The position numbers and the translations under genes were made by a program. From Streptomyces coryli (GTDB lineage: Bacteria > Actinomycetota > Actinomycetes > Streptomycetales > Streptomycetaceae), in assembly GCF_011044975.1 (NCBI RefSeq), contig NZ_JAAKZV010000059.1, positions 1-36,015 of the forward strand: 36,015 nucleotides of DNA. The letters run 5' to 3'. Below, piece after piece: positions 1 through 36,015 of the stretch. The notes beneath the pieces were generated by a model. That model worked only from the letters and a program-made list of their open reading frames with translations. It ran no database searches and was not told where the DNA came from. Positions within the stretch are counted from its first letter, which is position 1. Every line of letters starts with the position of its first letter.

Positions 1-1022
1 CCCGGGTGCCGATGCCGCCACACCCAGAACACCGTCGTCGCCACCACCGCCCACACCGCCAGCACCACGTACGGGAAGACGTGCTGATGACCCGCGAAGT
101 ACACCGCCGTGTGCTGCGCGTTCACCGACGCCCCCGGTGGCAGCCAGCGGCCGATCTCGCCCAGCGGGGAAGGGAGTAGCGGCCAGGAGACCGCGCCGCC
201 CGAGGACGGGTTGCCGACCAGGACCATCAGGACCCAGGTCGGGATGATCGCCCAGCGCCCGAAGAGGGTATTGAACATCGTGAAGACCATCCCGGACGTG
301 AACATCGTCAGCGCCAGAATCAGCCACGACTGCGGGAAGGGCAGCTCCACCACCCCCAGCAGCAGATCCACCACCGCGTAGATCGCGAAGCCACCCAGCA
401 GCGCGTACGCCGCCGTGAAGACGATCCGCTCCGCCGGCTGCAGCGTCCGCGCGTGCACGCTCAGCTGGATCGCGCCCATGAAGCCGATGATCACCGCGGC
501 GAGGGAGATGTAGAAGAGCGCGAGCCCCTGCGGATCCCCGGACTGCATCGGCTTGATGTCCCGTACCTGCACCGGCACATCCACCGCCGCCCCCACCTTC
601 GGCACCGTCTGCGTCAGCACCCGCGCCACCGACGCCCCCGTCGCGCTCGCGAGGTCGAAGCGGACCGAGCCGCCCGGCTTCACCTCCATGATCGCGAAGA
701 CCTGCTGCTGCTCGACGGCGTCCTCGGCGGCGGCGTACGAGTCGTAGTGCTTGAGGTCGAGCGACGCGTTCAGCGCCTTCTCCAGGCCCTCGGTGAACGC
801 CTGCGCCTTCGGCTCCGACTCCGGGGTGCCGACGACCGCGGCGGGGATGCGGTGCGGCGTCGGGTTCGCCATCGCCGCCGTATACGAGCCGGCGAAGAGC
901 CCGGCACCCGCGGCGAGCAGCAGCACCAGCACCACCGCGGCGAAGAAGGGCGAGTGCCGGAAGTGCTCCCAGCGGCTGCCGAGGGTGGGCTCGCGGCGGT
1001 GGGGGTGGTGCTGCTCAGTCAC
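1..1022 (-). CDS. ABC-2/YhgE-like membrane protein, C-terminus cut by window edge
   Basis: The reading frame starts at a GTG (1022) four codons after an in-frame stop, so this start is the only one possible, and it stays open to the left edge. The translation begins VTEQHHPHRREPTLGSRWEH, then has one membrane segment (about residues 25-46), a roughly 140-residue extracytoplasmic region, and at least four more hydrophobic segments towards the C-terminus. One N-terminal TM, a large outer loop and a C-terminal TM bundle is the layout of DUF3533 and YhgE/Pip proteins, which are related to ABC-2 permeases. No ATPase is visible beside it. It follows the two-component genes in the same direction after 63 bp and may be co-transcribed with them. 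The substrate is unknown. Confidence 0.8.
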   Translation of the reverse strand, partial: MTEQHHPHRREPTLGSRWEHFRHSPFFAAVVLVLLLAAGAGLFAGSYTAAMANPTPHRIPAAVVGTPESEPKAQAFTEGLEKALNASLDLKHYDSYAAAEDAVEQQQVFAIMEVKPGGSVRFDLASATGASVARVLTQTVPKVGAAVDVPVQVRDIKPMQSGDPQGLALFYISLAAVIIGFMGAIQLSVHARTLQPAERIVFTAAYALLGGFAIYAVVDLLLGVVELPFPQSWLILALTMFTSGMVFTMFNTLFGRWAIIPTWVLMVLVGNPSSGGAVSWPLLPSPLGEIGRWLPPGASVNAQHTAVYFAGHQHVFPYVVLAVWAVVATTVFWVWRHRHP

Positions 1023-1085
1023 CCTGCGAGCTTAAATCAGGACAGAACGGTGAGAAGCACCGCCTCCCGGGCGCGGCCCGAGCCC

Positions 1086-1751
1086 TCAGTTCACCAGCCC
1101 CCGCCGGTAGGCGTAGACGACGGCCTGGACGCGGTCACGCAGGCCGAGCTTGGTGAGGATGCGGGAGACGAAGGTCTTGACGGTCTCCTGGCTGAGCACC
1201 AGGACACCGGCGATCTCGCTGTTGGACAGCCCGTCCGCGATGAGCCGCAGCACCTCCAGCTCGCGCGGCGTCAGCGGGATGCCGTCCGGGCCGCCCTCGC
1301 CCTCGGTGGGCCGGATCCGGGTGGCGTAGCGGCCGACGAGCCGGCGGGTCACCTCGGGGTCGAGCAGGGCCGCACCGGAGGCCACCGTGCGGACCCCGTG
1401 CAGCAGCTGTGCCGCCGGCGCGTCCTTGAGCAGGAAGCCGCTCGCCCCGGCGCGCAGCGATTCGTAGACGTACTCGTCCAGGTTGAACGTCGTCAGCACC
1501 AGCACCTTCACGGGCTGCCGCACTCCGGCGCCGGCCAGCTTGCGGGTGGCCTCGATGCCGTCGAGCACCGGCATCCGTACGTCCATCACCACGACATCCG
1601 GCCGCACTTCGGCGGCGAGGTCGACGGCGGCCTGCCCGTCGCCGCACTCGCCCGCCACCTCGAGGTCGGGCTGGGCGCCGATGATGGTGACGAGGCCGGT
1701 GCGGACCAGCACCTGGTCGTCGCAGATCAGGACCCGGACCGGTGCACTCAC
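1086..1751 (-). CDS. NarL/FixJ-family response regulator
   Basis: A 221-residue response regulator. The receiver domain (about 1-125) has the acidic pair D11-D12, the phospho-acceptor D57 in VVVMDVRMP and the conserved lysine K109 in FLLKDA. A LuxR-type helix-turn-helix fills about 155-221 (LTPRELEVLRLIADGLSN, then ETVKTFVSRILTKL). Its GTG start overlaps the stop codon of the upstream histidine kinase in a GTGA arrangement, so the two are translationally coupled and form a cognate pair. By family it should be a phosphorylation-dependent transcription factor. Targets are not visible, but the membrane protein downstream on the same strand is the obvious candidate. Confidence 0.93.
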   Translation of the reverse strand: MSAPVRVLICDDQVLVRTGLVTIIGAQPDLEVAGECGDGQAAVDLAAEVRPDVVVMDVRMPVLDGIEATRKLAGAGVRQPVKVLVLTTFNLDEYVYESLRAGASGFLLKDAPAAQLLHGVRTVASGAALLDPEVTRRLVGRYATRIRPTEGEGGPDGIPLTPRELEVLRLIADGLSNSEIAGVLVLSQETVKTFVSRILTKLGLRDRVQAVVYAYRRGLVN

Positions 1752-2923
1752 GACGGTCTGCCGGCCGGTATCCGGGCCCGTACGACAAAGCAGTCAAAGC
1801 CGTCAAAGCCGTCGCCGGTGCGCCGGGGACCCGCGTGGAAGTCGCCGCCCAGGACACCGACCCGCTCCCGCAGCCCCTCCAGGCCCCGCCCGCCGCCTGC
1901 GGGTAAGTCGGTCGGCGAGCCGAAGCCCTCCGTGCTGACCTCCACCGTGATCTCCCTCGCGCCGTGCCGCACCTCGACCGCGGTGCGGCTGCCGTGGGCG
2001 TACTTGAGCGCGTTCGTCAGCGCCTCCTGCACGACACGGTAGGCCACGAGATCGGCGCTGCCGGTCGACTCCGGCGGGCTGCCCTGCTCGCTGAACGTGA
2101 CCGGCTGCCCGGCCAGCCGCGTCTGCTCGACGAGCGTGAGCAGCCGGCCGCCGGACGGCGTCCTGGACCCGGCGCCGTAGTCGGGGTTGAGCAGGTCGAG
2201 CAGGTGCCGCAGGTCGGTGATGGCCCGGCGGCCGGTGTCGGTGACGGCGGTGAGGGTCTGGTCGAGCCGGTCGGGCGCGGCGGTCAGATAGCGCGCCGAC
2301 TCGGCCTGCACGACCATCGCCGTCACATGGTGGGTGACGACGTCGTGCAGCTCCCGCGCGATGCGGGTGCGCTCAGCGGTACGGGTCTGCTCGGCCACCC
2401 GGATACGGTGCTCGGCCTCCGCGATCCGGGTGGAGCGCAGCCACGAACCCATGCCCCACACCAGGGCCATCGCCCCGTAATACAGGACGAACTCGCTGAC
2501 CCCCTCGGTCCCGCCGGCCTGGACGAGCCCGATCGCGAGCCCCACGTACGCGACGGAGAACAGGGCCGCGATGGCGCGCCGGTGCCGCTCCACATGCGCC
2601 CCCGCGCTCATCAGCGCGATGGCCAGCGCGGTGCCGGCCAGCGAGTGGTAGCCGCGGAGCTGATCGACGGCGAAGCCGGCCGTCGCCACGGTGAGGCAGA
2701 CGAGCGGCCACCGCCGGCGCACCGTCAGCGGGAGGCACTGCGCGGCGACCGCCACCACGGCCACCGCGTCGAAGGAGCGGCCCGGCAGGCCGCCGAGCTG
2801 GGTCCCGTGGGTGTGCGAGGCCGGCAGCAGCGCCGCTACGAGGATGAGCAGGGCGAGCGGCAGGTCCCGGAACGTGACGTCGATCCGTGACCAGAGCTCG
2901 GGGGCCCGCCGCAGGCTCAGCAC
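1748..2923 (-). CDS. Sensor histidine kinase (HisKA_3 type)
   Basis: A 391-residue sensor kinase. Several hydrophobic segments occupy about the first 150 residues with little extracytoplasmic sequence, so the stimulus is probably sensed in the membrane. The H-box RELHDVVTHHVTAMV contains the likely phosphorylated H193. The ATP-binding domain shows EALTNALKYAHG (N-box) and GGGRGLEGLRERV (G-box). I chose the GTG at 2923 over a longer frame to 3040, because the extra 39 residues are Arg-rich, lack family character and would overlap the lipoprotein gene. A TACACT box 6 nt before this GTG also suggests a leaderless transcript beginning there. The kinase pairs with the overlapping response regulator. 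Confidence 0.9.
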   Translation of the reverse strand: MLSLRRAPELWSRIDVTFRDLPLALLILVAALLPASHTHGTQLGGLPGRSFDAVAVVAVAAQCLPLTVRRRWPLVCLTVATAGFAVDQLRGYHSLAGTALAIALMSAGAHVERHRRAIAALFSVAYVGLAIGLVQAGGTEGVSEFVLYYGAMALVWGMGSWLRSTRIAEAEHRIRVAEQTRTAERTRIARELHDVVTHHVTAMVVQAESARYLTAAPDRLDQTLTAVTDTGRRAITDLRHLLDLLNPDYGAGSRTPSGGRLLTLVEQTRLAGQPVTFSEQGSPPESTGSADLVAYRVVQEALTNALKYAHGSRTAVEVRHGAREITVEVSTEGFGSPTDLPAGGGRGLEGLRERVGVLGGDFHAGPRRTGDGFDGFDCFVVRARIPAGRPS

Positions 2924-2929
2924 GTCTGG

Positions 2930-2935
2930 AGTGTA
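2930..2935 (-). promoter_or_regulatory. Candidate -10 box, leaderless start of histidine kinase
   Basis: TACACT lies on the minus strand with exactly 6 nt before the GTG at 2923. No convincing Shine-Dalgarno is present in the gap. This spacing places the first transcribed base at or next to the G of GTG. No good -35 hexamer is seen. Confidence 0.45.
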
Positions 2936-2978
2936 ACTACGGTGCCGGACGGGGCCGTTGAGGTCCGTGGCACGCCCC

Positions 2979-3905
2979 CTAGCCCTGGCCCTGCGCCGCG
3001 GCCTGCGCGGCGACCTGCAGAATCGCCGTGACCGCGACATCGGGCTGGTCGAGGTAGATGTAGTGCTCGCTCTTCTGGGCGGTGCCCAGCGCGCTGCGCC
3101 CGGAGAGCGCGAGCCACTTGCGCTGCCCGTCGGCCCACGCCTGCTCCAGGCCCGGCCCGTACTCAGGGACCTGCTCCAGGTACTTCACCCCGTGCTGGAT
3201 CACCTGCACCGGGATGTCCCCGGCGGAGCGCACCTTCGCGTCGCGGACCACGAGCTTCTCGGGGTCCGCGCCGCGGAAGACGGCGAGGGTCTCATCACGG
3301 AGCTGAGCGGCCATGCCGGTGGCGTCCGCGGGGATCTCCCGGTGGAGATCGGCAATCTGGGTCGGGGAGGTGGCGTCCATCAGGACCACGCCCTTGACCT
3401 TGTCCTGGTGCCCGGGCGCGTAACGGCCGGCGATCAGCCCGCCGAGCGAGTGCCCGGCCAGGACGGCCCCGGAGTCGCCGGCGACATGGTCGATCACCCC
3501 GGTCAGCACCTTCCCGGCGTCGTTGAGGGTCTGCTTCTTTACGGGCTTGTCGCTGGCCCCCGCGCCGAGCCGGTCGTAGGAGCAGACCCGCTCCCGCTCG
3601 CCGAGGGTCTTCTGCAGGCCGGCGAACTTCTTCAGGTTGTCGCCGCCGCCGTGCAGCAGGACGACGACCGGCTTGCCCTTCTGCGGGCTGCCGGAGCAGG
3701 ACACATTGATCTTCAGCCCGTTGACGTCGATCTTCTTGGCGCCGGTGAACGTGGCGGGCTTCCGCTCCGCGGAGGAGGCCGACCTTCCGGAGACCGTGTC
3801 AAGACCACCGGCCTTCGTCTTCTCCGCGCAGCCGGTGAGCGCGGCGGTGGTGGCTACGGCGGCGCACAGCGCGATCAGAGCCGGCGTCCTGGCGTTGCGG
3901 AACAT
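2979..3905 (-). CDS. Alpha/beta-hydrolase lipoprotein
   Basis: A 308-residue exported hydrolase. The N-terminus is a lipoprotein signal (MFRNAR, hydrophobic stretch, lipobox LTGC with Cys26), so the mature protein should be anchored to the outer face of the membrane. The fold signature includes VVLLHGGGDN (oxyanion-hole region), the nucleophile elbow GHSLGG near residue 153 and a late histidine in SEHYIYLDQP as the probable catalytic base. A strong AGGAGGA sits before the ATG. Family members are esterases, lipases or thioesterases, and the substrate cannot be read from sequence. It is divergent from hrpA and lies 55 bp upstream of the histidine kinase gene. Confidence 0.85.
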   Translation of the reverse strand: MFRNARTPALIALCAAVATTAALTGCAEKTKAGGLDTVSGRSASSAERKPATFTGAKKIDVNGLKINVSCSGSPQKGKPVVVLLHGGGDNLKKFAGLQKTLGERERVCSYDRLGAGASDKPVKKQTLNDAGKVLTGVIDHVAGDSGAVLAGHSLGGLIAGRYAPGHQDKVKGVVLMDATSPTQIADLHREIPADATGMAAQLRDETLAVFRGADPEKLVVRDAKVRSAGDIPVQVIQHGVKYLEQVPEYGPGLEQAWADGQRKWLALSGRSALGTAQKSEHYIYLDQPDVAVTAILQVAAQAAAQGQG

Positions 3906-4080
3906 GGGGTCCTCCTGGGAGTGCTCGGTCGGACCTGGACATTACGGATCACCGGCCCCGGAAATCGTCACCGCACGGTGGACACCTGCGCGTAGCTCTC
4001 ACGGGGGACAGGCATTGTCCCGGTCGCGCGCCGAAATGATTCGCCCGTCCCGACCCGCAGGTGAGATCCTTGGCCTACGT

Positions 4081-7000
4081 ATGTCCACTCCTCCTGCCGC
4101 CGCCGAACCGACCTTCGCCGCCCTCGGCCCCCGCCTCGCCGCTCTCACCCTCCGCGACGAGCAGCGCATCGGCCGCCGCCTCGAAGGCGCCCGCCGCATC
4201 CGCAAACCCGAGGCGCGCGCCGCCGTGCTCAAGGAAATCGCGGACGACATAGACGCGGCCGAGCTGAAAATCGAACACCGCCGGGCCGCCGTCCCGGCGA
4301 TCACGTATCCCGAACAGCTCCCGGTCAGCCAGAAGAAGGACGACATCCTCGAGGCGATCCGCGACCACCAGGTCGTGATCGTCGCGGGCGAGACCGGCTC
4401 CGGGAAGACCACCCAGATCCCCAAGATCTGCATGGAGCTCGGCCGCGGCGTCCGCGGCCTCATCGGCCACACCCAGCCCCGCCGCATCGCCGCCCGCACG
4501 GTCGCCGAGCGCGTCGCCGAGGAGCTGAAGACCCCGCTCGGCGAGGCCGTCGGCTGGAAGGTCCGCTTCACCGACCAGGTCAGCCAGGACACCCTGGTCA
4601 AGCTGATGACGGACGGCATCCTGCTCGCCGAGATTCAGACGGACCGCGAGCTGCGCCAGTACGACACGATCATCATCGACGAGGCCCACGAACGCAGCCT
4701 CAACATCGACTTTCTGCTCGGCTATCTCGCCCAGCTGCTCCCGAAGCGCCCCGACCTCAAGGTCATCATCACCTCCGCGACCATCGACCCGGAGCGCTTC
4801 TCCCGGCACTTCGGCGACGCCCCGATCGTCGAGGTCAGCGGCCGTACGTACCCGGTGGAGGTGCGCTACCGCCCGCTCCTCGAGGACGACTCGGACGCCG
4901 ACGACCGCGACCAGGTCACCGCCATCTGCGACGCGGCGCAGGAGCTGCAGCGCGAGGGCGACGGCGACATCCTGGTCTTCCTCTCCGGCGAGCGCGAGAT
5001 CCGCGACACGGCGGACGCGCTGGAGAAGAAGAGACTCAGAAACACCGAGATCCTCCCCCTCTACGCCCGCCTGAGCCACGCCGAGCAGCACCGCGTCTTC
5101 CAGCGCCACTCCGGCCGCCGCATCGTCCTGGCGACGAACGTCGCCGAGACGTCCCTCACCGTCCCGGGCATCCGCTACGTCATCGACCCCGGCTTCGCCC
5201 GTATCTCCCGCTACAGCCACCGCACCAAGGTGCAGCGCCTCCCGATCGAGCCGATCTCCCAGGCCAGCGCCAACCAGCGCAAGGGCCGCTGCGGCCGTAC
5301 GTCCGACGGCATCTGCATCCGGCTGTACAGCGAGGACGACTTCCTCACCCGCCCGGAATTCACCGACGCCGAGATCCTCCGCACCAATCTCGCCTCCGTC
5401 ATCCTGCAGATGACCGCGGCAGGGCTCGGCGACATCGAGAAGTTCCCCTTCATCGACCCGCCGGACCGGCGCAACATCAAGGACGGCGTCCAGCTTCTGG
5501 AGGAGCTGCACGCCCTCGACACGAACCAGAAGGACGCGCGGAAGCGCCTCACCCCCACCGGCCGCAAGCTCTCCCAGCTCCCGGTCGACCCGCGCCTGGC
5601 CCGCATGGTCCTGGAGGCGGAGAAGAACGGCGTCATCCGCGAGGTCATGGTCATCGCCGCCGCCCTGTCCATCCAGGACCCGCGCGAGCGCCCGGCGGAG
5701 AAGCAGCAGCAGGCCGACCAGCAGCACGCCCGCTTCCGCGACGAGACGTCCGACTTCCTGACGTATCTGAATCTCTGGCGCTACGTCCGCGACCAGCAGA
5801 AGGCGCTGTCCTCGTCCGCCTTCCGCCGCATGTGCAAGCGCGAGTTCCTCAACTACCTGCGCATCCGCGAGTGGCAGGACATCTTCCACCAGCTGCGCAC
5901 GGTCGCGAAGTCGATGGACATCACGCTCAACGAGTCGCGGGACGAGATCGACGGCGACCGCATCCACCAGTCGCTGCTCGCCGGCCTGCTCTCCCACATC
6001 GGCCTGAAGGACTCCGAGAAGAACGAGTACGTGGGCGCCCGCAGCGCCAAATTCGCCGTCTTCCCCGGCTCCGCGCTCTTCAAGAAGACCCCGCGCTGGC
6101 TGATGTCCGCCGAGCTGGTGGAGACCTCGCGCCTCTGGGCCCGGGTCAACGCCAAGATCGAGCCGGACTGGATCGAGCCGCTCGCCGGCCACCTGGTCAA
6201 GCGCAACTACAGCGAGCCGCACTGGGAGAAGGACCGCGCCGCGGTGGTGGCGCTGGAGCGCGTCACGCTCTACGGCGTCCCCATCGTCACCGAGCGCAAG
6301 GTCAATTACGGGCGCATCGACCCGGAGACCTCCCGCGACCTCTTCATCCGCAACGCCCTCGTCGAGGGTGACTGGCGCACCCACCACAAGTTCTTCGCCG
6401 ATAACCGCAAGCTGCTCACCGAGGTCGAGGAGCTCGAGCACCGCGCCCGCCGCCGCGACATCCTGGTCGACGACGAGGCCCTCTTCGACTTCTACGATCA
6501 GCGCATCCCGGCCGACATCGTCTCCGGCGCGCACTTCGACTCCTGGTGGAAGAAGAAGCAGCGCGACGAGCCCGACCTGCTCAACTTCGAGAAATCGATG
6601 CTGATCAACGAGCGGGCCGAGGGCGTCACCAAGGACGACTACCCGGACAGCTGGCGCCAGGGAAAGCTCAAGCTCCGCGTCACGTACCAATTCGAGCCGG
6701 GCACCGACGCCGACGGCGTCACCGTCCACGTACCGCTGCAGATCCTCAACCAGCTGACCTCCGACGGCTTCGAGTGGCAGATCCCGGGCCTGCGCGAGGA
6801 CGTGGTCACGGAGCTGATCCGCTCCCTCCCGAAGCCGATCCGCCGGAATTACGTCCCGGCGCCGAACTTCGCGAAACGGTTCCTCGACGCGGCCGTGCCG
6901 CTGCAGGAGCCGCTGACGACGGCGATGGCGCGGGAGCTGCAGCGCATGGTCGGCGTCCGGATCGCGCCGGAGGACTTCGACTGGGCGAAGGTCCCTGACC

Positions 7001-8055
7001 ACTTGAAGATCACCTTCCGGGTCCACGACGAGCGCCGCAAGAAGCTGGCGGAGGCGAAGGACCTCGAGACCCTCCGCATCAAGCTCAAGCCCAAGACCCG
7101 GGCCGCGATCAACAAGGCCTTCGAGCAGGCGTCGACGAAGCCGGAGGCGAACGGCAGCCAGACCGCCGCCCCCATGCAGCGCACGGGCCTGACGGCCTGG
7201 ACCATCGGCGCCCTCCCCCGCACCTTCGAGACCCGCCGCGGCGGCCAGCCGATCAAGGCGTATCCGGCCCTGGTCGACGAGGGCACCTCGGTCGCCGTAC
7301 GCCTCTACGACACGGAGCCCGAGCAGGCCGAAGCGATGTGGCGCGGCACCCGCCGCCTGATCCTCCTGAACCTGCCCTCCAACCCCGCCAAGTTCGCCAA
7401 CGACACGTTGAGCAACCAGCAGAAGCTCGCCCTCTCCCGCTCCCCCCACGGCAGCGTCCAGGCCCTCTTCGAGGACTGCACGACCGCGGCGGCGGACCGG
7501 CTGATCGCGGCCAACGGCGGGCCCGCCTGGGACGAGGAGAGCTTCAAGAAGCTCTTCGACGCGGTACGGGCCGACATCGTCGACGCCACGATGGCGACGA
7601 TCCGCCAGACCCAGGAGGTGCTGGCCGCCTGGCACTCCTGCGAGGGGCGGCTGAAGGGCATCAAGAGCCCGGTGCTGCTGCCGTCGCTGACGGACGTACG
7701 GGAGCAGCTGGCGGCGCTCATAAAGCCCGGCTTCGTCACCGAGCACGGGGTGCGCCGGCTGCCCGACCTGATGCGCTACCTGGTCGCCGCCGACCGCCGG
7801 CTGACGCAGCTGCCGACGAACGCGCAGCGGGACGCGGCTCGGATGGCGAAGGTGCACGAGATGCAGGACGAGTACGCGTGGCTGCTGGAGCAGCTGCCGC
7901 CGGGCCGCCCGGTGCCGCAGGCGGTGCGCGACATCCGCTGGATGATCGAGGAGCTGCGGGTCAGCTACTTCGCGCACGCGCTGGGCACGGCGTACCCGGT
8001 CTCGGACAAGCGCATCGTGAAGGCCATCGACGCCCAGGTACCGCCCGCCAGGTAG
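4081..8055 (+). CDS. hrpA: ATP-dependent RNA helicase HrpA (DEAH box)
   Basis: A 1324-residue protein, the usual length for bacterial HrpA. Motif I GETGSGKTTQIPK is at about residue 102, motif II DEAH at about 200, motif III SAT at about 232, and motif VI QRKGRCGR at about 400. These are followed by the helicase-associated region and the long HrpA-specific C-terminal domain (DUF3418 type). The frame is open further upstream to 3637, but that part runs over the divergent lipoprotein gene, so the ATG at 4081 (MSTPPAAAEPTF) is preferred. HrpA unwinds RNA and, by studies in other bacteria, helps rescue stalled ribosomes. It is a neighbour of bldC in Streptomyces and shows no operon partner here. 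Confidence 0.95.
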   Translation: MSTPPAAAEPTFAALGPRLAALTLRDEQRIGRRLEGARRIRKPEARAAVLKEIADDIDAAELKIEHRRAAVPAITYPEQLPVSQKKDDILEAIRDHQVVIVAGETGSGKTTQIPKICMELGRGVRGLIGHTQPRRIAARTVAERVAEELKTPLGEAVGWKVRFTDQVSQDTLVKLMTDGILLAEIQTDRELRQYDTIIIDEAHERSLNIDFLLGYLAQLLPKRPDLKVIITSATIDPERFSRHFGDAPIVEVSGRTYPVEVRYRPLLEDDSDADDRDQVTAICDAAQELQREGDGDILVFLSGEREIRDTADALEKKRLRNTEILPLYARLSHAEQHRVFQRHSGRRIVLATNVAETSLTVPGIRYVIDPGFARISRYSHRTKVQRLPIEPISQASANQRKGRCGRTSDGICIRLYSEDDFLTRPEFTDAEILRTNLASVILQMTAAGLGDIEKFPFIDPPDRRNIKDGVQLLEELHALDTNQKDARKRLTPTGRKLSQLPVDPRLARMVLEAEKNGVIREVMVIAAALSIQDPRERPAEKQQQADQQHARFRDETSDFLTYLNLWRYVRDQQKALSSSAFRRMCKREFLNYLRIREWQDIFHQLRTVAKSMDITLNESRDEIDGDRIHQSLLAGLLSHIGLKDSEKNEYVGARSAKFAVFPGSALFKKTPRWLMSAELVETSRLWARVNAKIEPDWIEPLAGHLVKRNYSEPHWEKDRAAVVALERVTLYGVPIVTERKVNYGRIDPETSRDLFIRNALVEGDWRTHHKFFADNRKLLTEVEELEHRARRRDILVDDEALFDFYDQRIPADIVSGAHFDSWWKKKQRDEPDLLNFEKSMLINERAEGVTKDDYPDSWRQGKLKLRVTYQFEPGTDADGVTVHVPLQILNQLTSDGFEWQIPGLREDVVTELIRSLPKPIRRNYVPAPNFAKRFLDAAVPLQEPLTTAMARELQRMVGVRIAPEDFDWAKVPDHLKITFRVHDERRKKLAEAKDLETLRIKLKPKTRAAINKAFEQASTKPEANGSQTAAPMQRTGLTAWTIGALPRTFETRRGGQPIKAYPALVDEGTSVAVRLYDTEPEQAEAMWRGTRRLILLNLPSNPAKFANDTLSNQQKLALSRSPHGSVQALFEDCTTAAADRLIAANGGPAWDEESFKKLFDAVRADIVDATMATIRQTQEVLAAWHSCEGRLKGIKSPVLLPSLTDVREQLAALIKPGFVTEHGVRRLPDLMRYLVAADRRLTQLPTNAQRDAARMAKVHEMQDEYAWLLEQLPPGRPVPQAVRDIRWMIEELRVSYFAHALGTAYPVSDKRIVKAIDAQVPPAR

Positions 8056-8060
8056 TCGAG

Positions 8061-8091
8061 TTCGACCGCACCCCTTGACCTGGGGTACAGT
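8061..8091 (+). promoter_or_regulatory. Weak candidate promoter of tRNA-Asp
   Basis: TTCGAC (8061-8066) and TACAGT (8086-8091) are separated by 19 bp and end 37 bp before the tRNA. The -10 is good; the -35 and the spacing are mediocre. Confidence 0.3.
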
Positions 8092-8128
8092 CTGTTCTCG
8101 CACGCCGCACTCAGCGGCGCGGCTCCCA

Positions 8129-8203
8129 GGTCCTGTGGAGCAGTTTGGAGTGCTCGCCACCCTGTCAAGGTGGAGGCCGCGGGTTCAAATCCCGTCAGGA
8201 CCG
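8129..8203 (+). tRNA. tRNA-Asp (GTC)
   Basis: A complete 75-nt cloverleaf. The acceptor GGTCCTG pairs with CAGGACC, the discriminator is G, the anticodon stem CCACC/GGTGG holds the loop CTGTCAA with anticodon GTC, and the T-arm has the canonical GGTTCAAAT. CCA is not encoded. A damaged duplicate of its 3' half lies 86 bp downstream, before the shared terminator. Confidence 0.95.
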
Positions 8204-8289
8204 CAATATCGCTGGCGCCGGGCCTGTCCTCGATCATGAGGGCGGGCCTGAAGTCATTTCACGCCCTTCTCCCGCCCCATCTCCCCCTC

Positions 8290-8364
8290 CGCCACCCTGT
8301 CAAGGCGGAGGCCGCGCCCGCGGCGCAGCCGCGATCGATCGCAGTAAATCCCGTCAGGACCGCA
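8290..8364 (+). pseudogene. Interrupted copy of the 3' half of tRNA-Asp
   Basis: Positions 8290-8316 match the tRNA-Asp from its anticodon stem (8155-8181) in 26 of 27 bases, and 8346-8364 match 8187-8205 in 19 of 19. The GGTTC of the T-arm between these blocks is replaced by 29 bp, which contain a CGCGGC-GCA-GCCGCG hairpin and the 12-bp palindrome GCGATCGATCGC. The 5' half is absent, so no tRNA can be made. This is either a decayed tandem tRNA or the scar of an element that used the tRNA 3' end as attachment site. Confidence 0.8.
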
Positions 8365-8370
8365 CAGCGT

Positions 8371-8403
8371 GAAGGCCCGCCCCGTTCCCCGGGGCGGGCC
8401 TTC
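8371..8403 (+). terminator. Intrinsic terminator after tRNA-Asp
   Basis: A perfect 14-bp stem (8371-8384 with 8390-8403) and a 5-nt loop. There is no U-tract, which is normal for Streptomyces terminators. Confidence 0.8.
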
Positions 8404-8511
8404 TGCGTGTCCGGGACGGGGCCTTCTGCCTGTCCTGGACCCGACCCCGCCCGGTCCAGACCTCTCGTCGCCCATCTTGACTCCCCGCATTGCGACCGCT
8501 ACTCAGGGCAT

Positions 8512-8688
8512 ATGACGGCGGCCCAGAAACGGCACGAGACGCGTGCGCTGCTGCGTGCCCATCTGGCCGCGGCGAGTTCGTACCGGCATCTGACCCGGCA
8601 CTGCCCCATCTGCCATCAGCTGCTCCGCCTCGCCATGGCGCAGGAAGGGACCAAGGTCCCGCCGACGAGTGACCAAAGCCAGGCTTGA
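8512..8688 (+). CDS. Small conserved Cys/His protein (DUF6274-like)
   Basis: A 58-residue frame starts at ATG 8512 with AGGG five bases upstream. The sequence begins MTAAQKRHETRALLRAHLA and contains HLTRHCPICHQLLR, a CxxC pair flanked by histidines that could bind one zinc ion, followed by a polar tail. I recall Streptomyces proteins of this type being listed as DUF6274; that is memory, not a search. The function is unknown. It sits between the tRNA-Asp terminator and bldC and is convergent with bldC. Longer frames running through this stretch extend into the tRNA region and are not credible. Confidence 0.7.
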   Translation: MTAAQKRHETRALLRAHLAAASSYRHLTRHCPICHQLLRLAMAQEGTKVPPTSDQSQA

Positions 8689-8984
8689 GGCCCCCTCCAC
8701 GGTGAAAGGCTGTGATCAGCAGGAACGGCAGATTCCCACTACCGCAGCGCTGCCTTGAGCGGCAACAGTGCTGCAGCGTGACGGGAGTCACCAAAGCGGT
8801 TCTGAAATGGGGAACTTTAGACCCCACTTAGGCCCGCTCAATTTGATATGTGCAATTGCACCTCAACGTTGAGGCGCCCCATGAGTCCCATCGGACCCAT
8901 GGGTTACGGCCCCGGCGGGAGCCCGAGGACGCGCCCCGCCCCCGCACACCAGGCCCCAACAGGCCCGTACGCAGGCAAAAGAAA
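8689..8984. other. Convergent intergenic region with two abutting palindromes
   Basis: No gene is supported here. The stretch 8700-8860 is less GC-rich than the surrounding genes. It holds two perfect palindromes that share one base: GTGCAATTGCAC (8850-8861) and CCTCAACGTTGAGG (8861-8874). It ends at the bldC terminator. Confidence 0.6.
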
Positions 8985-9016
8985 ATCGCGCTGGACCCGG
9001 CGGAGTCCAGCGCGAT
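8985..9016 (-). terminator. Intrinsic terminator of bldC
   Basis: A perfect 12-bp stem, ATCGCGCTGGAC with GTCCAGCGCGAT, encloses an 8-nt loop. On the minus strand it is followed by a T-rich run (TTTTCTTTT), a textbook intrinsic terminator 80 bp past the bldC stop. Confidence 0.85.
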
Positions 9017-9095
9017 CTGCGACGCAGCACGTCGCCAGTGGTGCTTGTGCGGGCTACGGGATGGGGGTCCCGGATATGCCCATATTTGCGGGCCC

Positions 9096-9302
9096 TCAGG
9101 CCTCGGTACGCTGCTGCGGGATGCCCGCCAGCAGCGCGCGGACCTCGGCCTCGCGGTAGCGGCGGTGCCCGCCGAGCGTGCGGATCGACGTGAGCTTGCC
9201 GGCCTTTGCCCAGCGCGTGACCGTCTTCGGGTCGACGCGGAACATCGTGGCAACCTCAGCAGGGGTCAGCAGCGGCTCGGCATCAGGGGTGCGAGCGGTC
9301 AT
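9096..9302 (-). CDS. bldC: Developmental transcription factor BldC
   Basis: A 68-residue MerR-like DNA-binding protein of the length known for BldC. The winged-helix signature is complete: LTPAEVATMFRVDPKTVTRW is the helix-turn-helix and LGGHRRYREAEVRALL the wing and helix. It lacks the dimerisation helix and effector domain of classical MerR proteins. BldC of S. coelicolor binds head-to-tail on direct repeats of variable number and delays entry into development and secondary metabolism. The start is well supported by GAGGAGG seven bases before the ATG. The gene is monocistronic, with its own terminator downstream and a long upstream gap. Confidence 0.97.
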   Translation of the reverse strand: MTARTPDAEPLLTPAEVATMFRVDPKTVTRWAKAGKLTSIRTLGGHRRYREAEVRALLAGIPQQRTEA

Positions 9303-9795
9303 GAGCGGCCTCCTCGGACGAACCGACGTTCTCGGTTCTTTCCTCTAAATTCTGCACCTTGGCCCGCGTTGCCCGAAATGGCGGGACGCGGGACGAGTCG
9401 GTTATAGGACGAACGGCTTGTCCTCGGCACTACAACTACACCATCTGTCCAGCGGCGTGGCTCAAACCGACGGAATTGCCCTCTGAGGTGTTCAACCCCA
9501 GCGGAAGCCGATGGACCGTGCCATAACGGACAGTCACGTCATCGTGACGATCAGTCACAGCGCCATCAGTGGCCACAAGGCCCCCCAGAGAGATCAATAT
9601 CCGGCAATCCACCCGAAGTTGGATAGCGGACGCCCCCTCCGGACTCCTTGTCCTATTTTGACACGAGAGCGGGGCATGACCGCAAGGCCCTTAAACGTGC
9701 CGTCCGTCACGGTTGCGCACAATGACCGGATCAGGACCTACGTCCCGACCTAACGGACACATCCGGAGGACCATAGTCCAGATCGAGGAATCGCA
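9303..9795. other. Long intergenic region upstream of bldC
   Basis: About 490 bp lies between bldC and the next gene, both on the minus strand, with no credible coding frame. On the bldC side a TATAAC box (plus coordinates 9401-9406) could start a leader of about 90 nt. That leader contains a hairpin, CCCGCGT (9363-9369) with ACGCGGG (9386-9392), and an inner CCCG/CGGG. Farther out, GTCACG-TCAT-CGTGAC (9533-9548) forms a small inverted repeat followed by another CAGTCAC. The rest is unexplained. Confidence 0.5.
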
Positions 9796-9831
9796 CTAGC
9801 TCGCGAACGGTTCGCGATCTAGCTCGCGAAC
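9796..9831. repeat. Palindromic cluster overlapping a stop codon
   Basis: CTAGCTCGCGAAC occurs twice (9796-9808, 9819-9831). TCGCGAAC (9801-9808) and GTTCGCGA (9810-9817) form a perfect inverted repeat around one base, widening to 27 bp with one mismatched pair. The third arm TCGCGAAC (9824-9831) pairs equally well with the middle one. The stop codon of the neighbouring gene lies inside. It may be a terminator or a protein-binding site. Confidence 0.7.
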
Positions 9832-10688
9832 TGCCGGTCCCGCACCGAGGTCCACCGCTCCGTCAGCCGCTCGTACGCGAGCCCGGCCCGCTCGGCGTCC
9901 CCGTCGCGCAGCGCCTGCATCCCCTCGGCGACATCCGCCGCCGACCGGTCCTCCGCCAGCCACTCCTTCGACAGCACATGCGCGAGCCCGCCGTAGTCCA
10001 GCTCCACGAGCGAGCGCGGGTGGAACTCCTCGAGCCACCGGCCCACGTCCGTAAGCCCCTCGATCAAGGGCAGGTGCGGCGACTCGTCGTCGTCCGGGTC
10101 GGTGTTCGACCCGGCCTCCCGCAGCGCCCGCAGCGCCCGCGCCACCCGGCGGCGGGCCTGCGCCATCGGCGTCCGGTAGCGCAGGAAGGGCTCGGGCGCC
10201 CCCGGCTCGTACTCGCGCTCGTCGTCGCTGAAGAGCACGAACCAGCGCACCGGCACCGTCCACACCGCGCCACGGATCCACGGCCGGGCGTCCGGGTTCG
10301 CCTCCCGCCAGCGCTCGTAGTCGCCGCGCGCCTGCTCCCGTACGACCTTGGGCAGCGCCAGCTCCAGCACCGGGGCCGGCAGCTCGCGCTCCAGCTCCTG
10401 CAGCGCCAGCCAGCCGCGCAGCCGGGTCCGCCAGGGGCAGACGCAGGTGACGCCGTCGACCTCGGCGATGAAGGCCTCCGCGGACTCCTGCGGCGGCACC
10501 GGGACCGGCGGTACGGCGAGCAAGTCGCGCAGCGAGCGGCGGAGTTCGTCCTGGGCACCGGGCCGCCGCTTACGGGCGGCGTAGCGGCGCCAATGGCCCC
10601 GCTCCGGCTCCGGGAATGCCGCAAGCGGTTCGTACACCCGCAGATACGCCGCGTACGGGACCACCAACGACGACGCCTGTGAAGCCAC
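9819..10688 (-). CDS. Conserved Streptomyces protein of unknown function
   Basis: A 289-residue soluble, Arg- and Glu-rich protein beginning [21 protein letters not shown] place the start at the GTG at 10688, which has GGGAG five bases upstream; another GTG twelve bases earlier has no spacing for a ribosome site. I recognise no domain, signal peptide or membrane segment. Visible blocks are [17 protein letters not shown] at the N-terminus, an internal [19 protein letters not shown] with two close cysteines, and [15 protein letters not shown] near the C-terminus. It lies between bldC and valine dehydrogenase, as an uncharacterised gene does in S. coelicolor as I remember it. The 3' end overlaps an unusual palindrome. 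Confidence 0.8.
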
Positions 10689-10861
10689 GCGCGCTCCCAC
10701 CTCTTAATGTCGCTGCCACGCTCAGGAGTCGAGTCTCCCCCACACTTGTGAGATCCAGCCCACCTGGGGCCCGGCGAGCACTGCGCGCCCTACGCTTGTG
10801 CATCGACAGGCTCTCCCCACCCACAGGAGGGCGTCACCGCGACCAATCCGGAGTCACCACC

Positions 10862-11968
10862 GTGACCGACGTACGTCACACCGCAGCCACCGACGGTGAT
10901 GTGCTGCACACCCTGTTCCGCTCCGACCAGGGGGGCCACGAGCAGGTCGTGCTGTGCCAGGACCGCGAGAGCGGCCTGAAGGCCGTCATCGCCATCCACT
11001 CGACCGCACTGGGCCCGGCCCTCGGCGGCACCCGCTTCCACGCCTACGCCGACGAGGCCGACCCCGAGGCCGCTGCCGTGCGCGACGCCCTCAACCTGTC
11101 CCGCGGCATGTCCTACAAGAACGCGCTCGCCGGTCTCGACCACGGCGGCGGCAAGGCCGTGATCATCGGCGACCCCGAGCAGATCAAGAGCGAGGAGCTG
11201 CTCCTCGCGTACGGCCGCTTCGTCGCCTCCCTCGGCGGCCGCTACGTCACCGCCTGCGACGTCGGCACGTACGTCCACGACATGGACGTCATCGCCCGCG
11301 AGAACAAGTGGACCACCGGCCGCTCCCCCGAGAACGGCGGCGCGGGCGACTCCTCCGTCCTCACTTCCTTCGGCGTCTTCCAGGGCATGCGCGCCGCCGC
11401 GCAGCACCTGTGGGGCAGCCCCTCGCTGGCCGGCCGCCGGGTCGGCGTCGCCGGCGTCGGCAAGGTCGGCCACTACCTGGTGGACCACCTGATCGAGGAC
11501 GGCGCCGAGGTCATCATCACCGACGTCCGCCAGGAGTCGATCAACCGCGTACAGCAGGCGCACCCGAAGGTGGCCGTCGCGCTCGACACCGACGCCCTCA
11601 TCCGCGAGCCGCTCGACATCTACGCCCCCTGCGCCCTGGGCGGCGCGCTCAACGACGAGACCGTCCCGGCGCTGACCGCCAAGGTCGTCTGCGGCGCCGC
11701 GAACAACCAGCTCGACCACCCGGGCGTGGAGAAGGACCTGGCCGACCGCGGCATCCTCTACGCGCCGGACTACGTGGTGAACGCCGGCGGCGTCATCCAG
11801 GTCGCGGACGAGCTGCACGGCTTCGACTTCGACCGGGCCAAGGCCAAGGCGACGAAGATCTTCGACACCACGCTGGAGATCTTCACCAGGGCCGAGGCGG
11901 ACGGCATCCCGCCGGCCGTCGCGGCCGACCGCATCGCCGAGCAGCGGATGGCGGACGCCCGCCGCTGA
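10862..11968 (+). CDS. vdh: Valine/leucine (branched-chain amino acid) dehydrogenase
   Basis: A 368-residue Glu/Leu/Phe/Val dehydrogenase. The dimerisation and substrate domain has [10 protein letters not shown] and the catalytic-lysine region [11 protein letters not shown]. The NAD domain has the dinucleotide loop [16 protein letters not shown], and the adenine side ends in CGAANNQL and [12 protein letters not shown]. The enzyme deaminates L-valine and related amino acids to 2-oxo acids with NAD; in Streptomyces these feed acyl-CoA starter units. The GTG at 10862 has GGAG nine bases upstream. It is divergent from the unknown gene on its left and ends in a strong terminator, so it is transcribed alone. 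Confidence 0.94.
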
Positions 11969-11973
11969 TCTGT

Positions 11974-12015
11974 CCTCTGGGGGTTGCCCGGCTTTGCAGT
12001 GGCAACCCCCAGAGG
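11974..12015 (+). terminator. Intrinsic terminator of valine dehydrogenase gene
   Basis: A perfect 15-bp stem, CCTCTGGGGGTTGCC with GGCAACCCCCAGAGG, encloses a 12-nt loop five bases after the stop codon. Confidence 0.88.
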
Positions 12016-12087
12016 GGTCTCCGGTCTCCCCTGTGAACAAAAGTTGCGCATGTCACGACCCGCGGCGGGTCGCGCCTCGTCAGACGA

Positions 12088-12273
12088 TAGAATTGGCTTC
12101 TGACCAGCAAGGACACCGGTCCCGAGGGGTCTGCTGACGGGGCCCGTGCTGTGAGCGGCGTACCGGATGGCGGCAGAAGCAGGTACGGTTGAACCCCTAC
12201 GGACCGGTCTCTCGCAACGAGAGCCCGTTCTGAATCATGAACGCGTGTCAAGACTCTGGGGCCATGAAGCCCC
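12088..12273 (+). promoter_or_regulatory. Candidate promoter and structured leader of DUF3073 gene
   Basis: TAGAAT (12088-12093) is a good -10, though no -35 is evident, and would start a leader of about 195 nt. The leader contains CTCTCG-CAA-CGAGAG (12209-12223) and GGGGC-CATGAA-GCCCC (12258-12273), the second ending 21 bases before the start codon. No credible frame is present in the leader. Confidence 0.4.
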
Positions 12274-12294
12274 GCCGTATAAGGGGGTCGAGCC

Positions 12295-12549
12295 ATGGGG
12301 CGCGGCCGGGCCAAGGCCAAGCAGACAAAGGTCGCCCGCCAGCTGAAGTACAACAGCGGTGGGACGGACCTTTCCCGCCTGGCTAATGAGCTGGGTGCAT
12401 CGCCTTCGCAAGAGCAGCAGCCGACAAACGGCGAGCCGCGCGAAGACGATGAGCAGGATGACGACCTTTACTCGCGCTACGCGGATCTGTATGACGACGT
12501 AGACGACGATGAGGACGAGGACGGGGACAAGACGTCCTCGAGTCGCTGA
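12295..12549 (+). CDS. DUF3073 family protein
   Basis: An 84-residue protein of two contrasting halves. The N-terminus is basic and conserved (MGRGRAKAKQTKVARQLKYN, then SGGTDLSRLANEL). The C-terminus is very acidic, with YSRYADLYDDVDDDEDEDGD. This matches DUF3073, a small actinobacterial family without assigned function. The basic start and acidic tail suggest interaction with nucleic acid or a basic partner, but that is inference. A GGGGG run lies before the ATG. It is convergent with purM, and its position between vdh and purM matches the S. coelicolor order as I recall it. Confidence 0.9.
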   Translation: MGRGRAKAKQTKVARQLKYNSGGTDLSRLANELGASPSQEQQPTNGEPREDDEQDDDLYSRYADLYDDVDDDEDEDGDKTSSSR

Positions 12550-12573
12550 CTCCAGCCTCGAAGTCGTAGCAAA

Positions 12574-12610
12574 TAGGAGCCTGGCCACGGGCTGACACCC
12601 GGGCGGGCCC
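12574..12610 (+). terminator. Probable terminator after DUF3073 gene
   Basis: An imperfect GC-rich hairpin centred on CGGG-CTGACA-CCCG runs into GGGCCC and a TTTTT tract, 25-60 bases after the stop codon. The stem has bulges, so the exact fold is uncertain. Confidence 0.4.
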
Positions 12611-12715
12611 TTTTTGCTGCCTTGCCTCCGAAGCGAAGGCGGAGGGAGCGCGGCCGCGGCCCATCGGCGCAAGGGGTTGCGGGCAACCTGACCGCGAGCG
12701 GCAACCCCGGCGTCC

Positions 12716-13783
12716 TCAACTCGCATAGTCCCCGGTCAGCGCGGCCCCCTCGGCGTGCTCGCCGCGGTCGGTGACCTCGCCGGCCACCCAGGCGTCCACG
12801 CCGCGGTCCGCGAGCGCGGTCAGCGCCACGTCCACGGACTCCGGCGGGACCATGGCGATCATGCCGACGCCCATGTTCAGGGTCTTCTCCAGCTCCTCGC
12901 GGGCGACCTTGCCGACCTCGCCGACGGTCGAGAAGACCGGGTCCGGCGTCCAGGTGGAGCGGTCCACGACGGCGTGTAGGTGGTCCGGGATGACCCGGGC
13001 CAGATTCGCCGCGAGCCCGCCGCCCGTGATGTGCGAGAAGCCGTGCACCTCGGCCGTACGGATCAGGGCCAGGCAGTCCAGCGAGTAGATCCGGGTCGGG
13101 ACCAGCAGCTCCTCGCCGAGGGTGCGGCCGAACTCCGGCACCTCGCGGTCCAGCGCCCAGCCGGCCCGGTCGAAGAAGACGTGCCGCACCAGCGAATACC
13201 CGTTGGAGTGAAGGCCGGAAGAGGCCATCGCGATGACCGCGTCACCCTTACGGATGCGATCGGCGCCGAGCACCATGTCGGCCTCGACGACGCCCGTGCC
13301 CGCGCCCGCCACGTCGTACTCGTCCGGGCCCAGCAGCCCCGGGTGCTCGGCGGTCTCGCCGCCGACGAGTGCGCAGCCGGCGAGCGCGCAGCCCTCGGCG
13401 ATGCCCTTGACGATCGCGGCCACCCGCTCGGGAACGACCTTGCCAACGCAAATGTAATCCGTCATGAACAGCGGCTCGGCGCCGGTGACCACGAGGTCGT
13501 CGACGACCATGCCGACGAGGTCGTGCCCGATGGTGTCGTGCACGTCCATCTTCTGCGCGATGGCCACCTTGGTGCCCACGCCGTCGGTCGCCGAGGCCAG
13601 CAGCGGCCGCTCGTAACGCTTCAGCGCGGAGGCGTCGAAGAGCCCGGCGAAGCCGCCGAGGCCGCCGACGACCTCGGGGCGCTGGGCCTTCTTCACCCAT
13701 TCCTTCATGAGCTCGACGGCACGGTCCCCGGCCTCGATGTCGACTCCGGCGGCGGCATAGCTCGCACCACTGTGCTCAGACAT
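12716..13783 (-). CDS. purM: Phosphoribosylformylglycinamidine cyclo-ligase (AIR synthetase)
   Basis: A 355-residue PurM. It carries the N-terminal strand region YAAAGVDIEAGDRAV, the conserved ATDGVGTKVAIAQ loop, GHDLVGMVVDDLVVTGAEPL, and the glycine-rich ALVGGETAEHPG and GGGLAANLARV motifs of the PurM/PurL/HypE superfamily. The enzyme closes the imidazole ring, converting FGAM to AIR with ATP. It starts 36 bp after purF on the same strand, so purF-purM form an operon. An AAGGA lies nine bases before the ATG. The protein is soluble and cytoplasmic. Confidence 0.97.
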   Translation of the reverse strand: MSEHSGASYAAAGVDIEAGDRAVELMKEWVKKAQRPEVVGGLGGFAGLFDASALKRYERPLLASATDGVGTKVAIAQKMDVHDTIGHDLVGMVVDDLVVTGAEPLFMTDYICVGKVVPERVAAIVKGIAEGCALAGCALVGGETAEHPGLLGPDEYDVAGAGTGVVEADMVLGADRIRKGDAVIAMASSGLHSNGYSLVRHVFFDRAGWALDREVPEFGRTLGEELLVPTRIYSLDCLALIRTAEVHGFSHITGGGLAANLARVIPDHLHAVVDRSTWTPDPVFSTVGEVGKVAREELEKTLNMGVGMIAMVPPESVDVALTALADRGVDAWVAGEVTDRGEHAEGAALTGDYAS

Positions 13784-13819
13784 GAACGATTGATCCTTCT
13801 TCGTCTAAAGGCGCGGCGC

Positions 13820-15349
13820 TTACGGGCGGCGCAGTGCGTCGGCCGCGTCCCGGCCGCCGGCGACCTCGGTCTCCAGCAGGTGCTTGCCGAGCAGCTCCGG
13901 GTCGGGCAGGTCCATCGGGTACTCGCCGTCGAAGCAGGCCCGGCAGAGGTCGTCCTTCGGGATCGTGGTCGCCTCGATCATCGCGTCGGTGGAGATGTAC
14001 GCGAGCGAGTCCGCGCCCAGCGACTTGCCGATCTCGTCGACCGTCATGCCGTTGGCGATCAGCTCGGCGCGGGTGGCGAAGTCGATGCCGAAGAAGCACG
14101 GCCACTTGATCGGCGGCGAGGAGATCCGGATGTGCACCTCGGCGGCGCCCGCCTCGCGGAGCATCTTCACGAGCGCGCGCTGGGTGTTGCCGCGGACGAT
14201 CGAGTCGTCGACGACCACCAGCCGCTTGCCGCGGATGACTTCCTTCAGCGGGTTGAGCTTGAGGCGGATGCCGAGCTGCCGGATGGTCTGGGAGGGCTGG
14301 ATGAAGGTCCGGCCCACGTAGCTGTTCTTCACCAGCCCGGCGCCGTACGGAATGCCGCTGGCCTCGGCGAAGCCGACGGCGGCGGGGGTGCCGGACTCCG
14401 GAGTCGGTATCACCAGATCGGCCTCGGCCGGCGCCTCGGCGGCCAGTTTGCGGCCCATCTCGACGCGGGAGAGGTAGACGTTCCGCCCGGCGATGTCGCT
14501 GTCGGGGCGGGCGAGATACACGTACTCGAAGACGCAGCCCTTCGGCTTTGCCTCGGTGAAGCGCTGGGCGCGCAGGCCGTTCTCGTCGATGGCGACCATC
14601 TCGCCGGGCTCCACCTCGCGTACGAAGGAGGCGCCGACGATGTCGAGGGCGGCGGTCTCGGAGCAGACCACCCAGCCGCGCTCCAGGCGGCCCAGGACCA
14701 GCGGGCGGATGCCCTGCGGGTCGCGGGCGGCGTACAGCGTGTTCTCGTCCATGAAGACGAGCGAGAAGGCGCCCTGGACCTGCGGGAGGACCAGCGGGGC
14801 GGCCTCCTCGACGGTCAGCGGCTTGCCGTCCTCGTCGACCTGGCCGGCGAGCAGCGCCGTGACCAGGTCGGTGTCGTTGGTGGCGGCGACCTTGGTGGCG
14901 CGGCCGTTGTCGCTCGGGAGCTTGTCGACCAGGGTGGCGAGCTCGGCGGTGTTGACGAGGTTGCCGTTGTGGCCGAGGGCGATCGAGCCGTGGGCGGTGG
15001 CGCGGAAGGTCGGCTGGGCGTTCTCCCAGACGGAGGCGCCGGTGGTGGAGTAGCGCGCGTGCCCGACGGCGATGTGCCCCTGGAGCGAGCCGAGCGATGT
15101 CTCGTCGAAGACCTGTGAGACCAGGCCCATGTCCTTGAAGACCAGGATCTGGGAGCCGTTGCTCACCGCGATGCCGGCGGACTCCTGTCCCCGGTGCTGC
15201 AGCGCGTACAGCCCGAAATAGGTGAGCTTGGCGACCTCTTCACCCGGGGCCCAGACACCGAAGACGCCGCAAGCGTCCTGGGGGCCCTTCTCGCCGGGGA
15301 GCAGATCGTGGTTGAGTCGGCCATCGTTGTTGGGGCCACGTCGTAGCAC
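13820..15349 (-). CDS. purF: Amidophosphoribosyltransferase
   Basis: A 509-residue PurF of the Bacillus type. A 26-residue leader (ending KGPQDA) precedes Cys27 in CGVFGVW, which becomes the N-terminal nucleophile after processing. The glutaminase domain shows ALQHRGQESAGIAVSNG and GHNGNLVN. The phosphoribosyltransferase domain has VVVDDSIVRGNTQ for PRPP binding. C-terminal cysteines in DLCRACFDGEY suggest the iron-sulfur cluster of this subclass. PurF makes the committed step of purine synthesis, PRPP plus glutamine to phosphoribosylamine. The GTG start is preceded by a TACACT box 6 nt away, pointing to a leaderless message. Confidence 0.97.
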   Translation of the reverse strand: MLRRGPNNDGRLNHDLLPGEKGPQDACGVFGVWAPGEEVAKLTYFGLYALQHRGQESAGIAVSNGSQILVFKDMGLVSQVFDETSLGSLQGHIAVGHARYSTTGASVWENAQPTFRATAHGSIALGHNGNLVNTAELATLVDKLPSDNGRATKVAATNDTDLVTALLAGQVDEDGKPLTVEEAAPLVLPQVQGAFSLVFMDENTLYAARDPQGIRPLVLGRLERGWVVCSETAALDIVGASFVREVEPGEMVAIDENGLRAQRFTEAKPKGCVFEYVYLARPDSDIAGRNVYLSRVEMGRKLAAEAPAEADLVIPTPESGTPAAVGFAEASGIPYGAGLVKNSYVGRTFIQPSQTIRQLGIRLKLNPLKEVIRGKRLVVVDDSIVRGNTQRALVKMLREAGAAEVHIRISSPPIKWPCFFGIDFATRAELIANGMTVDEIGKSLGADSLAYISTDAMIEATTIPKDDLCRACFDGEYPMDLPDPELLGKHLLETEVAGGRDAADALRRP

Positions 15350-15355
15350 GCTTCG

Positions 15356-15361
15356 AGTGTA
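15356..15361 (-). promoter_or_regulatory. Candidate -10 box, leaderless start of purF
   Basis: TACACT on the minus strand lies 6 nt before the GTG of purF, the same hexamer and spacing as before the histidine kinase gene at 2923. No ribosome-binding site fits in the gap. Confidence 0.5.
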
Positions 15362-15392
15362 GGACAGTCGCGAGGGGCGCCGGGACGCGATG

Positions 15393-15439
15393 CCGCGGCG
15401 GCGGGGCCGCTCCGGCCTGGTGAACGGCCTCCGCCGCGG
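15393..15439 (-). terminator. Probable terminator of the ArsR-M23 operon
   Basis: CCGCGGCGG (15393-15401) pairs perfectly with CCGCCGCGG (15431-15439), and the inner GGCCG/CGGCC can extend the stem. It lies 16 bases after the peptidase stop codon. Confidence 0.5.
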
Positions 15440-15454
15440 GGCGGGTGACGGGAA

Positions 15455-16342
15455 TCACGCGGCGGTGGACTGGTTCGCCACCGCGAAGTGCTCCCCGTTC
15501 GCGGGCACCCCGACCCCCTCCCAGGCGAACGGAACGCCCTTGGCGGCGTCCGGGTCGGCGGCGTCCATGAGCTGGAAGTGCAGGTGCGGCTCGGTGCTGT
15601 TGCCGGTGTTGCCACACTCGGCAAGCTGCTGCCCTGCGGTGACCCGGTCCCCGGGGCGTACGGCGACGGAGCCGCGCTTGAGGTGGGCGTAGAGGGCGTA
15701 CACGGGGCTCCCCGATGCAGAGCCGCCGTCCAGCTCGACGGTCACGAAATTGCCGAGGATGCCGCTCTTGGGGCCCATGCTGCGGGCGATCTGCTCCACG
15801 ACCATGAAGTACACCAGCGCGGGCCAGCTGTTGCGCGCCCGGTGGTCGCGGCGCCAGTCGACGGCGGACACGACGGTGCCCGCGCCGGGCGCGAGGATCG
15901 GGCTCCCGTACGCCGGGAAGTCCTCGTTCCGCCGGAACACCGGCCACCAGCCGAACGCGGGCGAGCCGGTGTCCTCCGGCACCCGGACGATGTCGATGGC
16001 GTAGGTCTGCCCGAGATGGTGCGTGCCGTGGCTCGGGACCTTGTCGGCGGGGCTGTTGTGGGCCTTCCAGCGTCCGCGGACGGGGGCGGCGACGGTGACC
16101 GGTTCGGCGTCGTCCGCCGGGGCCTTGCGCCTCCGGGCCCCGCCGATCAGGTCGAACACGAACTCCACCATCAGCGATCCCCACAGCACCGTGGCCGTGA
16201 GCTGCACCCAGCGCCCGTACGACGCCTCCTTCACCGCATCCAGCAGGCCGAAGCCCATCGCCAGGAGCACCAGGGCCCCCAGCAACTGGAGCGTGCGCAC
16301 GGTCCGCTTCGCGATGCCGCGCTTGGTCCTGTCCTGTCGCAT
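15455..16342 (-). CDS. Membrane-anchored M23 (LytM-type) peptidase
   Basis: A 295-residue protein with two membrane segments near the N-terminus (about residues 18-35 and 43-65), then a basic linker and a peptidase domain facing outward. Zinc-ligand motifs of family M23 are present: HHLGQTYAIDIVR (a stretched form of HxGxD) and HLHFQLMD. Between them lies GAGTVVSAVDWRRDHRARN. The spacing in the first motif is longer than in classical LytM enzymes, so activity is likely but unproven. It is 16 bp downstream of an ArsR-type regulator and ends in a hairpin. A membrane-tethered hydrolase under a dedicated regulator suggests controlled local peptidoglycan cleavage. Confidence 0.85.
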   Translation of the reverse strand: MRQDRTKRGIAKRTVRTLQLLGALVLLAMGFGLLDAVKEASYGRWVQLTATVLWGSLMVEFVFDLIGGARRRKAPADDAEPVTVAAPVRGRWKAHNSPADKVPSHGTHHLGQTYAIDIVRVPEDTGSPAFGWWPVFRRNEDFPAYGSPILAPGAGTVVSAVDWRRDHRARNSWPALVYFMVVEQIARSMGPKSGILGNFVTVELDGGSASGSPVYALYAHLKRGSVAVRPGDRVTAGQQLAECGNTGNSTEPHLHFQLMDAADPDAAKGVPFAWEGVGVPANGEHFAVANQSTAA

Positions 16343-16358
16343 GTCCGTGTCCCCCAGT

Positions 16359-16877
16359 TCATGGTTGTCGTCGCGCCGCCGCCAGCAGCACCAGCAGCGG
16401 CACCACGCGGGTGCCGGGGACGGCGTACCGCCCCCGCCCCGCGGAGTGCAGCCAGCCGGCCGCCGTGAGCTGGCGCAGGTGGTGGTAGAGCTGGCCCGTG
16501 CTGCCGCTGCCGTCGAGACCGGTCAGCTCGGCGGTGGTCTGATGGCCGCCGAGGATCTCGCGGAGCAGGCGGAGGCGGACGGGGTGGCCGAGGGCGGAGA
16601 GCGCCTCGGCGACGTCGTCGTCGTGCCCCTCGTCGAGCAGTTCGCCGGTGCCGAGGCCGTACTGCCACTCGTAACGCAGCTCGGTCGGCAGCGCGACGGC
16701 ACCGGTGAACAGCACGCCGCCGTCCGCGGCTTCATCGCCGGCCTCGGCGAGCTGCGCCTTCAGGCCCTCCAGGGCCCAGAAGGCGTCTCCTGCAGGCGCG
16801 GCTGTCCGCGGCCGGTCCGTCCCTTCCAGGGCGGCGACCCGCCGCTCCAGCTCCGCGATGCGCTCGGCAAGCTCCAC
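16359..16877 (-). CDS. ArsR-family winged-helix regulator
   Basis: A 172-residue regulator. A short coiled coil opens the protein (VELAERIAELERRVAALEG). The helix-turn-helix follows at about 85-150: LSALGHPVRLRLLREILGG, TTAELTGLDGSGSTGQLYHH and the wing LTAAGWLHSAGRGRYAV. There is no metal-binding CVC motif as in ArsR or SmtB, so it is probably not a metal sensor. It is followed after 16 bp by the membrane M23 peptidase gene, forming a two-gene operon. Its GTG abuts a 12-bp palindrome and a tandem repeat, a likely autoregulatory operator. Confidence 0.85.
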   Translation of the reverse strand: MELAERIAELERRVAALEGTDRPRTAAPAGDAFWALEGLKAQLAEAGDEAADGGVLFTGAVALPTELRYEWQYGLGTGELLDEGHDDDVAEALSALGHPVRLRLLREILGGHQTTAELTGLDGSGSTGQLYHHLRQLTAAGWLHSAGRGRYAVPGTRVVPLLVLLAAARRQP

Positions 16878-16903
16878 AACTTCGAAGTTACGGAATTACG
16901 GAA
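16878..16903 (-). promoter_or_regulatory. Promoter-operator of the ArsR-M23 operon
   Basis: The perfect palindrome AACTTCGAAGTT (16878-16889) touches the GTG of the regulator. It is followed by two tandem copies of TTACGGAA (16888-16895, 16896-16903). A minus-strand TAACTT (16885-16890) lies 7 nt before the GTG and would give a leaderless message whose -10 lies inside the palindrome. Confidence 0.55.
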
Positions 16904-16918
16904 TACTTGGCAAGCGGA

Positions 16919-17725
16919 TCAGCCGAGAACGGGCAGCACCGCACCCAGATCCGCCCGCTCCCCGCTCGCGCTGACGGCGGCCGCATCGAGGGCATCACCC
17001 CAGGTCGTACGGCCCGTGGCGAGCCGCAGCCAGGTCAGCGGGCCGGTCTCCACGACATTCGGCGGCGTGCCCCGGGTGTGCCGCGGCCCCTCGATGCACT
17101 GCACCACCGCGTACGGCGGGATCCGCACCTCCACCGCGCCGCCCGGCGCCTTCGCCGCGAGCGCGTCGGCCAGCAGCCGGACGGCGCCCGCGAGCGCGTG
17201 GCGGTTCAGGGCCACCTCGACGCCCGTCGCCCGCGCGAGGTCGTCGCTGTGCACGGCGAGTTCGACGAGGCGGGTCACCGTGAAGTCGAGCGCGCGCATG
17301 GCGCCGAAGGCGTGCGGCACGATGCGGTCGGCGCGCAGCGCCTCCTCGCGGCAGGCGGCCAGCCGCCCGGCGACGGCGTCGAGTTCGGCGACGACGTCCG
17401 GCGCCGCGGCCACCACCTCGTGCGTCTCGGTGTCGATCCGGTCCGCGATGGACGAGGTGAGCGTGGCCCAGCTGTTGAGGTCCGTCACCGCGGTGCCGCG
17501 CGCCGGCGCGGGCTCGGCGAGCAGCCGCGGGACGGCGTCGGCCTGCCGCGCGATGTGCGCGAGCAGCGTGCGCACGTCCCACCCCGGCAGCCCGGACGGC
17601 AGCGCGAGCGAGGCATCCCCGAGACCGGCGGCGAGCGAACGGACCGCTTGCAGCTGCCCGTTCAGCGCGTCCCAGGTCTTCTTCGGGTCGTACGTGCGCG
17701 GCTTGCGCTTGGTGGCGGGAGGCAT
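16919..17725 (-). CDS. Maleylpyruvate-isomerase-like / sterol-carrier family protein
   Basis: A 268-residue soluble protein. The N-terminal half is a DinB/MDMPI-type helical bundle, with SGLPGWDVRTLLAHIARQAD including the histidine that in mycothiol-dependent isomerases helps bind metal. The motif VTRLVELAVHSDDLARATG in the middle adds a second conserved histidine. The C-terminal part (about 185-268) resembles the small SCP2-like domain found in these actinobacterial proteins. The family includes mycothiol-dependent maleylpyruvate isomerase, but most members have no proven substrate. It lies 41 bp upstream of the ArsR gene on the same strand, and the purSQL terminator separates it from purL. 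Confidence 0.8.
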   Translation of the reverse strand: MPPATKRKPRTYDPKKTWDALNGQLQAVRSLAAGLGDASLALPSGLPGWDVRTLLAHIARQADAVPRLLAEPAPARGTAVTDLNSWATLTSSIADRIDTETHEVVAAAPDVVAELDAVAGRLAACREEALRADRIVPHAFGAMRALDFTVTRLVELAVHSDDLARATGVEVALNRHALAGAVRLLADALAAKAPGGAVEVRIPPYAVVQCIEGPRHTRGTPPNVVETGPLTWLRLATGRTTWGDALDAAAVSASGERADLGAVLPVLG

Positions 17726-17740
17726 GCGGCGAGCGTAACG

Positions 17741-17777
17741 CGGCCCCCCGCCCGGAATGTCCCCGGGCGGGGGGCCG
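17741..17777 (-). terminator. Intrinsic terminator of the purSQL operon
   Basis: A perfect 15-bp stem (17741-17755 with 17763-17777) and a 7-nt loop, 18 bases after the purL stop codon. Confidence 0.88.
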
Positions 17778-17795
17778 TCACGCGTTGTTCGCCGC

Positions 17796-20045
17796 TCAGC
17801 CGAAGAGCGCCGGAATCGTCGCTTCCCATACGGAGCGGAGCTCGCTCAGCGGCAGGCTGAACTGGCCCTGCAGCTCCACGGCATCGCCGTCCACCACGCC
17901 GATACGGGTCGCCGGCAGCCCGCGAGCGCCGCACATGTCCGTAAACCGGAGCTCCTCGCTCCGCGGCACCGCGACGACCGCGCGCCCCTGGGACTCGGAG
18001 AACAGGAACGTCGTCGCGTCCAGCCCGTCCGGCAGCACCAGCCGCGCGCCGTGGCCGCCCTTGAGGCAGGACTCCACGACCGCCTGGATCAGACCGCCGT
18101 CGCTCAGGTCGTGGGCGGCGTCGATCATGCCGTCCCGCGACGCCGAGATCAGGATCTCGCCGAGCAGCCGCTCCCGCTCCAGGTCCACCGCCGGCGGCTG
18201 TCCGCCGAGGTGGCCGTGGATGACGTCCGACCAGGCCGAGCCGCCGAACTCCTCGCGGGTGTCGCCGAGGAGGTACAGCAGCTGACCCTCCTCCGCGAAG
18301 GCCATCGGCGTACGGCGCGCGACATCGTCGATCACGCCGAGCACGCCGACCACCGGGGTCGGGTGGATGGCGGCGTCGCCGGTCTGGTTGTAGAGCGAGA
18401 CATTGCCGCCGGTGACCGGCGTGCCCAGCTCCAGGCAGCCGTCCGCGAGCCCCTTGCAGGCCTCGGCGAACTGCCACATGCCGGCCGGGTCCTCCGGCGA
18501 CGGGAAGTTCAGGCAGTCGGTGATCGCCAGCGGCTTGGCGCCGGTCGCGGCCACGTTCCGGTACGACTCCGCCAGCGCCAGCTGCGCACCCTGGTACGGG
18601 TCGAGCTTGGCGTAACGGCCGTTGCCGTCCGTGGAGATGGCGACGCCCAGGCCGGTCTCGTCGTCGATACGGATCATGCCGGAGTCCTCCGGCTGGGACA
18701 GCACGGTGTTCCCCAGCACGAAGCGGTCGTACTGCGACGTGATCCAGGACTTGTCGGCCTGGTTCGGGGACGCGACCAGCTTCAGGACCTGCCCGCGCAG
18801 CTCGTCGCCGTCAGCCGCCCGCGCCAGCTTCGACGCATCGTCCGCCTGCAGCGCGTCCAGCCACTCGGGCCGCGCCATCGGCCGCTCGTATACGGGGCCG
18901 TCGTGCGCGACCGTGCGCGGCGGGACGTCGACGATCTGCTCGCCGTGCCAGAAGATCTCCAGCCGGTCGCCGTCGGTCACCTCGCCGATGACGGTGGCGA
19001 TGACGTCCCACTTCTCGCAGATGGCAAGGAACTTGTCGACCTTGCCCGGCTCCACGACCGCGCACATGCGCTCCTGCGACTCGCTCATGAGGATCTCCTC
19101 GGGCGAGAGCGTGGAGTCGCGCAGCGGCACATCGTCGAGCTCGACGCGCATGCCGCCGGTGCCGTTGGAGGCGAGCTCACTCGTCGCGCAGGAAAGCCCC
19201 GCCGCACCCAGGTCCTGGATGCCGACGACGAGGTCCTCGGCGAAGGCCTCCAGGGTGCACTCGATGAGCAGCTTCTCCTGGAACGGGTCGCCGACCTGGA
19301 CCGCCGGGCGCTTGCTCGGCTTGCTGGAGTCGAAGGTCTCGGAGGCGAGGATCGAGGCGCCGCCGATGCCGTCGCCACCGGTCCTGGCGCCGTACAGAAT
19401 GACCTTGTTGCCGACGCCCGCGGCCTTCGCCAGGTGGATGTCCTCGTGCTTCATCACGCCCACGCAGAGGGCGTTGACCAGCGGGTTGCCCTGGTAGCAG
19501 TCGTCGAAGACGACCTCGCCGCCGATGTTCGGCAGGCCCAGGCAGTTGCCGTAGCCGCCGATGCCCGCGACCACGCCCGGCAGCACCCGCTTGGTGTCCG
19601 GGTGGTCGGCGGCGCCGAAGCGCAGCGGGTCCATGACGGCGACCGGGCGGGCGCCCATCGCGATGATGTCGCGGACGATGCCGCCGATGCCGGTGGCGGC
19701 GCCCTGGTAAGGCTCCACGTACGACGGGTGGTTGTGGGACTCGACCTTGAAGGTGACCGCGTAGCCCTGGCCGACGTCCACGACGCCCGCCTGCTCGCCG
19801 ATGCCGACGAGCATGGCGTCGGAGGCCGGGGCCTTGTCGCCGAACTGCTTCAGGTGCACCTTGCTGGACTTGTACGAGCAGTGCTCCGACCACATAACGG
19901 AGTACATGGCGAGCTCGGCGCCGGTCGGGCGGCGGCCGAGGATCTCGCGGATCTGCGCGTACTCGTTCTCCTTGAGGCCGAGCTCCGCCCAGGGGAGCTC
20001 GGTCTCAGGGGTCTGTTCGGCGTGCTTGACGCTGTCCAAAGTCAT
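17796..20045 (-). CDS. purL: Phosphoribosylformylglycinamidine synthase, large subunit
   Basis: A 749-residue PurL of the short form, which needs separate PurS and PurQ. It shows the catalytic [10 protein letters not shown], the nucleotide-binding [17 protein letters not shown] with [13 protein letters not shown], and the second superfamily repeat with [16 protein letters not shown] and [11 protein letters not shown]. It converts FGAR to FGAM using ammonia delivered from PurQ. The ATG overlaps the purQ stop codon (ATGA), so synthesis of the two is coupled. It is the last gene of the operon, with a strong terminator just downstream. Confidence 0.97.
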
Positions 20046-20722
20046 GCGCTGACCAGCCTCTTGAGGATCGAGGTGAAGAAGCCGAGCCCGTCGGTGCGGC
20101 CGGTGCCGATGAGCGGCTCGACGGCGTGCTCGGGGTGCGGCATGAGGCCGACGACGTTGCCGGCGGCGTTGGTGATGCCGGCGATGTCGCGGAGCGAGCC
20201 GTTGGGGTTGCCGTCCACGTACCGGAAGGCGACCCGCCCCTCGGCCTCCAGCTCGTCCAGGGTCCGCTCGTCGGCGGTGTAGCGGCCGTCGATGTTCTTG
20301 AGCGGGATGTAGATCTCCTGCCCGGACTCGTAATCCGCGGTCCAGGCGGTGTCCGCGTTCTCCACCCGGAGCTTCTGGTCCTTGCAGATGAAGTGCAGGT
20401 GGTTGTTACGGAGCATGGCGCCCGGCAGCAGATGGGATTCCGTCAGCACCTGGAAGCCGTTGCAGATGCCGAGCACCGGCATGCCGGCCTTGGCCTGCCC
20501 GATGACGGTTTCCATGACGGGCGAAAAGCGCGAGATGGCGCCGGCCCGGAGATAGTCGCCGTACGAGAAGCCGCCCGGAAGGACGACCGCGTCGACCTGG
20601 TGCAGGTCCTTGTCGCGGTGCCACAGCGAAACCGGCTCGGCGCCGGCCAGCTTGACGGCCCGCAGCGCGTCCCGGTCGTCGAGACTGCCCGGAAAAGTGA
20701 CGACGCCAATACGGGTAGTCAC
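20042..20722 (-). CDS. purQ: Phosphoribosylformylglycinamidine synthase, glutaminase subunit
   Basis: A 226-residue class I glutamine amidotransferase. Cys87 in [12 protein letters not shown] is the nucleophile, [18 protein letters not shown] is the PurQ-specific loop, and HPEH near the C-terminus supplies the catalytic histidine and glutamate. It releases ammonia from glutamine for PurL. The GTG overlaps the purS stop (GTGA), and its own stop overlaps purL. Such tight coupling fits the PurLQS complex, which must be assembled together. Confidence 0.97.
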
Positions 20723-20970
20723 TGCTGGTCCTCCACGCGCACGGTGAAGTCTTCGATGACGGTGTTGGCGAGGAACGTCTCGGCCATCTTGCGGATCTCG
20801 GCAAGGGCGGCTTCATCGGCCGGCCCCTCGATCTCGAGCTCGAAGCGCTTGCCCTGTCGGACGTCCGCGATCCCGTCGAAGCCCAGGCGCGGCAGCGCGC
20901 GCTGAACGGCCTGTCCCTGCGGGTCGAGGATCTCGGGCTTGAGCATGACGTCGACTACGACGCGTGCCAC
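20719..20970 (-). CDS. purS: Phosphoribosylformylglycinamidine synthase subunit PurS
   Basis: An 83-residue Pur[21 protein letters not shown] and [20 protein letters not shown] are the family signature, and the C-terminus ends in [15 protein letters not shown]. PurS dimers bridge PurL and PurQ and hold the ammonia channel together. The GTG at 20970 has GGGAG eight bases upstream. It is the first gene of the operon. The region before it also serves the divergent lsr2-like gene and holds a TCTAC-GCGA-GTAGA inverted repeat. Confidence 0.96.
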
Positions 20971-21260
20971 TGGTAGCTCCCGGTGGTGGTGTTGGGGCGG
21001 TTCGGCCAGCGTACCGGGTTCGAAAATCTACGCGAGTAGATATCCTCGGTTACGTTACAGCATCAGCACCGATACCCTCTTGGAAGGCAGCCGCAGAAAT
21101 CGTATGGTCCAGATTGCGGCATGACACGCGGGGATAAATCAATCCGCTTCGCAATCAATGCTGCCGCTGTTAGAAATAAAAAGCACTGATCCATATCCCT
21201 CCGGATCTCCGAAACACCGCACGTCAGCGGCGCTCGGAGCCGTATGAAAGGACCGATTTC
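20971..21260. promoter_or_regulatory. Divergent purS / lsr2-like intergenic region
   Basis: A 290-bp gap, noticeably AT-richer than the genes around it between about 21,020 and 21,210. It holds the inverted repeat TCTAC-GCGA-GTAGA (21027-21040) on the purS side. Just before the lsr2-like gene, CTCCGA and TCGGAG could form a leader hairpin. AT-rich DNA is the preferred target of Lsr2 proteins, so autoregulation is plausible. Confidence 0.5.
21148..21176 (+). promoter_or_regulatory. Candidate promoter of the lsr2-like gene
   Basis: TTCGCA (21148-21153) and TAGAAA (21171-21176) are separated by 17 bp, each matching four of six consensus bases. The predicted leader is about 78 nt and ends in AAAGGA before the GTG. 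Confidence 0.4.
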
Positions 21261-21578
21261 GTGGCGCAGCGCGTAGTGGTGACCCTGTCCGACGACATCG
21301 AGGGCGGCGACGCTTCCGAGACGGTCATCTTCGGTCTTGACGGGAAGTCGTACGAGATCGACCTCAACAAGACCAATGCAAAGAAACTGCGCACCGCGCT
21401 GGCCCCCTACCTCGAGGCCGGCCGCAAGCGTTCGAACTCGGGCAAGGCCTTCAAGCGCACCTCCCTCGCCCCCGACCCGGCGACGGTACGGGCCTGGGCG
21501 CAGTCGCACGGCAAGGAGGTCCCGGCCCGCGGGCGGATCCCGAAGCGGATCTACGAGGAGTTCGAGGCCGCGCACTGA
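21261..21578 (+). CDS. lsrL: Lsr2-family nucleoid protein, paralogue (LsrL type)
   Basis: A 105-residue Lsr2 homologue. The N-terminal oligomerisation domain has VAQRVVVTLSDDIEGG and VIFGLDGKSYEIDL. A basic linker (KRSNSGKAFKR) leads to the C-terminal domain with VRAWAQSHGKEV and the AT-hook-like ARGRIP. Lsr2 proteins bridge AT-rich DNA and silence horizontally acquired and secondary-metabolite genes. This copy is next to purS, as the second paralogue is in S. coelicolor (SCO4076 by memory). The classical lsr2 lies 13 kb to the right. The GTG at 21261 has AAAGGA eight bases upstream. The two proteins differ most in the linker. Confidence 0.93.
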   Translation: MAQRVVVTLSDDIEGGDASETVIFGLDGKSYEIDLNKTNAKKLRTALAPYLEAGRKRSNSGKAFKRTSLAPDPATVRAWAQSHGKEVPARGRIPKRIYEEFEAAH

Positions 21579-21609
21579 AGTCCCGGAGTACGGGCCCGCA
21601 GCAACCGAC

Positions 21610-21640
21610 TTGCGCCGCACCCCCGGCCGTGGGCTAGAGT
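21610..21640 (+). promoter_or_regulatory. Candidate promoter of tRNA-Gly(TCC)
   Basis: TTGCGC (21610-21615) and TAGAGT (21635-21640) with a 19-bp spacer, ending 43 bp before the tRNA. The -10 is good; the spacing is slightly long. Confidence 0.4.
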
Positions 21641-21683
21641 CTGCGCAGCGCCGCAGGGCGGGTGAAAGCCCAGCCCCGGCCGC

Positions 21684-21755
21684 GCGGGTGTAGCTCAGTA
21701 GTAGAGCGCCCTCTTTCCAAGAGGGAGGCGCAGTGTGCGATTCCTGTCACCCGCT
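21684..21755 (+). tRNA. tRNA-Gly (TCC) with abnormal D-loop and T-arm
   Basis: A 72-nt cloverleaf. The acceptor GCGGGTG/CACCCGC is perfect, the discriminator is T, the D-stem is GCTC/GAGC, and the anticodon stem CCCTC/GAGGG holds TTTCCAA, anticodon TCC. The D-loop reads AGTAGTA, so the invariant G18 is A. The T-arm reads GCAGTGTGCGATTCCTGT; it folds only with a bulged T in the stem, and the loop is TGCGATT instead of TTCGATT, replacing the invariant U55 by G. Both partners of the G18-psi55 tertiary pair are therefore changed. It is either a tRNA with a special job or a decaying one. Confidence 0.85.
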
Positions 21756-21782
21756 CGACTGCTGGTAGTATTCCGGCAGCAC

Positions 21783-21855
21783 GCGGACGTAGCTCAGCTG
21801 GTAGAGCGCAACCTTGCCAAGGTTGAGGTCGCCGGTTCGAACCCGGTCGTCCGCT
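21783..21855 (+). tRNA. tRNA-Gly (GCC), copy 1
   Basis: A canonical 73-nt cloverleaf. Acceptor GCGGACG/CGTCCGC, discriminator T, anticodon loop TTGCCAA with anticodon GCC between CAACC and GGTTG, and T-loop TTCGAAC. It is identical to the copy at 25635-25707 over 74 bases including one flanking C. CCA is not encoded. It lies 27 bp after tRNA-Gly(TCC) and probably shares its transcript. Confidence 0.96.
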
Positions 21856-21862
21856 CGTGAAT

Positions 21863-21895
21863 CGAAGGCCCTGGTCATTATGACCAGGGCCTTCG
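21863..21895 (+). terminator. Intrinsic terminator of the tRNA-Gly pair
   Basis: A perfect 15-bp stem, CGAAGGCCCTGGTCA with TGACCAGGGCCTTCG, and a TTA loop. Confidence 0.88.
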
Positions 21896-21985
21896 GCGTT
21901 CCCGGGGCCGTGAATGACATCTGTCATCAAGGCCGGTGACAGGCCGCACTCCCATACGTCCCCGCCCGCCGGGAGCCTGGAGTGC

Positions 21986-22924
21986 ATGGGGAACGCAAGA
22001 GCAACAGACACCGTCATCGAAGTCGCCGGACTGCGGCGGAGCTACGGCGCGTACGAGGCCGTGCGCGGCATCGACCTCGCCGTCGGCCGCGGCGAACTCT
22101 TCGCCCTGCTGGGCACCAACGGCGCCGGCAAGACCTCCACCCTCGAGCTGCTGGAGGGCCAGGCCGCGCCCTCGGCGGGCCAGGTCCGGGTGCTCGGCCG
22201 GGACCCGTACCGCGATCGCGCCGCGGTGCGCCCGCGGATCGGGGTGATGCTGCAGGAGGGCGGCTTCCCGATGGAGCTGACCGTCGCGGAGACCGCGCGG
22301 ATGTGGGCGGGCTGCACCAGCGGCGCCCGGCCCGTGACCGAGGCGCTGGAGATCGTGCGGCTGGCGGAGCGCCGGTCCGTAAGGGTCAAGCAGCTCTCCG
22401 GGGGCGAGCGGCGCCGTCTCGACCTCGCGCTGGCGCTGCTCGGGCGCCCTGAGGTGCTCTTCCTGGACGAGCCGACGACCGGCCTCGACGCGCAATCGCG
22501 CCGCGACACGTGGGAATTGATCCGGCAGCTCAAGGACAACGGCACGACCGTGGTGCTCACCACGCACTACCTGGAGGAGGCCGAGCAGCTGGCCGACCGG
22601 CTGGCGATCATGCACGGAGGGATGATCGCCTCCGCCGGCCGGGTCGCCGACGTCGTCGCCGAGCGGCCCTCGCGGATCAGCTTCGAGCTGCCGCCGGGCC
22701 ACTTCCTGGGGGACCTGCCGCCGCTGGCGCCGCTGGGCGTCACCGGGCACGAGGAGACCGGCAGGTCGGTCCGGCTGGAGACCCGTGACCTGCAGCGCAC
22801 CGCGACCGGGCTGCTGCTGTGGGCCGCCGACAAGGACCTGCAACTCCGGGCCCTGGACGCCCGCTCGGCGACCTTGGAAGAGGCGTTCATGCACATCGCG
22901 AAGGATCTGGAGGCGGCACGATGA
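21986..22924 (+). CDS. ABC transporter ATP-binding protein (ABC-2 exporter type)
   Basis: A 312-residue ATPase. Walker A GTNGAGKTS is at about residue 43, the Q-loop is in GVMLQEGGFP, the signature LSGGERRR is at about 138, Walker B with VLFLDEPTTGLD is at about 158, and the switch histidine is in LTTHYLEEAEQLADR. The C-terminal 80 residues are the DrrA/CcmA-type extension. The ATG at 21986 has GGGAG ten bases upstream; a longer frame would begin only 18 bp after the tRNA terminator and adds no conserved sequence. The stop overlaps the permease ATG. The substrate (drug, lipid or peptide) is not identifiable. Confidence 0.93.
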   Translation: MGNARATDTVIEVAGLRRSYGAYEAVRGIDLAVGRGELFALLGTNGAGKTSTLELLEGQAAPSAGQVRVLGRDPYRDRAAVRPRIGVMLQEGGFPMELTVAETARMWAGCTSGARPVTEALEIVRLAERRSVRVKQLSGGERRRLDLALALLGRPEVLFLDEPTTGLDAQSRRDTWELIRQLKDNGTTVVLTTHYLEEAEQLADRLAIMHGGMIASAGRVADVVAERPSRISFELPPGHFLGDLPPLAPLGVTGHEETGRSVRLETRDLQRTATGLLLWAADKDLQLRALDARSATLEEAFMHIAKDLEAAR

Positions 22925-23727
22925 CCACCCTGACCCCGGCCCCGGCCGGCTCCACCAGCCGGCCCACCGCCGCCGGCGGCCGGCTCGCCGCCCTCGGGCG
23001 GGCCGAGCTGACGCTGCTGCTGCGCAGCAGGGCGACCCTGGTCACCGCGGTGCTGCTGCCGAGCGTGACGGCCTTCGCGATGCGCGGCATGGTCAAGGGC
23101 CTCGACCTCGGCGGCACCGGCCTGTCGGTCGCCACCGTCATGCTGCCCGGCGCGCTGGCGACGGCGCTGTTCTTCGCCGTCTATACGAACCTGGTCGGCG
23201 TGTACGTCGTACGCCGCGAGGGCCTCGTGCTCAAGCGGCTGCGCAGCGGTGAGGTGCGCGACTGGGAGATCCTCGTCGGCAGCGCGCTGCCCGCGCTGGC
23301 GGTGGCGTTCGTGCAGTCCGTGCTGCTGGCGGTCGGGTTGACCGTATTCCTGGACGCCGCGGCGCCGCCCGCGCCGCATCTGGTGGTGCTCGGGCTGCTG
23401 CTCGGCATGGCGATGCTGGTCGCGGGGGCGGCGCTGACGGCGGCGTTCACCCGTACCGCGGAGAGCGCGCAGCTGACCTTCCTGCCGTTCCTGCTGGTGA
23501 CCATGGCCGCGTCCGGGGTCTTCGCGCCGCGCGAGCTGCTGCCGGACGCCGCGGCCGAGGTGGCGGACCGGCTGCCGTTCTCGCCGGTGATGGACCTGCT
23601 GCGGGGCGGCTGGACGGGGGACCTGGGTGCCGTCGATCAGCTGCGGCTGACGCTGCTGGCTTTGGTCTGGACGGGCGTGGCCGTGTTTGCTGTACACCGG
23701 CGGTTCCGGTGGGGACCGCGGAGTTGA
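22921..23727 (+). CDS. ABC-2 type permease
   Basis: A 268-residue integral membrane protein with about six hydrophobic segments. After a Pro/Thr-rich N-terminus comes the ABC-2 pattern: LLLRSRATLVTAVLLPSVTA as TM1, ATALFFAVYTNLVGVYVVRR, then REGLVLKRLRSGEVRDWEIL as the cytoplasmic coupling helix. The late motif PFSPVMDLLRGGWTG is typical of DrrB-like permeases. The ATG overlaps the ATPase stop codon (ATGA), so the two subunits are coupled. Two permease and two ATPase chains should make one exporter. The sensor kinase gene begins 20 bp after its stop. Confidence 0.92.
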   Translation: MTTLTPAPAGSTSRPTAAGGRLAALGRAELTLLLRSRATLVTAVLLPSVTAFAMRGMVKGLDLGGTGLSVATVMLPGALATALFFAVYTNLVGVYVVRREGLVLKRLRSGEVRDWEILVGSALPALAVAFVQSVLLAVGLTVFLDAAAPPAPHLVVLGLLLGMAMLVAGAALTAAFTRTAESAQLTFLPFLLVTMAASGVFAPRELLPDAAAEVADRLPFSPVMDLLRGGWTGDLGAVDQLRLTLLALVWTGVAVFAVHRRFRWGPRS

Positions 23728-23747
23728 GCGCCAAGGAGCGGCCGGGA

Positions 23748-24968
23748 ATGAGCGTGGCGAGTTGGGTGGAGCGGCTCGGGGGCCCGGACGGCCCCGCCCG
23801 CTACCGCCGCTACACGCTCTCCAGCGTCGGCTTCTTCGCCGTCTTCGAGGCGGGGCTGTGGGTGTACTGGATCGCGGGGCGCACCGGAGACGGCGTCGGC
23901 GCGGTCGGGCTCACCTTGGTGGCGGTGCTGGGCGCGGCGCACGTCGGCGTCCAGCTGCTGCTCATCCGCGCGGCCCTGCGGCACTATCTCGGCGCCGGGC
24001 CCCGGCCCGACGGGCTGGTCGCGCTGTTCACCGCGGTGACCCTCGCCATCGCCGCCCTGGGCTGCGTGCTGCTGGCCGACGGCCGTATCGATGACAAGGA
24101 CCTGGGGCCGTACCTGCTGTGGCTCCTGATGTTCTCCGCCGGACCGCCGGCCCTCGCGCTGCCGCTCCGCGCCGGCGCCGTGCTCATCGCGGCGGTGATG
24201 GTGGTGTCGATCGGAGCGGGCGCCGCGACCGGTATGTCGGGCGAGCCGCTGGCCCTCGTCATCGGCGTCAGCGTGATCCTGGTGCCGTTCATGGCGGCGG
24301 CGATGCGCCTATCCGGCTGGGCCGTGCACCTCGTCGAGGAGCTGGTCGCGGCCCGGGAGACCCAGTCCCGGCTCGCCGTCGCCGAGGAGCGGCTGCGCTT
24401 CAGCCGGGACCTGCACGACGTGCTGGGCCGCAATCTCGCCGTCGTGGCGCTGAAGAGCGAGCTCGCGGTCAAGCTGGCGCGGCGCGGCCAGGAGGCGGCC
24501 GTCGACCAGATGGTGGAGGTGCAGCGGATCGCGCAGGAGTCGCAGCGCGAGATCCGTTCGCTGGTACGGGGCTACCGCGCCGCCGACCTGCACGCCGAAC
24601 TGGCCGGCGCCAGGTCCGTACTCGAAGCCGCCGGGATCGACTGCCGGATCGAGGAAGGCCCGGCCGGGCGGCTGCCCGCCGAGACCCAGTCGGCGCTCGG
24701 CTGGGTCGTCCGCGAGGGCACCACGAATGTGCTGCGGCACGCGTCCGGCGCCTCGCGCTGCGAGGTGTCGGTGCGCGCGACCGGCTCGGGCGCGGTGGCG
24801 CTGGTGATGGCGAACGACGGGGCCGTGGCCGCCGACGCGGGCACCGGCACCGGGCTGCCGGGCCTGCGCGAGCGGCTGGCCGACCTGGGCGGCACGCTGG
24901 CCACCGAGCGGCGTCCGGACGGCACCTTCCGGCTGACGGCACAGATCCCCTGGGAGGACGAAACGTGA
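23748..24968 (+). CDS. Sensor histidine kinase (DesK/LiaS-like)
   Basis: A 406-residue sensor. About five or six hydrophobic segments span residues 25-190 with short loops. A cytoplasmic coiled linker leads to the H-box FSRDLHDVLGRNLAVVALK with H223. The ATPase domain has WVVREGTTNVLRHASG (N-box) and GTGLPGLRERLADLGG (G-box). I chose the ATG at 23748, which has AAGGAG nine bases upstream, over the GTG at 23709 inside the permease gene. It overlaps the response regulator start. Membrane-embedded sensors beside ABC-2 exporters commonly report envelope or drug stress and control the exporter. Confidence 0.92.
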   Translation: MSVASWVERLGGPDGPARYRRYTLSSVGFFAVFEAGLWVYWIAGRTGDGVGAVGLTLVAVLGAAHVGVQLLLIRAALRHYLGAGPRPDGLVALFTAVTLAIAALGCVLLADGRIDDKDLGPYLLWLLMFSAGPPALALPLRAGAVLIAAVMVVSIGAGAATGMSGEPLALVIGVSVILVPFMAAAMRLSGWAVHLVEELVAARETQSRLAVAEERLRFSRDLHDVLGRNLAVVALKSELAVKLARRGQEAAVDQMVEVQRIAQESQREIRSLVRGYRAADLHAELAGARSVLEAAGIDCRIEEGPAGRLPAETQSALGWVVREGTTNVLRHASGASRCEVSVRATGSGAVALVMANDGAVAADAGTGTGLPGLRERLADLGGTLATERRPDGTFRLTAQIPWEDET

Positions 24969-25570
24969 TCAAGGTGCTGCTGGCCGACGACGAGCACCTC
25001 ATCCGCGGCGCGCTCGCCGCGCTGCTCGCCCTCGAGGACGACATCGGCGTGGTCGCCGAGGCGGGTTCGGGCGACGAGGCGCTCGCCATGGCCCGGGCGC
25101 ACCGCCCCGATGTGGCCGTCCTCGACCTGCAGATGCCGGGACCCGACGGCATCGCGGTGGCGGCACGGCTGCGCGCCGACGTGCCGGAGTGCACGCCGAT
25201 GATCGTCACCAGCCACGCCCGCGCCGGCGCACTGAAGCAGGCCCTCGCCGCGGGCGTGCGCGGCTTCGTACCCAAGACGGTGTCGGCGCAGCGGCTCGCC
25301 GAGATCATCCGTACGGTGCACGCCGGCGGCCGCTACGTCGACCCGGAACTCGCGGCCGACGCGATCGCCGCGGGCGACTCCCCGCTGACCGAGCGCGAGG
25401 CGGAGCTGCTGGAGCTGGCGGCGGACGGGGCGCCGATCGCCGAGATCGCGGCCCGCGCGGCGCTCTCGCCCGGAACCGTACGGAATTACCTCTCCGCCGC
25501 CGCGGCGAAGCTCGGCGCCGAGAACCGGCACGTCGCGGCCCGGCTGGCCCGCGAGCGCGGCTGGCTGTGA
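24965..25570 (+). CDS. NarL/DesR-family response regulator
   Basis: A 201-residue response regulator starting at GTG 24965 inside the kinase stop (GTGA). The receiver has D8-D9, phospho-acceptor D54 in VAVLDLQMPGPDG, a threonine/serine switch in MIVTSHARAG and lysine in FVPKTV. The LuxR helix-turn-helix is at about 135-200, with LTEREAELLELAADG and SPGTVRNYLSAAAAKLGAEN. It resembles DesR of Bacillus in the short linker. It is the last gene of a four-gene unit, ATPase, permease, kinase, regulator, with overlaps or short gaps throughout; a tRNA-Gly promoter follows. Confidence 0.93.
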   Translation: MIKVLLADDEHLIRGALAALLALEDDIGVVAEAGSGDEALAMARAHRPDVAVLDLQMPGPDGIAVAARLRADVPECTPMIVTSHARAGALKQALAAGVRGFVPKTVSAQRLAEIIRTVHAGGRYVDPELAADAIAAGDSPLTEREAELLELAADGAPIAEIAARAALSPGTVRNYLSAAAAKLGAENRHVAARLARERGWL

Positions 25571-25619
25571 CCCTGCTCGCGCCCTTGCCGCAGCGGCCTG
25601 GAGCACGAAATACGTCGGT

Positions 25620-25625
25620 TATAGT
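25620..25625 (+). promoter_or_regulatory. -10 box of second tRNA-Gly(GCC)
   Basis: TATAGT lies nine bases before the tRNA, too close for a leader longer than a few bases. No convincing -35 is seen. The other copy of this tRNA has a different upstream flank. Confidence 0.45.
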
Positions 25626-25634
25626 TGGAGCAGT

Positions 25635-25707
25635 GCGGACGTAGCTCAGCTGGTAGAGCGCAACCTTGCCAAGGTTGAGGTCGCCGGTTCGAACCCGGTC
25701 GTCCGCT
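25635..25707 (+). tRNA. tRNA-Gly (GCC), copy 2
   Basis: Identical in all 73 bases to the copy at 21783-21855 and in the same orientation. The flanks differ; here the gene is followed by CCA, so TCCA is encoded. Together the two copies bracket the ABC exporter and its two-component system. Confidence 0.96.
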
Positions 25708-25734
25708 CCAACAGCCGCGATGCGGCAGATGCAG

Positions 25735-25763
25735 CAGGCCCCGGTCATGGTGACCGGGGCCTG
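25735..25763 (+). terminator. Intrinsic terminator of second tRNA-Gly(GCC)
   Basis: A perfect 13-bp stem, CAGGCCCCGGTCA with TGACCGGGGCCTG, and a 3-nt loop, 31 bases before mutY. The loop-proximal part resembles the terminator after copy 1 (GGTCA/TGACC). Confidence 0.85.
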
Positions 25764-25793
25764 ACGCGTTTCTGTGCCAGGATCGGTTACGCC

Positions 25794-26699
25794 ATGACTG
25801 CGACGACCGAAACCACGACGACGGCCCCCGAGGCCCTGCACGCACCCGTCATCGACTGGTTCGACGGCTGCGCCCGCGACCTGCCCTGGCGCCGCCCCGA
25901 GGCCGGCGCCTGGGGCGTGATGGTCAGCGAGTTCATGCTGCAGCAGACGCCCGTGAACCGGGTGCTGCCCGTATACGAGCAGTGGATGACGCGCTGGCCC
26001 CGCCCCGCCAACCTGGCCGACGAGGCCCCCGGCGAGGCGGTCCGCGCCTGGGGCCGGCTCGGCTATCCGCGCCGCGCCCTGCGCCTGCACGCCGCCGCCG
26101 TCGCCATACAGGAACGCCACAACGGCGATGTCCCGCGCCGGCACGCCCAGCTGCTCGCGCTGCCCGGCATCGGCGAGTACACCGCGGCGGCGGTGGCCTC
26201 GTTCGCGTACGGACAGCGCCATCCCGTCCTGGACACCAACGTCCGCCGGGTCTACGCCCGGGCGATCAGCGGCACCGAGTTCCCGCCCGGCGCCACCACG
26301 GCCGCCGAGCGCCGCATCGCCCGCGAGCTGCTGCCCGACGACGACGACACCGCCGCGCGCTGGGCGGCCGCCTCGATGGAGCTGGGCGCGCTGGTGTGCA
26401 CCTCGCGCAACCCGTCGTGCCACGCGTGCCCCATCGCGCAGCAGTGCGCCTGGCGGCAGGCGGGCTCGCCCGCGTACGAGGGCCCGCCGCGCCGCGGCCA
26501 GACCTACGCGGGCACCGACCGCCAGGTCCGCGGCCGGCTGCTGGCGGTGCTGCGCGAGGCGGACGGGCCGGTGCCGCAGGCGGCGCTCGACCAGGTGTGG
26601 GACGAGCCCGTGCAGCGGGCGCGGGCGCTGGACGGGCTCGTATCGGACGGGCTGGTGGAGCCGCTGGCGGACGGGGTGTACCGGCTGCCGGGGGCGTGA
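25794..26699 (+). CDS. mutY: A/G-specific adenine DNA glycosylase
   Basis: A 301-residue MutY. Catalytic Glu46 is in SEFMLQQTP, the helix-hairpin-helix is LPGIGEYTAAAV at about 123, the catalytic Asp is in VLDTNVRRV, and the iron-sulfur cysteines are C202, C209, C212 and C218. It removes adenine mispaired with 8-oxoguanine. At 301 residues it is shorter than E. coli MutY and has only a reduced C-terminal recognition domain, as is usual in actinobacteria. No ribosome site is seen before the ATG, so the message may be leaderless. It is convergent with the VOC gene, four bases away. Confidence 0.95.
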   Translation: MTATTETTTTAPEALHAPVIDWFDGCARDLPWRRPEAGAWGVMVSEFMLQQTPVNRVLPVYEQWMTRWPRPANLADEAPGEAVRAWGRLGYPRRALRLHAAAVAIQERHNGDVPRRHAQLLALPGIGEYTAAAVASFAYGQRHPVLDTNVRRVYARAISGTEFPPGATTAAERRIARELLPDDDDTAARWAAASMELGALVCTSRNPSCHACPIAQQCAWRQAGSPAYEGPPRRGQTYAGTDRQVRGRLLAVLREADGPVPQAALDQVWDEPVQRARALDGLVSDGLVEPLADGVYRLPGA

Positions 26700-26703
26700 G
26701 CCG

Positions 26704-27114
26704 TCAGTCGCGCGCCTGGGTGAGCGAGTACCAGTTGCCGTTGTCGTCCCGGAAGATCGCTTCGATCCCGTACGGGCGCTCCTGCGGCTCCTGGATGAAC
26801 TCCACGCCCTTGTCCTTCAGCTCCCGGTAGGTGGCGTGGCAGTCCTTGGCGCGGAACGCCCCGGCGCCCAGCACGCCCTTGCTCACCAGCTTGGTCAGCG
26901 CCTCGGCCGACTCCGGGTCGAGGCCGGGGCCGTCGGGGCGCATCAGGGCCAGCGAGACGTCCGGCTGGTCGGGTGCGCCGACGGTGATCCAGTGCATGTC
27001 CGGACCCATCTCGACGTCGTCGCGGACCTCGAAGCCGAGCTTGTCGGTGAAGAACTTCAGGGTCCGCTGCTGGTCGGTGGTCCAGACGGTGGTGAGGGCA
27101 AGGTTCGTAATCAT
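26704..27114 (-). CDS. VOC (glyoxalase/bleomycin-resistance fold) protein
   Basis: A 136-residue protein with the paired beta-alpha-beta-beta-beta modules of the VOC superfamily: ITNLALTTVWTTDQQRTLKF followed by TDKLGFEVRDDVEMG, then the second half ending IEAIFRDDNGNWYSLTQARD. Family members bind metals, antibiotics or act as glyoxalase-type enzymes. The metal ligands are not clearly conserved, so no reaction is proposed. It lies 25 bp after an AraC-type regulator on the same strand but has its own TACCGT box 6 nt before the ATG. Confidence 0.85.
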   Translation of the reverse strand: MITNLALTTVWTTDQQRTLKFFTDKLGFEVRDDVEMGPDMHWITVGAPDQPDVSLALMRPDGPGLDPESAEALTKLVSKGVLGAGAFRAKDCHATYRELKDKGVEFIQEPQERPYGIEAIFRDDNGNWYSLTQARD

Positions 27115-27120
27115 GCTTTT

Positions 27121-27126
27121 ACGGTA
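27121..27126 (-). promoter_or_regulatory. Candidate -10 box, leaderless start of VOC gene
   Basis: TACCGT on the minus strand with 6 nt (AAAAGC) before the ATG, and no Shine-Dalgarno sequence. It lies inside the 25-bp gap after the AraC gene, so the VOC gene may have its own transcript besides any read-through. Confidence 0.4.
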
Positions 27127-27139
27127 GGCAGCGCCCGGC

Positions 27140-27577
27140 TCACCGCGCTTCTCCAGAATTGCGCTCTGTCTCCTCGATCCGCGGCTTGAAGCCGCCCGTC
27201 CACAGCAGCGCGAAGCAGCCGGGAATCAGCGCGGCACCCTTCCCGACGTGGGTGCGCCGGTACTCCCCCGGCGTCTGGCCGGTCTGCTTCTTGAAGGCGG
27301 TGGAGAAGCTCCCCAGACTGGCGAAGCCGACCAGAGTGCAGATCTCCGTCACGGACAGATCGCAGGTGCGCAGCATGTCCTGGGCCCGGTCGATGCGCCG
27401 CCGGGACAGGTACTGCCCGGGCGTCTCCCCGTACGCCGCCTTGAAGGCGCGGACGAAGTGGTAGCGGGAGTAGCCGGCGGCCGCCGCTGACGCGTCCAGG
27501 TCGAGCTCCGGGTCGGCGAAGTCCCGGTCCATGGCGTCCTTGGCCAGGCGGAGGCGGCGCAGGTCGTTCGGGTGCAC
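27140..27577 (-). CDS. Small AraC-family regulator (DNA-binding domain only)
   Basis: A 145-residue protein made almost entirely of the AraC/XylS DNA-binding domain: DLDASAAAAGYSRYHFVRAF is the first helix-turn-helix and ICTLVGFASLGSFSTAFKK the second, with TGQTPGEYRR closing the family signature. There is no effector domain, so like MarA or SoxS it may be controlled by its amount. The GTG start has a TACGCT box 7 nt upstream. It precedes the VOC gene, and a regulator next to a VOC protein suggests a small stress or drug response, though no target is visible. Confidence 0.88.
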   Translation of the reverse strand: MHPNDLRRLRLAKDAMDRDFADPELDLDASAAAAGYSRYHFVRAFKAAYGETPGQYLSRRRIDRAQDMLRTCDLSVTEICTLVGFASLGSFSTAFKKQTGQTPGEYRRTHVGKGAALIPGCFALLWTGGFKPRIEETERNSGEAR

Positions 27578-27584
27578 GCCTTTG

Positions 27585-27590
27585 AGCGTA
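27585..27590 (-). promoter_or_regulatory. Candidate -10 box, leaderless start of AraC gene
   Basis: TACGCT on the minus strand, 7 nt before the GTG. A weak AAAGG overlaps the gap, so a very short leader is also possible. Confidence 0.4.
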
Positions 27591-27605
27591 AGAGCCCGTG
27601 AAGAA

Positions 27606-27647
27606 GGCCGCGTCCCCTCCGCCCGCTACTGCGGAGGGGACGCGGCC
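27606..27647 (-). terminator. Intrinsic terminator of the drug-exporter gene
   Basis: A perfect 17-bp stem (27606-27622 with 27631-27647) and an 8-nt loop, 16 bases after the stop codon. It is the longest perfect stem in the window. Confidence 0.9.
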
Positions 27648-27663
27648 GGTCTCGGGTGGGCGG

Positions 27664-29253
27664 TCAGGCCTTCACGGCCTCGCCCTCGACGGCGGCCTGC
27701 GGTGCGTCGTCGCCGTCGCCCTTCTTCTTCGGGGCGGCGCCCTTCAGCGGCACCTCCTTGACGAACCAGGTGGCCAGGAAGGCGAGGAGCGCGACGCCCG
27801 CGCCCCACAGGAACACGTGGTGGGTGCCGGCGGAGACGGCGTGGAAGTAGGCGTCCTTGATCTGGCCCGGGAGCCCCGCGATCGCCTCCGGCGGCAGCTG
27901 GGCGTTGCCGGAGAGCTTCGCCGCGGCCTCGGGGGAACGCTCCTTCAGGGTGTCCGCGACCTGGCTGCTGAAGATCGAGCCCATCAGCGCGACGCCGAAG
28001 GAGCCGCCGATCGTACGGGTCAGGGTGATCGTCGACGAGCCGGAGCCCATGTCGCGCATCTCCAGGCTGTTCTGGCCGACCAGCATCGTGGTCTGCATCA
28101 GGAAGCCCATGCCGGCGCCGAGGATGGCCATGAAGATGCCCGAGGTCAGGCGGGTGGTGCCGGTGCCCATGGTGGACAGCAGGTACATGCCGAGGACCAT
28201 CAGGGCGCCGCCGATGATCGGGAAGACCTTGTACTTGCCGGTCGAGGTGATGACGCGGCCGACGAAGAGCGACACGATCATGACCGGCAGCATCATCGGG
28301 AGCAGCAGCAGGCCGGAGTTGGTGGCGTTCGCGCCCTGGACGCTCTGCTGATAGAGCGGCAGGAAGGTGGTCCCGCCGAACATCACGAAGCCGACGATGA
28401 AGCCGACGACGTTCATCAGGGAGAAGTTGCCGTTCTTGAAGATCCGCAGGGGGATGATCGGCTCCGCGGCCCGCGTCTCCGCCCAGATGAAGGCGGCGAG
28501 CGCCACGACGCCGGTGATCGCCAGGCCGATGATCTGGACCGACGCCCAGTCGTACTCGGTGCCGCCCCACGAGGTGACCAGCACCAGCGCGGTGAGCCCG
28601 ACGGAGAGCAGCCCCGCGCCCAGGTAGTCGATCTTCGCCTTGATCCGCTTCTTCGGCAGGTGCAGCACGGAGGAGATCACGAAGAGCGCGACCACGCCGA
28701 GCGGCAGGTTGATGTAGAAGGCCCAGCGCCAGCCGAGGTGGTCGGTGATGGTGCCGCCGACCAGCGGGCCGCCGATGGTGGCGATGCCCATGACCGCGGC
28801 CATCATGCCCTGGTACTTGCCGCGCTCCCGCGGCGGCACCAGGTCGCCGATGATCGCCATGACGCCGACGATCAGACCGCCGCCGCCGAGGCCCTGCACG
28901 GCGCGGAAGGCGATGAGCTGGCCCATGTCCTGTGCCATGCCGCTCAGCACGCTGCCGATCAGGAACAGCACGATCGAGGACATGAAGATGCCCTTGCGGC
29001 CGTACATGTCGCCGAACTTGCCCCACAGCGGGGTGGAGACGGCGATGGCGAGGGTGTAGGCGGTGACGACCCACGAGAGGTGGTCCAGGCCACCGAGCTC
29101 GCCGACGATCGTGGGCATAGCGGTGCCGACGATCAGGTTGTCGAGCATGGCCAGCATCATGGTGATCATGAGGCCGAACATCACGAACCAGATGTTCTTC
29201 TGCGGTGGTGCTTCCGGTATCGCGTCCGGAACCGCGTCGTTCTGCTGAGACAT
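27664..29253 (-). CDS. MFS drug exporter, DHA2 (EmrB/QacA) family, 14 TM
   Basis: A 529-residue transporter with 14 predicted membrane segments. Family signatures are LDNLIVGTAMPTIVGELGG (motif D1), LWGKFGDMYGRKGIFMSS (motif A), FRAVQGLGGGGLIVGVMAII (motif B) and PLVGGTITDHLGWRWAFYIN (motif C, antiporter type). A charged cytoplasmic tail rich in Lys, Asp and Ala closes the protein. It should export cationic or amphipathic compounds in exchange for protons. It is divergent from a TetR gene, and a clear promoter with an operator arm in its spacer precedes it. Confidence 0.95.
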   Translation of the reverse strand: MSQQNDAVPDAIPEAPPQKNIWFVMFGLMITMMLAMLDNLIVGTAMPTIVGELGGLDHLSWVVTAYTLAIAVSTPLWGKFGDMYGRKGIFMSSIVLFLIGSVLSGMAQDMGQLIAFRAVQGLGGGGLIVGVMAIIGDLVPPRERGKYQGMMAAVMGIATIGGPLVGGTITDHLGWRWAFYINLPLGVVALFVISSVLHLPKKRIKAKIDYLGAGLLSVGLTALVLVTSWGGTEYDWASVQIIGLAITGVVALAAFIWAETRAAEPIIPLRIFKNGNFSLMNVVGFIVGFVMFGGTTFLPLYQQSVQGANATNSGLLLLPMMLPVMIVSLFVGRVITSTGKYKVFPIIGGALMVLGMYLLSTMGTGTTRLTSGIFMAILGAGMGFLMQTTMLVGQNSLEMRDMGSGSSTITLTRTIGGSFGVALMGSIFSSQVADTLKERSPEAAAKLSGNAQLPPEAIAGLPGQIKDAYFHAVSAGTHHVFLWGAGVALLAFLATWFVKEVPLKGAAPKKKGDGDDAPQAAVEGEAVKA

Positions 29254-29279
29254 ACCCCGTCCCCTTACTTACTTGTCGT

Positions 29280-29324
29280 CCGGCTAGTTGGCTACACTGG
29301 AGAAGGTACGCAGCCACTAGCCGG
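29280..29324. promoter_or_regulatory. TetR operator between exporter and repressor genes
   Basis: An inverted repeat with arms CCGGCTAGTTGGCT (29280-29293) and AGCCACTAGCCGG (29312-29324). The arms are complementary over 13 bp with one bulged T and an 18-bp spacer. One arm lies between the -35 and -10 of the exporter promoter, where bound repressor would block polymerase. Confidence 0.7.
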
Positions 29325-29331
29325 TCGTCAA
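29303..29331 (-). promoter_or_regulatory. Promoter of the drug-exporter gene
   Basis: On the minus strand TTGACG (-35, 29326-29331) and TACCTT (-10, 29303-29308) are separated by exactly 17 bp. This is the best sigma-HrdB-type promoter seen in the window. The leader would be about 40 nt. Confidence 0.65.
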
Positions 29332-29379
29332 GTTAGTATGGTCAAGGCTCGGCAAACACCAGGTAGAGGAGCGAAGCGG

Positions 29380-29937
29380 ATGGGCAGCAGGGGTGACACC
29401 CGCCAGCGGATCCAGGACGTAGCACTGGAGCTCTTCGCCGAGCGCGGGTACGAGAAGACGTCGCTCCGGGAGATCGCCGAGCGGCTCGAGGTCACGAAGG
29501 CGGCGCTGTACTACCACTTCAAGACCAAGGAAGACATCCTGATCAGCCTCTTCGAGGACCTGACCCGGCCCTTGGACGAGCTGATCGCGTGGGGTGAGAA
29601 GCAGCCGCGGACGCTGGAGACGAAAAAGCTGCTGCTGTCCCGCTACAGCGAGGCGCTGCAGGACTGCTCGGAGCTTTTCCGCTTCATGCAGGAGAACCAG
29701 GCGACGGTGCGGGAGCTGAACATCGGGGAGCGCTTCAAGGAGCGCATGATCACGATGATGGGCCTGCTCCGCGACAAGGACGCGAGCCTCAAGGACCAGG
29801 CGCGCTGCGTGACGGCGCTGTTCAGCATGCACGCCGGCATGTTCGCCATGAAAGACGTCGAGGGCGACCCCGAGGACAAGCGGAAGGCTGTCCTCGAAGT
29901 CGCCCAGGAGCTGGTGAGTGCGGCTCACCACGCGTAA
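29380..29937 (+). CDS. TetR-family repressor
   Basis: A 185-residue TetR regulator. The DNA-binding domain is complete: RQRIQDVALELFAERGYEKT, SLREIAERLEVTKAALYYHF and KTKEDILISLFEDL. The ligand domain follows, with a long helical core and AELVSAAHHA-like end. I prefer the ATG at 29380, which has GAGGAG nine bases upstream; an ATG at 29338 would add 14 basic residues but lacks a ribosome site. It is divergent from the exporter and separated by the operator, so it almost certainly represses the exporter and perhaps itself until a drug binds. It ends five bases from the convergent peptidase gene. Confidence 0.93.
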   Translation: MGSRGDTRQRIQDVALELFAERGYEKTSLREIAERLEVTKAALYYHFKTKEDILISLFEDLTRPLDELIAWGEKQPRTLETKKLLLSRYSEALQDCSELFRFMQENQATVRELNIGERFKERMITMMGLLRDKDASLKDQARCVTALFSMHAGMFAMKDVEGDPEDKRKAVLEVAQELVSAAHHA

Positions 29938-29942
29938 TCCGC

Positions 29943-30431
29943 TCAGAACTTCACGCCCTTGTTCTGCAGGAAGACGATCGGGTTCACGGCCGAGCCGTAG
30001 TACGGCGTGGTGCGGACCTCGAAGTGCAGGTGCGGGCCGGTCGAATTGCCGGTGGTGCCGATCAGGCCGATGACCTGGTTGGTGCTGACCTTCTGGCCCA
30101 GGCTCACGTTGATCTTCGACAGGTGGCCGTACTGGGTGTACACGCCCTCGGCGTGCTTGATCACGATGTTGTTGCCGTAGGCCCCGCCCCAGCCCGCCTC
30201 TACGACGGTGCCGCCGTGCGCGGAGTGCACCTTGGTGCCGGTCGGCGCGGCGAAGTCCTGGCCGGAGTGCTTGGCGGCCCAGCGGGCGCCGCCCTGGTTG
30301 TACTGCCCGGTGAAGGTGTACGGGTCGCTGACCGGCGAGACCCAGGAGGGGGCGGCGTTCGCCACGCCGGCGCCGGTAAGGGCTATCGCAACGCCGACGC
30401 CGGCGGCGGTGAACTTGGCACGCTTAGACAT
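29943..30431 (-). CDS. Secreted M23 (LytM-type) endopeptidase
   Basis: A 162-residue exported enzyme. The signal peptide is MSKRAKFTAAGVGVAIALTG with likely cleavage after ANA (residue 26). The rest is one M23 domain: HSGQDFAAPTGT supplies the first zinc ligands, then GWGGAYGNNIVIKHAEGVYT, GHLSKINVSLGQKV and HLHFEV with the catalytic and third-ligand histidines. It should cut peptide cross-links in peptidoglycan outside the cell. GAGAGG stands before the ATG. The gene is preceded by about 230 nt of apparently transcribed leader. Confidence 0.93.
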   Translation of the reverse strand: MSKRAKFTAAGVGVAIALTGAGVANAAPSWVSPVSDPYTFTGQYNQGGARWAAKHSGQDFAAPTGTKVHSAHGGTVVEAGWGGAYGNNIVIKHAEGVYTQYGHLSKINVSLGQKVSTNQVIGLIGTTGNSTGPHLHFEVRTTPYYGSAVNPIVFLQNKGVKF

Positions 30432-30676
30432 TCCGGATTACCTCTCAGATTGGGACGACCAATCATTGGTAACCCGTAATTCCGAGGCACCCAAAAATGC
30501 CGGTTACTAGCTCCGCTCGTAGCGGCAGATAGGGCATTACGGCCCTTGCCTCAGGACGTGGAAGCCCTCCGTCGCGCCCGCTCTGAGCTGCGGTGTCTAC
30601 ACAGAGGCCCAAAGACCCCAGGCCGACCGGGCCGAAGGTCCGGGCCTTTGGAAAGGCGCACCTACTAAACACCCTA
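30432..30676 (-). promoter_or_regulatory. Promoter and long structured leader of M23 gene
   Basis: A minus-strand TAGGGT (plus 30671-30676) is a good -10, which would give a leader of about 230 nt. Small perfect hairpins include AGGGC-ATTACG-GCCCT (30531-30546) and CCGCT-CGT-AGCGG (30513-30525), plus GC-rich folds farther upstream. Muralytic genes of Streptomyces are sometimes preceded by c-di-AMP (ydaO-type) riboswitches. I cannot align the conserved GGGTGAATC core here, so the class is left open. Confidence 0.45.
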
Positions 30677-30714
30677 GTATGTGGAAAATGACTGTGCTAC
30701 ATGCCACAACAAAA

Positions 30715-30750
30715 GAGCCGCCCCGGACCCTTTCGGGTCCGGGGCGGCTC
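30715..30750 (-). terminator. Intrinsic terminator of clpC
   Basis: A perfect 16-bp stem, GAGCCGCCCCGGACCC with GGGTCCGGGGCGGCTC, and a TTTC loop. On the minus strand TTTT follows, giving a U-tract, 24 bases after the stop. Confidence 0.92.
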
Positions 30751-30773
30751 TCGCGTTGAGCGCCGGGAGGCGC

Positions 30774-33302
30774 TTACGCCTCCTTGCTGAGGTTCGGCCC
30801 GGCAGTGCCGCCCGCGGCGGCGTCCACCGGCGGAGCGTCGGGCAGCGCCGACTTCTCCTCGCCGCGGAAGGTGAAGGTGGCTTCCTCGCCCTCGCCCTCC
30901 GTGTCGACGACCACGATCTGACCGGGGCGCAGCTCGTTGAAGAGGATCTTCTCCGAGAGCGTGTCCTCGATCTCGCGCTGGACGGAACGGCGCAGCGGCC
31001 GGGCGCCCAGCACCGGGTCGAAGCCCTTCTTCGCCAGCAGCTCCTTGGCCGCCGTCGAGAGCTCCAGGCCCATGTCGCGGTCCTTCAGACGCTCATCCAG
31101 CTCGGAGATCCGCAGATCCACGATCTCGATGATGTTGTCCCGCGTGAGCTGGTGGAAGACCACCGTGTCGTCGACACGGTTCAGGAACTCGGGGCGGAAG
31201 TGCTGCTTCAGCTCCTCGTTGACCTTGGACTTCATCCGCTCGTACCCGGTCTTGACGTCGCCCTGGGCGGCGAAGCCCAGGTTGAAGCCCTTGGAGATGT
31301 CCCGGGTGCCGAGGTTGGTCGTCATGATGATGATCGTGTTCTTGAAGTCCACGACCCGGCCCTGGGAGTCGGTCAGGCGACCGTCCTCCAGCACCTGCAG
31401 CAGCGAGTTGAAGATGTCCGGGTGCGCCTTCTCGACCTCGTCGAAGAGCACCACGGAGAACGGCTTGCGCCGCACCTTCTCGGTCAGCTGACCGCCCTCT
31501 TCGTAGCCCACGTAGCCGGGCGGCGAACCGAACAGCCGCGAGACCGTGTGCTTCTCCGAGAACTCGGACATGTCGAGCTGGATCAGCGCGTCCTCGTCGC
31601 CGAAGAGGAACTCCGCGAGGGTCTTCGACAGCTCGGTCTTACCGACACCGGACGGGCCGGCGAAGATGAACGAGCCACCGGGACGCTTCGGGTCCTTCAG
31701 ACCGGCCCGAGTACGGCGGATCGCCTGCGAGAGCGCCTTGATGGCGTCCTCCTGGCCGATGACCCGCTTGTGGAGCTCGTCCTCCATCCGCAGCAGACGC
31801 GAGGACTCCTCCTCGGTCAGCTTGAAGACCGGGATACCCGTCGCCGTGGCCAGGACCTCGGCGATCAGCTCCTCGTCGACCTCGGCCACGACATCCATGT
31901 CGCCGGCCTTCCATTCCTTCTCCCGCTTGGCCTTCGCGGCCAGCAGCTGCTTCTCCTTGTCGCGGAGGCCGGCGGCGAGCTCGAAGTCCTGGGAGTCGAT
32001 GGCCGACTCCTTCTCCCGGCGCACGTCGGCGATCTTCTCGTCGAACTCGCGCAGGTCCGGCGGCGCGGTCATCCGGCGGATACGCATCCGGGAGCCGGCC
32101 TCGTCGATCAGGTCGATCGCCTTGTCCGGCAGGAAGCGGTCCGAGATGTACCGGTCGGCCAGGGTGGCCGCGGCCACCAGCGCGGCGTCCGTGATGGAGA
32201 CGCGGTGGTGGGCCTCGTAACGGTCCCGCAGGCCCTTGAGGATCTCGATGGTGTGCTGCAGCGAGGGCTCGGCGACCTGGATCGGCTGGAAGCGGCGCTC
32301 CAGGGCCGCGTCCTTCTCCAGGTGCTTGCGGTACTCGTCCAGCGTGGTGGCACCGATGGTCTGCAGCTCGCCGCGCGCCAGCATGGGCTTGAGGATCGAG
32401 GCCGCGTCGATCGCGCCCTCGGCCGCGCCCGCGCCGACCAGCGTGTGCAGCTCGTCGATGAACAGGATGATGTCGCCGCGGGTGCGGATCTCCTTGAGCA
32501 CCTTCTTCAGGCGCTCCTCGAAGTCACCGCGGTAACGGGAGCCGGCGACCAGGGCGCCGAGGTCCAGGGTGTAGAGGTGCTTGTCCTTCAGGGTCTCGGG
32601 CACCTCGCCCTTGACGATGGCCTGGGCAAGACCCTCCACGACGGCGGTCTTACCGACGCCGGGCTCACCGATCAGGACCGGGTTGTTCTTCGTACGGCGC
32701 GACAGCACCTGCATGACGCGCTCGATCTCCTTCTCGCGCCCGATGACCGGGTCGAGCTTGGATTCGCGCGCCGCCTGGGTGAGGTTGCGGCCGAACTGAT
32801 CAAGGACCAGGGAAGTGGAGGGGGTGCCCTCCTGCGGGCCGCCGGCGGTGGCGGCCTCCTTGCCCTGGTAGCCCGACAGCAGCTGGATGACCTGCTGGCG
32901 GACGCGGTTGAGGTCGGCGCCCAGCTTCACGAGGACCTGGGCGGCGACGCCCTCGCCCTCGCGGATCAGGCCGAGCAGGATGTGCTCGGTGCCGATGTAG
33001 TTGTGCCCCAGCTGAAGGGCCTCGCGGAGCGACAGCTCCAGCACCTTCTTGGCCCGGGGGGTGAAGGGGATGTGGCCGGACGGGGCCTGCTGGCCCTGGC
33101 CGATGATCTCCTCAACCTGCTGGCGGACCGCCTCGAGCGAAATCCCGAGGCTCTCCAGGGCCTTAGCGGCGACACCCTCACCCTCATGGATCAGACCCAA
33201 GAGGATGTGCTCGGTGCCGATGTAGTTGTGGTTGAGCATCCGGGCCTCTTCTTGGGCCAGGACGACAACCCGCCGCGCGCGGTCGGTGAACCTCTCGAAC
33301 AT
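30774..33302 (-). CDS. clpC: AAA+ unfoldase ClpC, ATPase subunit of the Clp protease
   Basis: An 842-residue ClpC. Two Clp N repeats fill about 1-145 ([20 protein letters not shown], then the repeated [13 protein letters not shown]). The first AAA+ module has Walker A GEPGVGKT at about 212 and Walker [15 protein letters not shown]. The UVR-type middle region ([20 protein letters not shown]) separates it from the second module, with Walker A GPSGVGKT at about 549. GFNLGF is the ClpP-binding loop. GAGGAG precedes the ATG. ClpC unfolds proteins for ClpP. An inverted repeat matching the ClgR core lies about 315 bp upstream. Confidence 0.97.
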
Positions 33303-33723
33303 CGTTATCGCTCCTCAGAGCGGTCAGGCAGTAAAGGGGTCGGTCCCCTCCCTGTCCTTCCGCAGCTTAGTCCCGCAAGCGGGGACCGCTCATTCCAACT
33401 GCCGACACCCGTCCATGGCCTCCTGCCCGAACAGCCGACAACAGCTCCAACCCGATGGTGCGGAACGATGTTCCCCCAGGCCAGGCATATACGCTCATTG
33501 CCGCTACGCCCATGGCGAACGCGAGCCATCCGCGACCATCGGGTCCATCGCTCTCACTAGCCAAGTCTTACCCGTTAAGGGTGCGGGCCCATGCGATTTC
33601 GGGCCTGCTTCCCTGCGCTAACGGCGAACAAGCTTGCGCTCCATCCCGGTACGCACCGATACGCACCGCGACCGACCGGCGTTCAGCCGTAACTCTGCGT
33701 GGTCGGTGGCCGTTGATCCGGGC
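33303..33723. other. Divergent clpC / SCO3374-family intergenic region
   Basis: About 420 bp without a credible gene. It holds the ClgR-like site described separately and ACCC-GTTAA-GGGT (33570-33582), a small inverted repeat. Promoters are not obvious on either strand, so the long distance from the ClgR-like site to clpC implies a leader of up to about 300 nt or an unseen proximal promoter. Confidence 0.5.
33616..33629. promoter_or_regulatory. Candidate ClgR operator upstream of clpC
   Basis: CGCTAACGGCGAAC matches the core CGC-YNANR-GCG-WWS of the ClgR consensus as I remember it from corynebacteria. Read on the minus strand it is GTTCGCCGTTAGCG. The upstream W positions of the full consensus are not conserved. 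In Streptomyces ClgR activates clp genes, including clpC. Confidence 0.5.
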
Positions 33724-34170
33724 ATGACCGCACCTGCCCCGGCGCTGCCGCGCCAGCGCGTACCGGCGCCGTACGGAGACGTGCTCGACGTCCCGGCCGC
33801 GGCCGGCTTCGCGGTGCTGGGCCGCCGCGGGCTGCGTACGGGCCCGGTGGCCCGGCGGGGGCGGCGGCTGCGGTTCCTGGTGGCGCCGGGCAGCGCGGCG
33901 CTGGTGCCCGAGCTGCTGGACTGGCTGGAGTGGGGCGGGATTCCGCTCGATCTGCGGGCCTTCCCCGGGGCCGAGGCGGCCTGGGAAGGGGCGGTGTGGC
34001 TGCGGCCGCCTGCGCCCGACGTGGCGGCGCGGCTGCCGGCGATGCGGCTGGGCGGCGCGGCCCCCGGGGCGCCGGATCTGGTGCGGCTGGTGGCCGCGGC
34101 GGCCACTGCCTGTCACCGGACGACGCTGCTGTATCCGGCCCTGGGGCGCCCTGCGGCCGCGTCCCGGTAA
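33724..34170 (+). CDS. SCO3374-family protein
   Basis: A 148-residue protein beginning MTAPAPALPRQRVPAPYGDV, rich in Ala, Arg and Pro. It lies between clpC and lsr2, exactly where S. coelicolor has SCO3374, and I recall that family name for proteins of this type. Blocks such as DVPAAAGFAVLGRRGLRTG and FLVAPGSAALVPELLDWLEW recall the N-terminal part of bifunctional primase/polymerase domains, but the catalytic acidic residues are not evident. No signal peptide or membrane segment is seen. It is divergent from clpC and convergent with lsr2, with a shared terminator. Confidence 0.75.
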   Translation: MTAPAPALPRQRVPAPYGDVLDVPAAAGFAVLGRRGLRTGPVARRGRRLRFLVAPGSAALVPELLDWLEWGGIPLDLRAFPGAEAAWEGAVWLRPPAPDVAARLPAMRLGGAAPGAPDLVRLVAAAATACHRTTLLYPALGRPAAASR

Positions 34171-34188
34171 GCGGCCGGAAATAGCTGA

Positions 34189-34213
34189 CGGGGGCGCCTA
34201 AGGGGCGCCCCCG
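34189..34213. terminator. Bidirectional terminator between SCO3374-family gene and lsr2
   Basis: A perfect 10-bp stem, CGGGGGCGCC with GGCGCCCCCG, and a 5-nt loop between two convergent genes. Confidence 0.75.
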
Positions 34214-34246
34214 CTCTGAAATAAAGCCGTCGCTTACGCGGCGGAC

Positions 34247-34579
34247 TCAGCCGTTGGCCTTCTCGTAGGCCTCACGCACCGAGGCCGGAACGCGGCCGCG
34301 GTCATTGACCTCGTAGCCGTTCTCCTTCGCCCAGGCGCGGATCTTCGCGGTGTCCTGGCTGCCGCCGGAAGCGGCCGCACGACCCTTGCCACGAGTGCCA
34401 CGGCCACCGGTACGGCGGCCCTTCGTGACAAACTGCTCCAGCGCGCCACGGAGCTTGTCGGCGTTCTTGGTGCTGAGGTCGATCTCGTACTGCTTGCCAT
34501 CAAGCGCGAACGTTACGGTCTCGTCCGCCTCGCCGCCGTCGAGGTCATCCACTAGAAGGACCTGAACCTTCTGTGCCAC
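34247..34579 (-). CDS. lsr2: Lsr2 nucleoid-associated silencer
   Basis: A 110-residue Lsr2. The N-terminal dimerisation domain has VAQKVQVLLVDDLDGGEADE and TFALDGKQYEIDLSTKNADK. A Gly/Arg-rich linker (KGRRTGGRGTRGKGR) leads to the DNA-binding domain with IRAWAKENGYEV and the RGRVP minor-groove hook. It binds AT-rich DNA and represses specialised-metabolite clusters and foreign genes. The GTG at 34579 has AAAGGGA six bases upstream. The roughly 145 bp before it are unusually AT-rich for this genome, a likely self-binding site. A shorter, differently linked paralogue lies at 21261-21578. Confidence 0.95.
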   Translation of the reverse strand: MAQKVQVLLVDDLDGGEADETVTFALDGKQYEIDLSTKNADKLRGALEQFVTKGRRTGGRGTRGKGRAAASGGSQDTAKIRAWAKENGYEVNDRGRVPASVREAYEKANG

Positions 34580-34724
34580 CGGGCATCCCTTTCATCGAAA
34601 ACAACGAGTACTGGGCGAAAGCAAACCCCCTTTTCGGAGAAAACACAAACCCTGGACAAGAATCGACCGCAAGTGACCGGACAATAAACGCGCTAATTCG
34701 GACATATCGGGTTGGAGTCGAGGG

Positions 34725-35243
34725 TTAGAGCTGAAGCAGCATGCGGCTGTTCCCGAGAGTGTTCGGCTTCACCCGCTCCAGCCCCAGGAACTCCGCCACT
34801 CCCTCGTCATAGGAGCGCAGCAGCTCGCTGTAGACATCACCGTCCACGGGCGTCTCGCCGATCTCGGTGAAGCCGTGCTTCCCGAAGAAGTCGACTTCGA
34901 AGGTCAGGCAGAAAATCCGCCGTACGCCGAGCCACCTCGCGGTCTGCAACAACTTGTCGAGAACCAGGTGTCCGACCCCGCCGCGCTTGGCCCGCGGGTC
35001 CACCACCAGGGTGCGGACCTCGGCAAGGTCCTCCCACATCACATGCAGCGCGCCGCAGCCGATGACCTCGGCATCCGCGTCGCGTTCCGCGACCCAGAAC
35101 TCCTGGATGTCCTCGTAAAGCGTGACGGTCTCTTTGCCGAGCAGGATCCCCTCACCCGCGTACGGATCCAGCAGCCGGCGGATGGCCTGGACGTCACTGG
35201 TCCTGGCTCGCCGGACCGTGACCTGATTGGAAAGCGTGGGCAT
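34725..35243 (-). CDS. GNAT-type amino-acid N-acetyltransferase
   Basis: A 172-residue acetyltransferase. The acetyl-CoA site is in VRTLVVDPRAKRGGVGHLVL (motif A, R/Q-x-x-G-x-G/A type), preceded by VIGCGALHVMWEDLAEV and followed by FCLTFEVDFFGKHGFTEIGE. It resembles the short stand-alone N-acetylglutamate synthases of actinobacteria, such as M. tuberculosis Rv2747, which start arginine synthesis without a kinase-like domain. The assignment rests on overall likeness. It begins 9 bp after the BlaI-type repressor gene on the same strand, so the two form an operon. Confidence 0.85.
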   Translation of the reverse strand: MPTLSNQVTVRRARTSDVQAIRRLLDPYAGEGILLGKETVTLYEDIQEFWVAERDADAEVIGCGALHVMWEDLAEVRTLVVDPRAKRGGVGHLVLDKLLQTARWLGVRRIFCLTFEVDFFGKHGFTEIGETPVDGDVYSELLRSYDEGVAEFLGLERVKPNTLGNSRMLLQL

Positions 35244-35252
35244 GACCGGACG

Positions 35253-35648
35253 TTATCGCTCGGACACATCCGGTGTGTCACCGGGTTGCTCTAGATGCAC
35301 AACGCGTAACGCATCCCGCAAGGCCTCGATCTGTTCCTGGGACATCATCCCGAAGAAGGCGACAAGAGCGGCCGCCGGGTTGTCGCTGGCGGCCCAGGCC
35401 TCGTTCATGAGGGCGGCGGAGTAGGCGGCGCGGGTGGAGACCGCCTCATATCTATAGGCGCGGCCTTCGGAAGAGCGGCGCAGCCAGCCCTTCTGATGGA
35501 GGTTGTCCATTACGGTCATGACCGTCGTGTACGCGATGGAACGGTTCTGCTGGAGATCCTCCAGGACTTCCCGGACGGTGACCGGCCGGTTCCACTCCCA
35601 CACCCGGGTCATGACGACGTCTTCGAGTTCTCCCAATGGGCGCACCAC
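35253..35648 (-). CDS. BlaI/MecI/CopY-family repressor
   Basis: A 131-residue winged-helix regulator. VRPLGELEDVVMTRVWEWNR and VTVREVLEDLQQNRSIAYTT form the helix-turn-helix, with TVMTVMDNLHQKGWLRR as recognition helix and wing. The C-terminal dimerisation part ends LRVVHLEQPGD. Many relatives pair with an M56/BlaR sensor protease, but none is beside it here. The GTG start has TAGGGT 7 nt upstream, so the message is probably leaderless. It is followed after 9 bp by the acetyltransferase gene. Confidence 0.88.
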   Translation of the reverse strand: MVRPLGELEDVVMTRVWEWNRPVTVREVLEDLQQNRSIAYTTVMTVMDNLHQKGWLRRSSEGRAYRYEAVSTRAAYSAALMNEAWAASDNPAAALVAFFGMMSQEQIEALRDALRVVHLEQPGDTPDVSER

Positions 35649-35655
35649 AGGTAGA

Positions 35656-35661
35656 ACCCTA
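35656..35661 (-). promoter_or_regulatory. Candidate -10 box, leaderless start of BlaI-type gene
   Basis: TAGGGT on the minus strand with 7 nt before the GTG. TAGGGT is a common -10 of leaderless Streptomyces genes. No Shine-Dalgarno sequence is present. Confidence 0.5.
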
Positions 35662-35731
35662 GCCGGAATGCGGAGTTCCCGCCTTTAGAAGGGCGAGTAG
35701 GGCGTTTCGGACATGCCCCTGGTGAGGCGGG

Positions 35732-35902
35732 TCAGCCCGCAGACTTCTGCCGGGTCGCCTCCGCCTGAGCGATGGAGGCGTCCACGGCGGCGTCTTCCTT
35801 GGCCTTGTTCGGGCCGCCCTGGTTCTTCACGATCTTCACGATCAGGACCGTGAAGAAGATCGCCATGACCGTCGGGGGCACGAGGGCAGAGACGTAATCC
35901 AT
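35732..35902 (-). CDS. Small single-pass membrane protein
   Basis: A 56-residue frame from ATG 35902. It starts MDYVSALVPPTVMAIFFTVL, giving one membrane segment at about residues 6-24, followed by a basic stretch (KIVKNQGG) that should lie in the cytoplasm and a charged, Ala-rich helix ending RQKSAG. Third codon positions are almost all G or C, which supports real coding. It is too short for many gene callers. It lies 16 bp after the partial gene on the right and may be co-transcribed with it. I do not recognise a family. Confidence 0.75.
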   Translation of the reverse strand: MDYVSALVPPTVMAIFFTVLIVKIVKNQGGPNKAKEDAAVDASIAQAEATRQKSAG

Positions 35903-35918
35903 GCCGCTCAGCCTACGC

Positions 35919-36015
35919 TCAGGCGGTCCGCGCCTGGGGCAGCAGGTCCTGCGGAGCGGGCGGCTGCTTGCGCCGGGGCGGGAAGACCTCGGCGGGCGTG
36001 GGCACCGGGCGGCCG
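35919..36015 (-). CDS. C-terminus of an unidentified protein, cut by window edge
   Basis: An open frame enters from the right and stops at 35919. The visible 31 residues read TPAEVFPPRRKQPPAPQDLL in the middle and end PQARTA. Third codon positions are G or C in 30 of 31 codons, so coding is likely. This Pro- and Arg-rich tail carries no recognisable motif. It is on the same strand as, and immediately before, the small membrane protein. Confidence 0.6.
   Translation of the reverse strand, partial: GRPVPTPAEVFPPRRKQPPAPQDLLPQARTA

Follow-up and report, generated by a model that had tools for sequence, protein, structure and literature searches.

The window analysed here, a 36,015-nucleotide stretch of Streptomyces coryli DNA, carries a non-canonical tRNA-Gly(UCC) gene on its plus strand (21684..21755; 72 nt, CCA not encoded), hereafter the odd tRNA. 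Its syntenic upstream neighbour on the same strand encodes an Lsr2-like protein (21261..21578; PF11774, 6.6e-26), and a promoter-like sequence, TTGCGC - 19 nt - TAGAGT (21610..21640, plus strand), lies upstream of the odd tRNA. The motif TTGNNN-N16-20-TANNNT is found within 130 nt upstream of the odd tRNA in 81/81 homologous regions versus 0.6% of shuffles; because the regions are homologous, this figure describes conservation of the site rather than 81 independent matches. Immediately downstream follows a canonical tRNA-Gly(GCC) gene (21783..21855, plus strand), which is identical to a second one at 25635-25707, the pair flanking ABC transporter and two-component genes.

Structure of the odd tRNA

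The Rfam tRNA model matches exactly positions 21684-21755 of the plus strand with 54.6 bits (cut-off 29); ARAGORN, run on the window, does not list a tRNA-Gly(UCC) there. The initial annotation had described perfect acceptor, D and anticodon stems combined with A18, G55 and a bulged U in the T stem, and the sequence bears out each of these points. The acceptor (7 bp), D (4 bp) and anticodon (5 bp) stems are all paired, and the anticodon is UCC. The D loop, AGTAGTA, provides A18 G19 (21700..21701, A18 being 21700), which is invariant across the alignment and stands where canonical tRNAs have G18. The T arm reads GCAG[U]G / UGCGAUU / CCUGU, with the pair A51-U63 at 21732/21745, and six consecutive bases within it are invariant in the alignment (21732..21737): A51 (21732), G52, the bulged U (21734), G53, U54 and G55 (21737). 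In genome G499 the bulged base is C, so U is not strict.

In an alignment to the S. noursei canonical tRNA-Gly(UCC), the odd tRNA shows one additional T-stem base, A51-U63 for G51-C63, G55 for U55 and A18 for G18. The alignment of the odd copies shows what is retained without variation: U8, A14, G19, U33, A37, G53-C61, U54, C56 and A58. Among the features of an elongator tRNA, U8, A14, G19-C56, U33, A37 and A58 are thus present and invariant, whereas the G18/U55 combination and a continuous T stem are absent, having given way to A18, G55 and the bulge. The window gene is 71-74% identical to the canonical Streptomyces tRNA-Gly(UCC) and tRNA-Gly(CCC), and its acceptor stem is the same as that of the S. 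noursei tRNA-Gly(CCC); the two canonical tRNAs differ in being 71 nt long and in having G18/U55, G51-C63 and no bulge. Free folding yielded a complete cloverleaf neither for three odd copies nor for the canonical tRNA, and is therefore uninformative here.

Conservation and range

Loci were found by a scan for the Lsr2-like neighbour protein, and the best 80 of 501 relatives were taken, so the set is weighted toward close kin. The odd tRNA lies downstream of the lsr2-like gene in 80/80 of these named loci. Of the 80 copies, 79 are fully readable (that of L023 starts with N) and represent 21 distinct sequences, in which the acceptor stem and T arm are near-constant while the D and anticodon stems vary with compensation. 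Across the 21 sequences, 99.8% of 441 pair cells are paired, versus 51-55% with slid partners; four pairs have changed on both sides, and 49-65 is G-U in 20/21. A decaying tRNA, the alternative raised by the initial annotation, or a sequencing error would account for the non-canonical bases and for the silence of ARAGORN. The identical odd bases in 80/80 loci, genus-wide and with compensated stems, refute both, and we give this explanation practically no weight: bases kept in every locus are neither chance nor error. That this is a real, conserved gene is virtually certain.

Copy number per locus is one in 66 of the 80 loci, three in 13 and four in one. The loci with three or four tandem copies (L009, L011, L014, L016, L018, L020, L029, L038, L042, L043, L048, L051, L067 and L079) belong mainly to verticillate species and their kin, judged by name.

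A covariance model built on the odd tRNA matched 49 of 61 family genomes at 86.6 bits or more, and gave nothing above 68.2 bits in the other 12; it is on this search that the absence from the non-carriers rests. The lsr2 locus was located in 11 of the 12 non-carriers. Ten of these loci continue with two tRNA-Gly(GCC) genes, and the cut locus L200 with one. A PurQ+Lsr2 tree (91 rows including the window) places the 11 non-carriers, a sister clade, on one side of a single branch (93/93); a single gain or a single loss is thus enough to explain the distribution. Since the odd tRNA occurs in every genome of the genus, the non-carriers presumably belong to other genera. A class-wide pattern scan found the odd tRNA in 40/394 genomes, a 41st match (G185) being no tRNA; with the pattern reversed as a control, 9 genomes matched. 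A looser pattern returned, outside the carrier group, a single clear tRNA, a tRNA-Gly(CCC)-like gene of G354 that has C55. Occurrence of the odd tRNA on plasmids or phages was considered and rejected: five plasmid records matched at 78-79% identity (Acetoanaerobium, Paracoccus), and no phage record matched.

Translation of GGA or donation of glycine

All 71 Rfam tRNA matches in S. noursei were read. For glycine they comprise the odd gene, one canonical UCC gene, one CCC gene and two kinds of GCC gene, and among 52 distinct tRNAs (48 read by script, three by eye) the odd tRNA is the sole one without U55. Each of 76 genus genomes contained two or more matches to a combined pattern. Both the odd tRNA and one canonical tRNA-Gly(UCC) were read in 71 of these: S. 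noursei, tRNA by tRNA, and 70 others with one canonical UCC gene and one to three odd genes. The other five, G475, G478, G481, G486 and G504, gave two matches each. The second, canonical UCC gene that the initial annotation had proposed looking for was thus read in 71/76 genus genomes, S. noursei included, an outcome in favour of that annotation, and S. coryli, judging from its relatives, probably has one as well. This coexistence means that GGA can be read without the odd tRNA, which is very probably not required for that purpose; the suggestion that it might be the unique GGA decoder does not hold for the 71 genomes in which both genes were read.

The odd tRNA could nonetheless decode GGA in the ordinary way, perhaps more slowly. 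A18/G55 would then act as a structural substitute, the T stem would accommodate its bulge, and the gene would add capacity or fine-tune GGA decoding. The UCC anticodon, U33 and A37 are indeed invariant, and the coordinated nature of the 18/55 swap, described below, implies that the tRNA elbow may be intact. Against this stand the canonical UCC gene, the rarity of GGA (16/347 glycine codons in nine window ORFs) and a fixed T-stem bulge with A51-U63, which would be odd in a tRNA devoted to translation. We consider such a role unlikely, though well worth keeping in view.

We propose instead, at about even chances, that the odd tRNA serves as a glycyl donor set aside from translation, most likely for the cell wall via FemX. 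The gene would yield a second, specialised tRNA-Gly(UCC). Features thought to be needed by glycyl-tRNA synthetase (GlyRS) are kept, and the tRNA is in all likelihood charged with glycine. A51-U63, the bulged base and A18/G55 would together weaken binding to EF-Tu, and on balance the tRNA is probably largely excluded from translation; a poor EF-Tu ligand would leave its glycine for a non-ribosomal acceptor. FemX could then take this reserved glycine for the peptidoglycan bridge. Several observations weigh against the donor reading, the presence of FemAB in non-carriers, described below, among them. The decoding features, U33, U34 and A37 among others, are invariant beyond what GlyRS would be expected to need, and the odd tRNA keeps G49-U65, a strong EF-Tu pair (PMC4052509).

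The choice of FemX follows from its distribution. FemAB (PF02388) is present in 30/30 of the family genomes searched, 18 of which carry the odd tRNA and 12 of which do not, and is the only glycyl-tRNA user found in all of them, which makes a cell-wall glycine donor the likeliest role. In Streptomyces one glycine, attached to LL-Dap, forms the bridge, and we know of no description of how the genus keeps this glycine off the ribosome. The literature searched, with subscription journals largely outside it, yielded no description of a Streptomyces cell-wall tRNA-Gly. The FemX of S. coelicolor is described as using aminoacyl-tRNA (PMC4052509). As all 12 non-carriers have FemAB, the enzyme does not require the odd tRNA; the FemAB proteins of nine scored non-carriers are 57-65% identical to that of S. 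noursei (scores being available for 18/30 rows). That FemX is the main user of the odd tRNA is, on this genomic evidence, a tentative assignment that we hold at slightly under even chances.

The occurrence of FemAB without the odd tRNA also leaves room for a reserved glycyl donor with a non-peptidoglycan acceptor, served for example by a Fem-like or other GNAT enzyme, and FemX-like enzymes of Streptomyces natural-product pathways are reported to use Gly-tRNA (PMC12945691). Such pathways are strain-specific, however, whereas the odd tRNA is genus-wide, and a candidate Mom, another possible user, scores above cut-off in only 3/41 genomes; this explanation appears improbable. Less probable still is a regulatory RNA or a nuclease-resistant reserve tRNA. 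A Bacillus cereus pseudo-tRNA, as described in PMC3399842, does affect cell-wall traits without translating, but the charging features of the odd tRNA are intact. We know of no target or nuclease that would fit such a role.

The cell-wall donor proposal has a partial counterpart in Staphylococcus aureus, whose bridge contains five glycines versus one in Streptomyces, and whose non-proteinogenic tRNA-Gly(UCC) isoacceptors were reportedly treated by Giannouli in 2009. These tRNAs have UU or CU at 18/19, carry the pairs A49-U65 and A51-U63 and are weak EF-Tu ligands (PMC4052509, PMC9976931, PMC8007984); the two A-U pairs stand for G49-U65 and G51-C63 (PMC4052509). A contig from the viral collection, L350, which we take to be staphylococcal, holds two tRNA-Gly with G55 and A51-U63 that match this type. 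They lie in a host-like cluster of 19 tRNA genes (L350:12302-12643) with four consecutive tRNA-Gly(UCC), two of which show the G55 pattern. The Staphylococcus parallel drawn by the initial annotation thus stands in part: the UCC anticodon, a canonical UCC gene alongside, an altered position 18, G55 (in L350) and A51-U63 are common to both. It fails at 18/19, where S. aureus has UU or CU and Streptomyces invariant A18 G19, and the Streptomyces tRNA further differs in its G49-U65, for A49-U65, and in its T-stem bulge.

The 18/55 swap and phage mom genes

Viral contigs were scanned for tRNA-Gly in two sets, one with G55 and one with any base at 55, of at least 120 stretches each. Among the matches listed, and by a crude parse, U55 tRNAs have GG at 18/19 in 106/111 (four unparsed, one AG) and G55 tRNAs have AG in 64/67, the rest being L256 and two of L350. 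Because U55 goes with G18 and G55 with A18, A18/G55 looks like a coordinated replacement of the contact and not a loss, contrary to the earlier view that both partners of the G18-psi55 contact had been lost. At 51-63, a G-C or C-G pair occurs in 104/111 U55 versus 22/65 G55 tRNAs among the matches listed, other T-stem pairs being no weaker; counted by family (80% identity), the contrast is smaller, 26/28 versus 15/24 among the matches listed. The swap offers a sequence signature for finding tRNAs that act outside translation, and it has already led to genes linked to mom.

The neighbour shared most widely by the G55 tRNA families is a Mom-family protein (PF25680, E 2.3e-38; phrog_1384), found in 6/24 families and 23 contigs among the matches listed. 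With a mom model built from 20 neighbours on G55 contigs, mom lay within 1 kb of 42/119 G55 tRNAs versus 1/119 U55 tRNAs among the matches listed, with one further U55 case more distant; given the origin of the model, only the U55 side is independent. The single U55 tRNA-Gly found at a mom gene (L475:9029-9100) is itself odd, with A at 8 and C at 37. The remaining 77/119 G55 tRNAs among the matches listed have no mom on the available stretch and may simply translate.

A reverse search started from 80 mom loci, of which 79 were used (L279 was excluded), with a detector designed after examples had been seen. A tRNA-Gly-like sequence starts at -136 to +6 of the mom ORF end in 29/79 loci, versus 0/79 in each of the upstream, antisense and shuffled controls. 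By the detector's parse, 21/29 have a T-stem bulge, U33 is missing from 19/29, and eight measure just 65-68 nt. With base 55 left free, 30 mom-linked tRNAs were obtained, in which G55 goes with A18 (12/12) and U55 with G18 (9/9), with one C55; four of the 21 rows in this tally were assigned by eye (one unassigned, three script-called AG), and the eight short ones were left unscored. Eleven mom-linked 73-mers show changes on both sides in 15/21 pairs, with 99.6% of cells paired versus 38-44% when slid.

Many of these genes lack U33 or a D arm, and they sit at or inside the 3' end of mom. Examples among loci L523-L601 are L572:3596-3668 and L557:2271-2343; further cases are L602:2082-2154, L605:2101-2171, L606:2154-2228 and L603 (2154-2320). 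Eight named-phage loci were opened in all. An annotated tRNA-Gly lies 32 nt past the mom CDS in Salinibacter phage B2_17 and in Microbacterium phage Appa, on the opposite strand in Appa; in Arthrobacter phage Shade a tRNA-Gly-like sequence overlaps the mom end, and two short ones were seen by eye in Psychrobacter phage vB_PmaS_Y8A. No tRNA-Gly-like sequence adjoins mom in Mu, JD024, phiEf11 or Melnitz.

By mass, the Mu modification corresponds to a glycine residue. Mom has been described as transferring an acyl group from acyl-CoA, for example glycyl-CoA (PMC7824862). The arrangement at the mom end suggests that Mom may instead take glycine from tRNA, the mom-end tRNAs looking like dedicated glycyl donors, and these genes are a direct lead on the donor that Mom uses. 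In the literature searched, which largely left subscription journals outside, we found no report of Mom acting with glycyl-tRNA.

The mom-linked tRNA-Gly would accordingly suggest an independent case of such tRNAs acting outside translation. Together, the S. aureus and mom cases suggest that tRNA-Gly with G55 and a weak or broken T stem tend to act away from translation, which raises the odds of a donor role in Streptomyces but falls short of proving it. The mom-end tRNAs share with the odd tRNA the 18/55 swap (in part), a one-base T-stem bulge (in most) and glycine acceptor features. They differ in having the bulge on the 3' strand and often AA at positions 8-9, in the absence of U33 or the D arm from many of them, and in their link to Mom rather than FemX; unlike many of them, the Streptomyces tRNA retains its decoding features. 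It is possible, though we lean somewhat against it, that tRNA-Gly combining A18/G55 with an interrupted T stem form a general class of glycyl donors off translation, serving the cell wall in Streptomyces and, in phages, a Mom that uses glycyl-tRNA and not acyl-CoA. The phage tRNA would then lie at the mom end because Mom draws on glycyl-tRNA to make its modified adenine. Mom was also considered as the user in Streptomyces itself and rejected, the detector finding nothing tRNA-like beside the seven matches there. For Streptomyces, a genus-wide, separately promoted glycine tRNA beside a normal one makes the question of the bridge glycine testable.

A second tRNA-like element, a 70-mer with a UCC loop and G55, was seen in Streptomyces loci L382, L383 and L384-L397 (for example L388:5148-5217 and L396:4949-5020). 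The Rfam tRNA model gave no match to it in five loci, and no neighbouring protein cluster was shared by more than two of 16 loci. The element is dispersed in 1-5 copies in 19/394 class genomes, all of them carriers of the odd tRNA. Each copy is flanked, by eye, by promoter-like and terminator-like sequence, and its stems are 100% paired in 8 distinct sequences.
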